Assembly: GCA_003597955.1 (NCBI GenBank)
Contig: QZJU01000008.1
Location: 1 to 56,129 of the forward strand
Direction of reading: 5' to 3'
DNA from: Candidatus Parcubacteria bacterium
GTDB taxonomy: Bacteria; Patescibacteriota; Patescibacteriia; PEXW01
Length of the DNA: 56,129 bases
Below, piece by piece: positions 1-56,129 of this stretch. The notes under the pieces are model-generated. The model did no database searches, was not told where the DNA came from, and saw nothing but the letters and a program-made list of their open reading frames with translations. A program made the position numbers and the translations under genes. Numbering within the stretch: position 1 is the first letter of the stretch; every line of letters starts with the position of its first letter.

Positions 1-537
1 AAAGGTTTCACTTTAATTGAGTTATTGGTGGTTATTGCCATCATCGGCATTCTGTCAGCCGTGGGTTTGATCGCTTTGAATGGCGCTCGGGAAAAAGCCA
101 GAGATGTTGCAAGAAAAAGTGACCTAAAACAGCTTTCAACCGGTTTGGTATTATACAGTGATTCAAATAATGATACTTTTCCCGACTCTTCAACCAGTGG
201 CGTTGATACCTGGACAACCCAAGTAGGGGCTCAATTAGCCGAACGAGCCGATGCTGCTGGTTGCCCGGCATGTTTAATATATACAGCCCTAGTTGGTAAT
301 TCCAAATTTGTAGCCCGCTTGCCGAATGCGCCAACTGTTGGCCCCACGGATTTATCCAAAGAATATTGGTATATTTCATGCGAAGGTAATGGCAGTTCAG
401 CCCAGACCGACGCCAAGGCCTTTGCATTGGTAACCGAGCTGGAAAGACCCACAAGCGCAGCCGTAAATTGGTGGGTTTTCTCATCAACATCTTCCGAGGG
501 CAAAGAGACTGCGCCAACACCAACACCCTGCAATTAG
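1..537 (+). CDS. Type IV prepilin, 5' partial
   Basis: The frame is open from the first base and begins [20 protein letters not shown], so the start codon and most of the leader lie outside the window. The G|FTLIE prepilin peptidase site with Glu at +5, the hydrophobic helix and the following charged helix ([16 protein letters not shown]) are classic for major-type pseudopilins and pilins. The globular part carries scattered Cys residues (CPAC near the middle, another at the C-terminus) that could form disulphides outside the cell. It is followed after 3 bp by the ligase-like gene and probably shares its transcript. Confidence 0.93.
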
Positions 538-540
538 TTT

Positions 541-2130
541 ATGATGACATACTTGCGATATTGGCTGCCCGTCGGCCTGTTATTGCTGATTTACGCGGTC
601 GCTTTCGGATTGCCGGAATTAAGCAATAAATGGCCGCATGTGGTCATTGGTTTTATGGCCCTGCCCCTGGCCTGGTCTTTTCATTATATAGTTAAGAAAA
701 GATTTTCTTGGCAAGAGCCGTTATTTTGGCTGGCAGTTTTTCTAGGCTTAAGTTTCATCTCCTCAATGGTTGCCGCAAATCCATATTCGGCCATTTTAAA
801 TTGGCTGGTTATATTTGTCGGCGCGATAATTTTTGTATTAATCAGAACCCTGACGCCAGAACACCGCCGGTTTTTACTAATTGGGCTTTTGATCATAAAT
901 TTTATTGGCATAACTTGGTGTGTTTTGGCAAAAAGAGTAAATTTTCCAATCGCCTGGCTGCCGCCGGCCGGAACTTTTCCAATAATTTTAGGCGGTTTGG
1001 GAATTTTCTCATTGGCTTTGATTTTTTTAACCCTAAGTTCAGCGACAAGGAAATTTCAGAAGATAATTTTAATTTTTCCGGTTATAGCATTTGCCGCACC
1101 CTTGTCTTTGCCGGGTTTTTATAAAAGCCTGGGTAATTCCTGGCAAAATACCCAAAAACAGATTCCTGTGATGTCAAAGATTTTAAAAGCCTACCCAATT
1201 TTTGGCATTGGCTTGGATAATTATCAATATCATTATCCACAAAATACCCGAGATACGGCCCTTTATGCAGTTCAATCCCCAAATGTGTGGTTTGAACATC
1301 TTATAAGTTTCGGGCCATTTGCTTTTTTAAGTTTTCTCGTGTTCTTATTCCTAGCATTAAAAAATATCTGGCATCATCAGCCCAAGACTGATCGCTTAAT
1401 ATTTTATGGCGGCATTTTTATGATGGCTATAATTTCCGCTATCACCAAAACTACTAATTTTCTAATTTTCATAATTGATTTTTGGATTTTACTCGGTTTA
1501 GGTGTCCAACCTTTTGCCACCCAAGAAGTAAAAGGCGCCAATACATTAAGTTTATTCAGGTATGTTTTAATTTGCGTCGGCCTTGTTTTTGCCATCCAAA
1601 GTTTGAGTATGGGTTGGGGTATTAACCGTTTTGCAAAAGCCGAGAGGTCCGCTTTAAATGGAGACACCAAAACCGCGGTTGAATTATATGCCCAATCATT
1701 GAAGTTTGATTTCGACCCGGAACAACGCCGCGCTTATGCCGAATCGCTGTGGCTACAGGAACACAATAGCAAGAACTTTGTGGATGCTGAGAAGCAAGCG
1801 AAATTAGCAATTAAGTGGAATCGGAAAGACGCTTTCGCAAGGCAGATTTTGGCAAGAATATATTTCTCCCAACAAAAATACGCCGAAGCTGAAAAACATT
1901 ATTCCGAAGCCCTGGCTCTGGACCCAATATTTTCCTTGGATGCTTATATTGCCCTAGCCGATGTTTATAAAAAACAGGAAAAACCCAAAGAGGAAGAAAA
2001 CATATTAGCTAAAGTTTTTGATTTTTACCCGCAGAATTTTACGCAGCAAAGCATGGCCAATCAAACCTTATTTCAGCAGCTAAGCCGGATCAAGGAGAGG
2101 CTGGAAAATTTAAAAGAGCCTAAAGAATAA
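541..2130 (+). CDS. O-antigen ligase-like membrane protein with C-terminal TPRs
   Basis: 529 residues. The first ~340 are about ten hydrophobic segments broken by one larger loop (about residues 190-245) containing the motif PIFGIGLDNYQYHYP, typical of the Wzy_C/WaaL/PglL ligase superfamily. Residues ~365-505 form TPR-like helices (for example QILARIYFSQQKYAEAEKHY). Family members move a lipid-linked glycan onto lipid A, a polymer or a protein. Lying between two prepilin genes (3 bp after the first), a pilin O-glycosyl ligase is a reasonable inference but unproven. The junction is stop-TTT-ATG with no Shine-Dalgarno site. Confidence 0.75.
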   Translation: MMTYLRYWLPVGLLLLIYAVAFGLPELSNKWPHVVIGFMALPLAWSFHYIVKKRFSWQEPLFWLAVFLGLSFISSMVAANPYSAILNWLVIFVGAIIFVLIRTLTPEHRRFLLIGLLIINFIGITWCVLAKRVNFPIAWLPPAGTFPIILGGLGIFSLALIFLTLSSATRKFQKIILIFPVIAFAAPLSLPGFYKSLGNSWQNTQKQIPVMSKILKAYPIFGIGLDNYQYHYPQNTRDTALYAVQSPNVWFEHLISFGPFAFLSFLVFLFLALKNIWHHQPKTDRLIFYGGIFMMAIISAITKTTNFLIFIIDFWILLGLGVQPFATQEVKGANTLSLFRYVLICVGLVFAIQSLSMGWGINRFAKAERSALNGDTKTAVELYAQSLKFDFDPEQRRAYAESLWLQEHNSKNFVDAEKQAKLAIKWNRKDAFARQILARIYFSQQKYAEAEKHYSEALALDPIFSLDAYIALADVYKKQEKPKEEENILAKVFDFYPQNFTQQSMANQTLFQQLSRIKERLENLKEPKE

Positions 2131-2150
2131 TTTATGTTATAATAAAAAAT

Positions 2151-2567
2151 ATGAACAAAAACAAAGGTTTTAGCATGATCAGCGTCGTTTTAACAAGTTT
2201 GATTTTCTTACTGGTGATTTTTTTTGGTTTAAGGATAATCGGCTCTGAACGAGCCAAAGCCCGGGACGCGCAAAGGGTGGCGGACATGGCTCGTTTGCAG
2301 GTTGGTTTCTTAATGCTTTACAACCGGACCGCCTCCTATGCCGCGGCTGCGCAAAACGGTTGCGACCAGGCCGGCAAGCCGGTTCGTGTTTGTAATTTAG
2401 CTCAGGATTTTCCAGAAGTTAAAAATTTCAAAGATCCGCGTGGTGGGGAATATACAATGAGTAAAGTTCCGGATGCGAATTCTTATGAAATTTCTTTTGA
2501 GCTGGAAGTCGGTGCCACGGGCTTGAGCAAGGGTAAACACACCCTCACGCCCGCGGGGATAAAGTAG
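2151..2567 (+). CDS. Prepilin-like protein lacking Glu5
   Basis: 138 residues. The short leader MNKNKG is followed by FSMISVVLTSLIFLLVIFFG and a charged helix (SERAKARDAQRVADMARLQ) as in pilins. The residue at mature position +5 is Ser instead of the near-invariant Glu. Two Cys (in NGCDQAG and VRVCNLA) may form a disulphide. It sits 20 bp after the ligase-like gene and before the prepilin peptidase. It could be a minor or tip pilin; the missing Glu5 is known in some minor pilins such as GspK-type subunits. Confidence 0.8.
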   Translation: MNKNKGFSMISVVLTSLIFLLVIFFGLRIIGSERAKARDAQRVADMARLQVGFLMLYNRTASYAAAAQNGCDQAGKPVRVCNLAQDFPEVKNFKDPRGGEYTMSKVPDANSYEISFELEVGATGLSKGKHTLTPAGIK

Positions 2568-2583
2568 AACCCGTATTTGCAAG

Positions 2584-2627
2584 ATTGCTTCGTCATTCCG
2601 CTAAGAGCGGAACCCCTCGCAATGACG
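2584..2627. repeat. Short intergenic hairpin repeat
   Basis: Nested inverted repeats: CGTCATT (2591-2597) pairs with AATGACG (2621-2627), and TTCCGCT (2596-2602) pairs with AGCGGAA (2606-2612). The wording (ATTGCTTCGTCATT... CTCGCAATGACG) resembles dispersed REP-like elements common in intergenic DNA of uncultured bacteria. It lies between a pilin gene and the prepilin peptidase gene, with no T-tract. Confidence 0.5.
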
Positions 2628-2637
2628 ATAAAATAAA

Positions 2638-3405
2638 ATGAACATCATAATTTATATCTTTACCTTTCTTTTCGGCGCTTGCGTCGGCAGTTTTTTGAAT
2701 GTGGTGATTTATCGCCTGCCCCGGAAACGAAAATTTTTGGATTTCCAACAAAGGTCAAAATGCCCCAGGTGCCGGCACCTTTTAAGCTTCTGGGATTTAA
2801 TTCCGGTTTTCAGTTTTATTTTTTTAAAAGGCAAATGCCGGTTCTGCCGCAAAAGGATCAGCTGGCAGTACCCGCTAGTGGAATTAATGACCGGCTTGAT
2901 TTTCGTCTTGATTTATTGGCAGTACGGCCTGGCTTGGCAAAGCTTGATTGGCCTTATTGGCGTAAGTGTTTTAATCGTTCTGGCTTTTATTGATGGCTTG
3001 CATAAAATCGTACCCGACCAAATCAGTCTGCCGGCGATCGCCATAATTTTTTGCCTGCAGATTTTGGTTAACCCCGGAGAATACCTTAGTTTAATTTTAG
3101 GCGGGATTTTCGGCGCGACCTGGTTCTGGCTGCAATGGTTAATTTCCAAAGGTAAATGGGTTGGCAGCGGCGACATCCGTTTAGGCGCGCTTTTGGGCGT
3201 TTTCCTGGGCCTGGGCAGCGCGCTCTTGGCCATTTTCAGCGCTTATATCATTGGCAGCCTGTGGGCAATTCAGCTTTTAATTCGGGGTAAAGTGCGCTTG
3301 AAAAGCCAGTTACCTTTTGGGATTTTTTTGGGGATTTTGGGCATAGTTTGCTTTATTTTTGGGCCTGAAGTGGTATCCTGGTATAGGGAGTTAATTGGAT
3401 TGTAA
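2638..3405 (+). CDS. pilD: Prepilin peptidase (A24 family aspartic protease)
   Basis: 255 residues with about eight hydrophobic segments. The N-terminal part has FGACVGSFLNVVIYRLPR and two zinc-binding CxxC pairs (CPRC and CRFC), as in PilD/GspO. The catalytic aspartates are in AFIDGLHKIVPDQ (~residue 119) and GSGDIRLGALLG (~residue 180). The enzyme cuts leaders after Gly and usually N-methylates the new N-terminus, acting in the cytoplasmic membrane on the prepilins encoded around it. Its substrates here include prepilins whose leaders come from a repeat element. Confidence 0.94.
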   Translation: MNIIIYIFTFLFGACVGSFLNVVIYRLPRKRKFLDFQQRSKCPRCRHLLSFWDLIPVFSFIFLKGKCRFCRKRISWQYPLVELMTGLIFVLIYWQYGLAWQSLIGLIGVSVLIVLAFIDGLHKIVPDQISLPAIAIIFCLQILVNPGEYLSLILGGIFGATWFWLQWLISKGKWVGSGDIRLGALLGVFLGLGSALLAIFSAYIIGSLWAIQLLIRGKVRLKSQLPFGIFLGILGIVCFIFGPEVVSWYRELIGL

Positions 3406-3419
3406 TTTTGAAAAAACAT

Positions 3420-3450
3420 TTACCCCGTACAATTTTTTGTTAAAAGTGAC
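3420..3450. repeat. Degenerate miniature copy of the leader repeat
   Basis: TACCCCGTACAATTTTTT followed by GTTAAAAGTGAC resembles the left end and then the right end of the ~105-bp repeat that starts 9 bp further on, with the middle missing. Probably an internally deleted relic; the match is short and imperfect. Confidence 0.35.
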
Positions 3451-3458
3451 TTTTTTGA

Positions 3459-3564
3459 CCCCGCACCACTTTTCATAAACAGAACTTAATATTTGACCAT
3501 GGATTTTCACCCGAAAAAATTTCCTCCTCAAAAAGAAAGTCCTTTGTTAAAAAGTGGTGCGGGA
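3459..3564 (+). repeat. Leader-cassette repeat, copy 1 (type I)
   Basis: 106 bp bounded by CCCCGCACCACTTTTCA (3459-3475) and its near complement at 3548-3564. It contains TTGACCATGG; translation from the ATG (3499) runs 22 codons to end in S-G-A-G exactly at the last base of the element. The next codon, outside the element, is the first residue of the mature pilin. Confidence 0.9.
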
Positions 3565-4410
3565 TTTACCTTTATCGAAACTCTGGTGGCTTTGTCGGTC
3601 TTGATGATTTTGCTTGGTTTGATTTTGGCCACCTACCGTCGGGGAAATGAGGACAGTATTTTGAACCGAGAAATTACATTACTAATGAGCCGATTTAGAT
3701 TAGCTCAAGAACAAACCGCTGGCGGAACGGTTGGTCGATATTGCGAACAGCCATATTACGGCATTTCCTGCCAAACCGACTCGAATTGTCCTGGGGGGTA
3801 TGCGTGTCGAAGCGCTGACGCCCCAAAAGGCGGGTATGTGATGGCTTTTAATTGCGATCCAAAACCAGAATCCGGAGCGCAATGGGGTTGGGGTTTTGAT
3901 TACCCTAAAATTGGTGATGTAAGCAAAGCTAATACAACCCCGTATTTCCTTTTTGGGGAAAGAGTTTCTTGTGACAGTAATTGTTATTCTGGTAATGATA
4001 ATAATTGGGTTTATGGGTTGGCTGACGAAAAAACTTCGCTTTTTAGTCGTATTGTGGGCGATACGGTGGTAAGCACTTTTCAACTTGACAACCGCGCGAT
4101 TTTTAAGGATTTGCAAATAATTTCTTCAAACCAGGAAAAGTATTGGTGTAATTCCGCACTGCCTTGGCGAGTCGTGCCCGTACCCAGTGATTATCCCTTG
4201 ATCGCCACAGTTCGTTTTAAACCGTCCGATGGTCGGCAGATTGAAATAACCAATAACGTTAGCATAAAGACTCCTAGCGGTTATGATTGGACAAAAGTTG
4301 AAGTCATGTTCGGCTTGCGGAGCCGAAATACAGATTGTCAGGTTGTCGCTTTTAGCCGCGAAGGCGTAGTTAGCAAGTATCTTGATACCAATTGCAGTTT
4401 TGCAAATTAA
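3499..4410 (+). CDS. Type IV prepilin, cysteine-rich (leader from repeat copy 1)
   Basis: 303 residues from ATG 3499 (an in-frame TTG at 3493 would add two). Leader MDFHPKKFPPQKESPLLKSG-AG is wholly inside the repeat; cleavage G|FTFIETLVA has Glu5. After the helix (~residues 23-60) comes a long globular domain with many Cys, including CQTDSNCPGGYAC. It is a homologue of the next two pilins; all share a C-terminal region with VEVMFGLRSRNTDCQVVAFS-like text. It is likely a minor or surface-exposed pilin stabilised by disulphides after export. No Shine-Dalgarno site is visible. Confidence 0.88.
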   Translation: MDFHPKKFPPQKESPLLKSGAGFTFIETLVALSVLMILLGLILATYRRGNEDSILNREITLLMSRFRLAQEQTAGGTVGRYCEQPYYGISCQTDSNCPGGYACRSADAPKGGYVMAFNCDPKPESGAQWGWGFDYPKIGDVSKANTTPYFLFGERVSCDSNCYSGNDNNWVYGLADEKTSLFSRIVGDTVVSTFQLDNRAIFKDLQIISSNQEKYWCNSALPWRVVPVPSDYPLIATVRFKPSDGRQIEITNNVSIKTPSGYDWTKVEVMFGLRSRNTDCQVVAFSREGVVSKYLDTNCSFAN

Positions 4411-4515
4411 TCCCGTACCACTTTTCATTAACAGACCTTAGTATTTACCATGAATTTTCACCCAAAAAAATTCCCTCCTCAAAAATCAAACCCTTTGTTG
4501 AAAAGTGGTGCGGGG
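4411..4515 (+). repeat. Leader-cassette repeat, copy 2 (type I, orphan)
   Basis: 105 bp, ends TCCCGTACCACTTTTCA (4411-4427) and TGAAAAGTGGTGCGGGG (4499-4515). It begins directly after the stop codon of the preceding pilin. Its ATG (4450) opens 22 codons ending S-G-A-G at 4515, but no pilin follows; the frame runs briefly into the GIY-YIG gene region. Forms the left half of a repeat-GIY-YIG-repeat unit. Confidence 0.88.
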
Positions 4516-4537
4516 CTAACCATGTTAATATTTTATC

Positions 4538-4786
4538 ATGCACTACGTATATTTATTGACCAATCGGATAAATCAAACAATTTACATAGGCTCAACAAAT
4601 AACCTAAAGAGGCGGATTCAAGACCATAATAAGGGTTTGATATTTTCAACAAAAAGATATTTACCTTGGAAATTAATTTATTATGAAGCATATTCCGATG
4701 AAGCCTTAGCTCGAAGGAGAGAAAAGCGACTGAAATATCATGGCAATTCAATTCGTGAATTAAAAAAACGAGCAGGAATAACTTAA
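4538..4786 (+). CDS. GIY-YIG domain endonuclease between two repeats
   Basis: 82 residues, a complete minimal GIY-YIG domain: YVYLL (GIY position), TIYIGSTNNLKRRIQDHNKG, and the catalytic Glu region in LARRREKRLKYHG. Length matches the stand-alone YhbQ/UPF0213-like group. It is framed by repeat copies 2 and 3 and its composition is AT-rich. The family cleaves DNA and includes homing enzymes. Placement inside a duplicated unit with the repeat suggests it helps spread or fix the repeat; that role is inference. Confidence 0.88.
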   Translation: MHYVYLLTNRINQTIYIGSTNNLKRRIQDHNKGLIFSTKRYLPWKLIYYEAYSDEALARRREKRLKYHGNSIRELKKRAGIT

Positions 4787-4798
4787 TTAATGGGTTTA

Positions 4799-4903
4799 CC
4801 CCGCACCACTTTTCACTAACCATCTAATTACTTGACTCAAGAACATTCACCAGAGAAATATCCAAAACCTAAAAAACGCCTTTTGTTGAAAAGTGGTGCG
4901 GGG
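4799..4903 (+). repeat. Leader-cassette repeat, copy 3 (type II)
   Basis: 105 bp, CCCCGCACCACTTTTCA (4799-4815) to TGAAAAGTGGTGCGGGG (4887-4903). The interior differs from type I: the TTG at 4832 opens 24 codons (TQEHSPEKYPKPKKR then LLLKSGAG) ending at the last base of the repeat. It supplies the leader of the next pilin. Confidence 0.9.
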
Positions 4904-5863
4904 TTTACTTTCATCGAAACTTTGGTCGCCATAGGCATTCTTTTGGCTTTGCTGGCTGTGGTCTTGGCCAATTACCGTCGGGGCAATGACGACAGCGTGT
5001 TAAATCGGGAAGTTAGCCTGATGATGTCGCGGGTCAGGTATGCCCAAGAACTGACTTCAGCCGGAACTATAAGCAAGCATTGTCAGGCACCGCATTACAA
5101 CAAGCAGTGCAGTTCCGATGCTGAATGCACAAGTTTTCCCGGCACAGGCCTAAAGGGTTGTCAGCCAAAGCATTGCAGCTTAACTACTGGAACAACTTGT
5201 GCTTCCGATGTAGACTGCCCCGGCGGTGAAAAATGCATATCCGCGACCTTAACACCCGAAGGCGGATATGTGATGGCTTTTAATTGCAAGCCGGATTATG
5301 CAAATTATCCATGGGATTATTATGCAAATTACCCCCAAATTGGGTTGGGTCCAATCCCATACTTTCTCTTTGCTGAGCGTATTGATTGTAAAAACGATTG
5401 TTATGTCAGATTTAATACTTCTTGGGTCTACGATAAATCTGACGGGATAATCAGTTTTTATTTAGCAAACCCTTTTCCGCCCGGAGCTAATCCAAAAGGC
5501 GAGACCGTGGTGGAAATTTTTAAACCTTCACGCCAGATTGTCTTAAGAGATATTCAGCTAATCTCGGGTGTAGATAAATATTCCTGTCAGACGGGTTCTC
5601 CCTGGCGTAATCGGACAATCGCCGGCAAGACCATCCCAGCAGATTATCCTTTGCAAGCTACAGTGAATTTTAAAACTCCTGATGGCCGAAAGTCGATGTT
5701 GACAGACAATATTAGCAAAACCACTCCTGCCGGGTTCGAATGGACGAAGTTAGAGGTTATGCTGGGTATAAAAAACCGCACTACGGATTGCCGGGTGGTA
5801 AGCATTACCAAAGACAGCGTTATCAGCCAGAGCCTTGACGAGAATTGCAGTTTTAGCTCTTAA
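4832..5863 (+). CDS. Type IV prepilin, cysteine-rich (leader from repeat copy 3)
   Basis: 343 residues. No ATG precedes the pilin helix in frame, so TTG 4832, inside the repeat, is the best start. The leader is 24 residues ending LLLKSGAG, then FTFIETLVAIGILLALLAVV with Glu5. The globular domain has two Cys-knot-like stretches (CSSDAECTSFPG and CASDVDCPGGEKC), one more than the previous pilin, and ends in a region homologous to both neighbouring pilins. Probably a paralogue created by local duplication. Confidence 0.87.
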   Translation: MTQEHSPEKYPKPKKRLLLKSGAGFTFIETLVAIGILLALLAVVLANYRRGNDDSVLNREVSLMMSRVRYAQELTSAGTISKHCQAPHYNKQCSSDAECTSFPGTGLKGCQPKHCSLTTGTTCASDVDCPGGEKCISATLTPEGGYVMAFNCKPDYANYPWDYYANYPQIGLGPIPYFLFAERIDCKNDCYVRFNTSWVYDKSDGIISFYLANPFPPGANPKGETVVEIFKPSRQIVLRDIQLISGVDKYSCQTGSPWRNRTIAGKTIPADYPLQATVNFKTPDGRKSMLTDNISKTTPAGFEWTKLEVMLGIKNRTTDCRVVSITKDSVISQSLDENCSFSS

Positions 5864-5968
5864 TCCCGCATCACTTTTCACTAACCATCTAATTACTTGA
5901 CCCAAGGACATTCACCAGAGAAATATCCAAAACCTAAAAATCACCTTTTGATGAAAAGTGGTGCGGGA
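5864..5968 (+). repeat. Leader-cassette repeat, copy 4 (type II, orphan)
   Basis: 105 bp from TCCCGCATCACTTTTCA (5864-5880) to TGAAAAGTGGTGCGGGA (5952-5968), beginning right after the preceding stop codon. A TTG at 5897 opens 24 codons ending S-G-A-G at 5968, with no pilin after it. Left half of the second repeat-GIY-YIG-repeat unit. Confidence 0.87.
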
Positions 5969-5990
5969 TCCATCATTATTATTTTTAAAA

Positions 5991-6240
5991 ATGTATTACG
6001 TTTATTTATTAATAAGTAGTAAGAGACGGACAATATACATCGGCTCTACAAATAATTTTAAGAAAAAGAATTAAGGAACATAATAAGGGACTAGTTTTTT
6101 CCACCAGAAGGTATATGCCATTGAAATTGTTCTATTATGAAGTATATACAGACGAAAAAGCCGTCCGACAAAGAGAAAAAAGTTTGAAATATCACGGTAA
6201 TTCAGTCAAGGAATTAAAAAGGAGAGTTGGTATATCTTAG
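5991..6240 (+). pseudogene. Frameshifted GIY-YIG endonuclease
   Basis: ATG 5991 reads MYYVYLLISSKRRTIYIGSTNN, then a one-base gain in an A-rich run near 6060 (AAGAAAAAGAA) brings an early stop. In the shifted frame the protein continues RIKEHNKGLVFSTRRYMPLK and ends LKRRVGIS before TAG at 6238. It is a diverged paralogue of the gene at 4538 with the same position between two repeats. Either inactive or made by frameshifting on the A-run; the former is likelier. Confidence 0.85.
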
Positions 6241-6253
6241 ATCTATGGGTTTA

Positions 6254-6359
6254 CCCCGCACCACTTTTCATTAACAGACTGTAAATTTTGACCATGGATT
6301 TTCACCCGAAAAAATTCCCGACTCAAAAAGAAAGCTCTTTGTTGAAAAGTGGTGCGGGG
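6254..6359 (+). repeat. Leader-cassette repeat, copy 5 (type I)
   Basis: 106 bp, CCCCGCACCACTTTTCA (6254-6270) to TGAAAAGTGGTGCGGGG (6343-6359). ATG 6294 opens exactly 22 codons to 6359. Right half of the second repeat-GIY-YIG-repeat unit and leader source of the next pilin. Confidence 0.9.
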
Positions 6360-7319
6360 TTTACTTTGATTGAAACCCTTGTTGCGACCGGGATACTATT
6401 GGGTTTATTGGCCGTGGTGCTGGCCAATTACCAAAGGGGCGCTCAAGAGAGCGCTTTACATAGAGAAGCTGAATTATTTATGTCAAATATCCGTTTGGTC
6501 CAGGAGCAAACTGCCGCTGGTCAAATCGTTAATTATTGCTTGCACTATGTGGGCGCTGATTGTTTAACTGGATGTTCGGGTTATTCTTGCAGTCCTAAGC
6601 AAGAAACGCCTAAGGGTGGTTTTGGGCTTTTGGTCGGGTGTCAGCTAAATAGCGAGCCCGGCTGGGATCAGCCCTGGATTATTTATGGCGCAAATAATTC
6701 CTATCCTTCTCAAAATTCCACGAAAAAACAGGCTTATTATCTTTTTTCTGATAACCGCGCATGCTGGAATAATACGGGAACCGATTACTGTTGTTACCCC
6801 CTAACCAATTTTAGCTGTATCGGTTATGACGAAGGAACTGGCGACGCAGCTTCGGGTTCAGATGGCATCGTCACCACTCGACAATTTACTTTACTAAAAG
6901 GTGATACCCTAGAAAGAGAGCATGTTTTAGATAAGCAAATAGAATTTAAAGATTTAAGGCTCACGCGATATGTTCAGACGACCGGGAGTTTAAAGACTTA
7001 TTCTTGCCGTTCAGTTCATCCCGATAACCATACCCCTTGGCGAAATTTAAAGGTTCCCCAAACAAATTCTATGGTTATCAGTAATTATCACCTTGCAGCT
7101 TTGTTAAGATTTTTACCGCCCAACGGTCGTAAAGTTGTCATTTCCGACAATATTGCGGATTACCCACCAGATGCGGCAGGTCAACCAGATAAAAACAATC
7201 CTTGGTTAAAGGCGGAAGTTATGCTGGGCATAAAAAACCGCGCTACGGATTGCCGGGTGGTGAGCGTTAGCAAAGAGGGAGTAATCAGCCAGTCAGTTGA
7301 TTCAGACTGTGCTTTTTAG
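6294..7319 (+). CDS. Type IV prepilin, cysteine-rich (leader from repeat copy 5)
   Basis: 341 residues from ATG 6294 (in-frame TTG at 6288). The leader (22 residues, ending LLKSGAG) is repeat-encoded; mature start FTLIETLVATGILLGLLAVV with Glu5. The body has many Cys (for example CCYPLTNFSC) and shares the C-terminal LKAEVMLGIKNRATDCRVVS region with the two pilins before it. Third paralogue of the family; presumably assembled into the same pilus or alternative to the others. Confidence 0.87.
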   Translation: MDFHPKKFPTQKESSLLKSGAGFTLIETLVATGILLGLLAVVLANYQRGAQESALHREAELFMSNIRLVQEQTAAGQIVNYCLHYVGADCLTGCSGYSCSPKQETPKGGFGLLVGCQLNSEPGWDQPWIIYGANNSYPSQNSTKKQAYYLFSDNRACWNNTGTDYCCYPLTNFSCIGYDEGTGDAASGSDGIVTTRQFTLLKGDTLEREHVLDKQIEFKDLRLTRYVQTTGSLKTYSCRSVHPDNHTPWRNLKVPQTNSMVISNYHLAALLRFLPPNGRKVVISDNIADYPPDAAGQPDKNNPWLKAEVMLGIKNRATDCRVVSVSKEGVISQSVDSDCAF

Positions 7320-7331
7320 TAAAGTTAGTGT

Positions 7332-8345
7332 GTGAAACCTAAGATTCGACGGGCAAAAAAACCAAAGAAAATTTTTAAAGGCGCGGCCCTGCTGGAGTCG
7401 GTTATTGCCATTGGCGTCATCATGACCGGCGTAGTCGGTTCTTTGGTTCTGATCAACACCACCATCAAACTTGGCCGGACCAACCAAGACCGGATTATTG
7501 CCCAAAATCTGGCTCGGGAAGGAATTGAGCTGGCATATGGTTTACGAAACTCCGCGACTTTGGTCCACACTGAAGATTCTACAGTTTCCTGGGATTCGTA
7601 TTTGTATAAGTTTACATTGAAATCGGGAAGCTACGACACTTTGTATGATTTAGGCACTGGCAATTATGATGCTGGAACTTGCGTCACCATTGCCGGCGGT
7701 GATGCCATTTTGGATATGTGTGACATTCAGGTTTTGTTATTACATTTATACGAAGGCGGCCCATTGCCTTCGATGTGTAACACCATTCCCAATGGCGGTA
7801 GCAATCCTTCCCCGGACGCCAATGGTTGTGATTTTAACAACGACGGCGTAACCGGAATTTTGGATGTGACATTCATGATCTCCTCATTTTATAAAGAATC
7901 ATACCAGTTTTCCGCTGGCTATCCTGTTTTGTCGACAAAATTTCAGCCCAACGCACAGCTAGTTTTTTATGATGTTCGTGACGGTGAGACTATAAATTTA
8001 AGTCAGATGTGGGACGATGCTCGCAGTCGGATACAGGTAAATAACGGCGCCTACGTGCAGAATGTGACCGAAGCCGGTAATACGCCGACCAAATTTTATC
8101 GAACCGTTATTATGCAGGAAGTATGCCGGGGCACTCAAAGCGGAAGCGAAGAGGCCGTTTTGGTGCCAACAGATTCAGTCTTAAATTGCTATGATTATGT
8201 GAAGGCGCAAGGTTGGTCAGATGCTGACGCTGGCACAATAAAAAAAGTTGGGGTTTTGGCTAATTCCGAAGTCCGTTGGCCAAGCCCAACCAGCGGGACT
8301 AAAGTTTTGTACCAAGAATATATTTATGACTGGCTTAACTTCTAA
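7332..8345 (+). CDS. PilV-like minor prepilin with dockerin-like insert
   Basis: 337 residues, GTG start at 7332, 12 bp after the previous gene and without a repeat leader. A basic leader ends KG, cleavage before AALLESVIAIGVIMTGVVG with Glu5; the segment NQDRIIAQNLAREGIELAYGLRN is typical of PilV/GspI-type minor pilins. Around residues 115-200 there are two Ca-binding, dockerin-like duplicates: GDAILDMCDIQVLLLHLYEG and DFNNDGVTGILDVTFMISSF, the latter with the D-x-N-x-D-G loop. Dockerins bind cohesins or stabilise folds with calcium. Confidence 0.85.
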   Translation: MKPKIRRAKKPKKIFKGAALLESVIAIGVIMTGVVGSLVLINTTIKLGRTNQDRIIAQNLAREGIELAYGLRNSATLVHTEDSTVSWDSYLYKFTLKSGSYDTLYDLGTGNYDAGTCVTIAGGDAILDMCDIQVLLLHLYEGGPLPSMCNTIPNGGSNPSPDANGCDFNNDGVTGILDVTFMISSFYKESYQFSAGYPVLSTKFQPNAQLVFYDVRDGETINLSQMWDDARSRIQVNNGAYVQNVTEAGNTPTKFYRTVIMQEVCRGTQSGSEEAVLVPTDSVLNCYDYVKAQGWSDADAGTIKKVGVLANSEVRWPSPTSGTKVLYQEYIYDWLNF

Positions 8346-8445
8346 CCCCGCACCACTTTTCATTAACAACCTTAATATTTGACCATGGATTTTCACCCGA
8401 AAAAATTCCCGACTCAAAAAGAAAACCCTTTGTTGAAAAAGGTGG
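8346..8445 (+). repeat. Leader-cassette repeat, copy 6 (truncated right end)
   Basis: Begins directly after the TAA of the preceding gene with CCCCGCACCACTTTTCA (8346-8362) and is type I inside, nearly identical to copy 7. Its right end is broken (TGAAAAAGGTGG) and runs into the left end of copy 7, giving a tandem pair. Its leader frame is therefore not joined to a pilin. Confidence 0.85.
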
Positions 8446-8449
8446 TTTA

Positions 8450-8554
8450 CCCCGCACCACTTTTCATTAACAACCTTAATATTTGACCATGGATTTTCAC
8501 CCGAAAAAATTCCCGACTCAAAAAGAAAACCCTTTGTTGAAAAGTGGTGCGGGG
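8450..8554 (+). repeat. Leader-cassette repeat, copy 7 (type I)
   Basis: 105 bp, CCCCGCACCACTTTTCA (8450-8466) to TGAAAAGTGGTGCGGGG (8538-8554). ATG 8489 gives 22 codons ending at 8554. Tandem with copy 6; the two are almost identical over about 90 bp, so the duplication is recent. Confidence 0.9.
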
Positions 8555-9322
8555 TTTACTCTTATTGAAGTCATCGTGGCTACTGCCGTTTTTTCTATGG
8601 CCATGGTTTTGGCCACCACAGTTTTCGTGGTTTTCCTGCAACAGCAAAGGCGCACAATCAATCAGCAGGAAATGCAGAATGACGCCCGGGCCGTGATGGA
8701 GGAAATCGCGCAAAAACTGCGAGAAGGCGTAGCTGACTATGCTTATTACGCCACGAATTTTAACCTAGCACCCCAAAAGCTTTTAAGCAGTTTGAACGGT
8801 TCGAATGATGAGTGTTTGGTGATTCGCGATGCGCTTAACGAGCAATATTTTTATCGCTTGGCAGGAGGCAAGATTCAGAAGTTTTCTACTTCGACGCCGG
8901 GCACTACTGCCTGCAGCACGATTGCCAACTGGTCGGATATTACACCCGCCTCTTTGACGGTTGAGGCATTTTCAATTTTTATTTCCCCTTCCCAAGATCC
9001 CTTTCAGGGCAAATCTTATAAGGCCTGCGGCAAGCCAGGTGACTTTTTGGATCCGCCGGATAACGACAAGTGTACAGATTGGGGAACTTTTTGCACCGTT
9101 GACGGAAACACCTGTGAATACCAAAAATTAACCAATAGCATTTTGACCTGCTATTGCACGCCCCAAAGGTTCGGCAATGTCGTTCCTTTGCATCCCAAAG
9201 TCACCATAAGCCTGAAAGTTTCCAGAGTTGCGGGTCAATTGACTTTAAGCGAAACTTACCAAACTACGATTACTAGCCGGATTTTCAAGAATTTCGATAA
9301 ATTAAACCGGTATGCGCCGTAA
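8489..9322 (+). CDS. PilW-like minor prepilin (leader from repeat copy 7)
   Basis: 277 residues from ATG 8489 (TTG at 8483 also in frame). Repeat-encoded leader, then G|FTLIEVIVATAVFSMAMVLA with Glu5, and a helix QQQRRTINQQEMQNDARAVMEEIAQKLREG typical of PilW/GspJ-type subunits. C-terminal half contains six or more Cys. The 3' end overlaps the next gene by 11 bp, suggesting translational coupling. Order PilV-like, PilW-like, PilX-like matches minor pilin operons that build the pilus tip. Confidence 0.87.
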   Translation: MDFHPKKFPTQKENPLLKSGAGFTLIEVIVATAVFSMAMVLATTVFVVFLQQQRRTINQQEMQNDARAVMEEIAQKLREGVADYAYYATNFNLAPQKLLSSLNGSNDECLVIRDALNEQYFYRLAGGKIQKFSTSTPGTTACSTIANWSDITPASLTVEAFSIFISPSQDPFQGKSYKACGKPGDFLDPPDNDKCTDWGTFCTVDGNTCEYQKLTNSILTCYCTPQRFGNVVPLHPKVTISLKVSRVAGQLTLSETYQTTITSRIFKNFDKLNRYAP

Positions 9323-10583
9323 ATTCGCAAGAAACAAAAAATTTTTTAAAAGCCCAAACGGCGTGTCTTTGCTGGCGGCCTTATTGGTGATGTCGGTTGT
9401 CGTGGCTATCGGCATTACCGTCAGCACAATCGTGGTTTTTCAGGTTAAGGTCAATGCTGTGGTTTTTCAAGGCCATCAAAATTACTACATTGCGGAATCA
9501 GGCATTGAGCACGCTTTGAACGTCTTAAAAGAGAAAAAATCCGGGACGCTGGCCGCGGGTTTAACCGCGATCCAGACGGCAAATCCGTTCCCTGCCGGCA
9601 TTCCGGGCCAGGCGGATTTAACGCAAAGCATTGGTATAGCCGGCGGCGCGACCGTACCCACAGAATTAAAAGAAAATTCCAGCGTTTACATTGAGCTCTA
9701 TAATGTCGACGCCAGCATAACCCCAATTGCGCCGCAAACCCCAATCCTGTGCGTTTACGGTACAGGCAGTGGCGATGAAGTTTTGGAAGTGTCATGGGTT
9801 GCCTGGTCAGAAAGTTTGGAGATTTCCAATCCGCAAAAAACTCTGATTTCTCACACGAATTTCAGTCAAACAGCAAGTTGCGATGGGGGCGCCCATGATG
9901 GGCAGACTATAGACCTGACCAATTTTTTTCCGGCTTTTACACCAAGCGGTCAATTAGCCGGGTTCCGCATTAGGATTTCGGCCATTAAGCCCACTGCCAG
10001 TAGTCCCGGCGACGGTGCTGGCGATGTCAGTAATTTTGAGGTTTACACCAATCCTTCGAATTTAAGCACACAAATTCAAGTAAAGTCAGTCAGTAATACT
10101 GGCGGGCAAACCCAGGCTTTGATTGCGACTTTTCCGTGGTCAGAGCCGATTTCTTCATTTTTCGACTTCGTGATATTCAGTGGTGAAACTTTGAGAAAGG
10201 AAGTACCGGTTTCCATTGGTCAGAATGTTAAGAAATTCGGGCCATTTATCGTACAGGCCGGAACCAACGCCATTCCCGCAACCCCGTCAGACCCATTTGT
10301 CGGCTGTGATGCCAATCCTTGTGATTACTACATCAGACTTTTAAGCACTGGCACGCCCAGTCCATGGGGGACATTTCAAGTTACCACTTCGGGGCTAGGC
10401 ACGAACACAGTGATTGCAACCTCAAGTATCGCCAGCTGCATTTTACGCAATTCTTATACTTTTAGCGCGACCAGCGCTACCATAACTTTTCCAAGCCCTC
10501 TCCCGCCCTCGCTTTTCCAATACGAATTACTGTCAGAACCAACTTTTCGGGATACTAACGAAACTTATTGCCCGGGTAATTGA
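9312..10583 (+). CDS. PilX-like minor pilin
   Basis: 423 residues. A basic leader MRRKFARNKKFFKSPNG precedes VSLLAALLVMSVVVAIGITV, with Ala rather than Glu at +5; the motif HQNYYIAESGIEHALNVLKE is diagnostic of PilX/GspK-type proteins. The long Thr/Ser/Pro-rich C-terminal domain (~residues 100-420) is predicted extracellular beta-sandwich-like; GFRIRISAIKP and similar text suggest a jelly-roll fold, but I do not recognise a named domain. Last gene of the pilin cluster, convergent with the phosphatase. Confidence 0.82.
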   Translation: MRRKFARNKKFFKSPNGVSLLAALLVMSVVVAIGITVSTIVVFQVKVNAVVFQGHQNYYIAESGIEHALNVLKEKKSGTLAAGLTAIQTANPFPAGIPGQADLTQSIGIAGGATVPTELKENSSVYIELYNVDASITPIAPQTPILCVYGTGSGDEVLEVSWVAWSESLEISNPQKTLISHTNFSQTASCDGGAHDGQTIDLTNFFPAFTPSGQLAGFRIRISAIKPTASSPGDGAGDVSNFEVYTNPSNLSTQIQVKSVSNTGGQTQALIATFPWSEPISSFFDFVIFSGETLRKEVPVSIGQNVKKFGPFIVQAGTNAIPATPSDPFVGCDANPCDYYIRLLSTGTPSPWGTFQVTTSGLGTNTVIATSSIASCILRNSYTFSATSATITFPSPLPPSLFQYELLSEPTFRDTNETYCPGN

Positions 10584-10613
10584 CCAGCAATTAACTAACT
10601 AATCGTCAGCACG

Positions 10614-11522
10614 CTAGCGGGCTGGCACAACCCGGGTTTTTATTTTTTGTTTTTCCACTTCGACTTTGACAAAGTGGTATTTGGCTTTGAAAATTCCGCC
10701 CAAAGCGCTTTGGGGCGGCTGGCCGCCACCGCCCGAAACCATCACCGGCACGCTTTTTAGGGTTTGGCCTTCGGCGTTTTTTTGAAGCGGCATTAAATAA
10801 TCTGCAGACGAATGGATGTGCCCGGTAAAAATTTGATCGGGCGGATATTTCCTCAAGATCTCGATAAATTTTTCATTGCTTTTTCGGGAAGCCATGGTTT
10901 CATCGTCGCCCACAATCTCGGCCAGGGGATAATTAAACGGCCGGTGGTAGGCGATCACCGTCAGTTGGTCGACGGCGGCGCGTTTCTGTAGATTGACCAA
11001 GTCATTTTCCAGCCAAGCCAATTCTTCTTCTGGAAAACCGACTTTTCGGTCTGCGTTATCCAATAAAACCAGGTGCAGATTTTCAATATCGAGCGATTGC
11101 CATTTTTGGCCAAAATTCTTCACCCAAATTCCGCGCGCCGGATCGGCTTTGATGTCGTGATTGCCGGGCACGAAATAAACCGGGATTTGCAAATTCATTT
11201 CCTGGTGAAGTTTTAAAAGTTCGTCGATTTCCGCCTGGGAACCCGTGGCCGTGGCGTCGCCCAAATTAATTAAAAATTTTATTTCCGAATCCGCAGCGAT
11301 TTGGGAAATTAGATCTCGGTAAATTTCATTATCACCCTCATTATCACCAATCACCGCGAAGCTGGTTTTCGAAGAAACCAAAGTTTTTAAAGGGTTAAGG
11401 TTGGTTAAAACCTCGAGATTCGAAGTGACCGGCTGCCACAAAAACCCCAGCGCGATTACGCCGGCGCAAGCGATCAACCCCAACAAAGAAATGCGGTATA
11501 CTGATTTCATAGTATTGTTCAA
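10614..11522 (-). CDS. Membrane-anchored calcineurin-like metallophosphoesterase
   Basis: 302 residues (start 11522, alternative Met at 11510). Residues ~9-27 form one N-terminal membrane anchor. Metal-binding motifs in order: GDNEGDNE (~58), LGDAT (~87), GNHD (~121), AYHRP (~190), GHIHS (~235). This is the metallophos superfamily fold, probably facing outwards. The substrate cannot be told from sequence. It is convergent to the pilin operon, 30 bp away. Confidence 0.87.
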   Translation of the reverse strand: MNNTMKSVYRISLLGLIACAGVIALGFLWQPVTSNLEVLTNLNPLKTLVSSKTSFAVIGDNEGDNEIYRDLISQIAADSEIKFLINLGDATATGSQAEIDELLKLHQEMNLQIPVYFVPGNHDIKADPARGIWVKNFGQKWQSLDIENLHLVLLDNADRKVGFPEEELAWLENDLVNLQKRAAVDQLTVIAYHRPFNYPLAEIVGDDETMASRKSNEKFIEILRKYPPDQIFTGHIHSSADYLMPLQKNAEGQTLKSVPVMVSGGGGQPPQSALGGIFKAKYHFVKVEVEKQKIKTRVVPAR

Positions 11523-11602
11523 GCATACAAGAAATTTAGAAACCTTTCCATTTTTGTTAATAAGTCGTTTTTCTCACAAAAAAATTAGGCAGGTCGATAA
11601 AG

Positions 11603-11829
11603 TAGGTGAGCAAGCTCACCACCTACGCGCTCATTTCTGCAATCGGAGGATACTTTGGACAGGTTGCCTGCAAACTGTTGTGTGAATAAAGATTGGCGAG
11701 CAACCTGCTCGCCAAGCCGGCATGGCAGGCGGAGCTCGCCACCTACCAACTAAACAACACAGAGCACAAACTCTATTTTTTAACATGGTATATTATTAAC
11801 AGCGTAGGTGCAGAGCTTGCTCTGCTGGG
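11603..11829. repeat. REP-like palindromes upstream of RAYT
   Basis: Three hairpins: GTAGGTGAGC...GCTCACCACCTAC (11603-11627); a longer one 11694-11746 with GGCGAGC...GCTCGCC and an inner GCCGGCATGGC; and GTAGGTGCAGAGC...GCTCTGC (11804-11829). They share the flank GTAGGTG/CACCTAC. Such REP hairpins are typical substrates of the linked RAYT transposase. They occupy most of the 327-bp gene-free stretch before it. Confidence 0.75.
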
Positions 11830-11849
11830 ACTATAACTAAGATAAATTA

Positions 11850-12290
11850 ATGCCATTTAAAAAGTCAATTCGATTAACAAGTTTTGATTATTCGTCTGAC
11901 GGAGCGTATTTTGTGACCATATGTACTTTTCAAAAATCCAAATTCATTATTCCGGCATACGAAATAATTTTGAAACGTGAGTTAAGGGAATTAGAAATAC
12001 GTTTTCGAGGCGTAAAAATAGATTTTTTTGTTTTTATGCCAACTCATTGCCATATCATATTTGTTTTTCGCAACGCTGAAGTCGATTTGCCAAAAGTTAT
12101 TCAGGCATTTAAATCAATAACAACCTTAAAATTAAAGAAAGCTGGATTCCACGGCAGTTATTTTTGGCAGAAGAATTATTATGAACATGTAGTTAGGGAC
12201 GAAGAAGCTTTGTATAGAATCAGGGAATATATTAAATTAAATCCTGAAAGCGAAAGACTGTTAAATTTTAGCCAGTCAAAACACGATTAG
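11850..12290 (+). CDS. REP-associated tyrosine transposase (RAYT, Y1 HUH family)
   Basis: 146 residues. YFVTICTF near the start, the HUH pair in FMPTHCHIIF (His66, His68), and the catalytic Tyr region FWQKNYYEHVVRDEEAL (Tyr110/111) define a Y1_Tnp/RAYT protein of usual size. RAYTs nick single-stranded hairpin DNA at REP sequences. REP-like palindromes flank it on both sides. The gene is AT-rich relative to its neighbours, consistent with mobility. Confidence 0.92.
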   Translation: MPFKKSIRLTSFDYSSDGAYFVTICTFQKSKFIIPAYEIILKRELRELEIRFRGVKIDFFVFMPTHCHIIFVFRNAEVDLPKVIQAFKSITTLKLKKAGFHGSYFWQKNYYEHVVRDEEALYRIREYIKLNPESERLLNFSQSKHD

Positions 12291-12292
12291 GT

Positions 12293-12470
12293 CAGCAACC
12301 TGCCCGCCAAGCCGGCATGGCAGGCGGGGCTGGCCACCTACTCATTAAACAACACAGGGCACAGACTAGATTTTGAACACGGCATATATAAAATTCAGTA
12401 GGTGCAGAGCTTGCTCTGCCAGCCCTATTAAGTAATAGTTTTAGACAGGCGAGCGAGCTGGCCACCTACC
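12293..12470. repeat. REP-like palindromes downstream of RAYT
   Basis: 12293-12341 is a close copy of the 11694-11746 hairpin (shared GCCGGCATGGCAGGCGG); 12398-12427 copies GTAGGTGCAGAGCTTGCTCTGC; 12448-12470 has GGCGAGCGAGCTGGCCACCTACC. Together with the upstream set they bracket the RAYT gene. Nothing else is seen before ligA. Confidence 0.75.
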
Positions 12471-12530
12471 CAAATTAAACAGCAAAGGTTAGTTGCTCTG
12501 CTAACTGTTGCGTGAAAAAAAGAAATATAA

Positions 12531-14552
<2,022 letters not shown>

Positions 14553-14564
14553 TATACTTAGCAT

Positions 14565-14846
14565 ATGCAACTGAATGAAAAAGACATTGCGCACCTGGCC
14601 AAGCTGGCGCGATTACATCTGGACGCCACAACTCAAAAAAGGTTTGCCGAACAGCTAACCCGGGTTATTGAATATGTGGAAATAATCAGTCAAGAAAAAA
14701 TCCCAGCCCAAGCTGAATATGAATCGGGCGCCGTGGACCCTCTAAATTTCCGACCTGACGAGAAAAAAGATTTTAAGGCAGAGGAACTAAAAAACCTGCC
14801 AGCTAAAAAATCCGGAGACTATATCGTTTCCCCGCCTTTAACCTAA
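14565..14846 (+). CDS. gatC: Asp/Glu-tRNA amidotransferase subunit C
   Basis: 93 residues, the usual GatC length. Begins MQLNEKDIAHLAKLARLHLD, the conserved N-terminal helix, and ends near DYIVSPPLT. GatC tethers GatA and GatB in the GatCAB complex that converts Glu-tRNA(Gln) or Asp-tRNA(Asn) to the amidated forms. gatA starts 4 bp after its stop; gatB is not in the window. Confidence 0.95.
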   Translation: MQLNEKDIAHLAKLARLHLDATTQKRFAEQLTRVIEYVEIISQEKIPAQAEYESGAVDPLNFRPDEKKDFKAEELKNLPAKKSGDYIVSPPLT

Positions 14847-14850
14847 GACT

Positions 14851-16314
14851 ATGGATGTCAGGCTTTTGAACATTTCCGCCCTTCACCAAGCTTACGTCTC
14901 GGGGGATTTATCAGTTGAAGCGGTTGTCAGCGCGTATTTGGATGTGATTACAAGAAAGGATGAAAAGCTCGGTGCATTTTTAGAAGTTTTTGGCAGTGCC
15001 GCCATAAAACGCGCCGAAGAACTGGATCAGCGCCTGCGAAACGGAGAAAAACCCAACGGGCTTTTTGGCGTGCCAGTGGCGTTAAAAGATAATTTGTGTC
15101 TGGCTGGTACAAAAACCACGGCGGCTTCTAAAATTTTGGCAAATTATGTTGCCCCTTACACCGCCACGGCTGTTGAAAAACTTTTAGCCTCAGGCGCCGT
15201 GGTTCTGGGCAAGACCAATATGGATGAATTTGCCATGGGTTCGTCCACGGAAAATTCGTCTTTTCAAAAAACGAAAAATCCCTGGGACACCCAAAGAGTG
15301 CCTGGCGGTTCTTCGGGCGGTTCGGCCGCAGCAGTTGCCAGCCTAGAAACTTTGGTAGCTTTGGGTTCGGACACGGGCGGTTCGATTCGGCAGCCAGCCA
15401 GTTTCTGCGGCGTGGTCGGTTTTAAACCGACTTACGGCCGAGTCTCCCGTCATGGTTTAATCGCCCTGGCTTCGTCTTTGGACCAAATCGGGCCTTTTGC
15501 CAGAAATGTTGAAGATGCTTTTCGGGTCTACGCAACAATTGCGGGTCCGGATCCTTACGACCCGACGACGGTGACAGCCCCGATTTTCGACGCCGAGACA
15601 TTGCAGAAAGGTTTTAAGAATTTAAAAGTCGGGATTTTGAAAGATGCGCAGATTGAGGGTATGGACGAAAGCGTCGCTAAAAACATAAAGGAAGCGATCC
15701 GGCTGATGAAAAACAGCGGCGTCGAGGTTGTGGAGCTCAGCATACCACGAGCGCGCTTGAGCCTGGCCGTGTATTACCTGATTGTCACCAGCGAAGTTTC
15801 TTCCAACTTGGCTCGTTATGACGGCATTCGGTATGGCTTAACCGAAAAATTCAAAGCCTCGGAAAATTTCCTGGATTTTACCACCCGCGTGCGCGCCAAA
15901 GGCTTTGGCGCGGAAACCCAGCGTCGGATTTTACTCGGAACTTTTACGCTTTCCAAAGGATATGCCGACCGCTATTATCGCCAGGCTTTGCAGCTCAAGA
16001 GTGTTATTACGCAAGACTTTGCCAAAGCCTTTAAAAATGTGGATGTAATTTTTGGACCGACGGCGCCGACCGTAGCCTTTAAGCTCGGCGAAAAATTCGA
16101 AGATCCTTTGACTATGTACTTATCGGACATTTTCACGGATCCGGCTAACATCGCAAATTTGCCGGCGGTCTCTCTGCCCATCGGCTTTGCCCACCAATTG
16201 CCGGTTGGTGGGCAGTTTATGGGCCCGAGCTTTCGGGAAGATTTGGTGTTTCAGGCCGCGGCAGCTTTCGAAAAAATTAGTGGCATAACCGATTTGATCG
16301 CCCCCGCAGCCTGA
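14851..16314 (+). CDS. gatA: Asp/Glu-tRNA amidotransferase subunit A
   Basis: 487 residues. The amidase-signature triad is intact: K79 in PVALKDNLC, S154 in PGGSSGGSAA and S178 in GSDTGGSIRQPASFCG. It hydrolyses glutamine to supply ammonia for transamidation on the tRNA. Cotranscribed with gatC. The lack of a GatD-type partner and the family match favour GatA over other amidases. Confidence 0.97.
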   Translation: MDVRLLNISALHQAYVSGDLSVEAVVSAYLDVITRKDEKLGAFLEVFGSAAIKRAEELDQRLRNGEKPNGLFGVPVALKDNLCLAGTKTTAASKILANYVAPYTATAVEKLLASGAVVLGKTNMDEFAMGSSTENSSFQKTKNPWDTQRVPGGSSGGSAAAVASLETLVALGSDTGGSIRQPASFCGVVGFKPTYGRVSRHGLIALASSLDQIGPFARNVEDAFRVYATIAGPDPYDPTTVTAPIFDAETLQKGFKNLKVGILKDAQIEGMDESVAKNIKEAIRLMKNSGVEVVELSIPRARLSLAVYYLIVTSEVSSNLARYDGIRYGLTEKFKASENFLDFTTRVRAKGFGAETQRRILLGTFTLSKGYADRYYRQALQLKSVITQDFAKAFKNVDVIFGPTAPTVAFKLGEKFEDPLTMYLSDIFTDPANIANLPAVSLPIGFAHQLPVGGQFMGPSFREDLVFQAAAAFEKISGITDLIAPAA

Positions 16315-16370
16315 TTTGCGCGAAATTCACAATTTTGATACTTTTTCATTATCCTTCTTAAGCAAAGTCT

Positions 16371-16748
16371 ATGCCTAAAACCAAAAAGGTTGTTGCGTTG
16401 ATCGAGGATGACGCCATGATCGCCGACATGTACAAGGCGAAATTTTCTAAAGCCGGTTTTGACATACAGAATGCCTTGGATGGCGCCACCGGCCTGGAAT
16501 TAATTAAAAGAGTCAAGCCGGATATCATCCTTTTGGATATCATTATGCCAAAACTTGATGGTTTTCAGGTTTTGCGGCAGTTGCGGGCTGAACCGGAATT
16601 CAAAAAGATCCCGGTCGTCATGCTGACGAATTTGGGCCAGGAAGAAGATGTGAAAAAGGGCCAAGAACTGGGCGCCACCGATTACTTCATCAAAACCAAC
16701 TTTACGCCCAGCGCAATTGTTGATAAAGTCAAATCCATTCTTAAATAA
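16371..16748 (+). CDS. Stand-alone receiver-domain response regulator
   Basis: 125 residues, a CheY-like receiver without an output domain. Acidic pocket E12/D13/D14, phosphorylation site D56 in ILLDIIMPKLDG, switch T86 and K108 in FIKTN are all present. In many CPR genomes such regulators accompany type IV pili, but no kinase is adjacent here; ndk follows 17 bp later. Confidence 0.92.
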   Translation: MPKTKKVVALIEDDAMIADMYKAKFSKAGFDIQNALDGATGLELIKRVKPDIILLDIIMPKLDGFQVLRQLRAEPEFKKIPVVMLTNLGQEEDVKKGQELGATDYFIKTNFTPSAIVDKVKSILK

Positions 16749-16765
16749 TTTTTTAAGCTTTGCAT

Positions 16766-17362
16766 ATGTCTACTTCTCATCCCCGCGAAGAGCGAACTCT
16801 AGTTTTAGTTAAGCCCGACGGCGTCAAACGCGGCCTTATTGGTGAAATTATCCACCGTTTGGAGCAAAGGAACCTTAAAATCATCGCCCTGAAAATGATC
16901 TGGGCGACCAAGCCGGAAATGGATAAGCATTACCCCAAAGACGAGGCGTGGATTACGCGCTTGGGCGAAAAAACCAAAAAAACCTACGATAAATATGGTT
17001 ATGATTTAAAAGGCGAACTCGGCTCCACCGATCTTTTTGAGATTGGAAAAATGGTCAGGAGCTGGCTAGTGGATTTTATGGTCAGCGGGCCAGTAGTAAA
17101 AATGGTGGTGCAGGGCGTACACGCGGTTGATATGGTCAGGAAAATTTCGGGTCAAACCATGCCTTCGCTGGCGGAAATGGGCACCATCCGCGGGGATTAT
17201 TCCGTGGATTCGGCCGCCGCTGCGAACAAGGAAAAACGAGCCGTGCATAACATTGTTCACGCTTCGGAAACGCCGGAAGAAGCCAAGCACGAAATTGACA
17301 ATTGGTTTACGCCGGAGGAAATTCACGCTTACAAACGCATGGAAGAAGACATTCAGTTCTAG
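16766..17362 (+). CDS. ndk: Nucleoside diphosphate kinase with extra insert
   Basis: 198 residues from ATG 16766 (an in-frame TTG at 16760 exists). The start RTLVLVKPDGVKRGLIGEI, SGPVVKMVVQG, GTIRGDYS and the active-site histidine in NIVHASETPEEA are typical. It is ~50 residues longer than standard Ndk, mainly because of a charged stretch after HYPKDEAW (about residues 55-95) before SWLVDFMVSGP. It equilibrates NTP pools from ATP. A terminator follows. Confidence 0.95.
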   Translation: MSTSHPREERTLVLVKPDGVKRGLIGEIIHRLEQRNLKIIALKMIWATKPEMDKHYPKDEAWITRLGEKTKKTYDKYGYDLKGELGSTDLFEIGKMVRSWLVDFMVSGPVVKMVVQGVHAVDMVRKISGQTMPSLAEMGTIRGDYSVDSAAAANKEKRAVHNIVHASETPEEAKHEIDNWFTPEEIHAYKRMEEDIQF

Positions 17363-17382
17363 GCATTTAAAAAACAGAACCT

Positions 17383-17414
17383 AAAACGCCGGTAAGCAAA
17401 CCCGGCGTTTTTTT
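17383..17414 (+). terminator. Rho-independent terminator after ndk
   Basis: AAACGCCGG pairs with CCGGCGTTT around an 8-9 nt loop, followed by a run of seven T. It ends the regulator-ndk transcript before the two-component operon. Confidence 0.9.
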
Positions 17415-17479
17415 GCTAAAAACCTGGCGATTTGGTATTTTCAGTTAGCTTTCAGCTTCAAAGTTGTATAGTGAAAAAT

Positions 17480-18175
17480 ATGAGGATACTAGTGATTGAA
17501 GACGATTACAAAATCGCCAATGCCATAAAAAAAGGCTTGGAGCAGGAATCTTACGCTGTGGATGCGTCTTATGACGGCAAGGAAAAACTAGGTTCGATTT
17601 TGTTGAACAAATACGACCTGGTCATTTTGGATCGAATGCTGCCCAGTACGGATGGTATAAGGATTTGCCGCATGTTAAGGCGGGAGAAGAACCATATCCC
17701 GATTTTGATTCTGACGGCCAAGGACAAATTACAGGATAAAATTGAAGGTTTAAACGCCGGCGCTGACGATTATTTGGTCAAGCCTTTTGCTTTTGAAGAG
17801 CTGCTGGCTCGGGTTCGCGCTTTGCTGCGGCGGCCGGAAAAAACCCTGGATGATATTTTGAAAGTTGGGGATTTGGAATTGAATCGCGTGAAGTTCACGG
17901 TAAAAAGGCGGGGTAAAAGCGTGGATTTATCCAGCAAAGAATTCGCGCTTTTGGAATATTTTATGCGAAACCCCGGCCGGATTTTGACCAAGGATAACAT
18001 TATCGCGCATGTCTGGGATTATGATGCTGATATTTTGCCCAACACCGTGGAAGTTTACATCGGCTATTTGCGGCAGAAGTTGGAAAAACCCTTTTCCGGC
18101 AGCCAGCCACTTTTTAAAACTCTGCGCGGTTTCGGTTATAAACTTGAAGACCCAGAAAGCCCAGAAAATTTATGA
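17480..18175 (+). CDS. OmpR-family response regulator
   Basis: 231 residues from ATG 17480 (MRILVIEDD); a 16-residue upstream extension in frame is not needed. Receiver with D51 in VILDRMLP and LTAKDKLQDKIEGLNAGADDYLVKPF; winged-helix DNA-binding domain ending GYLRQKLEKPF...LRGFGYKLE. It overlaps the kinase gene by 4 bp. It probably controls the ABC exporter downstream. TGTATAGT just upstream of the ATG could be an extended -10 box of a nearly leaderless transcript. Confidence 0.95.
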   Translation: MRILVIEDDYKIANAIKKGLEQESYAVDASYDGKEKLGSILLNKYDLVILDRMLPSTDGIRICRMLRREKNHIPILILTAKDKLQDKIEGLNAGADDYLVKPFAFEELLARVRALLRRPEKTLDDILKVGDLELNRVKFTVKRRGKSVDLSSKEFALLEYFMRNPGRILTKDNIIAHVWDYDADILPNTVEVYIGYLRQKLEKPFSGSQPLFKTLRGFGYKLEDPESPENL

Positions 18176-19182
18176 CTTTTAAATCCACTTATTTAAAGTT
18201 GACCGGTTTTTATGTGCTTATCGTGATGCTTATCAGCGCGGTTTTCAGTCTGGTTATTTATAAAATTTCTTCCGTGGAAATCAACCGGGGCCTTATTCAG
18301 CAGGGCCAAATTTTCAGATCAACCCCTTTTAATGATTTTTTCCCGTCGACCCTGGATTTTGAAAACCTCCGACTAAAACAGTTGCGGGAGATCAATAAAC
18401 GCTTGCGGACGAATTTAATCTATTGCAATCTCTTAATTCTAGTTTTAGCTACCGGCGCCAGTTATTTCTGGGCGCGTCGAACCATCAAGCCCATCGAAGA
18501 AATGCTGGAAAGGCAAAATCGGTTTACGGCCGACGCCTCGCACGAATTAAGAACGCCTTTGACAGCCATGCGCACGGAAATCGAAGTCAGTTTGCGCGAC
18601 AAGGCCTTGGATCTCCCCAAAACCAAGCAGCTTTTGAGCAGCAATTTGGAGGAAATCGCCAAGCTCGAGACATTGTCCAGCGCGCTTTTAACTCTGGCTA
18701 ATTATGAAGAAAAACCGCAGATAATTTTTCAGAAAGTAGACTTGCCGAATGTCGTGGTCGAAGCCTACCAGAAGGTGGAAAGCCTGGCTTTAAAAAAGTC
18801 AATCGACTTTGAAAATCAGCCTCAGGCATTGCAAATTTTAGGCGACCAGAAGAGCCTAATTGAACTTTTCGTAATCTTGTTTGATAACGCCATCAAGTAC
18901 AGTCCGGAAAAGTCCCGGGTGATTATTAGTATGCACAAAATAAAAAACTTCGCGCAGATCTCAGTAAAGGATCAAGGCCGGGGTATCAAAGCTTCGGATT
19001 TGCCATATATTTTTAACCGATTCTACCGGGCCGACGCTTCGCGTTCCAAGACCCAGGTTGACGGTTTTGGTTTGGGACTTTCTATTGCGAAAAGAATCGT
19101 CGAGCTGCACAAAGGCGAAATTACTGTCGAAAGCTGGCCTGGCCACGGCAGCGAATTTAAAATAAAAATTCCTATAGCCTAA
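18172..19182 (+). CDS. Membrane sensor histidine kinase
   Basis: 336 residues. Two membrane segments (~11-32 and 82-101) flank a very short (~50 residue) external loop. H-box DASHELRTPLTAM with H124, N-box LFDNAIKYSPEKS, G1 VKDQGRGIKASD and G2 GFGLGLSIAKRIVE are complete. The small sensory loop resembles intramembrane-sensing kinases paired with exporters. Partner of the regulator it overlaps. Confidence 0.95.
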   Translation: MTFKSTYLKLTGFYVLIVMLISAVFSLVIYKISSVEINRGLIQQGQIFRSTPFNDFFPSTLDFENLRLKQLREINKRLRTNLIYCNLLILVLATGASYFWARRTIKPIEEMLERQNRFTADASHELRTPLTAMRTEIEVSLRDKALDLPKTKQLLSSNLEEIAKLETLSSALLTLANYEEKPQIIFQKVDLPNVVVEAYQKVESLALKKSIDFENQPQALQILGDQKSLIELFVILFDNAIKYSPEKSRVIISMHKIKNFAQISVKDQGRGIKASDLPYIFNRFYRADASRSKTQVDGFGLGLSIAKRIVELHKGEITVESWPGHGSEFKIKIPIA

Positions 19183-19229
19183 AAGCCTTTTTAAGCGAAT
19201 TTTCAGCTTTTTTGAGTAAGCTTTAAGGC

Positions 19230-20567
19230 ATGAGCTTAATCAATCGTGGCTTTAGAAACGCTTTTCGGAATGTTATCCGGACGGCCTCCATAACTTTCAT
19301 TTTGGCTTTGTCGATAGCCATGTCTTTGATCATGTTGATGTCATTAAAGACCGTGCAAGCGAAGATTGACGAAGTTAAAAGTTCGATTGGCAACACGATT
19401 GTGGTCTCACCCGCCGGCATCCGTGGATTTGAGGGCGGCGGCGAGTTGTTAACCGAAATCGAGGTTTCAAAAATCAGCGCTTTGCTGAACATCAGCAAAC
19501 TTAGCAAGATTTTGAATGCTCGTCTGACCACTGATGACACCAATTTAAAATCCGCCATCGAAGCCGGTTCGTTCGGCCGCCGAACCAGAATTAACGGCGG
19601 CGGTCAAACCCAAGTAAATGCCGACGGCGATTTTACGCCGCCAATAATGCTGACGGGCACCAGTGATTTATCCATCACCTCCAATCTTAATGTGAGCCAG
19701 CTGGAAATTACCCAAGGCGAAAAATTTGACGCCGGCAGTGATCAAAACGTGGCTTTGCTTGGCAAAACAATCGCCGAGAAAAACAGTCTAGTCGTGGACT
19801 CGACCTTTAAGGCTTTTGGCGAAGACATAAAAGTCGCGGGTATTTTCGAGGGCGGAAACACATTCGCAAATGGTTCAGTGCTTATGCCGCTGAAAGCCCT
19901 GCAAAGGCTTTCCGATCAGGTTGATCAAGTTTCCAGCCTGACAGTCCAAACTAATTCAATTGATACGCTTGCCAGCGTTCAAACCGCCATCAAAGCACAA
20001 TTGGGCGATAAAGCCGATGTAATTTCCCAGCAAGAAAATGCCGAGGAAGCCTTGCAGCCTTTGCAAAACATCAAAACAATTTCTTTATACAGCCTGTTTG
20101 GGGCTTTAGTGGCGGGTTCGATTATTATTTTTCTGACAATGTTGATGATAGTCCGTGAGCGCCGCAGAGAAATCGGAGTTTTGAAAGCCATCGGGGCTTC
20201 CAATTTAAAGATCGTGAATCAATTCGTGGTTGAGTCCATGGTTTTGACTTTGATGAGCAGCGTTGTGGGCATGATTTTAGGTGGGATTTTCAACAACCCC
20301 GTGTTAAATGTTTTAGCAAAAAACATTAAGGAGCCCGACCTCGGCTCCTCGTTTGCCGGTCCAGGTTTGGGTCGGGCTATAGTTAGAATTGGAAGCGGTT
20401 TGGTTCCCGGAGTCCAAGACACTTTACGGAACATTCAGGCCGCAGTGGGTTTTGATTTGATTCTTTACGGTTTGCTGGCCGCAATCCTAATCGCGGTTGT
20501 GGGCAGCGCCTTGCCGGCATTTTTAATTTCCAAGGTTCGGCCGGCCGAGGTTATGCGTTCAGAATAG
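19230..20567 (+). CDS. MacB/FtsX-type ABC transporter permease
   Basis: 445 residues. N-terminal membrane segment (~residues 18-40), an extracytoplasmic MacB_PCD-like domain (~42-280), then FtsX-type membrane helices (LFGALVAGSIIIFLTMLMIV, then two more) with RERRREIGVLKAIGASNLKIV after the first. It ends 5 bp before its ATPase. Such mechanotransmission pumps export peptides or lipoproteins or shed membrane-active compounds; the substrate is unknown. Confidence 0.9.
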   Translation: MSLINRGFRNAFRNVIRTASITFILALSIAMSLIMLMSLKTVQAKIDEVKSSIGNTIVVSPAGIRGFEGGGELLTEIEVSKISALLNISKLSKILNARLTTDDTNLKSAIEAGSFGRRTRINGGGQTQVNADGDFTPPIMLTGTSDLSITSNLNVSQLEITQGEKFDAGSDQNVALLGKTIAEKNSLVVDSTFKAFGEDIKVAGIFEGGNTFANGSVLMPLKALQRLSDQVDQVSSLTVQTNSIDTLASVQTAIKAQLGDKADVISQQENAEEALQPLQNIKTISLYSLFGALVAGSIIIFLTMLMIVRERRREIGVLKAIGASNLKIVNQFVVESMVLTLMSSVVGMILGGIFNNPVLNVLAKNIKEPDLGSSFAGPGLGRAIVRIGSGLVPGVQDTLRNIQAAVGFDLILYGLLAAILIAVVGSALPAFLISKVRPAEVMRSE

Positions 20568-20572
20568 AAAAT

Positions 20573-21238
20573 ATGCTTAAAGTTGAAAATCTAAGCAAGG
20601 AATTTCAAAGCGCGGGGCAAAAGGTCGTGGCGGTTAATCAAGTTAGTTTTGAGGTGCCGACCGGAGTTTTTAGCGTCATTATCGGCAAAAGCGGTAGCGG
20701 CAAAAGCACATTACTGGCTTTATTGGGTGCGTTGGATAAGCCAACTTCAGGCTCGATTAAGGTCGACAACGAAGACATTGTTAAAATGGGAGATAAAAAA
20801 CTAATACAGTATCGTCGAAAAAAAATCGGTTTTGTTTTTCAAAACTACAATTTAATTCCCAATTTAAGCGCTGTGGACAATGTGATATTGCCAATGGAGT
20901 TTACGGGCGTAAGTCGGAGTCGGCGGCGCGAAAAAGCCGCCAAGCTATTGGCGCAAGTGGGCATTACGGAAGATAAATTCAACCGAAAGCCCAGCCGGTT
21001 ATCGGGCGGCGAGCAGCAACGTGTGGCCATTGCTCGGGCCTTGGCCAATCAACCCCGCTTGGTTTTAGCGGATGAACCGACTGGAAATTTAGATAGCGCC
21101 ACGGGTGAAGTGATAATTAAACTTTTAAAGCACTTGGCGTACACCAAAGATACCACAATAATTGCGGTGACCCACGATGACGGCATTGCGAGAGAAGCCA
21201 AGCAGATTTTTCATTTGCAAGACGGCAGCTTGGTTTGA
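20573..21238 (+). CDS. ABC transporter ATPase (MacB/LolD type)
   Basis: 221 residues. Walker A IIGKSGSGKSTLLALLG, Q-loop in FVFQNYNLIPNLSAVDNV, signature LSGGEQQRVAIARALA, Walker B LVLADEPTGNLDS, H-loop VTHDD. The size and the NLSAVDNVILP wording are typical of the LolD/MacB/BceA cluster. It drives the permease just upstream. Confidence 0.96.
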   Translation: MLKVENLSKEFQSAGQKVVAVNQVSFEVPTGVFSVIIGKSGSGKSTLLALLGALDKPTSGSIKVDNEDIVKMGDKKLIQYRRKKIGFVFQNYNLIPNLSAVDNVILPMEFTGVSRSRRREKAAKLLAQVGITEDKFNRKPSRLSGGEQQRVAIARALANQPRLVLADEPTGNLDSATGEVIIKLLKHLAYTKDTTIIAVTHDDGIAREAKQIFHLQDGSLV

Positions 21239-21257
21239 GCAAAAGGCCCCTTGGAAT

Positions 21258-22151
21258 TTAAGTGTTTTTACTGATCGTCGCTAAGGCGATGGCGGCAATA
21301 AGCGTTATGCAGATGCCGAAATACTGGTGGCGCTGCAGTTTTTCCTTGTTTACGATTATGCCCAGCAAGGCCGCAAGTGCGATATAGCTCTCGGTAATGG
21401 CCACGGTTATGGAAATAGGCAAGACTGTTACCGCGGCGCCGAAGCCGAGCCAGGCAATGTTGTCGAACAGACTCTGGGCCAAAATCGGCCGCCAATGGGT
21501 TTTGGCGATTTTAAAAGTTTCCTTAACTTCTTTTTGAATTAACATCCAGCCCACGCAAAGGAACGCCACGATAGTATGAATGCCCCAAATGGCAAAAAGC
21601 GGGCTGGTTTGTTGGCTTAAGATACCAGTCATTATATTCACCGTGGCGGAAACGATTACGGCAAAAATGGCTAAGAACACGCCGTGTTCCAAAACGCTTT
21701 TTCTTCGGAAAAATTGCCACCAATGCCGTGGCTCGCGTCGAATTACGGTAATTACCAAACCGGCAAAGATTATTGCCGTAAAAATAAATTGCTGTAAATT
21801 TACGACTTCTTTCAGTATCAAAACTCCAATGGCGATGGTGGCCGGCAGTTCAAAACTCATTACCGGCTCGATAACGGAGAGTTTCCCGCGCCCTAAAGAT
21901 TCAAAAAGCAAAACCGCATAGATAAGAGTTACGATTGCGGTCAAAGCGAGAAAAAATAAAATATTGTTTTTCAGAAACACCGAAATGTCCTGCCAGGCAA
22001 AAGGCAAAAGTGCGAGGCAGCCGAGACTGCCGATGAAAAAAAGCGCGGGCACGGCGCCGATCAGACGCACTGAACGCTGTATGGCAAAATCGCCAAAGCC
22101 CCAGGCGATCAACGCGATAAACGCGGCGAGTAAACCAGCAATTTGTTCCAT
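21258..22151 (-). CDS. EamA/DMT-family transporter
   Basis: 297 residues with ten hydrophobic helices in two repeated halves, as in EamA (DUF6) drug/metabolite transporters. First half contains the ESLGRGKLSVIEPVMSFELPATIAIGVLILKE motif region; the second ends with ESYIALAALLGIIVNKEKLQ. The substrate is not predictable. Convergent with the ABC ATPase gene, only 19 bp between. Confidence 0.88.
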   Translation of the reverse strand: MEQIAGLLAAFIALIAWGFGDFAIQRSVRLIGAVPALFFIGSLGCLALLPFAWQDISVFLKNNILFFLALTAIVTLIYAVLLFESLGRGKLSVIEPVMSFELPATIAIGVLILKEVVNLQQFIFTAIIFAGLVITVIRREPRHWWQFFRRKSVLEHGVFLAIFAVIVSATVNIMTGILSQQTSPLFAIWGIHTIVAFLCVGWMLIQKEVKETFKIAKTHWRPILAQSLFDNIAWLGFGAAVTVLPISITVAITESYIALAALLGIIVNKEKLQRHQYFGICITLIAAIALATISKNT

Positions 22152-22283
22152 AACGATTGGTTGAAAGGTTTATGTTTTTTGATTTTTGGATTTCCCTCGC
22201 CGCGGTTTTGGCAGTGAGGCCCTATTTCGCCCTTTTCATTCGGGCATAGAGTATGCTTGAACAAATTTTTTTCTCTGCTCGGG

Positions 22284-22357
22284 TCGGGGTGGCGGGACTT
22301 GAACCCGCGGCCTCATGCACCCCATGCATGCGCGCTAGCCAACTGCGCCACACCCCG
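22284..22357 (-). tRNA. tRNA-Pro (GGG)
   Basis: 74-nt cloverleaf on the minus strand: acceptor CGGGGTG/CACCCCG, D-arm GCGC/GCGC, anticodon arm CATGC-ATGGGGT-GCATG with anticodon GGG, T-arm GCGGG-TTCAAGT-CCCGC, discriminator A. C1:G72 and A73 are proline identity elements. CCA is not encoded. Flanking bases extend the acceptor stem by a further 12 bp (CTCTGCTCGGGT at 22273-22284 with ACCCGAGCAGAG at 22358-22369). Confidence 0.95.
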
Positions 22358-22386
22358 ACCCGAGCAGAGAAGTGTCTTTGCACCTT

Positions 22387-22403
22387 TGCGCCACACCCCG
22401 ACC
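22387..22403. repeat. 17-bp duplicate of the tRNA-Pro 5' end
   Basis: TGCGCCACACCCCGACC occurs inside and just beyond the tRNA-Pro 5' side (22344-22360) and again at 22387-22403 in the same orientation. Such tRNA-end duplicates are often attachment-site scars of integrated elements; here the two copies are only 43 bp apart. Confidence 0.6.
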
Positions 22404-22555
22404 TTAACTCAAAAAAAGCGCTAGACAACCGAGTTTGTCCCGCCGCATGGCAGTTCAATACCCCGATTGATGTCGTAAAATTATTTTACCGCCAAAGCGG
22501 CGGCTTTGTAAATTAGAAAGGCACTGAATTAATGTATAGTGCTTTCCTAATCCAG

Positions 22556-22713
22556 GAAACCGGCACAAAAAGCGGCGTCATGAGGACCTTTTTGAGTCGC
22601 TGGAGTGCGGGGATGGATGGAACCAAAAGAGAGAAGCCCCGGATGCAGCGAAGCGGAATCCGGGGAGCAGGTTAAATTTGATTTTTTTTGGCATTTTAGC
22701 TAATGTGACGCCG
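22556..22713 (+). ncRNA. Candidate structured RNA in a 380-bp gene-free stretch
   Basis: Between tRNA-Pro and the gene at 22751 there is no convincing ORF. CGGCGTCA (22573-22580) can pair with TGACGCCG (22706-22713), enclosing a strong internal hairpin CCCCGGAT/ATCCGGGG (22637-22644 with 22658-22665, purine-rich loop). A separate hairpin lies at 22513-22550. I cannot match this to a known riboswitch or housekeeping RNA. It could be the leader of the downstream pair of genes. Confidence 0.4.
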
Positions 22714-22750
22714 GAAATCGAACATTTTTAACTGAATATGGAGGATCAAG

Positions 22751-23041
22751 ATGACACCCGAAAAGGTTATAGAAGTTATTGGGATCTACCGCCAGCTTTT
22801 TGTTGGAAGGAATATCGGCAAAGTCGATTATCCTCACGACGAAATGCTTGATGGATTAATGCACGACCTCGAACACTGCCACGACATGCTCGACAAGATA
22901 GCCGAGTTTGTCCGTGAAGGACGGATGGAGAAAGCGTTTCGCTGGCTCGGATTTGTTCAAGGAGTTCTTTGGGCGAGCCGAGTTTATTCTCTCACTGATC
23001 TCAAGAATCACAACCGGCCGCTAGAAAAAAAGGAGGATTAA
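22751..23041 (+). CDS. Small conserved-looking protein of unknown function
   Basis: 96 residues, soluble, helical and charged; notable text HDLEHCHDMLDKIAEFVREG and RWLGFVQGVLWASRVYSL. I recall similar short proteins from Parcubacteria but can give no function. Unlike most genes here it has a strong Shine-Dalgarno (GGAGG, 7 nt before ATG). The next gene overlaps its stop by one base. Confidence 0.75.
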   Translation: MTPEKVIEVIGIYRQLFVGRNIGKVDYPHDEMLDGLMHDLEHCHDMLDKIAEFVREGRMEKAFRWLGFVQGVLWASRVYSLTDLKNHNRPLEKKED

Positions 23042-23610
23042 TGCGTAAAATCGCGGCGAAAAAAATTGTGTATCTGTTGGTCGGCCAGCGCGGGGCGGGC
23101 AAAAGCCATTACGCCAAGCGCCTACTTGCCAAACAGTCCGAGCTCTTGTTTATAAGTCGTGATGAGATTCTCGTGCGTAAGTTCGGCTCCACCGACACGG
23201 ATCCTTACGGAGGCGCGCAGTGGTATGGCCTTGAAGTCATGAATCGTCTCCTTCGTTTCGTGCTCCGAACTCACTCGACGGTCAAGATTGTCCTTGACTG
23301 CTGGACCGGGAGCAGTAAAGAACGAGTCTCGCTTGTTAATAAGCTCCGGGAATTCGGTGCGACTCGGGTTGTAGCCCTCTATTTTGTGACCCCGCGCGAG
23401 ATTGTCAACTCTTGGTTCTGGCTCAAGCCGGGGATCGCTAAGTTGGAAGAGATGGGTAAGCGAAGCGGACGGAATCTTGTGTATTTCTCTGCCGATGCAC
23501 CCTTGCGAGATTACACTGCATTCCATCGACTCGCACAATGCATCAATTCCGATGGCTTTGACCGAGTTATTCGAATCGACCCCCGAAGCGAACCTATAAG
23601 TTTGGATTAA
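23041..23610 (+). CDS. P-loop kinase-like ATPase (AAA_33 type)
   Basis: 189 residues. Walker A in YLLVGQRGAGKSHYAKRL, then SRDEIL, and KIVLDCWTGSSKERVSLVNKLREFGATRVVALYF, a layout like small polynucleotide or zeta-toxin-like kinases. Substrate unknown. A good Shine-Dalgarno (AAGGAGG) precedes the ATG, and it is coupled to the upstream gene. Base composition is richer in G+C with codons unlike neighbouring genes, consistent with acquisition. Confidence 0.8.
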   Translation: MRKIAAKKIVYLLVGQRGAGKSHYAKRLLAKQSELLFISRDEILVRKFGSTDTDPYGGAQWYGLEVMNRLLRFVLRTHSTVKIVLDCWTGSSKERVSLVNKLREFGATRVVALYFVTPREIVNSWFWLKPGIAKLEEMGKRSGRNLVYFSADAPLRDYTAFHRLAQCINSDGFDRVIRIDPRSEPISLD

Positions 23611-23675
23611 AGTCATGAACTCGCAACAAGTTCCGAATGGGGCCGTCATCACCAGTGGCGGCTCCTTTTCTTTTT

Positions 23676-23710
23676 AAAAAAAGCACTAAACAAATGTTTA
23701 GTGCTTTTTA
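23676..23710. terminator. Bidirectional terminator
   Basis: AAAAAGCACTAAAC pairs with GTTTAGTGCTTTTT around AAAT, with A and T runs on both sides, between convergent genes ending at 23610 and 23719. A textbook bidirectional rho-independent terminator. Confidence 0.92.
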
Positions 23711-23718
23711 GGAGCAGT

Positions 23719-24315
23719 TTATTCCTTTTTAAATTGCGGCGGGCGACCCTCGGGTTTGGGCATTTTGCCAAAACCAAAGACTTTGCTTAACCATTTGCGT
23801 TGATCTTGGTGTTGATAATATTTACACCAAACTCCTAAGTATTGGGCGCTGTCCTGCAAGATACTGCGCTCGATCATAAAATCATTAAAACGGTTCTGCC
23901 ACTCGGATTCCCTCAGCTTAAGTTTTTCTTGAGCAGTATTTTCCCAGGCCGCTTTGGTGATTTCCATTTCCGACTGATTTTTGGCCTGGAGCGCCACCAA
24001 ACTTTGTTCAAGGTCGTTCTTTTGTCTTTCCAAATCTCTACTTAAAGCTCGGACTTCGGTTTGGGATTCCTTAAGCAAACCAATTAAACTGTCGCGGATA
24101 ATCGCGTGTTCCACTCGGGTGTTGACCAAGATAGAATCTTGAGAGGTGATGACCTGTAAGCTGTGTTCAAATTGCCTTTTAGAACTTTCCAGGTCAGCCG
24201 CAAGCCGATTTTTTTCGGTCGAACGAGCGATGAAAAGAATAAAAGTGCTGGTAAAGGCGCCCAGTAAAATCAGGGCAATCCAGAGAAGGACGGTTTGGGC
24301 GGTTTTGTTTGACAT
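23719..24315 (-). CDS. Membrane-anchored coiled-coil protein, unknown
   Basis: 198 residues: one N-terminal membrane helix (residues ~7-29), then a long coiled coil (~32-140; for example SRDLERQKNDLEQSLVALQAK), then a basic tail ending GKMPKPEGRPPQFKKE. No family recognised. It has its own consensus promoter and a Shine-Dalgarno GGAGG, features shared with the orphan pair on the other side of the terminator. Confidence 0.75.
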   Translation of the reverse strand: MSNKTAQTVLLWIALILLGAFTSTFILFIARSTEKNRLAADLESSKRQFEHSLQVITSQDSILVNTRVEHAIIRDSLIGLLKESQTEVRALSRDLERQKNDLEQSLVALQAKNQSEMEITKAAWENTAQEKLKLRESEWQNRFNDFMIERSILQDSAQYLGVWCKYYQHQDQRKWLSKVFGFGKMPKPEGRPPQFKKE

Positions 24316-24372
24316 TAAAAACCTCCATGAAAAAAGGGTGTTTATTTGTTAAAAATTCAATTTTTATGCCCA

Positions 24373-24401
24373 AACTTAACACCGCGAATTGTTTTTGTCA
24401 A
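24373..24401 (-). promoter_or_regulatory. Sigma70-type promoter of the coiled-coil gene
   Basis: On the minus strand TTGACA (24396-24401), 17-bp spacer, TAAGTT (24373-24378), about 60 bp upstream of the ATG at 24315. Confidence 0.7.
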
Positions 24402-24466
24402 GTATTTTTTAAAAACAAAAAAGCGCCAGAAGAATTTGTGACGGTCTTTAATAATTTTCAGTTTTT

Positions 24467-24949
24467 TCAGTGATTTTGGTATTTTGGAAACCAAATTATC
24501 TTTACATTATGTTTCAGTATCGTGTCTTTGTCCTTGAACAAAAATTTGCCTTCCACATTTTTGCCCTGCAAAACCAAGGGCAGCCAAAAAATATCATCCG
24601 GCCACATTTCTTTATAGGGAATTTCGCTCAACGCAAACCATTGCGGCCGCATTTCTTCGGTTTCTTTCGGTTCACCATTAAAATGGCCGCAGCTGAACAG
24701 CTTTACTTCCAGAATATCAGCCTGTCCTTCAAATTCAAAAGCCAAAACTCCTCTGGATTTCAAATCCAAAGGGGTCAAACAAGCCTCTTCTAATAATTCC
24801 CGTCGGGCGGCCGCCTCCGGTGTTTCGTCAGCTTTAGCTTTGCCGCCAAAGCCGTTCCAGCGACCAGCGCCAAACCCGCGCTTTTTCATGCCCAATAAAA
24901 TCTGCTCTTGAGTATAGACAAGACACAGGGTTTGGGGGACGGTTGCCAC
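24467..24949 (-). CDS. Nudix hydrolase (8-oxo-dGTP/MTH1-like)
   Basis: 160 residues. Begins ATVPQTLCLVYTQEQILLGMKKRGFGAGRWNGFGGK, the MTH1/NUDT1 pattern, and carries the Nudix box GGKAKADETPEAAARRELLEE, complete except that the conserved Gly after EE-x is Cys (EEACL). MTH1-type enzymes cleanse oxidised purine nucleotides. It follows rpmB by 9 bp on the same strand. Confidence 0.92.
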   Translation of the reverse strand: MATVPQTLCLVYTQEQILLGMKKRGFGAGRWNGFGGKAKADETPEAAARRELLEEACLTPLDLKSRGVLAFEFEGQADILEVKLFSCGHFNGEPKETEEMRPQWFALSEIPYKEMWPDDIFWLPLVLQGKNVEGKFLFKDKDTILKHNVKIIWFPKYQNH

Positions 24950-24958
24950 GGCTTTAAA

Positions 24959-25141
24959 TTATTTTTTTGCCGCTTGTCTCGCCTCGTTTCGGATGCAGGA
25001 GGTGCAGGCCAGCACGCGCTTGCCGTTTTGGAATAAGGTTTGCAAATTAACGCGCTGACGTTTGATCGTGGCGATGTTGGAGTGGCTGCGCAAATTCGCC
25101 TTTAAAGCGCCCCGACCGCAAATGGAACAAACTCTTGCCAT
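24959..25141 (-). CDS. rpmB: Ribosomal protein bL28, zinc-binding form
   Basis: 60 residues. MARVCSICGRGALKANLRSHSN and CTSCIRNE give the two CxxC pairs of the C+ (zinc) form. It binds 23S rRNA in the large subunit. First gene of a short minus-strand operon with the Nudix gene, divergent from the M50 protease. Confidence 0.95.
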   Translation of the reverse strand: MARVCSICGRGALKANLRSHSNIATIKRQRVNLQTLFQNGKRVLACTSCIRNEARQAAKK

Positions 25142-25206
25142 AAGGTATGATGTAAGGGTAATGTAAAAAAGCTATCATACTTAAACTTTCGTGACAAGTT
25201 AAAAAA

Positions 25207-25842
25207 ATGCTGCCTCTAAATTACTTTTTCGCGGGCCAACCCTTGGAAGCCATTGCCTCACTGCTCGCCATTGTCATTGCCATTACGGTTCACGAATTCA
25301 GCCACGCTTTTGTTTCGTTATTGCAGGGCGATTCCACTGCTGAATTGGAAGGCCGAGTGACTTTAAATCCGCTTTCCCATGTGGATCCTTTCGGGCTTCT
25401 GGCTTTGATTTTTTTAGGTTTTGGCTGGGGCAAACCAGTGCCGTTTAATCCGTATAACTTAAAGTTCAAGCGCTGGGGTCCGGCTTTGGTCTCTTTGGCC
25501 GGCCCGTTTTCAAATTTATTGGGGGTCATTGTTTTTGGCTTAGCCTTGAGGTTGGTTCTGCAGTTTACCGCCCTGCCTCCGGATAATCTGCTCATCACTT
25601 TTTTGTTTTTGCTGGTGGCCTTTAATATCGTTCTGATGATTTTTAACCTTTTGCCGATCCCGCCCTTGGACGGTTCGAAATTGCTGAATCTTTTGCCCCA
25701 GCAGTTCGCTGGTTTGGTTCAGTTTTTCAACAAATACGGCTTTGTCATCTTGATTGCCATCATCATCTTCGGCCAAGGGTATTTAAGCGCGATTTTTAGT
25801 ACGGTGGAAAGAGGGATTTTTAGCCTGATAATTCCAGGTTAA
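25207..25842 (+). CDS. Site-2-type M50 zinc metalloprotease
   Basis: 211 residues with five to six membrane helices. Zinc site HEFSH (H29, E30, H33) in AITVHEFSHAFVSLLQGD and the third ligand D155 in LLPIPPLDGSKLL place it in the short family without a PDZ domain (YwhC/Rv-type S2P). It cleaves within membranes; targets unknown. Located between rpmB and the str operon. Confidence 0.93.
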   Translation: MLPLNYFFAGQPLEAIASLLAIVIAITVHEFSHAFVSLLQGDSTAELEGRVTLNPLSHVDPFGLLALIFLGFGWGKPVPFNPYNLKFKRWGPALVSLAGPFSNLLGVIVFGLALRLVLQFTALPPDNLLITFLFLLVAFNIVLMIFNLLPIPPLDGSKLLNLLPQQFAGLVQFFNKYGFVILIAIIIFGQGYLSAIFSTVERGIFSLIIPG

Positions 25843-25878
25843 ACCAAAACCTTAAAGTCCGAATAATGTGGCAAAAGG

Positions 25879-25907
25879 TTGACAATTCATCAGCCTCGTG
25901 TTATTTT
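25879..25907 (+). promoter_or_regulatory. Promoter of the str operon
   Basis: TTGACA (25879-25884), 17-bp spacer, TATTTT (25902-25907), about 100 bp before rpsL. The leader then contains a possible hairpin, AAAGTGGGG with CCCCGCTTT (about 25954-25976). Confidence 0.65.
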
Positions 25908-26008
25908 TGCAATTACTTAAAACCATTTAATCCCCATATCGAAATTTTCCGAAAGTGGGGCCCAGGATTCCCCGCTTTAATTTTAATTACCAAAACCTAC
26001 AATCTAAA

Positions 26009-26422
26009 ATGCCAACCATTAATCAGTTAGCTAGAAAAGGCCGAAAATCCAAAAAAGCCAAGTCCAAAACCCCGGCTCTGCAACCGGTTTTGAATGCGAT
26101 GAAGCGCTATCGCCACGAACTGCCTATGGGCAGCCCTTTTAAACGTGGAGTATGCGTAAAAGTCACCACTACCACGCCAAAAAAACCGAATTCGGCCTTG
26201 CGAAAAATTGCCCGCGTCAGGCTTTCAAATGGCATGGAAGTGACCGCCTACATTCCGGGTATTGGTCACAATTTGCAAGAACACTCAATTGTTTTGATAC
26301 GCGGCGGCAGGGTTAAAGACCTACCGGGCGTCAGGTACCACATTGTCAGGGGTGTTTATGACACTCAGGGGGTGGCCAACCGCAAACAAGGCCGGAGTCT
26401 TTACGGCTCCAAGAAAGGATAA
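26009..26422 (+). CDS. rpsL: Ribosomal protein uS12
   Basis: 137 residues from ATG 26009 ([16 protein letters not shown]); the frame is open upstream, but this is the conserved start. [25 protein letters not shown] and [10 protein letters not shown] are the decoding-centre signatures; K in TPKKPNS is the usual streptomycin-sensitive form. Heads the str operon; rpsG follows by stop-TTT-ATG. Confidence 0.98.
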
Positions 26423-26425
26423 TTT

Positions 26426-26890
26426 ATGCACGGCAAAACCGCACCCAAAAGAAAAGTCCGACCTGATCCGAGGTATCAAAGCCAAGGTTTGGCGAAATTT
26501 ATCAACTATGTCATGGAGCGTGGCAAAAAATCCGTAGCCCAGAAAATAGTTTATGGTGCTTTGGAGCAAGTCGAGAAAAAAACCGGCAAAAAACCCCTGG
26601 ACGCTTTTGACTTGGCCATTCGGAATGTCTCACCGGTTGTGGAAGTTAAATCCCGGCGCGTTGGCGGCGCAAATTACCAAGTGCCGGTTGAAGTCCGCGG
26701 TGAAAGAAAGATGGCTTTGGCTTTTCGGTGGATTTTGGAGGCCGCTCGGAACAAGAAGGGCAGGCCGATGAACGAGAAGCTGGCAAATGAAATTATCGCT
26801 GCCATCAACAACGAAGGCGACGCCATCAAGAAAAAACAGGATGTTCACCGGATGGCTGAAGCTAACCGCGCCTTTGCGCATTTTGCGTAG
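26426..26890 (+). CDS. rpsG: Ribosomal protein uS7
   Basis: 154 residues: [19 protein letters not shown], then [20 protein letters not shown] and [13 protein letters not shown]. Nucleates assembly of the 30S head. The junction with rpsL is TAA-TTT-ATG. Normally fusA follows directly, but here a nuclease-family gene and a truncated fusA start intervene. Confidence 0.98.
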
Positions 26891-26891
26891 A

Positions 26892-26926
26892 CCTACGAAT
26901 CTACGAATGCTTACGAATTTACGAAT
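26892..26926. repeat. Left TACGAAT repeats bordering the inserted gene
   Basis: Four TACGAA(T) units in a row with short spacers. The mirror-image ATTCGTA units lie on the other side of the gene, so the pair forms an inverted border. Confidence 0.7.
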
Positions 26927-26932
26927 ATTGAG

Positions 26933-27328
26933 ATGGGAGGCGAGTTAAAAAGGAAAGATTTGGTTCATCCGGAGTTAAGTTATAAGGTAATAGGCATATT
27001 ATTTGAGGTTTTTAATGAATTAGGTCCTGGATTGCAAGAGAGGTATTATCAACGTGCTATTGCAGTAAGATTGAAACAGATCAATCTACCATACGCACAA
27101 GAAGTACGAGTTTCTTTAGATTTTAAGGTTGTAAATATTGGTGTATATTATTTGGACTTCTTAATAGAGAATAAAATTATTTTAGAAATTAAGCGTGGCA
27201 ATCGTTTTTTAAGGCAAAATATAGATCAAGTTGTTGGTTATTTAAAAGCATCGAAAAAGAAATTAGGTATTATCGCTAATTTTACAAACCAAGGCGTGAA
27301 ATACAAAAGAATTCTCAATTTATATTAA
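26933..27328 (+). CDS. GxxExxY protein (PD-(D/E)XK nuclease-like) inserted in str operon
   Basis: 131 residues. The signature NELGPGLQERYYQRA (GxxExxY) and the core DFLIENKIILEIKRGNRF with catalytic-like Asp, Glu and Lys match TIGR04256. Function of the family is not established; members are often found as insertions, including in rRNA genes. Composition is AT-rich compared with rpsG and fusA. It sits between TACGAAT-type inverted borders, suggesting an insertion cassette. Confidence 0.88.
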   Translation: MGGELKRKDLVHPELSYKVIGILFEVFNELGPGLQERYYQRAIAVRLKQINLPYAQEVRVSLDFKVVNIGVYYLDFLIENKIILEIKRGNRFLRQNIDQVVGYLKASKKKLGIIANFTNQGVKYKRILNLY

Positions 27329-27337
27329 TTTTCTTAG

Positions 27338-27363
27338 ATTCGTATATTCGTATTTATTCGTAA
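27338..27363. repeat. Right ATTCGTA repeats bordering the inserted gene
   Basis: Three ATTCGTA units (GATTCGTATATTCGTATTTA then ATTCGTA) in inverted orientation to the units at 26892-26926. Confidence 0.7.
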
Positions 27364-27376
27364 TTAGTAGTCATTT

Positions 27377-27508
27377 ATGCCCAGAGAATACAGCCTAGAA
27401 GACACCCGAAACATTGGCATTATCACCCATATTGACGCCGGCAAAACCACCCCGCACCAGTCGCTTCGCTCCGTTGCGGGGCAGGCTAAACTAAGTCTTA
27501 TTAAATAA
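27377..27508 (+). pseudogene. Truncated duplicate of the fusA 5' end
   Basis: ATG 27377 reads [20 protein letters not shown] then AGKTT, i.e. the first 25 residues of EF-G through the P-loop, with A17 replaced by T. The frame then enters an unrelated hairpin and stops at 27508 after 18 foreign residues. Codon choice (GGC, ACC, GAC, GCC) matches the body of the real fusA better than the start of the real fusA does, so this is likely the original 5' end displaced by an insertion. Confidence 0.85.
27450..27481. repeat. Minimal palindrome with the CCCCGCACCA end
   Basis: CCCCGCACCAG...CGTTGCGGGG, 32 bp, CCCCGCA pairing with TGCGGGG. It starts exactly where the truncated fusA copy stops matching EF-G. 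Its first ten bases equal the end of the pilin leader repeat. Confidence 0.7.
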
Positions 27509-27511
27509 CTT

Positions 27512-29587
27512 ATGCCAAGAGAATACTCACTTGAGGATACGAGGAATATCGGAATTATTGCTCATATTGATGCTGGTAAAACTACTGTATCAGAAAGAAT
27601 TTTGTTTTACACCGGCAAAAAGCATAAAATCGGCGAAGTACATGAAGGCGAAGCCGAAATGGACTGGATGGAACAGGAAAAAGAGCGGGGTATAACTATT
27701 ACCGCTGCGGCGACCACCTGCTTTTGGAAAAATAAGCGCATTAACCTGATTGACACGCCCGGGCACATTGATTTTACGGTGGAAGTTCAAAGATCTTTGC
27801 GCGTGCTGGATGGCGGCGTGGTAGTTTTTGACGGCGTGGCCGGAGTGGAATCGCAATCCGAAACCGTTTGGCATCAGGCGGAGAAGTTCGGCGTGCCCAG
27901 GATATGTTTCATAAATAAAATGGACCGGATGGGTGCGGATTTTTATTTCGACTTAAACAGCATTCACGAAAGACTAACCGCAAGAGCACACCCCTTGCAG
28001 TTGCCGATCGGCGCCGCCGAAACTTTTAAAGGCCTGGTCGATCTTCTGGAACGCAAGGCCATAATTTACAAAGACGATTTAGGCAAGGAATTTGAGCAGG
28101 TTGAAGTCCCGTCTGATATGAAAGAAAAAGTTGAAGAGTTTCGACACAAACTTTTGGAAGCGATCGTGGAACAGGATGAAAATTTATTGAACCAGTATTT
28201 GGAGGGCAAAGAGCCGCCCTTGGCCGACTTAAAAAAAGTTTTGCGCAAAGCCTGCATCAGCAACGCCATAGTTCCGGTACTGTGCGGTTCGGCTTTGAAA
28301 AACAAAGGCGTTCAGTTTTTGCTCGACGCCATCATTGAATACCTCCCAAATCCTTTGGAAATCCCCGTGACCAAAGGCATGGATCCGAAAACCAACCAGG
28401 AAATTCCTTGCGATCCGGCTGACGACAAACCGTTTGCGGCCTTGGTTTTCAAGATTGCGGCCGACCCCTTTGTGGGGAAGTTGGCTTTTTTTCGAGTTTA
28501 TTCCGGAACTTTGAACGCCGGCTCATATGTTTTAAACACCTCTACTGGCGACAAGGAGCGTATCGGCCGGATTGTCCGGTTGCACGCCAATCACCGGGAA
28601 GATGTGGATACGGTCTATGCCGGCGAAATTGCTGCGGCCGTGGGCCTAAAAAACACTTTTACCGGCCAAACCATTTGCGATCCTAATCGACCCGTGGTTT
28701 TGGAAAGCATTACTTTCCCCGCACCGGTCATTGATTTGGCGATTGAGCCCAAAACCAAAGCCGACCAGGAAAAGATGGGGCTGGCCATTCAACGCTTGGC
28801 TGAAGAAGACCCGACTTTTCGCGTAAAATACAACGAGGAAACCAACCAAACCATTATTTCCGGCATGGGCGAATTGCACCTGGAGATTATCGTTGACCGG
28901 ATGAAACGGGAATTCAAAGTCGAAGCGAATGTCGGCAAACCCCAAGTGGCTTACAAAGAAACGATTCTGGCCAACGCCGAAGGCGAAGGTAAGTATATCC
29001 GCCAGACCGGCGGCCGAGGTCAATACGGCCATTGCTGGGTTAAAGTTCAGCCCTTGGAAAGAGGCAAGGGCTATGAATTCGTGGATGAAGTCAAAGGCGG
29101 TTCGATTCCACAAGAGTACATTCAGCCCATAAACAAAGGCATTAAGGAAGCTTTGGACAAAGGCATTTTAGCCGGCTACCCGGTAATTGATATGCAAGTA
29201 ACGGTTTACGATGGTTCGTATCACGAGGTTGATTCCTCGGAAATGGCTTTTAAAATCGCCGGTTCCATGGCTGTGCAGGCCGCCGTTAAAAGGGCTAAAC
29301 CGATTTTGTTGGAGCCGATAATGAAAATTGAAGTCGTAACGCCGGAAACCTTCATGGGCGATGTGATCGGCGATCTGAATTCCAAACGCGCGCAAATAAA
29401 GGAAATGCGTGATCGCGGTAGCATGAAGGTCATTGATGCAGAAGTGCCTTTGGCGGAGATGTTTGGTTATGCCACGGCTTTAAGGTCAATGACCCAAGGT
29501 CGGGCTTCGTACAGCATGGAATTTTCCCATTACGCAGAAGTGCCCCGAAATGTGACTGAGCAGATAATCGCCAAGACCAAAGCTTAA
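27512..29587 (+). CDS. fusA: Elongation factor G
   Basis: 691 residues. G1 [10 protein letters not shown]2 [11 protein letters not shown]3 DTPGHIDF, G4 NKMD, G5 GSALKN, followed by domains II-V; normal length. It drives ribosomal translocation. The first ~26 codons are unusually AT-rich and differ synonymously from the truncated copy upstream, whereas the rest is richer in G/C at third positions. Start context TAAATAACTTATG has no Shine-Dalgarno. Confidence 0.98.
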
Positions 29588-29619
29588 AGGTGAATCAGGC
29601 GGTGTTTGGTTTGGGTTGA

Positions 29620-29728
29620 CCCCGCACCGCTTTCCAGCCGAATACTTTTTACCTGCTTACAGAATATTCAGCCTGGCAAATATCTTTTACGCTTAAATCC
29701 AAGACTTGAGTTGGAAAGTGGTACGGGG
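29620..29728 (+). repeat. Divergent leader-type repeat upstream of tuf
   Basis: 109 bp bounded by CCCCGCACCGCTTTCCA (29620-29636) and TGGAAAGTGGTACGGGG (29712-29728). The frame equivalent to the pilin leaders is open and reads PGKYLLRLNPRLELESGTG, recalling type II PEKYPKPKKRLLLKSGAG, but no pilin follows. The right end abuts the tuf -35 box. Confidence 0.82.
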
Positions 29729-29729
29729 T

Positions 29730-29758
29730 TTGACGAAAAATTCCGGTTCTGTTATACT
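29730..29758 (+). promoter_or_regulatory. Promoter of tuf at the repeat boundary
   Basis: TTGACG (29730-29735), 17-bp spacer, TATACT (29753-29758), 72 bp before the tuf ATG. The -35 box begins one base after the repeat's right end. Confidence 0.75.
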
Positions 29759-29830
29759 CGCATTTGCACTTCTTAATATTTTTGACTGTTAAAACCTTAA
29801 AAATTTAATTTAATTAACCAAAACAAGACA

Positions 29831-31015
29831 ATGGCAGAAAATTTTGATCGCTCAAAACCGCACATAAATGTTGGCACCATTGGCCATGTAGACCATGGAA
29901 AAACCACTTTAACTGCGGCGATATTAAAAACCCTCGCTGAACGGGGCATGAAAGCTCAGCAAAAAGGCGTTGACCAGATTGATAACGCCCCTGAAGAAAA
30001 AGCTCGGGGTATTACCATTGCGACCGCGCACGTGGAGTACGAATCCGAAAAAAGGCACTACGCCCATGTTGACTGCCCGGGGCACGCGGATTATGTCAAA
30101 AACATGATTACCGGTGCGGCCCAGATGGATGGGGCAATTCTGGTCGTTTCCGCTGCTGACGGTCCCATGCCGCAAACCCGCGAACACATTCTTTTGGCTC
30201 GCCAAGTCGGCGTGCCGTACATCGTCGTCTTTATGAATAAAGTCGACATGGTTAACGACCCCGAACTCATCGATTTAGTCGAGGTTGAAATTCGCGATCT
30301 ATTAAAGAAATATGAATTCCCGGGTGAAACTACCCCGATTATCCGCGGCTCGGCCTTGAAGGCTCTGGAAGGCGACAAAGCTTCCCAGGACGCCATTATG
30401 CAATTAGTCAAAACTTTGGATGAATACATTCCCGAACCCAAACGCGATTTGGACAAGCCTTTTCTTATGCCGGTTGAAGATATATTCTCCATTGAAGGTC
30501 GCGGCACGGTTGCGACTGGCAGAATTGAGAGGGGCGTAATTAAGATCAACGAAGAAGTTGAAATCGTCGGCATTAAGGAAACTAAGAAAACCGTTATTAC
30601 CGGCATTGAAATGTTCAATAAATCATTGGAGCAGGGGCAAGCCGGCGACAATGCGGGCTTGCTTTTGCGGGGCACCAAGAAAGACGAAATCGAAAGAGGT
30701 CAAGTTTTGGCCAAGCCCGGCACTATCACTCCTCACACTGAATTCGAGTCAGAATGCTATATCTTGACCAAAGAAGAAGGTGGACGGCACACGCCTTTTA
30801 TGAAAGGCTACAAACCGCAGTTTTACATCCGGACTACAGATGTGACTGGCGAAGTGACCTTACCCGCTGGTACTGAAATGGTAATGCCTGGCGATACGGT
30901 CAAATTAGTCATTAAGCTTGTTGCTCCGGTCGCGTTGGAAGAAAAGCAGAGATTCGCAATTCGGGAAGGCGGTCACACGGTTGGCGCGGGTGTTGTCTTG
31001 AAAATTATGAAATAA
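29831..31015 (+). CDS. tuf: Elongation factor Tu
   Basis: 394 residues. [44 protein letters not shown] and GSALKALEG are the GTPase motifs, followed by two beta-barrel domains. Delivers aminoacyl-tRNA. It is separated from fusA by a mobile repeat and has its own promoter. Confidence 0.99.
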
Positions 31016-31022
31016 TAATTAA

Positions 31023-31054
31023 GCGCCCCGACCCCGTTAACGGGGTCGGGGCGC
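31023..31054. terminator. Perfect 32-bp palindrome after tuf
   Basis: GCGCCCCGACCCCG-TT-AA-CGGGGTCGGGGCGC is self-complementary, 8 bp after the tuf stop. Very stable hairpin but without an adjacent T-run; may attenuate read-through into rpsJ or protect the tuf mRNA 3' end. Confidence 0.6.
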
Positions 31055-31096
31055 CCTTAATTCTTAATTTGTTCTTTTGCCCTTTTATAGCTAAAA

Positions 31097-31453
31097 ATGA
31101 ATACTGAAGAAACACAATTGAATACCGCCCCGCGGCCGGAAGAAGAAGTTCATCAACGAATTAGAATTCGGATTCGGGGTTACGATCACAAAATAATCGA
31201 TCAATCGATCGAAACAATCATGGAAACCGCCAAGCGCACAGGCGCAACTGTTCGTGGTCCCATCCCTCTGCCCACCGAAAAAAATCGTTTCACGGTGATC
31301 CGGTCTTCTTTTGCCCACAAAAATTCTCGTGAACAATATGAAATGCGGACGCATAAAAGGCTGCTGGACATCGTGGATCCAACCCCAAAAACCGTTGATG
31401 CCCTAATGAATTTAAATTTACCAGCCGGGGTTGACGTGGAAATAAAAATGTAG
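31097..31453 (+). CDS. rpsJ: Ribosomal protein uS10 (N-terminally extended)
   Basis: 118 residues; the core [22 protein letters not shown] to [15 protein letters not shown] is standard, preceded by ~18 extra acidic residues. No internal Met offers a shorter start. S10 is a head protein and NusE partner in antitermination. A 228-bp leader separates it from rplC, whereas in most bacteria they are nearly contiguous. Confidence 0.97.
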
Positions 31454-31577
31454 TTAAATGTTTTGAGGTCAGATTTCGTTTAAAATCCGAAATTTAGCCT
31501 TAAAATATTTTTACACCTATCGGCAGATAGGTTCTCGGGCTGAAAATACAGGTTTTTTAAGAATCGAGTCTTAAGCC

Positions 31578-31672
31578 CCAGATAACGATTTGCCCATTCT
31601 TTCCTTCCAAAGGTTTTAACGCCTGAGGAAAGCAATCTGGCATCTCAACAGTCGCCAGATTTTATTTTCTTT
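31578..31672 (+). promoter_or_regulatory. Candidate attenuator in the rplC leader
   Basis: AATCTGGC (31634-31641) pairs with GCCAGATT (31654-31661), followed by TTATTTTCTTT: a terminator shape ending 10 bp before rplC. Upstream CCAGAT (31578-31583) could pair with ATCTGG instead, and CTTTCCT/AGGAAAG (31599-31632) forms another hairpin. The layout suggests r-protein attenuation of the S10 operon. Confidence 0.5.
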
Positions 31673-31681
31673 ATAAGTTGT

Positions 31682-32290
31682 ATGGCCTTTATTCTCGCAA
31701 AAAAAATTGGCGTTAGCCAAAGGTTTACGGCAAACGGCTCGGTCGTCCCCGTAACTTTGGTGCAAGCCGGACCTTGCATAGTTACGCAAGTGAAAACTTC
31801 CGCCAAAGACGGTTATGATGCCGTGCAGGTTGGGTTTGAAGAGGTTCGCAAGCCGTTAGCCAAAGCCAAGGCCGGACACCTGCGCGAGACCAAACCCTTG
31901 AAGCATTTAAAGGAGTTTCGAGTTGCTAATTCTGAAGAATTTACCAAGGGCAAGGTTCTGGATGTTACCCTTTTTAAACCCGGAGAAAAGGTGAAAATCA
32001 CCGGAGTTTCCAAAGGTAAGGGTTTTCAGGGTGTGGTCAGGCGGCATCACTTTGGCGGCGGGCCGGCCAGTCACGGACATAAGGACAATTTACGAATGCC
32101 AGGCTCAATTGGCGCCACTTTTCCGCAGCATGTCATGAAAGGCTTGCGAATGGCCGGACACATGGGCAGCCGAAAAGTCAGCACGCGCAATTTGGAAATC
32201 GTGGAAGTTGAGCCGAATGAAAATCTTATGGCGATTAAAGGCGCGGTGCCGGGCGTGCGAAATTCTCTGGTAATGATCCAGACGCTTTAA
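31682..32290 (+). CDS. rplC: Ribosomal protein uL3
   Basis: 202 residues. GVSKGKGFQGVVRRHHFGGGPASHGHKDNLRMPGSIG region and GHMGSRKVSTRNLEIV are diagnostic. Binds 23S rRNA near the peptidyl transferase centre and nucleates 50S assembly. First gene of the long r-protein run after the leader. Confidence 0.98.
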   Translation: MAFILAKKIGVSQRFTANGSVVPVTLVQAGPCIVTQVKTSAKDGYDAVQVGFEEVRKPLAKAKAGHLRETKPLKHLKEFRVANSEEFTKGKVLDVTLFKPGEKVKITGVSKGKGFQGVVRRHHFGGGPASHGHKDNLRMPGSIGATFPQHVMKGLRMAGHMGSRKVSTRNLEIVEVEPNENLMAIKGAVPGVRNSLVMIQTL

Positions 32291-32298
32291 AATAAGTT

Positions 32299-32946
32299 AT
32301 GCTTAACCCAAGTTTAAAAATTTCCGTTTTTTCCGAAGCTGGCAAACCAGTGAAACAGCTAGAATTGCCTAAAGAAATTTTTGGTGTGAAACCCAAGACC
32401 GACTTGTTGCACTTTGTGGCGAATGCGTATTTAGCCAACCAGCGCTTGGGTCTGGCTCATACCAAAACCAAAGCCGAAGTCCGTGGTGGCGGTCGTAAAC
32501 CCTGGCGTCAAAAAGGCACGGGGCGGGCTAGACAGGGCTCGATCCGAAGTCCGCAATGGCGCGGCGGCGGCGTGATCTTTGGTCCGCGTAGTAATCGAAA
32601 TTGGTCAGTAAAAATCAATCAAAAAGTTAAGCAGCTAGCTTTAGCTATGTCCTTATCCTCGAAATTGGCCGATCAAAGGCTAACCGTTGTCGATAAGTTG
32701 CCCACGGACGGGAAAACGAAAACTTTTGCCAAATTATTGCTGGCTAACAAGTTAAAAAGCAGAATCCTGGTGATCGCGGAAAAAACCCCGGTGGAACTAT
32801 TGCGCGCTATCCGTAATTTGAAAAATTTAAAAATTATCCGTGCCGACAGCCTGAATGCGCTCGATGCGTTGCAGTGCCGGTACTTGCTGATTTCTGAACC
32901 AAGTTTAGAAATCATTAAGCAAACCTTTTTTAAGAAAAATAAGTAA
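32299..32946 (+). CDS. rplD: Ribosomal protein uL4
   Basis: 215 residues. KTKAEVRGGGRKPWRQKGTG followed by RARQGSIRSPQWRGGGVIFGP is the loop that lines the exit tunnel. In proteobacteria L4 is the autoregulator of the S10 operon, which makes the upstream terminator-like hairpin interesting. Confidence 0.98.
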   Translation: MLNPSLKISVFSEAGKPVKQLELPKEIFGVKPKTDLLHFVANAYLANQRLGLAHTKTKAEVRGGGRKPWRQKGTGRARQGSIRSPQWRGGGVIFGPRSNRNWSVKINQKVKQLALAMSLSSKLADQRLTVVDKLPTDGKTKTFAKLLLANKLKSRILVIAEKTPVELLRAIRNLKNLKIIRADSLNALDALQCRYLLISEPSLEIIKQTFFKKNK

Positions 32947-32954
32947 GTAAATGT

Positions 32955-33410
32955 ATGGGTTTGTTTGATCGATTAAGAAAAAAGCACGAAGCTGGCGGCC
33001 AGGCCAAAAAACCTGTGCATATTGCTGATAAATCCAAAAAAGCCGAATCTAAAGTTAAAGCGGAAACAAAAACTGAACCAGCAAAAACAAAAAAGGCCGA
33101 ACCAAAAACCAAATTGGTTAAGCAGCAAACGCAGGAAGCTTATCGGATTTTATTAAAGCCTTTGCAGACTGAAAAGCTTTCAAAACTCGGCCGAATTAAT
33201 CAATACGGCTTTGCCGTGCCGGTTCAGGCCACAAAGGTTGAAATCGGAAAGGCCGTAAAAGCCTTGTATGGTGTACAGCCGCTTAAGATTAATTGCGTGA
33301 AATACCCGGGCAAAGCCGTAAGATTTGGCCGAACCCAAGGCCGGCAAAAAGCTTGGAAAAAAGCCTATGTGTTGCTGAAGCCCGGGCAAACCATTGATAC
33401 CTCAAGTTAA
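32955..33410 (+). CDS. rplW: Ribosomal protein uL23 with Lys-rich N-terminal extension
   Basis: 151 residues; the L23 core starts near residue 60 (AYRILLKPLQTEKLSKLGRI) and ends AWKKAYVLLKPGQTID. The preceding ~55 residues are low-complexity Lys/Ala/Glu (KKAESKVKAETKTEPAKTKK). L23 sits at the tunnel exit and contacts trigger factor and SRP; the tail could add rRNA contacts. The assigned ATG is the only in-frame one. Confidence 0.96.
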   Translation: MGLFDRLRKKHEAGGQAKKPVHIADKSKKAESKVKAETKTEPAKTKKAEPKTKLVKQQTQEAYRILLKPLQTEKLSKLGRINQYGFAVPVQATKVEIGKAVKALYGVQPLKINCVKYPGKAVRFGRTQGRQKAWKKAYVLLKPGQTIDTSS

Positions 33411-33413
33411 TTT

Positions 33414-34253
33414 ATGGCAATAAAAATTTACAAACCAACGACTCCGGGCCGACGCTTTGCTTCGGTAATCGACTGGAAAAAGGAAATTACAAAGGCAAAG
33501 CCCCAAAGATCTTTGCTAGTTTCCAAAAAAAGTTTGGCGGGCCGGAACAACCAGGGCAAAATAACTACGCGCCATCGTGGAGGCGGGGCTAAAAGAAAAA
33601 TTCGCTTGGTGGATTTTTTGCAAGCAAAATATGACGTGCCCGCTAAGGTTTTGGGCATTGAATACGATCCGAATCGTTCTGCCAACTTGGCATTGCTGCA
33701 GTACCCTGATGGTGAAAAATGTTATATTTTGGCTTCGGCGGATTTGCGCCCAGGTATGGAGGTAGTGAGCGCCCAACATCGTACTGAAATTAATCCCAGC
33801 AACCGTATGCCTCTGAAAGATATTCCAATCGGCATGCCAATTCATAATTTGGAATTGAACCCGGGCCGCGGCGGAGTCGCGGTAAGATCGGCCGGCGCTT
33901 GGGCCGTAGTTATGGGGGTGGAAGGCGAATTCGCCCAGGTCAAGATGTCGTCTGGTGAAATCCGGCTAATCTCGGCTAATGCCAGAGCTTCCCTGGGACA
34001 AGTTTCTAATGTCGATCATCGGAATGTGAGATTGGGCAAAGCCGGGCGCAAAAGACACTTGGGTTTTCGGCCAACAGTTCGCGGCAAAGCCATGAATCCT
34101 GTGGATCATCCGCACGGCGGCGGCGAAGGCAATCAGCCCATTGGTCTCAAGCACCCCAAGACCCCTTGGGGTAAACCAGCTCTGGGTGTGCCAACGCGTA
34201 TTAAAGGTAAGCATTCAGATCGCTTTATTTTAAAAACCCGTAAATCCAAATAA
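33414..34253 (+). CDS. rplB: Ribosomal protein uL2
   Basis: 279 residues. RNNQGKITTRHRGGGAKRKI near the start and NPVDHPHGGGEGNQPIG with the essential His near the C-terminus. Needed for subunit association and peptidyl transfer. Junction with rplW is TAA-TTT-ATG. Confidence 0.99.
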   Translation: MAIKIYKPTTPGRRFASVIDWKKEITKAKPQRSLLVSKKSLAGRNNQGKITTRHRGGGAKRKIRLVDFLQAKYDVPAKVLGIEYDPNRSANLALLQYPDGEKCYILASADLRPGMEVVSAQHRTEINPSNRMPLKDIPIGMPIHNLELNPGRGGVAVRSAGAWAVVMGVEGEFAQVKMSSGEIRLISANARASLGQVSNVDHRNVRLGKAGRKRHLGFRPTVRGKAMNPVDHPHGGGEGNQPIGLKHPKTPWGKPALGVPTRIKGKHSDRFILKTRKSK

Positions 34254-34260
34254 TTAACTT

Positions 34261-34596
34261 ATGTCTAGATCTCTAAAAAAAGGTCCGTTTACTGATTCCA
34301 AACTGCTGAAAAAAGTCGGCAAACTTAAAGCCGGCGACAAGACGCTGATAAAAACCTGGTCGCGCGATTCGGTTATAACTCCGGAGATGGTCGGCTTTAC
34401 TTTTGGTGTACACAACGGCAAAAATCATATTTCGGTGAACGTTAGCGAAAATATGGTCGGTCACCGCTTGGGTGAATTCGCGCCGACGCGCAAGTTCGTC
34501 AAACACGGCGGACGTATGCAGCGGGAAGCCGAGCTCGCCGCCGCCGCAGCCGTCAAAACGGAGACTAAAGCGCCCGAGGCGCCTGAAAAGAAATAA
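34261..34596 (+). CDS. rpsS: Ribosomal protein uS19
   Basis: 111 residues. [19 protein letters not shown], then [23 protein letters not shown] and [14 protein letters not shown]. Ends in an Ala/Lys/Glu tail about 15-20 residues longer than usual. Head protein of the 30S subunit. Confidence 0.98.
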
Positions 34597-34599
34597 TTT

Positions 34600-35037
34600 A
34601 TGGAAAGCAAAGCTATCTTGCGAAATTTAAGATTCGCCCCGCGAAAAGTCAGGCTGGTCGCCGGGCTCTTGCGAGGCAAGAACGCCACGGAGGCCCGGGC
34701 AATCCTGCAAAACCTACCCAAAGGCTCCAGCCTGCCGTTTTTAAAGCTTTTGCAGTCGGCAGTGGCGAATGCCAAACAGAAAATTTCAATCACTGATGAT
34801 AAGCTAGTAATAAGCGAAATTCAGGTTGACATGGCTCCTCGGTTAAAAAGGTACGAACCGCGCGCCATGGGAAAGGCCGATGTGATTTTGAAGCATGCTT
34901 CGCACATTAAGCTTATACTTAAATCCACTGTCGAAACCGCGCCGGCCAAGCCCGCAAAACAACCGGCAAAAGCGGCCACTCAGTCAGCCAGTAAAAAAAC
35001 AGGCGATTCTAAGACTCATTCAAAGAAATCAAAGTAA
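34600..35037 (+). CDS. rplV: Ribosomal protein uL22
   Basis: 145 residues. ILRNLRFAPRKVRLVAGLLRG and VDMAPRLKRYEPRAMGKADVI are the conserved core; the last ~30 residues are a Lys/Ala-rich extension (KPAKQPAKAATQSASKKTG). Lines the exit tunnel constriction with L4. Confidence 0.98.
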   Translation: MESKAILRNLRFAPRKVRLVAGLLRGKNATEARAILQNLPKGSSLPFLKLLQSAVANAKQKISITDDKLVISEIQVDMAPRLKRYEPRAMGKADVILKHASHIKLILKSTVETAPAKPAKQPAKAATQSASKKTGDSKTHSKKSK

Positions 35038-35041
35038 TTTT

Positions 35042-35695
35042 ATGGGACAAAAAACTCACCCAATGGCGTTTCGACTAGGTACGACTACAGATTGGACTTC
35101 AAAGTGGTTCGCCAAACGGGATTTTCACCAATTGCTGAAACAAGATGTTGAAGTAAAGAAAGCAATAAAGCTTAAGCTCCGGGCGGCCGGCGTTGCCCGG
35201 GTTGAAATTGAAAGATCGGGCAATTCGGTCACGGTTACGATTGTAACCGCCAAACCGGGGATTGTTATTGGTCGGGGCGGGGCAGGCGTTGAAGATTTGA
35301 AGAAGGCTTTGGCCAAGTTTTTCCCCGGTAATGTCAAATTCCGAGTAAACATTCAAGAAGTCGCTAATCCTTCATTGGTGGCCCAACTGGTCGTCCAGAA
35401 CATGATTGAACAGCTGGAAAAAAGATTGCCCTTTCGCCGCATTCTTAAGCAAGCCGTTGATCAGGTTAAAAAGGCTGGCGGTCAGGGCGTTAAAGTTATG
35501 GTGGCCGGCCGTTTGAACGGCGCGGACATCGCTCGCACCGAAGCCTTGAGCTGGGGCAAACTGCCGTTGCAGACCTTGCGCGCGGATGTGGACTTTGCTC
35601 GCGGCGCCGCGTTTACAACTTATGGCGCTATTGGCGTGAAAGTTTGGATCTACCGCGGCGAAATTTTTCACAAAAAGAACGAAGAAGGCAAATAA
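35042..35695 (+). CDS. rpsC: Ribosomal protein uS3
   Basis: 217 residues from ATG 35042 (MGQKTHPMAFRLG); the frame is open upstream but overlaps rplV and is not used. KH domain motif VIGRGGAGVEDLKKAL and the C-terminal GRLNGADIARTEALSWGKLP. mRNA entry-site helicase component. Confidence 0.98.
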   Translation: MGQKTHPMAFRLGTTTDWTSKWFAKRDFHQLLKQDVEVKKAIKLKLRAAGVARVEIERSGNSVTVTIVTAKPGIVIGRGGAGVEDLKKALAKFFPGNVKFRVNIQEVANPSLVAQLVVQNMIEQLEKRLPFRRILKQAVDQVKKAGGQGVKVMVAGRLNGADIARTEALSWGKLPLQTLRADVDFARGAAFTTYGAIGVKVWIYRGEIFHKKNEEGK

Positions 35696-35698
35696 TTT

Positions 35699-36106
35699 AT
35701 GTTAACCCCCAAAAAAGTCAAACACCGCAAGCATCACCGTGGCCGCATCTCGGGTTTTGCCACGCAAAAAACCAATTTGAGTTTTGGCGCCTTTGGGTTA
35801 AAGGTCATGGAAGCCGGGTGGGTTTCGGCCCGTCAGATTGAGGCCGCTAGACGGGCGATTACTCGTTTACTACATCGCGGGGGTAAGATATGGATCCGCG
35901 TATTTCCAGACAAGGCCGTGACTATAAAAGGATCAGAGATCCGTATGGGTGGTGGCAAGGGGCCGGTTGACCACTATGTGGCAGTAGTTAAACCCGGTAC
36001 GATAATGTTTGAACTTGACGGTATTACGCCAGCTTTAGCCAAGGAAGCACTGGATTTAGCCGCGTACAAACTTTCAGTGAAGACCAAATTTATCGCCAAA
36101 ATTTAA
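35699..36106 (+). CDS. rplP: Ribosomal protein uL16
   Basis: 135 residues. MLTPKKVKHRKHHRGRISGF, then GWVSARQIEAARRAITR and RMGGGKGPVDHYVAVVKPG. Positions tRNA in the A and P sites. TAA-TTT-ATG junction with rpsC. Confidence 0.98.
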   Translation: MLTPKKVKHRKHHRGRISGFATQKTNLSFGAFGLKVMEAGWVSARQIEAARRAITRLLHRGGKIWIRVFPDKAVTIKGSEIRMGGGKGPVDHYVAVVKPGTIMFELDGITPALAKEALDLAAYKLSVKTKFIAKI

Positions 36107-36122
36107 AATTCTAGAAAAACCT

Positions 36123-36326
36123 ATGGATTTGAAAGAATTAAAAATTAAGAATTCCTCGGAGCTGAAAAATTTATTGGCCGAAAGCCGAGAACGTTTGCGG
36201 GATTTGCGGTTTAAATTGGCGCAAGACGCTCAGAAGGATGTGAGAGAAATCCGGTCCGCAAAAAAATTAATTGCCAGAATTTTAACATTAATCAAGCAGC
36301 AAGAATTAAAACCCGTTAAAAAGTAA
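36123..36326 (+). CDS. rpmC: Ribosomal protein uL29
   Basis: 67 residues: MDLKELKIKNSSELKNLLAE, RERLRDLRFKLAQDAQKDVR, KKLIARILTLIKQQE. Two-helix protein at the tunnel exit, partner of L23. Confidence 0.96.
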   Translation: MDLKELKIKNSSELKNLLAESRERLRDLRFKLAQDAQKDVREIRSAKKLIARILTLIKQQELKPVKK

Positions 36327-36330
36327 GTTT

Positions 36331-36591
36331 ATGTCCGAAAACTCTCCCAAAGAAATGCAAAGGACTTTTTCCGGCACTGTCGTATCAACAAAAATGCAGA
36401 AGACTCTGGCGGTTAGGGTGGACAGAGTCCTGGTTCATTCCAAGTACGGCAAACGCTTCGTTTCCAGTAAAAAGTATCTTGTCGACGCACCGACCGGTAA
36501 GTTCGAAGTTGGCCAAAAAGTCGAATTCGCGGAGTGCCGGCCGTTGTCCAGGCGAAAGCGCTGGCGCGTGATTACTAGATCGGAAAAATAA
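36331..36591 (+). CDS. rpsQ: Ribosomal protein uS17
   Basis: 86 residues. FSGTVVSTKMQKTLAVRVDR, VHSKYGKRFVSSKKYLV, ECRPLSRRKRWRVI. OB-fold protein of the 30S body. The start context is AAGTAAGTTTATG. Confidence 0.97.
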   Translation: MSENSPKEMQRTFSGTVVSTKMQKTLAVRVDRVLVHSKYGKRFVSSKKYLVDAPTGKFEVGQKVEFAECRPLSRRKRWRVITRSEK

Positions 36592-36594
36592 TTT

Positions 36595-36966
36595 ATGGTT
36601 CAATTTCGTTCAAAACTGGTTTCCGCCGACAATACTGGCGCAAAAAACCTGCAGATAATCACGGTTTTAGGCGGCTATAAAAAGCGTTACGCGAAAATCG
36701 GGGATATAGTTCGCGTTGTGGTTAAGGATGCAATTCCGCACGCTAGCGTTAAAAAGGGTGAAATGCATTTTGCCGTGATCGTCCGCCAGCGCAAGGAAAC
36801 TCGTCGCGCCGACGGTTCTTACATTCGTTTTGACGATAATGCCGGAGTTATTGTTGACCCCAAATCCAAAGATCCTAAAGGCAGTCGAATTTTCGGGCCG
36901 GTGGCTAGAGAGCTTAAAAACAAAGGTTTTACCAAACTTATTTCTTTAGCTCCTGAAGTTTTATAA
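36595..36966 (+). CDS. rplN: Ribosomal protein uL14
   Basis: 123 residues. [60 protein letters not shown]. Forms intersubunit bridges and is the docking site of RsfS. TAA-TTT-ATG junction with rpsQ. Confidence 0.98.
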
Positions 36967-36970
36967 ATCT

Positions 36971-37285
36971 ATGAATTTCAAGACTAGCGATCAGGTTTAT
37001 GTCATTCGCGGCCAAGGTCGCGGGAAAAAAGGCAAAGTTTTGCAGGTTTTCCCTGGCAAAGATTTGGTCGTGGTCGAGGGCGTTAATGAGCGGACTCGCC
37101 ACATTCGCAGCCGCAAGAGCCGGGAAAAAGGCCAAAAGATCTCATTTTTTGCGCCGATTTCGGCGGCTAATGCCATGCTTTTTTGCACCAAGTGTGGCAA
37201 ACCACGACGTCGCAAAATCTTTGTTTCGGCCGACGGTAAGAAACAGCGTGTCTGCGTTAAATGTAATTCCGTCTTTGGTTTATGA
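36971..37285 (+). CDS. rplX: Ribosomal protein uL24
   Basis: 104 residues. KOW motif VYVIRGQGRGKKGKVLQVFP, then a CxxC...CxxC zinc-like set near the end (CTKCGKPRR and [10 protein letters not shown]). Early assembly protein. Its stop overlaps the rplE start by 4 bp. Confidence 0.97.
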   Translation: MNFKTSDQVYVIRGQGRGKKGKVLQVFPGKDLVVVEGVNERTRHIRSRKSREKGQKISFFAPISAANAMLFCTKCGKPRRRKIFVSADGKKQRVCVKCNSVFGL

Positions 37286-37902
37286 AAAATTTAACCCCCA
37301 GATTATTGGAAAAATATCGGAAAATTATCATCCCAACCCTGATGAAAGACTTGGGGTTGGCGAATGTTAATGCCGTGCCAAAAATCCATAAAATCGTCAT
37401 TAATTCCAGCTTTGGCAATGGCCTAAAAGATGCCAAATTGCAAGAGGTGGTGGTCTCGACTTTGACCAGAATCAGCGGGCAAAAACCGGTTTTAACCAAA
37501 GCCCGGAAATCCATTTCGGCTTTTAAGGTCCGTAAAGGCATGGCCATCGGTGCCTCGGTCACCTTAAGAGGCCACCGAATGTATGAGTTTCTGGATAAGC
37601 TTATAAATGTCGCTCTGCCTAGAATTCGTGATTTTCGGGGAGTTTCACCTGAGGCCCTTGATCAGCAAGGAAATTTTTCAATCGGTTTTAAGGAGCATTT
37701 GGCCTTTCCCGAAATTCGTTCCGATGAAGTGGAAAAAATTCATGGCCTAGAAGTTGTCCTTTGCACGACAGCCCAAAACCCTAAAACCGGTCAAGCCCTG
37801 TTGCACGCCTTTGGTTTTCCTTTCCGTGAGGATGTGAAGACTTCCGAAGACACTTTAAGACCCAAAAAACCGGAATTAAAATCCAAGAAATCTAATAAAT
37901 AA
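37282..37902 (+). CDS. rplE: Ribosomal protein uL5
   Basis: 206 residues. [47 protein letters not shown]-like [20 protein letters not shown], and [11 protein letters not shown]. The C-terminus is extended by ~20 basic residues. Binds 5S rRNA. Confidence 0.98.
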
Positions 37903-37903
37903 T

Positions 37904-38089
37904 ATGTCCACCCAAGCCTTACAGGCGAAAGCCAAACGTAAAACCAAATTCTCCACTCGAAAAATCCGGCGCTGTTGGCGTTGCGGCCGGCGGCGAGGCT
38001 ATATGCGGAAATTCGATCTCTGCCGCATATGTGTAAGAGAACTGGCTAACCGTGGAGAAATTCCGGGTTTGCGTAAAGCAAGTTGGTAA
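37904..38089 (+). CDS. rpsN: Ribosomal protein uS14, zinc-binding type Z
   Basis: 61 residues, the short C+ form: [20 protein letters not shown] provides the four cysteines and the protein ends [11 protein letters not shown]-like ([11 protein letters not shown]). 30S head. One base separates the rplE stop from its ATG region. Confidence 0.98.
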
Positions 38090-38101
38090 ATTATTAAAAA
38101 T

Positions 38102-38485
38102 ATGGATTCAATTGCAGAAATGTTAACACGGATTAGGAATGCCGGTTTAGCCCGTCAGCGAACCGTCACCATCCCGTATTCAAAAATGCGATTTAACATC
38201 GTCTCGCTTTTGGTTAGTGAAGCGTATTTAGCCGCGGCCTTGCCATCGCCGGACAAAAAAACTTTTACCGTAACCTTGAAGTTCAACCCAGATGGAACCA
38301 GCTTCATTCAGGAGATTGTTAGACAGTCTAAACCCAGCCGCCGACTGTATGTCTCGGTTGGCGCCATTCCCCGAGTGAAAAACGGTTTGGGTTTGGCTAT
38401 CATTTCCACCCCCCAAGGTTTGATGAGCGATAAAGAAGCCAGAAAAAAACACATTGGCGGGGAACTAATTTGCACCGTATCCTAA
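38102..38485 (+). CDS. rpsH: Ribosomal protein uS8
   Basis: 127 residues. MDSIAEMLTRIRNAGLARQR at the start and GLGLAIISTPQGLMSDKEAR at the end are diagnostic. Binds the central domain of 16S rRNA and represses the spc operon in E. coli. Confidence 0.98.
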   Translation: MDSIAEMLTRIRNAGLARQRTVTIPYSKMRFNIVSLLVSEAYLAAALPSPDKKTFTVTLKFNPDGTSFIQEIVRQSKPSRRLYVSVGAIPRVKNGLGLAIISTPQGLMSDKEARKKHIGGELICTVS

Positions 38486-38494
38486 AAAACAATT

Positions 38495-39046
38495 ATGTCC
38501 AGAATCGGCAAAAAATCTATAACTTTAGCGGAAGGCGTCACTCTCATTGTCCAGGACAATGAATTTAAATTTAGCGGGCCTAAAGGCAGTTTGGTCCTGA
38601 ATTTGAATCCTCGTATAAAAGTTAAAATTGAAGGCCAAACATTGACTGTAAGCGTGCCGAATCCTAATAACCGTTTTGACCGCTCGCTCTGGGGCTTGGG
38701 TCGGCAGTTGTTGGCAAACGCCGCGATCGGGGTTAAGCAAGGCTTTGAAAAGCGTTTGGAAATCCACGGCGTGGGTTTTAAAGCAAGTCTTCAGGGTTCG
38801 AATTTGCAGCTGAATTTGGGCTTTTCCCATCCCGTAATTTTCACTCCACCAAAAAATATAACCCTGGCTGTTGAGAAAAATGTTATTATTGTGTCGGGTG
38901 TTGATAAGCAGTTAGTTGGGGAAACTGCCGCAGAAATCCGCCGTTTGAAGCCGCCCGAACCATACAAAGGTAAGGGCATTAAATACGCCGAAGAAGTTGT
39001 ACGCCGCAAAGCTGGCAAGGTGGTAAAAGCCGCAGGCGCTAAATAA
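38495..39046 (+). CDS. rplF: Ribosomal protein uL6
   Basis: 183 residues. [40 protein letters not shown], and [22 protein letters not shown]. Near the factor-binding site. Confidence 0.98.
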
Positions 39047-39050
39047 ACCT

Positions 39051-39422
39051 ATGAGACACATTTCTCGGAAAATTCAACGTCAGCATAGACATCGCCGGAT
39101 CCGCGCAAAAATTTTTGGCACGGTCGAGCGCCCACGGTTGGCGGTTTTTCGTTCGGCCAAACATATTGCCGCCCAAATCATTAATGATCAATCAGGAAAA
39201 ACATTAGTCGCCGCCACTGATAAGCACTTGCCGAAAAACTCAAAATTGCTTAAGGCATACTCTGCCAAAAGCGCCGTGGCTTTTGCTGTGGGCCAGCTGT
39301 TGGCGGAACGCGCAGTGGCCAAGAAAATTTCTAAGGTGGTTTTTGATAACGGTGGTTTCCAGTATTTAGGCCGGGTTAAAGCCCTGGCCGAAGGCGCTCG
39401 CTCCGGAGGTTTGAAGTTTTAA
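39051..39422 (+). CDS. rplR: Ribosomal protein uL18
   Basis: 123 residues. [40 protein letters not shown] and [20 protein letters not shown]. Binds 5S rRNA. Confidence 0.98.
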
Positions 39423-39432
39423 TAATTTTTAT

Positions 39433-39933
39433 ATGTCACAAACAAGTCGTTCAATGTCAGGCCGTAAAGGCTTCCGGGAAAGGGAAAAATCTGAATTTGA
39501 TCAGAAAACCATTGATTTGGCCCGCGTCACGAGAGTTGTCGCTGGCGGTAAAAGAATGCGCTTTCGGGCGTGCGTGGTGGTGGGCGACCGCAAAGGCCGA
39601 GTCGGCATGGGTGTTGCAAAAGGCGCGGATGTTCAGAGCGCCGTAGAAAAAGCAGTCGCAGCCGCCAAACGGCATTTGATTAGCGTGGTTTTATACAAGA
39701 CTACTATCCCGCACCCGCTAAACGTTAAATTTAAAGCCGCCAGAATAATTTTAAAACCGGCACCGCCAGGCTCAGGCGTCATCGCTGGCGGCGCGGCCCG
39801 GGCGGTTTTAAGCTTGGCCGGAATTCGAGATGTAATCAGCAAAATGCTGGGCTCAAAGAATAAAATTAACAATGTTCGAGCCGTGATTTTGGCTTTGAGC
39901 AAATTGCGGCCGCGTACCGAGCCGAAAAAGTAA
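39433..39933 (+). CDS. rpsE: Ribosomal protein uS5
   Basis: 166 residues. RFRACVVVGDRKGRVGMGVA, then KTTIPHPLNVKFKAARIILK and IRDVISKMLGSKNKINNVRA. Translational fidelity protein. rplO follows after 15 bp with no room for rpmD, which normally lies here. Confidence 0.98.
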   Translation: MSQTSRSMSGRKGFREREKSEFDQKTIDLARVTRVVAGGKRMRFRACVVVGDRKGRVGMGVAKGADVQSAVEKAVAAAKRHLISVVLYKTTIPHPLNVKFKAARIILKPAPPGSGVIAGGAARAVLSLAGIRDVISKMLGSKNKINNVRAVILALSKLRPRTEPKK

Positions 39934-39948
39934 GCTTTTTAAGAATGT

Positions 39949-40443
39949 ATGGTTATAAACCTTTCTAATTTATCGCCAAAAACCGGCAGTCGCCGGAAGA
40001 AAATTCGGGTCGGTCGGGGCAATGCCTCGGGTCACGGCACTTTTTCCGGCCGCGGCATTAAAGGCCAGCGCGCTCGCAGCGGTGGCCGAAAGCGCTTAGC
40101 TCGCCGGGGCCTAAAGCAAATGCTTTTGCAATTACCTAAAGCTCGTGGTTTTCAAAGCTTGGATTTTAAGTTTAAGGCTCTTAATTTGGAAGAGTTGAAC
40201 AAGTATTTCCAGGCGGGTGAAAAAGTGGATTTGGCCGCTTTACAAAAAGTAAAATTAATAAAAACTAATGATTTTGTGAAAATTCTTGGTCAAGGCGAAT
40301 TAAAAAAACCGCTGCAAGTGTGGGCTCACGCCTTTTCTAAAAGCGCGGAAGCGGCTATTACCAAAGCTGGCGGCGCTGCAAATCGGATTGCTTTTCCTGC
40401 TCAGCCCAAACCCAAAAGACAAGCGGACAAACTAAAAGCTTAA
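39949..40443 (+). CDS. rplO: Ribosomal protein uL15
   Basis: 164 residues. KIRVGRGNASGHGTFSGRGI then KGQRARSGGRKRLARRGLKQM. The C-terminal half (VWAHAFSKSAEAAITKAGG) is normal with a short basic tail. Late 50S assembly protein; secY starts 11 bp later. Confidence 0.97.
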   Translation: MVINLSNLSPKTGSRRKKIRVGRGNASGHGTFSGRGIKGQRARSGGRKRLARRGLKQMLLQLPKARGFQSLDFKFKALNLEELNKYFQAGEKVDLAALQKVKLIKTNDFVKILGQGELKKPLQVWAHAFSKSAEAAITKAGGAANRIAFPAQPKPKRQADKLKA

Positions 40444-40454
40444 ATAGAGCGTTT

Positions 40455-41738
40455 ATGTTTGAAAGAATAAGCCAACTCTGGCGCGCCAAAGATTTACGAA
40501 AAACCCTGTTGTTCGTGCTTTTAATGTTGCTGATTTTTAGAATCATGGCGCACATTCCAGTGCCCGGAATTGATCCAACAGGCTTAAAGCAGGTTTTGCA
40601 GGGCAATCCTTTGCTCGGACTTTTAAATCTTTTTTCCGGCGGCGGTTTGCAGAATTTTTCAATTGTTATGTTGGGAGTGGGACCTTACATCACCGCTTCG
40701 ATTATAATGCAGTTGTTGACAATGATAGTGCCGAAATTGGAAGCCATGCAAAAAGAAGGAGAACAGGGTCAGCATCGCATAAATCAATACACCCGCTATT
40801 TAACCGTGCCCATGACGGTTTTAAACGCCTTTGGTACCCTGACTTTTTTAAAACAGCAGGGCGCGGGCAACATTCTGGGCAACTTAAGTCCATTCCAGTT
40901 AGTCACCGCAATGTTGAGCATTTTGGGCGGTACTATGCTTTTAATGTGGATTGGGGAATTGATTAACGAGAAAAAAGTTGGAAACGGCATTTCCTTGTTG
41001 ATTTTCGCAGGTATTGTGGCCCAACTGCCTCAATCGGTCCAGCAGACCCTGAGCGTTGTTGATGCTACGCAGATTTTCACAATCGCCGCTTTTTTGGTGA
41101 TTGGCATCGTTACCATTGCGGGCGTGGTCTTTGTGACCGAAGGCCAGCGAAATATCCCCGTGACTTACGCCAAGCGGATTATGGGACAGCAATCTGCCGG
41201 CAGTGTCAATACTCATTTACCTTTGCGGGTCAATCAAGCTGGGGTAATTCCGATCATCTTCGCTGTCTCCATAATTTTAGTGCCGCCATTAATCGCCCAG
41301 TTTTTCACCAACAGCAATATCGCCTGGGTGGCTAACCTGGCGACATGGATAAACACCACCTTCCAAAATCAAACCTTTTATGGCGTGGCCTATTTTGTCC
41401 TGGTCGTGGCCTTCACTTATTTTTACACAGCCGTGGTGTTCCAGCCGAATAACATAGCGGAGAATTTACAGAAGCAGGGCGGCTTTATTCCCGGCATTCG
41501 GCCCGGTCCACCCACGGCGCAATACTTGAGTTTCGTTTCCAACCGCATAATTCTGGGCGGGGCGTTATTCTTGGGCGTCATTGCCGTTTTGCCGACCGTT
41601 ATGCAATCCGCCACCAACATTCAATCTTTGGCAATTGGCGGCACCAGTTTACTGATCGTTGTCAGTGTGGTCTTGGAAAGCGTTAAACAGATCCAAGCCC
41701 AGTTGGTTATGCGGGATTACGAAGCTTTTTACAAATAG
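40455..41738 (+). CDS. secY: Protein translocase subunit SecY
   Basis: 427 residues, ten membrane helices. FRIMAHIPVPGIDPTGLKQV near the start, plug region GGGLQNFSIVMLGVGPYITA, cytoplasmic loop with RNIPVTYAKRIMGQ, and ENLQKQGGFIPGIRPGPPTA. Forms the SecYEG channel. Last gene of the spc part; adk has its own promoter. Confidence 0.98.
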   Translation: MFERISQLWRAKDLRKTLLFVLLMLLIFRIMAHIPVPGIDPTGLKQVLQGNPLLGLLNLFSGGGLQNFSIVMLGVGPYITASIIMQLLTMIVPKLEAMQKEGEQGQHRINQYTRYLTVPMTVLNAFGTLTFLKQQGAGNILGNLSPFQLVTAMLSILGGTMLLMWIGELINEKKVGNGISLLIFAGIVAQLPQSVQQTLSVVDATQIFTIAAFLVIGIVTIAGVVFVTEGQRNIPVTYAKRIMGQQSAGSVNTHLPLRVNQAGVIPIIFAVSIILVPPLIAQFFTNSNIAWVANLATWINTTFQNQTFYGVAYFVLVVAFTYFYTAVVFQPNNIAENLQKQGGFIPGIRPGPPTAQYLSFVSNRIILGGALFLGVIAVLPTVMQSATNIQSLAIGGTSLLIVVSVVLESVKQIQAQLVMRDYEAFYK

Positions 41739-41777
41739 GCAATTTTCGCAAAAACTTTTTTGTTAGTAGAGCTTCAT

Positions 41778-41806
41778 TTGGTTAATTTGCACCGGTGGGG
41801 TATAGT
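41778..41806 (+). promoter_or_regulatory. Promoter of the adk-map-ruvX run
   Basis: TTGGTT (41778-41783), 17-bp spacer, TATAGT (41801-41806), 18 bp before the adk ATG, which would give a very short leader. Confidence 0.6.
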
Positions 41807-41824
41807 TAGAAGGTCTTTTCGAAA

Positions 41825-42505
41825 ATGATTACCTCCCATCCCCGACCTCTAAATTTAATTTTGCTTGGCCCGCCCGGGTCTGGCAAAGGCACGCAAGCGC
41901 AAATGTTGGCTGAGCGTTTTTTTCTTTATCACCTGTCAGGGGGTGATTTGTTCCGCAAGGTCATCGCCCAAGGAGACAGCAAGGATCCATTGGTGGCGGA
42001 AATAAAAGCACGTTATGATCAAGGCATTCCTCAGCCTGACCATATAGCTTTGGAATTGATTGAAAAGGAAATTAGCCGCTTGCACCATAAAACTGGCTTT
42101 GTTTTTGATATGTTTCCCTCTTCTTTGCCTCAAGCCATTGCCCTAGAAAGAATCGTCAAAGTTTATGACCTGCGGGACCCAATGGCTATTTTGATCCAAG
42201 TTTCGGAAGAAGAGACCCTAGTCCGATTGACCAAAAGAAAGTATTGCCAATTTGATGAGCGAGTTTACCACCCACAGGACATAAGTTACAAAAAAGGTCG
42301 GTGCGAGACCTGCGGTCAAGTTCTGATTACTCGTTCGGATGACCAGCCAGATGTCGTTAGAAAACGATACGGTACTTACGTGCAAATTATCAAAGTCCTT
42401 TCCGAGTTTTATAAAAGCCAAGGCCGGCTTCTGGAAATTAACGGTGAACAGTCTATAGTCGATGTTTTTAGAGATATTTTGCGCGCTCTCGCTCCTCACC
42501 TATGA
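41825..42505 (+). CDS. adk: Adenylate kinase with altered AMP site
   Basis: 226 residues. P-loop LILLGPPGSGKGTQAQML, LID with CETCG and RSDDQPDVVRKRYGTY are intact. But the usual DGFPRT, whose Arg binds AMP, reads DMFPSS here, and the STGD motif is SGGD. The first half of the LID zinc site has one Cys only (KYCQFDERVYHP). It stays closest to Adk by overall layout and by position after secY; NMP preference may differ. Overlaps map by 4 bp. Confidence 0.88.
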   Translation: MITSHPRPLNLILLGPPGSGKGTQAQMLAERFFLYHLSGGDLFRKVIAQGDSKDPLVAEIKARYDQGIPQPDHIALELIEKEISRLHHKTGFVFDMFPSSLPQAIALERIVKVYDLRDPMAILIQVSEEETLVRLTKRKYCQFDERVYHPQDISYKKGRCETCGQVLITRSDDQPDVVRKRYGTYVQIIKVLSEFYKSQGRLLEINGEQSIVDVFRDILRALAPHL

Positions 42506-43248
42506 CAATACTGAAAAATTCGGATGAAATCGAAAACCTAAAAGCCGGCGGTAGGATTTTGGCCGGTGTTTTGGCTGAACTCAAGAAATCAGTCAGGCCA
42601 GGTGTAAAAGCTAAAACGCTGGATGCCTTGGCGGAAAAGCTGATCATAAAAGCTAAAGCCACTCCGGCATTTAAGGGCTACCAGGGCTTTCCAGCTAGCT
42701 TATGCGTTTCCGTAAATTCGGAAGTGGTACACGGCCTGCCTGGCAATAAGGTATTCAAAAGCGGCGATTTAGTGGGGTTGGATTGCGGCGTTAAATATAG
42801 AGGTTTGTTTACAGACGCGGCCATAACTATGGGCGTTGGGCAACTTTCGCCAAAAGCCAAGAAATTGACTTCCGTGGCTAGGGAGGCATTTTTTCAAGCC
42901 GCCAAAATCATCAAACCAGGTGTTACGACCGGCGACATCGGTAATGCCATCCAGGTTTTTGTGGAAGCCAATGGTTATAATGTTGTGCGCGCCCTGGTCG
43001 GCCATGGCGTGGGCCGGCAGGTCCATGAGGAGCCGAAATTGCCGAATTACGGTACTCCGGGCACGGGCATGAAATTGCCGGTCGGCGTTGTTTTGGCCAT
43101 TGAGCCAATGGTGGTGGAAGGTCACTATCAGGTCGTGACCGCCAAAGACAATTGGACCGTGATCACAGCCGACAGCGGCTTGGCCGCACATTATGAACAC
43201 ACAGTTTTGGTCACAGAGAACGGCTGCGAAATCATTACGAAATTATGA
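42502..43248 (+). CDS. map: Methionine aminopeptidase type I
   Basis: 248 residues. Metal ligands D94 and D105 (LDCGVKYRGLFTDAAIT), His in LVGHGVGRQVHEEP, Glu in AIEPMVVEG and Glu in YEHTVLVTENG. Removes initiator Met. Overlaps adk and ruvX by 4 bp on both sides, so translation is coupled. Confidence 0.98.
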   Translation: MTILKNSDEIENLKAGGRILAGVLAELKKSVRPGVKAKTLDALAEKLIIKAKATPAFKGYQGFPASLCVSVNSEVVHGLPGNKVFKSGDLVGLDCGVKYRGLFTDAAITMGVGQLSPKAKKLTSVAREAFFQAAKIIKPGVTTGDIGNAIQVFVEANGYNVVRALVGHGVGRQVHEEPKLPNYGTPGTGMKLPVGVVLAIEPMVVEGHYQVVTAKDNWTVITADSGLAAHYEHTVLVTENGCEIITKL

Positions 43249-43643
43249 AACTATTGGCTATAGATTGGGGCGAAAAAAGATTGGGTTTGGCAATAAGCCA
43301 AGATGAAAAATGGGCTTTCCCTTGGAAAGTTTTGGAAATTACTGGTTTGACTAAGGCTATTGAAGCAATTTCAGAAATAATCGAAGCGGAAAAAATCGAA
43401 ACTTTAGTGATCGGGTTGCCAATCGGCCTAAATGGCAAAGACACCGAACAAACAAGTCGAATTAGAGAAATTGTGGCCGACCTGCGAAATGTTTTGGAGG
43501 TACCTGTGGAAACCGTTGACGAACGACTGACCAGCGAAGCTGCGGAGAAGCTTAATCTAGAATCGGGTAAAACAAAAGGGCCGACTGATGCGGTTGCAGC
43601 CGCGCAAATTCTGGAAACTTTTTTACAGCAGAAAAATTCATGA
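43245..43643 (+). CDS. ruvX: RuvX/YqgF-type RNase H-fold nuclease
   Basis: 132 residues. LLAIDWGEKRLGLAIS gives the first acidic residue, LVIGLPIGLNGKDTEQ the GLP motif, VETVDERLTSEAAEKL and GPTDAVAAAQILETFL the rest. Family members process pre-16S rRNA 5' ends or resolve Holliday junctions. Overlaps both neighbours by 4 bp. Confidence 0.95.
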   Translation: MKLLAIDWGEKRLGLAISQDEKWAFPWKVLEITGLTKAIEAISEIIEAEKIETLVIGLPIGLNGKDTEQTSRIREIVADLRNVLEVPVETVDERLTSEAAEKLNLESGKTKGPTDAVAAAQILETFLQQKNS

Positions 43644-44734
43644 ATTATTTGTTTTTCGGTTTGCTGGCCTGTGTTTTTTCGCTTTTGCTAACGCCCGTGA
43701 TTCGGCGGTACAGCTTGCGTAAGAACATCGTCGACCTGCCGGCCGTGGCGCCCAAGCGCAAAATACATGACCAGCCAATGCCGCTTTTAGGCGGCTGGGC
43801 GATCTTTTTGAGCTTTTGCCTGTCAGCTTGGCTAATGGCAATCTTCAATCCAGATTTTTTTGCCGGCTTTTTTATGACCAAATATTTGGTCGGCATAACT
43901 TTTGCTGGTTTGGTCTTGATGATCGGCGGGTATTTGGACGACAGATACCATTTAAAACCGAGCCGCCAGATCTGCTTCCCGATTTCGGCCGCTGTCATCG
44001 TCGTTGCCGCCGGCATCGGCATTTCGTACATCACCAACCCTTTTGGCGGCACGATTGTTCTGGATCAGTGGGCTCTGACGCTTTTTTCCTTGAACGGTTT
44101 GCCTTATAAACTGGTCCTCTTCGCCGATATCTTCACTTTAGTTTGGCTTTTAGCCACGACTTATACGACGAAAATTTTAGACGGTTTGGATGGTCTGGTG
44201 TCTGGCATAACGGTAATTGGCGGAAGCATTATTTGCATCTTAAGTTTGACCAAAGAGGTAGCTCAACCTGAAACTGCGGTTTTGGCGGCGATTTTGGCTG
44301 GAGCAGCCCTGGGTTTTTTGGTTTGGAACTGGCACCCGGCCAAGATTTTTTTGGGCGAAGGCGGTTCAACCTGGACCGGCTTTATGCTGGGGACTTTAGC
44401 CATCATCGCGGGCGGGAAAATCGCCACCGCGCTTCTAATTTTGGGCATCCCGGCCTTGGATATACTCTGGGCGATTGGCCGCCGGGTATTTGCCAGAAAA
44501 TCCGCCTTTGTCTCTGACCGCGGGCATTTGCATTTTCGCTTACTAGACGCGGGATTTTCACATCGCCAAGCTGTTTTGCTTTTGTACACGCTCACGGCGG
44601 TTTTCGGGAGTGTGACTTTGGTGACGCGCGGCTCGCAAAAACTATACGCCCTGCTGGTTTTGGCCTTAGTCATGATTTTGCTGACCCTGGCCGTGATCTT
44701 GGTTTATCGGAAAAAAATAAAGACCCATTCGTGA
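43640..44734 (+). CDS. WecA/MraY-family polyprenyl-phosphate sugar-1-phosphate transferase
   Basis: 364 residues, about ten membrane helices. Catalytic motifs: LMIGGYLDDRYHLKPSRQ (DD), TKILDGLDGLVSGI, NWHPAKIFLGEGGSTWTGFM, and DRGHLHFRLLDAGFSHRQ, the last typical of the WecA/TagO/Rfe branch (HLHHRL) more than MraY. It starts glycan synthesis on undecaprenyl phosphate in the membrane, and could feed the O-antigen-ligase-like protein at 541. The branch assignment is fairly sure; the sugar is not. Confidence 0.9.
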   Translation: MNYLFFGLLACVFSLLLTPVIRRYSLRKNIVDLPAVAPKRKIHDQPMPLLGGWAIFLSFCLSAWLMAIFNPDFFAGFFMTKYLVGITFAGLVLMIGGYLDDRYHLKPSRQICFPISAAVIVVAAGIGISYITNPFGGTIVLDQWALTLFSLNGLPYKLVLFADIFTLVWLLATTYTTKILDGLDGLVSGITVIGGSIICILSLTKEVAQPETAVLAAILAGAALGFLVWNWHPAKIFLGEGGSTWTGFMLGTLAIIAGGKIATALLILGIPALDILWAIGRRVFARKSAFVSDRGHLHFRLLDAGFSHRQAVLLLYTLTAVFGSVTLVTRGSQKLYALLVLALVMILLTLAVILVYRKKIKTHS

Positions 44735-44744
44735 AAATGGGTCT
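44711..44744 (-). terminator. Terminator of the minus-strand gene at 44772
   Basis: AGACCCAT (44721-44728) pairs with ATGGGTCT (44737-44744); read on the minus strand the stem is followed by TTTATTTTTTT. It overlaps the last codons of the transferase gene on the other strand. Confidence 0.8.
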
Positions 44745-44771
44745 GAAGAAGAATTTTTGGTTTTAAAATTA

Positions 44772-45203
44772 TTAGTTAAACACCCGCTGCAAGATGAAAG
44801 TTTTCATGATGTTTGGTTTTTGCTTTTCGAATTCCTTTCGAATTTTTTCGCCCCGGGCAATCGCGTTTTGGACATCTTTGAGACTTATGACTGCGGGGCC
44901 GATAAGGTCACCTGGGTATTTAAGGTCATCGAAGGCTTCAATAATTTCTTTCCAGGTAGAGTACCAATTTTCTTCTTGGTTGCTTTTGCCAAACATGGCA
45001 GTCTGGAAGGTAATTGCGTTCACCAGACAGGCCCGCGCTTTATCCTGGCAGCATTCCAAAGTCAGGATTTTTGTCAGGCTGTCTACAATCCCCACCTTGT
45101 CTACGAATGAGGACATTAATTTGGTTTGCAAATCATCCAAAAGAGCCAAGGCTTCGTCATTGAAAATTTCCTCGGCGGTCCGCGGCGTGCTTCCCTTTGG
45201 CAT
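44772..45203 (-). CDS. Small soluble protein of unknown function
   Basis: 143 residues, mostly helical and acidic-to-neutral, with two Cys in LECCQDKARAC. No family recognised. It has a consensus promoter, a Shine-Dalgarno (GGGAG, 9 nt before ATG) and its own terminator, so it is a monocistronic unit, like the orphan genes near 22751-24315. Confidence 0.75.
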   Translation of the reverse strand: MPKGSTPRTAEEIFNDEALALLDDLQTKLMSSFVDKVGIVDSLTKILTLECCQDKARACLVNAITFQTAMFGKSNQEENWYSTWKEIIEAFDDLKYPGDLIGPAVISLKDVQNAIARGEKIRKEFEKQKPNIMKTFILQRVFN

Positions 45204-45258
45204 TTAATGGCTCCCTTTCCTTTTTGGTGTTTAGTTGCGGTTTTTGATTTGACAGTCT

Positions 45259-45287
45259 ATTGTAGTATCAAGACCGTAAAAAGTCAA
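45259..45287 (-). promoter_or_regulatory. Sigma70-type promoter of the gene at 44772
   Basis: Minus strand TTGACT (45282-45287), 17-bp spacer, TACAAT (45259-45264), 55 bp before the ATG. Confidence 0.75.
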
Positions 45288-45305
45288 ACCCCTTAATAAA
45301 AATCT

Positions 45306-45800
45306 ATGCAAAAAAGCTTAATAATTTTTATTTCCGTCGGACTGTTATTAATCGGCTTGGCTTGGTCAGCGGGCGGCCATGAGATTTCCAATTACCTGCC
45401 ATACTATTACCAACGGGTTTTGGGAAAATCCGCAAAGGTGGAAATCAGGAACCAGGTGACCAAAGTGGAAGTCGCCCGGTCTGACTCGGCCAAAGCCAAA
45501 GGCTTGAGCCGCAGAAAAAAATTACCTTATGACAAAGGTATGCTTTTTTTGTTTGATGAACCCGGATATTACGAATTTTGGATGAAAGATATGTTTATTC
45601 CGCTGGATATCGTTTGGATTTCCGGAGATAAAATCGTTGAAATCACCCGGAGCGTCTTGCCGCCTGTCAAAGACGCTGAACCGGCAAAGGTGAAGCCCAG
45701 CCGGCAGGCGGACAAGGTCTTGGAGGTTTACGCGGGCACGGCCAGCCAATGGCAAGTCGGCGATTTCGCCAGAATCAATTTTGATGCCTGGGTGAAGTAA
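45306..45800 (+). CDS. DUF192 family protein, membrane-anchored
   Basis: 164 residues. One N-terminal membrane or signal segment (residues ~4-22), then the DUF192 fold: VEVARSDSAKAKGLSRRKKL, GMLFLFDEPGYYEFWMKDM and IPLDIVWISGDKIVEI. The family is widespread with no settled biochemical role. Ends next to the mobile repeat upstream of rplU. Confidence 0.92.
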   Translation: MQKSLIIFISVGLLLIGLAWSAGGHEISNYLPYYYQRVLGKSAKVEIRNQVTKVEVARSDSAKAKGLSRRKKLPYDKGMLFLFDEPGYYEFWMKDMFIPLDIVWISGDKIVEITRSVLPPVKDAEPAKVKPSRQADKVLEVYAGTASQWQVGDFARINFDAWVK

Positions 45801-45801
45801 A

Positions 45802-45906
45802 CCCCGCACCACTTTCCAAATTAAACCTTAGGTTTAGTGTAAGGTTATTTGCCTAATAAATATTTTAGTACTAAATGTTGGCGTTTTGCTGGAAAGTGGT
45901 GCGGGG
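45802..45906 (+). repeat. Divergent repeat of the leader family upstream of rplU
   Basis: 105 bp bounded by CCCCGCACCACTTTCCA (45802-45818) and TGGAAAGTGGTGCGGGG (45890-45906). Starts one base after the DUF192 stop codon. The interior is AT-rich, has an in-frame stop in the leader frame and no start codon, so only the ends are conserved. Confidence 0.85.
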
Positions 45907-45935
45907 TTGACTGGCTTTCAGATTTTTGGTAAATT
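45907..45935 (+). promoter_or_regulatory. Promoter of rplU at the repeat boundary
   Basis: TTGACT (45907-45912) begins with the first base after the repeat; 17-bp spacer; TAAATT (45930-45935). The rplU ATG is 33 bp downstream. Confidence 0.7.
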
Positions 45936-45968
45936 TAGCCTACTAAATTTTTTAGGAATTATATTTGT

Positions 45969-46280
45969 ATGTCAAAAATCGCAGTTATTAAGACCGGGGG
46001 CAAACAGTACCTGGTGAAGACCGGCCAAGTTTTAAGAGTGGAAAAATTGCCGGGCGAGCCAAAAGCTAAAATTATTTTTGATGAAGTATTGATGACCGCC
46101 GACGGTACCGAAGCAAAAGTCGGCCAACCTTTGGTGGCCGGCGTTAAGGTCGAAGCCGAAATATTAAAACAGGGACTTGGCAAGAAGCTCTATGTGGAAA
46201 CTTACCGGGCCAAGACTCGCAAGCACCGCAAAATCGGCCACCGGCAGATGTTTACTGAAGTAAAGATAATAAAAGTATAA
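45969..46280 (+). CDS. rplU: Ribosomal protein bL21
   Basis: 103 residues. AVIKTGGKQYLVKTGQVLRV and YRAKTRKHRKIGHRQMFTEV are diagnostic. rpmA (L27), the usual next gene, is absent here. The following 177 bp hold two small hairpins (46284-46301 and CAACCAA/TTGGTTG at 46306-46326) and no clear gene before the convergent gene. Confidence 0.97.
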   Translation: MSKIAVIKTGGKQYLVKTGQVLRVEKLPGEPKAKIIFDEVLMTADGTEAKVGQPLVAGVKVEAEILKQGLGKKLYVETYRAKTRKHRKIGHRQMFTEVKIIKV

Positions 46281-46457
46281 TTTTTTAAGATTGCTTAAAA
46301 TAACCCAACCAAGTTAGTTTTGGTTGATGGTTTTAGTATTAGAAAGTGGTATTGTTTAGGGTTGCGGTCAGGAGAAGCAGCAACTAAAAAAATTTACGAT
46401 AACAACGTTCTGCCCGCTATTGCTTCGGTGTGGCGATCGAGGAGCTTATATCCAGAA

Positions 46458-47522
46458 TTAAACCCGATTTTTATTATTCATCATCGTCCAGTAAGCGTCA
46501 ATTTCTTCGGACGAGAGGAATTTCCGCATGGCTTGCTGGAAAAGCGTCCATTTGGTGCCGGGTCGCCAAGCCCTATCCGGTCCGCCTGGGGTTTTTTTGG
46601 CTTGCCAACGGTTGTGGAAAAATCGAAAATCCCGTCCGTCCATCTTGACCAGGGCTTTAATCGCGTTAGCCGGTAAGTCTCCGGACCGGGCTTTGACTTT
46701 TTGCAGCTGGGTGCTTTTTTTCCAGATATTTTCCGGCGCCAGATTGGTGGTGAACTGGACATCAATTTGTTTTTTGGCCGAAGGGTCTTCCTGGACTTCT
46801 AAGCCCTGCAAATGATGGACATTGGCGATGATAAAGTCGATTTTGTCCTGGACATCCTGCTTGACATCAGCGTCGTAAACCTTGAAAAAGTCGTGATTGA
46901 TGGAGATTTTTTTGAAGAAATTTTTTACCGCCCGTTCAATTTGCAAGCCAAAGTGTTCTTGGCCGGTTTCCAAGTCATTCAGGATCCTTTGGTAAGTTTC
47001 CCTAGTTAGCTTGTCCAATTTGGGGTTTTCCGTTTCCTGTAGCAAAAGCGCCTGGTTGTATGCCTGCTGCATTTCCCTTTTGGCCTCCGCTTGGAGATAG
47101 GCTGATTTAACTTCTTTGGAAACCCGCTTGTCAAAATAATATTTCAGGCCCCATTCGCCGTCCGTCAGCAAGTCGCCTAAAGTAAGTTCCTGCCTTTTGC
47201 CTTGCTCGTCAACATAAAAAAGCTGGTTCCCGCTTTGTTCAATTTTCCAAGAGTTCGCCGCGTTTTCCGGCTTAGTTTCCAAGTTTTCCAAATGCTCGCC
47301 TTGAAATTCGGTTTTTTCAAAATCCGTTTTGATTTTGGCCGCCAGGGCTTCCATCTTGGTTTGGGTTTCTGGCGTTAAGTCGAAATCGAGTTTAGGCAAA
47401 GCAAAATCCGTCAAAGCTAAAACTTCCGGCTTTTCTGCCGTTTCGTCCTTATGTACTTCTGTCCGTTCCCCAGTTTCCGGTGCGTCAGGCTGGAACGGGC
47501 GGGTTTCAATCTCCCCAATCAT
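46458..47522 (-). CDS. Unknown protein in the dnaB-ybaB-recR operon
   Basis: 354 residues, soluble, highly charged. N-terminal ~60 residues are acidic and low-complexity; the middle (about 150-230) is strongly helical (KSAYLQAEAKREMQQAYNQA); the C-terminal ~80 residues include WKKSTQLQKVKARSGDLPAN and a tail of Trp/Phe-rich text (FRFFHNRWQAKK). No family recognised. It lies 10 bp after recR on the same strand, so a link to replication or repair is possible but only by context. Confidence 0.75.
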   Translation of the reverse strand: MIGEIETRPFQPDAPETGERTEVHKDETAEKPEVLALTDFALPKLDFDLTPETQTKMEALAAKIKTDFEKTEFQGEHLENLETKPENAANSWKIEQSGNQLFYVDEQGKRQELTLGDLLTDGEWGLKYYFDKRVSKEVKSAYLQAEAKREMQQAYNQALLLQETENPKLDKLTRETYQRILNDLETGQEHFGLQIERAVKNFFKKISINHDFFKVYDADVKQDVQDKIDFIIANVHHLQGLEVQEDPSAKKQIDVQFTTNLAPENIWKKSTQLQKVKARSGDLPANAIKALVKMDGRDFRFFHNRWQAKKTPGGPDRAWRPGTKWTLFQQAMRKFLSSEEIDAYWTMMNNKNRV

Positions 47523-47532
47523 AAGCGCAGGG

Positions 47533-48138
47533 TTAAATGCTCCGGCGGCCTTTTAAGGCATCGCCCAGGGTGACCTCATCAGCGTATTCCAAATCCGCGC
47601 CCAAAGGCAAGCCCCGGGCCAGCCGAGAAAGCTTGATTTTCAGTGGCCGCAGCAATTTGGCCAGATACAGAATGGTTGTCTCGCCTTCAACATCTGGATT
47701 GAGCGCAAAAATAACCTCGACGATCGGCGGTTCGGAATTTTTGATCCGATTCAGAAGCCCATTGATGTTCAGGTCATCGGCCGTCACGCCGGTGAGAGGG
47801 TTTAAAACCCCGCCCAAGACATGGTAAACGCCCCAAAATTCCCCGGTGCGCTCGATAGCGGCCAAGTCTTGAGTTTCAGCCACCACACCAATAAGAGTGC
47901 GATCGCGCTTTTCATCCAGGCAGATTTTGCAGGGCGAGCTGGAATTCCATTGCCCGCAAACTGCGCATTTCTTAATTCGGTCTTTGACCTCCAAAATGTG
48001 CTTGGTCAGCAATTTGCGGTCATCGTCCCGCATTTTAACAATGTGAAACGCCAGCCGCTCCGCGGATTTTGGGCCAATGCCCGGCAAGCGGTTGAGAGCG
48101 TCAATAAGATTTTGCAAACTCTCGGCGTAGAGTGCCAT
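47533..48138 (-). CDS. recR: Recombination mediator RecR
   Basis: 201 residues. Helix-hairpin-helix RLPGIGPKSAERLAFHI, zinc finger CAVC...CKIC, and Toprim domain LIGVVAETQDLAAIERTGEF with GGVLNPLTGV. Loads RecA in the RecFOR pathway. Usual ybaB-recR pairing is kept. Confidence 0.98.
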   Translation of the reverse strand: MALYAESLQNLIDALNRLPGIGPKSAERLAFHIVKMRDDDRKLLTKHILEVKDRIKKCAVCGQWNSSSPCKICLDEKRDRTLIGVVAETQDLAAIERTGEFWGVYHVLGGVLNPLTGVTADDLNINGLLNRIKNSEPPIVEVIFALNPDVEGETTILYLAKLLRPLKIKLSRLARGLPLGADLEYADEVTLGDALKGRRSI

Positions 48139-48147
48139 TTTTTGATT

Positions 48148-48441
48148 TTAGCCCAAATTCGGCAAACCGCCCATGTCTTTTACCTTTTTGGCCATTTTAT
48201 GCTGGGCTTTTTTTATGGCGTCATTGACCGCGTCCTGAACGCCCTTTTGCACATCCGCCGCTCGGTTGGGCGAGAGCAAGTCCGGATCGATGAAAACAGT
48301 TTGCACGCTTTGGTTGCCGTCCATGGAAATTTTTACTTTGCCCCAGGCGCCGCTGCCTTCCACATTTTCCTCTTTGAGGGCGCTTTGGATTTTTTTGGCT
48401 TGGTCGCGGTAGTCTTTGATTTGCTTGAGTTTTTCGAACAT
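48148..48441 (-). CDS. YbaB/EbfC nucleoid-associated protein
   Basis: 97 residues. MFEKLKQIKDYRDQAKKIQS, EGSGAWGKVKISMDGNQSVQ and a helical end MAKKVKDMGGLPNLG. DNA-binding dimer, commonly upstream of recR as here (9 bp gap). Confidence 0.95.
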   Translation of the reverse strand: MFEKLKQIKDYRDQAKKIQSALKEENVEGSGAWGKVKISMDGNQSVQTVFIDPDLLSPNRAADVQKGVQDAVNDAIKKAQHKMAKKVKDMGGLPNLG

Positions 48442-48468
48442 ATTTTATTGGAATTAAGATTAAAGTTT

Positions 48469-49851
48469 TTAAACCGGGGGCGGGCCGACTACGCTTTCGT
48501 CGGCCTTGCTTTCAAATCTGACCTTGTTTTCGTTGAAAATTAATTCCACATGGCCGGTCGGGCCGTTGCGGTGCTTGGCAATGTGGATTTCCGCCAGATT
48601 TTTTTTCAAAGGGTCGATGTCGCGGTCATACATAGCCGGTCGGTAAATAAACATCACCACATCCGCGTCTTGCTCAATAGAGCCGGATTCCCGCAAATCC
48701 GCCAATTGCGGAATCTTTCTTTCCCGGTTTTCTACCGCCCGGGATAATTGCGACAGGGCAATAACAGGGATATTTAATTCCCGTGCGATGGCTTTTAAGC
48801 CACGGGTGATTTCCGCCACTTCCTGCACCCGGTTTTCCACGCCATAGCGGCCTTCCATCAATTGCAGATAGTCGACGACGATCATGCCTAATCCATGTTC
48901 GGCCTGCAAGCGCCGGGCTTTGGTGCGCATCATCATGACATTGCTAGTGGCGGAATCATCGATGTAAATCGGGGCCTCTGAAAGAATGCCCATGGCATGG
49001 CCGATCTTTGGGAAATCATTGTCTTCCGGATTGTCTGAGAGACGGCCTGTGCGCATTTTCCATAAATCCACGCCGGCTTCGGCGCAGAGCATGCGGTCGA
49101 CCAGCTGTTCTTTGGACATTTCCAGCGAAAACAAACCAACGGGTACACCGGTGTTAATTGCCGCGTGCCGGGCGAAATCCAGAGCCAAAGAAGTTTTGCC
49201 CATGCTAGGCCGAGCGGCGACGATTACCAAATCGCTTTTTTGAAAACCGGCCAGAAGTTTATCTATGTCTGGAAAGCCGCTGGTGATGCCCCGGAGCTTG
49301 CCCGCGCCTTTGTGTAATTCGTCGATGCGGTCGAAAGCTTCGGAAAGTACAGAACGAATAGGAATGAAATTTTGCTTTAAGTATCTTTGGGAGACCGAAA
49401 AGATTGATTGTTCGGCCGCGTCCAATAGCTGCTCCACATCCTCGGCTTCCTGGTAGCCGATGCTGGTAATTTCCGAAGCGGCGCTTAAAAGCCGGCGCAA
49501 GGTGGCTTTTCTTTGCACGATGTTGGCATAATTCACCACATTACTGGCCGTTGGCACGACATTCGCCAGCGAAGTCAATGCGCTTAAGCCCCCGATTTTT
49601 TCCAAGATTTTCCTTTCTTCCAGCCGATTGGATAGACTGACTACATCGATCGGTTCGTGCCGCTCATACAAGTCTTGCATGGCTTCGAATATCCAGCCAT
49701 GGACATCTCGGTAAAAGTCTTCCGGCCGCAAAATATCTGCGACTTTGATAATTGCGTCTTTGTCGATTAAAAGCGAGCCCAGTAGGGCTTGTTCGGCCTC
49801 CAAGTTTTGCGGCGGAATTTTGTCGGTTGGTTTTAATTGGCCGTCTGACAT
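48469..49851 (-). CDS. dnaB: Replicative DNA helicase
   Basis: 460 residues. N-terminal domain (NLEAEQALLGSLLIDKDAI), linker, then RecA-type ATPase: LVIVAARPSMGKTSLALD (Walker A), GLFSLEMSKEQLVDRML, MIVVDYLQLMEG (Walker B), and SQLSRAVENRERKIPQLADL with ESGSIEQDADVVMFIYR. Unwinds DNA at the fork. First gene of a four-gene minus-strand operon. Confidence 0.99.
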   Translation of the reverse strand: MSDGQLKPTDKIPPQNLEAEQALLGSLLIDKDAIIKVADILRPEDFYRDVHGWIFEAMQDLYERHEPIDVVSLSNRLEERKILEKIGGLSALTSLANVVPTASNVVNYANIVQRKATLRRLLSAASEITSIGYQEAEDVEQLLDAAEQSIFSVSQRYLKQNFIPIRSVLSEAFDRIDELHKGAGKLRGITSGFPDIDKLLAGFQKSDLVIVAARPSMGKTSLALDFARHAAINTGVPVGLFSLEMSKEQLVDRMLCAEAGVDLWKMRTGRLSDNPEDNDFPKIGHAMGILSEAPIYIDDSATSNVMMMRTKARRLQAEHGLGMIVVDYLQLMEGRYGVENRVQEVAEITRGLKAIARELNIPVIALSQLSRAVENRERKIPQLADLRESGSIEQDADVVMFIYRPAMYDRDIDPLKKNLAEIHIAKHRNGPTGHVELIFNENKVRFESKADESVVGPPPV

Positions 49852-49862
49852 AGGGTCTAATT

Positions 49863-49891
49863 ATCTTACCTGGCTTAGATAGTCAAAGCAA
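49863..49891 (-). promoter_or_regulatory. Promoter of the dnaB operon
   Basis: Minus strand TTGCTT (49886-49891), 17-bp spacer, TAAGAT (49863-49868), 11 bp before the dnaB ATG, giving an almost leaderless mRNA. Confidence 0.55.
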
Positions 49892-49949
49892 GGTGGTTAA
49901 ATCCCCAGTTTTTCCACTTTTTTCAACATTTATGATATGCTGATTTTCT

Positions 49950-50483
49950 ATGTCAGACTCGCAACAAGTATTAGTTGTTTTGGATGTGGAAACCACCGGT
50001 TTAAGACCCGAAGAAGGGCACGAAATTATCGAGGTGGCCGTCCAAAAGATTCAGGACCGGCAGGTTATTGGGGAATTTGTAAGCCTGGTAGCCACGAACC
50101 GGATCATTGACGCAGAAACCGAGAAAGTTCACGGCATCACCAATGCTTTATTAGCCGTCGAAGGCAAACCGGCTTCTGAAGTTTTTCCTAAATTGATAGA
50201 GTTTATCGGTACGGCGCCGATTGTCGGGCATAATGTCGGTTTTGACATGGCCTTTATCAATTCGCATTTAAAAAGGTTGGATTTGCCGATTCTGGACAAC
50301 CCGCTATTAGACACCATTGCGCAAGCGAAAAGATTGCTGCTGATCCCTAGCTACAGTTTGGAAAAAGTCGCGGCGTACTTCAAAATTCCCCAGCCCCAGG
50401 CGCATCGCGCCAAAGCGGATGTAGAAACCACGCGTGAAGTGTTTTGGAAATTAGTCGAGCGGGCTAAGCAGCAGAAAGCCTAA
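49950..50483 (+). CDS. dnaQ: DnaQ-family 3'-5' exonuclease
   Basis: 177 residues. Exo I VVLDVETTGLRPEEGHEIIE, Exo II VGHNVGFDMAFINSHL, Exo III AHRAKADVETTREVF with the DEDDh catalytic set. Likely the proofreading epsilon subunit or a stand-alone relative. The stop overlaps the stop of a tiny gene on the other strand. Confidence 0.93.
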   Translation: MSDSQQVLVVLDVETTGLRPEEGHEIIEVAVQKIQDRQVIGEFVSLVATNRIIDAETEKVHGITNALLAVEGKPASEVFPKLIEFIGTAPIVGHNVGFDMAFINSHLKRLDLPILDNPLLDTIAQAKRLLLIPSYSLEKVAAYFKIPQPQAHRAKADVETTREVFWKLVERAKQQKA

Positions 50484-50563
50484 AAGCGTTTGCGGGTGGC
50501 CATATAGACGACCCCCAAAACCACGACCAATAAAATTACGACGAATAATTGACCTCCGGACAT
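50480..50563 (-). CDS. 27-residue predicted single-pass membrane peptide
   Basis: Minus-strand ATG at 50563 encodes MSGGQLFVVILLVVVLGVVY followed by MATRKRF, one hydrophobic helix with a basic C-terminus. TATACT lies about 10 bp upstream of the ATG and could be its -10 box. Its stop codon overlaps the dnaQ stop. Function unknown; it may be a chance ORF, but its composition is typical of real small membrane proteins. Confidence 0.5.
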   Translation of the reverse strand: MSGGQLFVVILLVVVLGVVYMATRKRF

Positions 50564-50666
50564 ATAAACTTAGTATATCTTAAACCAGGAGTGATAGGAA
50601 TATTGCGCTTGAAATTTTTTTAAATATGAGGCACAATAGCGTCATTAAGAATTGCCATGCGTTTAT

Positions 50667-50733
50667 AGTCCCGAACCCGCCATACGGGGGGCCGCGGATC
50701 CTCGTTCCGCCGCAGAGCGGCGAGAACGGGACT
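50667..50733. repeat. Compound hairpin upstream of tRNA-Lys
   Basis: AGTCCCG (50667-50673) pairs with CGGGACT (50727-50733); inside lies a second hairpin, GTTCCGCCG with CGGCGAGAAC. GC-rich REP-like element in a 233-bp spacer that otherwise shows nothing clear. Confidence 0.55.
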
Positions 50734-50796
50734 CAATTCAGAGATTTACACTTAAAAACTGTTCAGATTAAAATTATAAGCCAAAGCAGAATTTAC

Positions 50797-50872
50797 GCGC
50801 CTATAGCTCAATTGGCAGAGCAGGGGCCTTTTAAGCCCAAGGTTGGAGGTTCGATTCCTCCTGGGCGCACCA
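50797..50872 (+). tRNA. tRNA-Lys (TTT), CCA encoded
   Basis: 76 nt: acceptor GCGCCTA/TGGGCGC, D-arm GCTC/GAGC, anticodon loop CTTTTAA with anticodon TTT, T-arm GGAGG-TTCGATT-CCTCC, discriminator A and encoded CCA. Its 3' end is the junction with a serine recombinase element whose reading frame runs antisense through the tRNA. Confidence 0.96.
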
Positions 50873-52309
50873 ACTAGAAAATGAGGCGCTTTGCGCCGCC
50901 ACAGCCCAGCCCAAATGGGCTTCAAATCGCAGCGTTTTGCCTTTCAAAAGAAAGTTCGAGCCGATATTTTTCATTGAATTCTTAATTTCCAAGAGGTCGC
51001 GCGAGATTGCGACTTTTTTGGCTTGCTTGCTTAGTAAAATGAATTCTCGCATGGGTTCGAGCCAAACCAAACCCTCGCCCCGGAGTTGAGCGAATTTTTC
51101 CTCAATTCTCACTTTTTCATTTACTAGGGTGTCTTTCTTGGATAAATACTCCGAAGTGGAAATAGATCGCTCTAGCTTTGCGTCTAAAAGATTGTCCAAT
51201 TTCTTTTCAACAACGATCAACGTATCTTTTTTCTCTTGGGCGAGGGCTTTAGTGGTTTGCTCATTACGTTCTTTTTCCGTATCTAGCTTCGCCAGCATTT
51301 TATCAGCCCAATCATCACGAATAGAATGGCTGGTTAAAGTCGCCCTCATTTGCTCAACCAGTGCTTCTTCACGCAAGAATTTAGTTTCGCATTTGCCTTT
51401 CTTCTTAGTGCAACGGTAGTACGTATGTCCTTTCTGGCTTTCAGCTGTAATGTAGCAGCCGCAAGAAGCGCATTTCATCAAACCAAGAAAGGCAAAGTTG
51501 TGTTTCTTTACTTCCCTCGCGCGACCTCGTTTACGCATCATCGCCCGGGCCTTATCAAATAAATCTCTAGAAATGAATGTGTCGTGGCTTCCTTGGTACG
51601 TTTCATCCCAGTAAGTGAACACGCCGACGTAAAAGGTATTTTTCAGCATGTTTTGCATCATACTGGCGGAAAACGGATGCCCCCAGTGGCTTTTAATTTT
51701 GGCTTTGGTATTGCACCATTTGGCAAGCGCATCTAGTGTCCAGTCGCCGGTTAAGTACATAGCGAAAATTTTCTTCACTATCTTGGCTTCTCGCTTTTCA
51801 ATCAGCACTTTTCTGCTCTTCGGGTCATTAAAGTAACCAAGTGGTGCCATAGACGGCCACTCACCACGGCGTAGTTTTTGTCTCAAGCCCCGTTTTACGT
51901 TTTCCGAGAGATTGTCCACGTAGTACTTGGATTGCCCAAAGGCAATATTCAGCATGAATTTCCCTTGCGGCGTGTTCTCAAACCAAAATGTGGGGAATTT
52001 CAGGTTTTGAATTTTATCCCTATCGGTCAGGTAAATGACCTGCCCACCGTCTACGGGGTTTCTAGCTAATCTGTCGGGGTGCCAGGCGATGATGCCATTG
52101 GCTTCGCCTTTTTCAATTCTCTTGAGCATCTCATTGAAGATTTTTCGCCCGGGTTCTTTGGCAGTTTTTGCCTCGCAGAGCGAGGCGACGATTTCAAGTT
52201 TTTCTTTGGCGGCAAATTCTTTTAATTCATCAATTTGAGATTCAATACTTAAAACCTGACGATCCTCCTCGTCAGTGGATTTTCTGGCGTAGAGAAAATA
52301 TTTATCCAT
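50831..52309 (-). CDS. Large serine recombinase 1, 3' end antisense to tRNA-Lys
   Basis: 492 residues. Resolvase domain FLYARKSTDEEDRQVLSIES with nucleophile S11 and DRLARNPVDGG (R80); recombinase domain (about 155-260); zinc ribbon CASCGCY...YYRCTKKKGKC; coiled-coil motif (~340-400). The last residues WCAQEESNLQPWA are encoded by the antisense of tRNA-Lys. So the element is integrated at the tRNA 3' end, and the integrase tail depends on the junction. Likely catalyses integration and/or inversion. Confidence 0.93.
   Translation of the reverse strand: MDKYFLYARKSTDEEDRQVLSIESQIDELKEFAAKEKLEIVASLCEAKTAKEPGRKIFNEMLKRIEKGEANGIIAWHPDRLARNPVDGGQVIYLTDRDKIQNLKFPTFWFENTPQGKFMLNIAFGQSKYYVDNLSENVKRGLRQKLRRGEWPSMAPLGYFNDPKSRKVLIEKREAKIVKKIFAMYLTGDWTLDALAKWCNTKAKIKSHWGHPFSASMMQNMLKNTFYVGVFTYWDETYQGSHDTFISRDLFDKARAMMRKRGRAREVKKHNFAFLGLMKCASCGCYITAESQKGHTYYRCTKKKGKCETKFLREEALVEQMRATLTSHSIRDDWADKMLAKLDTEKERNEQTTKALAQEKKDTLIVVEKKLDNLLDAKLERSISTSEYLSKKDTLVNEKVRIEEKFAQLRGEGLVWLEPMREFILLSKQAKKVAISRDLLEIKNSMKNIGSNFLLKGKTLRFEAHLGWAVAAQSASFSSWCAQEESNLQPWA
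50867..50945. repeat. att-like inverted repeat A (left copy)
   Basis: 79 bp, identical in inverse orientation to 52376-52454. It starts with GCACCA, the last bases of tRNA-Lys, and extends into the 3' coding end of recombinase 1. An inner palindrome AGGCGCTTTGCGCC is present. Confidence 0.9.
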
Positions 52310-52375
52310 ACCTTTGTAAAGTTAATGATAAAGAGGGGGGAAAGTGCGCTTTTGGCCCCCTGCGCTAACGCGCAG

Positions 52376-52454
52376 GAAAGGCAAAACGCTGCGATTTGAA
52401 GCCCATTTGGGCTGGGCTGTGGCGGCGCAAAGCGCCTCATTTTCTAGTTGGTGC
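52376..52454. repeat. att-like inverted repeat A (right copy)
   Basis: 79-bp exact reverse complement of 50867-50945, bracketing recombinase 1. It ends in TGGTGC, where it meets repeat B. A further imperfect inverted pair lies nearby: 52336-52358 with 52594-52615 (GTGCGCTTTTGGCCC core), so the 376-bp stretch before the HTH gene is made of repeats. Confidence 0.9.
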
Positions 52455-52542
52455 AGTCTTTTTGAGAAAATACGAACCGAGTTTGCGGGCGGCGGCTCGC
52501 GCGCGGAGGAGACCCAGCCGCCGCCCGCTGCCGCGCCGTTTT
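52449..52542. repeat. att-like inverted repeat B (left copy)
   Basis: 94 bp, exact reverse complement of 54606-54699. Starts at TGGTGC (overlapping repeat A by 6 bp) and contains a long GC-rich near-palindrome (GCGGGCGGCGGCTC...GCCGCCGCCCGC). Borders the cargo on the left. Confidence 0.9.
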
Positions 52543-52575
52543 AAAAACTGCCAAAGAACCCTAGAGGAAAAATAT
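52543..52575 (+). pseudogene. Recombinase coding fragment at left cargo edge
   Basis: AAAAACTGCCAAAGAACCC (52543-52561) is identical to recombinase 1 coding DNA for KTAKEP; after a short mismatch GAAAAAT also matches. Counterpart of the fragment at 54526. Confidence 0.6.
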
Positions 52576-52627
52576 CGGCTCTCACTTTCTTTTGGGCCAA
52601 AAGCGCACTTCCCCCTTCTTTGTTGAT

Positions 52628-52665
52628 TAGTCCACTTTGGACTATTCCATACTGGACTATATCAT
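52628..52665 (+). promoter_or_regulatory. Promoter and operator of the HTH gene
   Basis: TAGTCCACTTTGGACTA (52628-52644) is a perfect 7-bp-arm inverted repeat; a second half-site set TCCATACTGGA follows. They overlap a promoter TTGGAC (52637-52642), 17 bp, TATCAT (52660-52665). This suggests autoregulation by the HTH protein. Confidence 0.6.
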
Positions 52666-52685
52666 GAATATGTGGAACAATCAAT

Positions 52686-52907
52686 ATGCAAGACGATATA
52701 TACTCAAAAGAGCATAAAAAACTCATAGTACGCATAATACAAGCCCGAAAAGAGGCAGGATTAAGCCAGGTGGAAGCTGCTAAGCGACTTGGGCGATCCC
52801 AGTCTTATATTTCTAAAATGGAAGTGGGGCAGAGAAAAATTGACGTTATTGAGTTGAAAAAAATCGCAAGAATTTACGACAAACCGCTTAATTATTTTAT
52901 TAACTAA
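52686..52907 (+). CDS. XRE/Cro-type HTH regulator
   Basis: 73 residues, one HTH_3 domain: LIVRIIQARKEAGLSQVEAA-KRLGRSQSYISKMEVGQRKID, ending YDKPLNYFIN. Size typical of phage or plasmid repressors. Likely represses itself and perhaps the following cargo genes (next ATG 4 bp after its stop). Confidence 0.93.
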   Translation: MQDDIYSKEHKKLIVRIIQARKEAGLSQVEAAKRLGRSQSYISKMEVGQRKIDVIELKKIARIYDKPLNYFIN

Positions 52908-52911
52908 ACCT

Positions 52912-53727
52912 ATGAGCGACACAACGAAAACGAAGGCTTGTCCACGGTGCAAAACACAAATCGATGCAAAAGCATCTAAATGCCCAAATTGCCACAGCGA
53001 TCTACGCAACTGGTTTATACGTCATCCGATTTGGACAATCCTTATTCTACTTGTAGCAATCGGGATAATTAGTAGCGCTGTGAGCAACAGTGAAAATACT
53101 AACCAAGCTACTTCTAATAACACCGCCACATCCATAAACGAAAATGCAGCTCAGACTAATACTAATAGTGATGAGCAGGCAACCGATATTAGCCAATCCG
53201 TCAATGAAAGTGGAACAACAGGGGAAGTCATCAAAACAAATTCTACGACCTCAGCTAACACTAATCAAAGTCCAACACCAGAGCCAACATCAAGCGTAAC
53301 AGTTAGCCAAAAAAATGCCGTTGCACAAGCAAAATCCTACTTAAGCACTTCTGCATTTTCTCACGATGGGTTGGTTGCTCAATTGGAGTATGAAAAGTTT
53401 TCGCACGCTGACGCTGTTTATGGTGCTGATAACTCTGGCGCTGACTGGAACGTACAAGCCGTTAAAAGTGCAAAATCGTATTTAGCTACTTCTGCTTTTT
53501 CACTTGGTGGTTTAATAAACCAGTTGAAATACGATAAATTCACTCAAGCGCAGGCAGAACATGGGGCTAATAACTCTAATGCTGATTGGAATGAGCAAGC
53601 TGTTAAATCGGCAAAATCGTATATGGAAACATCAAACTTTTCACGCGATAGTTTAATTGCGCAGCTAAAGTACGACCAATTTACTCAAGCCCAAGCAGAA
53701 TATGGAGCTGGTGCAGTTGGACTATGA
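52912..53727 (+). CDS. Zinc-ribbon membrane protein with three Ltp-type repeats
   Basis: 271 residues: zinc ribbon CPRC...CPNC (C10, C13, C24, C27), one membrane helix (~40-58), a Ser/Thr/Asn/Gln linker (~59-130), then three ~48-residue repeats of the form AVKSAKSYLATSAFSLGGLI and LKYDKFTQAQAEHGANNSNADWN. These repeats are those of the Ltp family (host cell surface-exposed lipoprotein), known from a Streptococcus phage as superinfection exclusion. The third repeat lacks its usual end. A role in blocking phage DNA entry is inference. Confidence 0.82.
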   Translation: MSDTTKTKACPRCKTQIDAKASKCPNCHSDLRNWFIRHPIWTILILLVAIGIISSAVSNSENTNQATSNNTATSINENAAQTNTNSDEQATDISQSVNESGTTGEVIKTNSTTSANTNQSPTPEPTSSVTVSQKNAVAQAKSYLSTSAFSHDGLVAQLEYEKFSHADAVYGADNSGADWNVQAVKSAKSYLATSAFSLGGLINQLKYDKFTQAQAEHGANNSNADWNEQAVKSAKSYMETSNFSRDSLIAQLKYDQFTQAQAEYGAGAVGL

Positions 53728-53805
53728 CAGTTACGGAAAAGTTGAATTAGATTTTTCACAAAAGAAAACACCAGAGACAACGATCACGTTCAATAAAATA
53801 TTAGT

Positions 53806-54522
53806 ATGGGATTTTTGAGAATATTTAGCAAAAGTAAGGATAAGCGAAAAGCAGAATGCCCTTATTGCAGTAGTGCCCTCGAAAAACCGCCAGCTAGAAA
53901 GACGAAATGCCCGCACTGCGGGAAATATATTTTTGTTCGGACACATCCAAAGAATCGTGAGCGTGTCGTCGTAACCGAAGAACAAGCAGCCGCAATAGAT
54001 AATGAGTGGCTCGTACAGCAAACCGCCAGTGACCCGTCATTGGGCGGCGAGGAAGAATTTTACCAAGAAAAGGAGATTTTACAGAAACGTTTTGGGAAAG
54101 TGCCATCCGTAAGTGATATTAAGTGGGGGCTGCTAAATAAACGGGCCGGAGAGGCAATGAAAAAATCAGATTTCTCAGCCCTGTCAGGTATTTATTTTCA
54201 AATGGCACTTCAGAAACACGAGGAGGGAAAGGACTGTCACATGGAGCAAGCCCAAGCCCAAAAAATGCAACTCATGGCTTTAAAACAAAATGATGTAGTC
54301 GGCCGTGTTGAGATATTTTCTAAGGATGGCTGTGAAGAATGTCAAAAACTGAATGGGAAGAAATTTAGTGTTGAAGAAGCGCTAAAATATAATCCCCTCC
54401 CTGTAATCCACTGCACTCATAAGTTAAATAAAAATGCTCCGAGTAGTTGGTGTCGCTGTACTTATTTACCAATCGTTTCAGATGATGTTGATTTGAAAGG
54501 AGCTTGGTTGGGCGATAAATAG
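53806..54522 (+). CDS. Double zinc-ribbon protein with Mu F-like C-terminus
   Basis: 238 residues. N-terminal zinc ribbon CPYC...CPHCGKYIFVRTH (C18, C21, C35, C38), a helical middle, and a C-terminal Cys/His-rich part: DGCEECQKLNGKKFSVEEAL then HCTH and SSWCRCTYLP. The C-terminal pattern resembles the end of phage head morphogenesis (Mu F) domains. Could be a phage-derived cargo gene; function unknown. A GC-rich hairpin (54569-54586) follows. Confidence 0.7.
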   Translation: MGFLRIFSKSKDKRKAECPYCSSALEKPPARKTKCPHCGKYIFVRTHPKNRERVVVTEEQAAAIDNEWLVQQTASDPSLGGEEEFYQEKEILQKRFGKVPSVSDIKWGLLNKRAGEAMKKSDFSALSGIYFQMALQKHEEGKDCHMEQAQAQKMQLMALKQNDVVGRVEIFSKDGCEECQKLNGKKFSVEEALKYNPLPVIHCTHKLNKNAPSSWCRCTYLPIVSDDVDLKGAWLGDK

Positions 54523-54525
54523 AGA

Positions 54526-54605
54526 AGAATTTGCCGCCAAAGAGGATAATTTGATAAAATTATCTTCAGCGCCGCAAGAGCGGCGCAGAAAAACTTGAAA
54601 TCGTC
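54526..54605 (+). pseudogene. Recombinase coding fragment with hairpin insertion at right cargo edge
   Basis: AGAATTTGCCGCCAAAGA (54526-54543) and GAAAAACTTGAAATCGTC (54588-54605) are contiguous in recombinase 1 (encoding EFAAKEKLEIV) but are split here by ~44 bp holding two hairpins (GATAATTT/AAATTATC and GCGCCGC/GCGGCGC). Confidence 0.7.
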
Positions 54606-56129
54606 AAAACGGCGCGGCAGCGGGCGGCGGCTGGGTCTCCTCCGCGCGCGAGCCGCCGCCCGCAAACTCGGTTCGTATTTTCTCAAAAAGACTGCACCAT
54701 AGACGAAACGCAGGCTGGAGATTGTCATTTCGACGCACGTCTATTAGCGAAATCGAGGGTTCGATCATTAGCTTGTGAACCTCAGGACTGACAATCGCAC
54801 TTCGGATCAACTGAAACGGTTTGACGGCTTCAATATTAAGTATTCCATCCCTCAGAGTGAGGTTCGAACCTACGGAATGCAGAATCTCGCGTTTGTCTCG
54901 GTCGGTTCCCTTCTGGAATCTCCTGACGGCAACGCCGGCAAATTCAAAGATATTGGCACATCGCTTTCCTACTTCGGAAGAGTGGTGTTTCCTCTTGGCA
55001 ACCGATTCCTGCAGACCAATACGCTCATCCTCCAGTTCGCGCTTCTTCTCAATATATTCTTCGTCTGAAAGCAGTCCCCGGATTCTTAGATTCGTCAGTT
55101 CGGATAACTCTTTGGCACAAGCCCCAAGCCGTCGCTCAATGGATAAAGCCTGTTCCGCTTCCAATACCTTGTCTTTATCATCAAGCGATTTCAGATGACG
55201 GAGGGTCCAACCCACCAAAACTTTGGGAATGGAGATTTGTTCCAGGAATTGCACGATCTGTCGCTCCAATTTGTTCAATTCAATCACCCTTTGACCGCAC
55301 TTGATTCCTGGTCTTCTCTTTGTGCAATGGTAATAGACATATTGGTGCCCCTGACGGTTCACTTTGTGCTCTGCAGTCACCGACGCACCGCATTCTCCAC
55401 ACTTAATTAGACCGGTGAAAGCGAATTCGCGGTGGCGAGGGCGCGGACTGGAATTATTGGTCAAAAGTCTCTGAACGAGGTCGAATTCAGATTTGCTCAC
55501 CATCGCTTCATGCGCACCTCGACAACTCAGACCCCGACGGACGATGAGACCGTAATAAAAGGGATTCCGGAATAGATCATAAATAGCGGAAAGGGCCATG
55601 GGACCGCCGCCCTGCCGGCGAAAGACACGAGTCCTTAGGCCCCATTCCTTCGTTGCGATTGCAAGAATCCTCGGTGGCGTGATATTGCCAGTCAACATCA
55701 TATCCCACATCTTGCGAATAAGCCGGAACCGTTCCGGGTCTTTAACGATTGTCCGGCTGTTACGGTCATTCAAATATCCGATCGGCGGGACTCCCGGCAG
55801 CCAGCCGGCCTCCAGCTTCGCCCTCAATCCCCGTTTCACGTTATCCGAAAGATCATCGACATATTTTTTCGCCATGCCGAATTCCAGTTGCATCCAGAAC
55901 TTGTCGTTACTGGTATTGGAAAAAGAGCGCTGGGGAGTATGGATCGCCTTAAGCTTGCCTTCTTCCATCGCCCAGATAATCGCACCGCCGTCGACGGGAT
56001 TCCGAGCCAGCCGGTCGAGTTTCCAACAGAGTGTCAAGACCCCCAAAATTAAGACACTTTTTCGACGAGTGGGAGCAGCCGTTGGGCAAACAATACCGGC
56101 GGCATTTTCAGTACCGAATGAATACGGGT
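54604..56129 (-). pseudogene. Large serine recombinase 2, N-terminal domain lost
   Basis: The recognisable part starts LCWKLDRLARNPVDGGAII (about 56028), the end of the resolvase domain, followed by the recombinase domain, zinc ribbon CGECGAS...YYHCTKRRPGIKCG and coiled coil. The segment with the catalytic Ser is absent; upstream the frame stays open to the window edge but reads unrelated text (NAAGIVCPTAAPTRRKSVLI). TTG 56046 is a possible start. The tail after WC is encoded by repeat B. Probably inactive, unless fused to something outside the window. Confidence 0.8.
54606..54699. repeat. att-like inverted repeat B (right copy)
   Basis: Exact reverse complement of 52449-52542; ends at GCACCA (54694-54699). 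It encodes the C-terminal tail of recombinase 2. Confidence 0.9.

Follow-up and report, generated by a model that had tools for sequence, protein, structure and literature searches.

The analysed window, a stretch of 56,129 nucleotides from a Candidatus Parcubacteria genome of 0.99 Mb, contains pilin genes and, among them, seven copies of a ~105-bp element (Table 1). In four of these pilin genes, the element supplies both the start codon and the whole leader. The 17-bp inverted end itself encodes K-S-G-A-G, the last codons of the leader in copies 1, 3, 5, and 7, and the bases that follow directly are TTTAC[CT], the F-T codons of the mature pilin. The element boundary is therefore also the predicted peptidase site. 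A sequence-only reading of this DNA had claimed that leader end, element end, and cleavage point coincide in four pilins and that the inverted end encodes K-S-G-A-G; the first claim proved exact to the base (3564, 4903, 6359, and 8554), and the second was confirmed. The leaders have the features of type IV prepilins, with G at -1, F at +1, E at +5, a hydrophobic helix, and a prepilin peptidase gene present. This gene lies just upstream of the copies, and its product is the expected cutter at SGAG^FT.

Table 1. Pilin genes, element copies, and associated features of the window
Feature	Position	Strand	Evidence or remark
Prepilin peptidase, PilD-like (A24_N_bact + Peptidase_A24)	2638..3405	+	Pfam PF06750 1.8e-35, PF01478 2.2e-11
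Left-end remnant, degenerate (TTTACCCCGTACAA...)	3419..3446	+	Repeat family D3
Copy 1, leader type A, ATG 3499, 22 codons to KSGAG	3459..3564	+	Flanks TTGA / TTTA
Pilin 1, leader = copy 1, mature part from 3565	3499..4410	+	N_methyl 6.4e-4
Copy 2, leader type A, begins at pilin 1 stop codon; upstream side of GIY-YIG stretch	4411..4515	+	
GIY-YIG nuclease ORF, 82 aa	4538..4786	+	Pfam PF01541 8.4e-19; tree
Left TTTA target duplication of copy 3	4795..4798	+	Exact; right one 4904-4907 = F-T codons
Copy 3, leader type B, TTG 4832, 24 codons to KSGAG	4799..4903	+	
Pilin 2, mature part from 4904	4832..5863	+	
Copy 4, type B, 92% to copy 3, directly 3′ of pilin 2 stop codon	5864..5968	+	
Decayed GIY-YIG ORF (frameshift, stops)	5990..6239	+	Flanked by copies 4 and 5
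Copy 5, type A′, ATG 6294, 22 codons to KSGAG	6254..6359	+	Exact TTTA duplication
Pilin 3, mature part from 6360	6294..7319	+	G001 orthologue without element
Pilin-like protein without element (KGAALLES...)	7332..8345	+	Orthologue in G001
Copy 6, type A′, without its right inverted end (..AAAAAGGTGG, then TTTA)	8346..8445	+	Shared part matches copy 7 at 100%
Copy 7, type A′, ATG 8489, 22 codons to KSGAG	8450..8554	+	Exact TTTA duplication
Pilin 4, mature part from 8555	8489..9322	+	G001 orthologue: different-interior element, same codon
Intergenic copy, different interior, between two translation-factor-like GTPase ORFs	29620..29728	.	
Intergenic copy, different interior, between ORFs 45306-45800 and 45969-46280	45802..45906	.	

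The inverted ends are exact 18-bp complements in copies 3, 5, and 7 and slightly degenerate in copies 1, 2, and 4. Their outermost A/T is part of a 4-bp target duplication, TTTA, which is exact in copies 3, 5, and 7. Copies 2, 4, and 6 are of the leader type as well, and each immediately follows the stop codon of the gene before it. The repeat is not a chance arrangement: as single strands the copies have folding z-scores of -5.6 to -8.4, and the ends are far more frequent in the genome than a control sequence (see below). We considered whether copy 6, or the first copy at C20 of G000, both reading GGTGG and then TTTA, could be an intact pilin leader from before an insertion. Both were rejected as decayed ends that lack G at -1; in copy 6, moreover, the frame reads W-F-T with a stop upstream.

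Judged by sequence evidence, the ~105-bp element is mobile DNA. The source genome holds 34 copies, 27 of them intergenic with other interiors. The 17-bp inverted ends of the family are CCCMGCACCACTTTTYA (the end sequence is also given as CCCMGCACCACTTT), and 18-bp end matches with at most three mismatches numbered 41 + 41 in the genome, compared with 1 + 0 for the reversed control. Exact 4-bp TTNA (or TNAA) duplications flank 20 of the 34 copies (2,000 shuffles gave a mean of 6.8 and a maximum of 14), and most of the 27 intergenic copies have matched TTGA, TTTA, or TCAA duplications. No elements were found in viral contigs. The target is TTNA, usually with C next, and insertions recur at the F1-T2 codons of pilins because these codons, TTY-ACN, fit it. 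The source genome has eight G-F-T-x-x-E sites, and the element is at five of them (P ~1e-10; with no more than 10% of targets open, 9e-6). The earlier proposal that the element inserts in front of FTxIE codons is thus right in that pilin sites are used, but not in its specificity, since TTY-ACN is just one of the TTNA targets. Terminal inverted repeats (17-18 bp) and a target site duplication, as expected of a MITE or other TIR element, are present, and the empty site also expected of such an element is provided by one pilin orthologue in a genome of the same genus, G001 (intergenic copies were outside this survey).

Orthologues with and without the element were compared, as the sequence-only reading had suggested. 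The G001 orthologue of pilin 2/3 has no element and begins with an unrelated leader, MYKSKQKNLKG^FTLME, and that of pilin 4 carries, at the codon used in pilin 4, an element whose interior differs. The pattern recurs in Patescibacteria, with 34 pilin insertions in ~19 genomes (counted only with E5 and hydrophobicity), an inverted partner upstream in 33, and an exact duplication in 22. Target duplications in other genomes were exact in 31 of 96 cases, against a shuffle mean of 4.7 and maximum of 11; some copies in Kaiser-, Niyogi-, and Zambryskibacteria lack a TTNA duplication. The K-S-G-A-G codons are almost frozen across insertions: when 380 genomes were searched for K-S/T-G-A-G-F-T in codon-degenerate form, 31 of the 37 matches listed had the element codons AAA-AGT-GGT-GCK-GGR. 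Older leaders remain upstream of the insert in G003 (MRRSG^FT-PHHF...MKSGAG^FTLIE) and G071 (MKKLFQKQRG^FT-QHHF...KKSGAG^FTLLE), and in-frame read-through from older leaders was found in these two genomes, in G024 and G359, and at C20 of G000. Taken together, the 27 intergenic copies, the duplications, the element-free orthologue, and the recurrence in ~19 genomes support the notion of a mobile cassette that gives pilins a new start and leader. Outside pilins, a 16S rRNA gene (L105) contains a short copy of the family; an Rfam search for RNase P around the L097 copies gave one weak partial match.

The same ends also enclose a ~300-bp form whose sole gene encodes a GIY-YIG nuclease. It was found in G329, G192, G071, G359, G401, and G512, and in G192 and G401 its TTTA duplications are exact. 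GIY-YIG genes that have these ends group in a single clade (support, 96/92; 0 of 500 shuffles were as low), and paired ends were absent from all other GIY-YIG genes examined. In G071, G359, G401, and G512, nuclease, cleavage motif, and pilin follow one another in a single reading frame without a stop codon between them. Y5, Y17-x-G19, R27, H31, and E63 of the GIY-YIG motif are invariant in four members. By its place in the tree, the window ORF at 4538-4786 belongs to this clade; a single-sequence AlphaFold model reached a pLDDT of only 54 and showed no more than the expected b-b-a-b-a-a order. Both the GIY-YIG genes of the window and the GIY-YIG form had been overlooked in the sequence-only reading, and this form is likely to be, or to have been, the autonomous partner. 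The source genome yielded no intact GIY-YIG element (one ORF has degenerate ends and another has decayed), and neither did G001 or G377, both rich in MITE forms but only 77% and 72% complete. A group I intron homing system would require a host intron. Rfam gave no intron match in L200 or L216, and the insert sits in protein-coding genes with inverted ends.

We favor, with a probability of roughly 70%, a GIY-YIG mobile element with MITE-like derivatives, tolerated in pilins since its products leave with the leader. The anatomy and the insertion pattern are shown by the sequences. Very small elements with 17-bp inverted ends insert at TTNA, mostly TTNAC, and duplicate 4 bp; the autonomous-looking form, ~300 bp, has the GIY-YIG gene only, and the MITE-like forms of ~36-118 bp retain the ends alone. 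As the right end puts K/E-S-G-A-G directly before F1 and in frame, the leader is replaced or lengthened and the mature pilin left untouched. We infer that prepilin peptidase cuts SGAG^F at the cytoplasmic face of the membrane and in the cell separates the pilin from the element-encoded leader or nuclease, so that insertion would be nearly neutral. Transposition driven by the nuclease is likewise an inference: the staggered cut would be made by the nuclease or by a lost relative acting in trans. Against it, typical GIY-YIG members leave short 3′ overhangs on cutting, and we know of no GIY-YIG enzyme that moves inverted-end elements. A stronger version, to which we give slightly less than even odds, is a new type of transposon, bounded by inverted ends and duplicating 4 bp at TTNA, that has a GIY-YIG nuclease alone as its mobility enzyme, uses prepilin peptidase as its "splicing" enzyme, has its nuclease made as a pilin leader and then freed into the cytosol, and yields new leaders from its short derivatives. 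In the source genome, the A/B leader subtypes are inferred to have turned into the own leaders of the pilin genes, a partial domestication; "selfish" and "domesticated," the two options offered earlier, both fit, each for different copies. Some of window copies 1, 5, and 7 may have spread by pilin-pilin recombination instead of fresh insertion, since they are 90-94% similar to each other.

The most serious alternative, though we consider it unlikely, is that an ordinary transposase, DDE or other and so far unidentified, moves the elements as its MITEs, and that the GIY-YIG gene is a passenger caught between the ends; the facts about the leaders would not change. Inverted ends with a fixed 4-bp duplication do resemble DDE transposition, and the MITE-rich G001 and G377 have no detected GIY-YIG gene of the clade, while G001 has four rve matches and one to DDE_Tnp_1. 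Against this, the loci examined have no recombinase gene between the ends, which also led us to reject an autonomous element with another recombinase there; the only gene found in that place is GIY-YIG, always from a single clade, and its genomes belong to at least six families. Furthermore, the GIY-YIG form is present in G401 (complete) and G359 (80% complete), neither of which has a DDE_Tnp_1, rve, or Y1_Tnp match; G000 also has no DDE_Tnp_1 or rve match. The DDE partner expected of a MITE was thus not found, as far as DDE_Tnp_1 and rve, not other DDE families, were searched. Another transposase is not excluded, because the searches covered only these two recombinase families plus Y1. Mobilization by Y1/RAYT through a RAYT-like gene at 11850 was rejected as the main agent: IS200/IS605 and RAYT/REP systems combine Y1 and end hairpins with no duplication, but here duplications are present and genomes with no Y1 match carry the element.

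It is also conceivable, but improbable, that the spread was homing-like, with GIY-YIG cutting the conserved G-F-T codons of pilins, break repair copying the element into paralogues, and pilin-pilin recombination accounting for the shared leaders. GIY-YIG homing enzymes exist (there is a weak NCBIfam match to a group I intron endonuclease), no part of the pilins is more conserved than the target codons, and in the source genome leader subtypes A and B are confined to pilins or sites beside them. Homology-driven homing, however, gives no pattern such as 27 copies at unrelated intergenic sites, most with matched duplications, and would not be expected to place a GIY-YIG form in an RHS-type gene, where one sits. 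Such spread may act in addition to transposition. We give very little credence to ordinary paralogy, the duplication of a pilin gene with an immobile, regulatory inverted repeat around its leader that forms a hairpin across the start region of the mRNA. In its favor, pilins 1-3 are paralogous (41-49% identity), the repeat folds strongly, and copies 2, 4, and 6 are terminator-like in position. But the leader elements of pilins 1 and 4 (copies 1 and 7) are 91% identical in DNA and their mature pilins only 26% in protein, and the intergenic copies, the target duplications, the empty site in G001, and the in-frame traces that earlier leaders have left in other genomes do not fit. Paralogy of whole pilin genes, named beforehand as what would refute a mobile cassette, is therefore not what we found.

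If the GIY-YIG element with its MITE-like derivatives is real, mobile DNA could occupy an expressed gene without splicing, in the part of a precursor that is discarded, and would be a direct source of new signal peptides. It would also tie a nuclease to type IV pili, proposed in Patescibacteria to serve DNA uptake and host contact, and suggest GIY-YIG as a possible transposition enzyme. The papers searched contain no description of such a pilin-leader element and no report of a MITE that supplies signal peptides; subscription literature was mostly outside this coverage.

Known MITEs derive mostly from IS elements with DDE transposases. Among them, Correia elements and RUP resemble the present family in being short, with inverted ends, no transposase gene, many intergenic copies, and a short duplication; here, in contrast, GIY-YIG is the sole gene found between the ends. 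Homing endonucleases of the I-TevI type and the GIY-YIG inserts of CPR rRNA genes (PMC11270868) are alike in having a small GIY-YIG nuclease in a DNA insert within a host gene. These rRNA inserts are not introns, inverted ends are not described for them, and unexplained short inserts (<200 bp) are reported in the same paper. The present element differs in having a pilin as host and in its expected removal by prepilin peptidase, not splicing. Some of the unexplained rRNA inserts, both short and GIY-YIG, may nevertheless belong to this family, because a short copy lies inside a 16S rRNA gene. The Rickettsia palindromic elements (reviewed in PMC10969869) are likewise palindromic, ~100-150 bp, inserted in frame in protein genes, and translated, and the present element meets this description of an in-frame palindromic insert. 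They are reported, however, in unrelated metabolic genes, as translational fusions, whereas the end of the present element encodes a peptidase site, one codon of one gene class is hit repeatedly, and there are a TTNA duplication and a nuclease-carrying form. Inteins with a homing endonuclease are like the nuclease form in that the nuclease lies in frame in a host protein and is expected to be absent from the mature product; here there is no splicing, and removal would be N-terminal, by the prepilin peptidase of the host. Prepilin processing would then serve the element as self-splicing serves an intein, providing a hiding place inside an expressed gene.

The sequence-only reading held that a mobile repeat supplies pilin leaders and ends exactly at the prepilin peptidase site. 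In the window, one of the 21 contigs of the 0.99-Mb genome (G000), the element end and the predicted peptidase site do coincide to the base. In copies 1, 3, 5, and 7, a reading frame of 22 or 24 codons runs from a start codon to K-S-G-A-G at the last base of the copy, and TTT-AC[CT], the F1-T2 codons of the pilin, follows directly. Copies 1, 5, and 7 are mutually 90 to 94% alike, which leaves uncertain how many independent insertions the window records. The copies downstream of a pilin resemble the one upstream of it (A-pilin1-A, B-pilin2-B, and A'-pilin3-A', by leader subtype); the GIY-YIG genes, in contrast, have unlike copies on their two sides. The Y1_Tnp ORF has similar short sequences on both sides (translated ..PPAMPAWRAGC..), and together they look like a separate REP-type family.

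Coordinates of features in the window, elsewhere in G000 (C, contigs), and at fetched loci (L)
Feature	Position	Remark
Prepilin peptidase gene	window 2638-3405	closely upstream of element copies
Seven ~105-bp element copies	window 3459-8554	
Copies 2, 4, 6 (leader-type)	window 4411-4515, 5864-5968, 8346-8445	immediately 3' of preceding genes' stop codons
Intact 82-codon GIY-YIG ORF	window 4538-4786	between copies 2 and 3; Pfam 8.4e-19
Decayed GIY-YIG ORF		between copies 4 and 5
Y1_Tnp (RAYT-like) transposase ORF	window 11850-12290	Pfam 3.2e-8
45-bp hairpins, G000	C3:18338-18382 (L026), C5:23787-23831 (L027), C7 near 4824-4868 (L024)	loci as listed together
GIY-YIG element, genome G329	L216, about 1498-1809	minus strand reading
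Tandem copies, Kaiserbacteria MAG	L097:7411-7826	weak Rfam class B match 7813-7865
Copy in 16S rRNA gene, Parcubacteria MAG	L105:4286-4390	Rfam SSU match 4226-5030
Copy in group I intron	L141:2677-2782	Rfam match 2582-2879

In G000, the 18-bp end gave 41+41 matches with up to 3 mismatches, versus 1+0 for the reversed control. Pairing of the ends gives 34 elements: 27 are intergenic, 5 lie at pilins, and 2 lie downstream of pilins. The interiors of the intergenic copies differ from those of the pilin copies. The 34 elements have 4-bp flanking duplications of TTGA or TTTA, read on either strand, exact in 20 of 34 cases and with at most one mismatch in 27; shuffled flank pairings gave a mean of 6.8 and a maximum of 14 exact in 2000 trials. 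Elements of other genomes had 31/96 exact duplications, against a shuffle mean of 4.7 and a maximum of 11. By these counts, the element is mobile DNA. C comes next after TTNA in 22 of 30 matched cases in the other-genome set, so the target is mostly TTNAC, and the pilin F1-T2 codons, TTY-ACN, are exactly a target of this type. TTGAC is the core of the -35 box, which, we infer, may explain many intergenic copies. The 45-bp hairpins in G000 (ACCCCGCACCACCCTGCA, 9 nt, and its reverse complement) have only the CCCCGCACCAC core in common with the element; they are possibly ultra-short derivatives of it or terminators.

A search of G000 for the pilin-site pattern G-F-T-x-x-E (GGN TTY ACN NTN RTN GAR) gave 9 matches; two of them, identical in sequence and located at contig ends, appear to be a single gene. 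The element is present at 5 of the resulting 8 sites. Scaling from the window gives ~9,700 TTNAC sites in G000; the probability of 5 of 34 elements at 8 sites is ~1e-10, or 9e-6 if only one tenth of targets tolerate insertion. Such enrichment can arise from selection for tolerated sites and not only from targeting. Simple paralogy of whole pilin genes would have refuted the idea of a cassette, but the leaders did move independently of the pilin bodies: copies 1 and 7 share 91% DNA identity, against 26% protein identity between the mature pilins behind them. Comparison of orthologues agrees. In G001, a genome of the same genus, the counterpart of pilins 2 and 3 lacks the element and begins with another leader (MYKSKQKNLKG↓FTLMEI; arrows mark the predicted peptidase site), and the pilin 4 orthologue carries, at that same codon, an element whose interior differs.

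Because type IV prepilin leaders are cytoplasmic and are removed by prepilin peptidase ahead of the conserved F/M1, an element end reading K-S-G-A-G in the TTY-ACN frame would confine the element's own translation product to the discarded part of the precursor. Read forward, 13 of 27 intergenic copies place the first usable start codon exactly six codons short of the right end (M-E/K-S-G-A-G); a minimal leader can thus come from the end by itself. An open frame of at least 24 codons is present in all five pilin copies, and one of at least 15 in 6/27 intergenic copies; as far as open frames can tell, the longer ones point to selection for leader function. In several genomes, an older leader is still visible upstream, with the frame open through the element: MRRSG↓FT-PHHFAMYYRRIGQQLERNTT-MKSGAG↓FTLIE in G003, MRRNPQNCHG↓FT-QHHF...NDHMKSGAG↓FTLIE in G024, and MKKLFQKQRG↓FT-QHHF...KKSGAG↓FTLLE in G071. 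Nesting is expected, since insertion regenerates the TTNAC target, and genome G359 has doubly nested insertions.

The only content of the intact GIY-YIG element of G329, ~310 bp with perfect 17-bp ends (CCCAGCACCACTTTTTA), is one 82-codon GIY-YIG ORF. The element sits at the F-T codons of an RHS-like gene (NRR|FTGHE), so non-pilin F-T codons are also targets. The GIY-YIG elements of genomes G192 (310 bp; nuclease ORF broken) and G401 (300 bp) have exact TTTA duplications and lie at pilin G↓FT codons. Those of G071, G359, and G512 resemble them but have ends that are composite or more decayed. In G325, the left end follows MKG at a contig edge. The nuclease frame runs stop-free through K-S-G-A-G into the pilin in G071, G359, G401, and G512, the last with the variant K-T-G-V-G at the junction. 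Among the GIY-YIG genes of 13 element-bearing genomes, ends were found only around the ones described above. The genes with ends form one clade (support 96/92; 0/500 label shuffles as low). In a 351-genome sample of the phylum, the clade's next two best matches, in G512 and G401, are both inside ends at pilins; the lower-scoring matches examined in this sample are not inside ends. DDE_Tnp_1 and rve had no match in G000, G359, or G401, and Y1_Tnp had none in G359 or G401. The nuclease is the leading candidate for the insertion catalyst, since it is associated with the ends and no other gene was found between them in the fetched loci; catalysis has not been shown. Our account as a whole, which is probably correct, is sequence-based, with prepilin cleavage and nuclease-driven insertion inferred.

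A search by a gapped pattern of inverted ends gave elements in 7 of the 380 genomes searched within the class. The ends recur more widely: at least 105 stretches in a wide genome collection match the pattern, most of them from Patescibacteria. Among the matches listed, the Patescibacteria are Komeili-, Kerfeld-, Kaiser-, Doudna-, Staskawicz-, Taylor-, Niyogi-, and Zambryskibacteria, and some other matches are from Deltaproteobacteria MAGs; no element was found in viral contigs. By a count that required E at +5 and a hydrophobic segment, the fetched loci together hold 34 distinct pilin insertions in about 19 genomes, with an inverted partner upstream in 33 and an exact duplication in 22. This is a case count and not a frequency, as the loci were fetched largely for matching the element. 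A codon-degenerate K-[S/T]-G-A-G-F-T search of the 380 genomes, a less biased sampling, gave matches in 16. Among the matches listed, not all of which are pilins, 31/37 read exactly AAA-AGT-GGT-GCK-GGR. Judging from the codons, the K-S-G-A-G peptide is present because the element-end DNA is present. Individual loci could be distorted by errors in MAG assembly; the recurrence of the pattern could not. Relatives of 89 bp that share the outer core occur in many copies, without TTNA duplications, at L087, L111, L120, L154, L163, and L169 (Deltaproteobacteria MAG). At L097, three element copies stand in tandem, separated by pieces resembling RNase P RNA (aggaaagtccg).

In the literature, where subscription papers were mostly outside our coverage, we found no description of inverted ends around bacterial GIY-YIG genes or of pilin leaders that derive from mobile DNA. 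Two precedents come nearest. Rickettsia palindromic elements likewise insert in frame into genes (PMC10969869), and CPR rRNA genes contain inserts, some with GIY-YIG and some short and unexplained, which according to the report on them are not introns (PMC11270868). We found a short copy of the element family inside a 16S rRNA gene and a copy of the element inside a group I intron; the CPR rRNA inserts may therefore partly belong to the element family.
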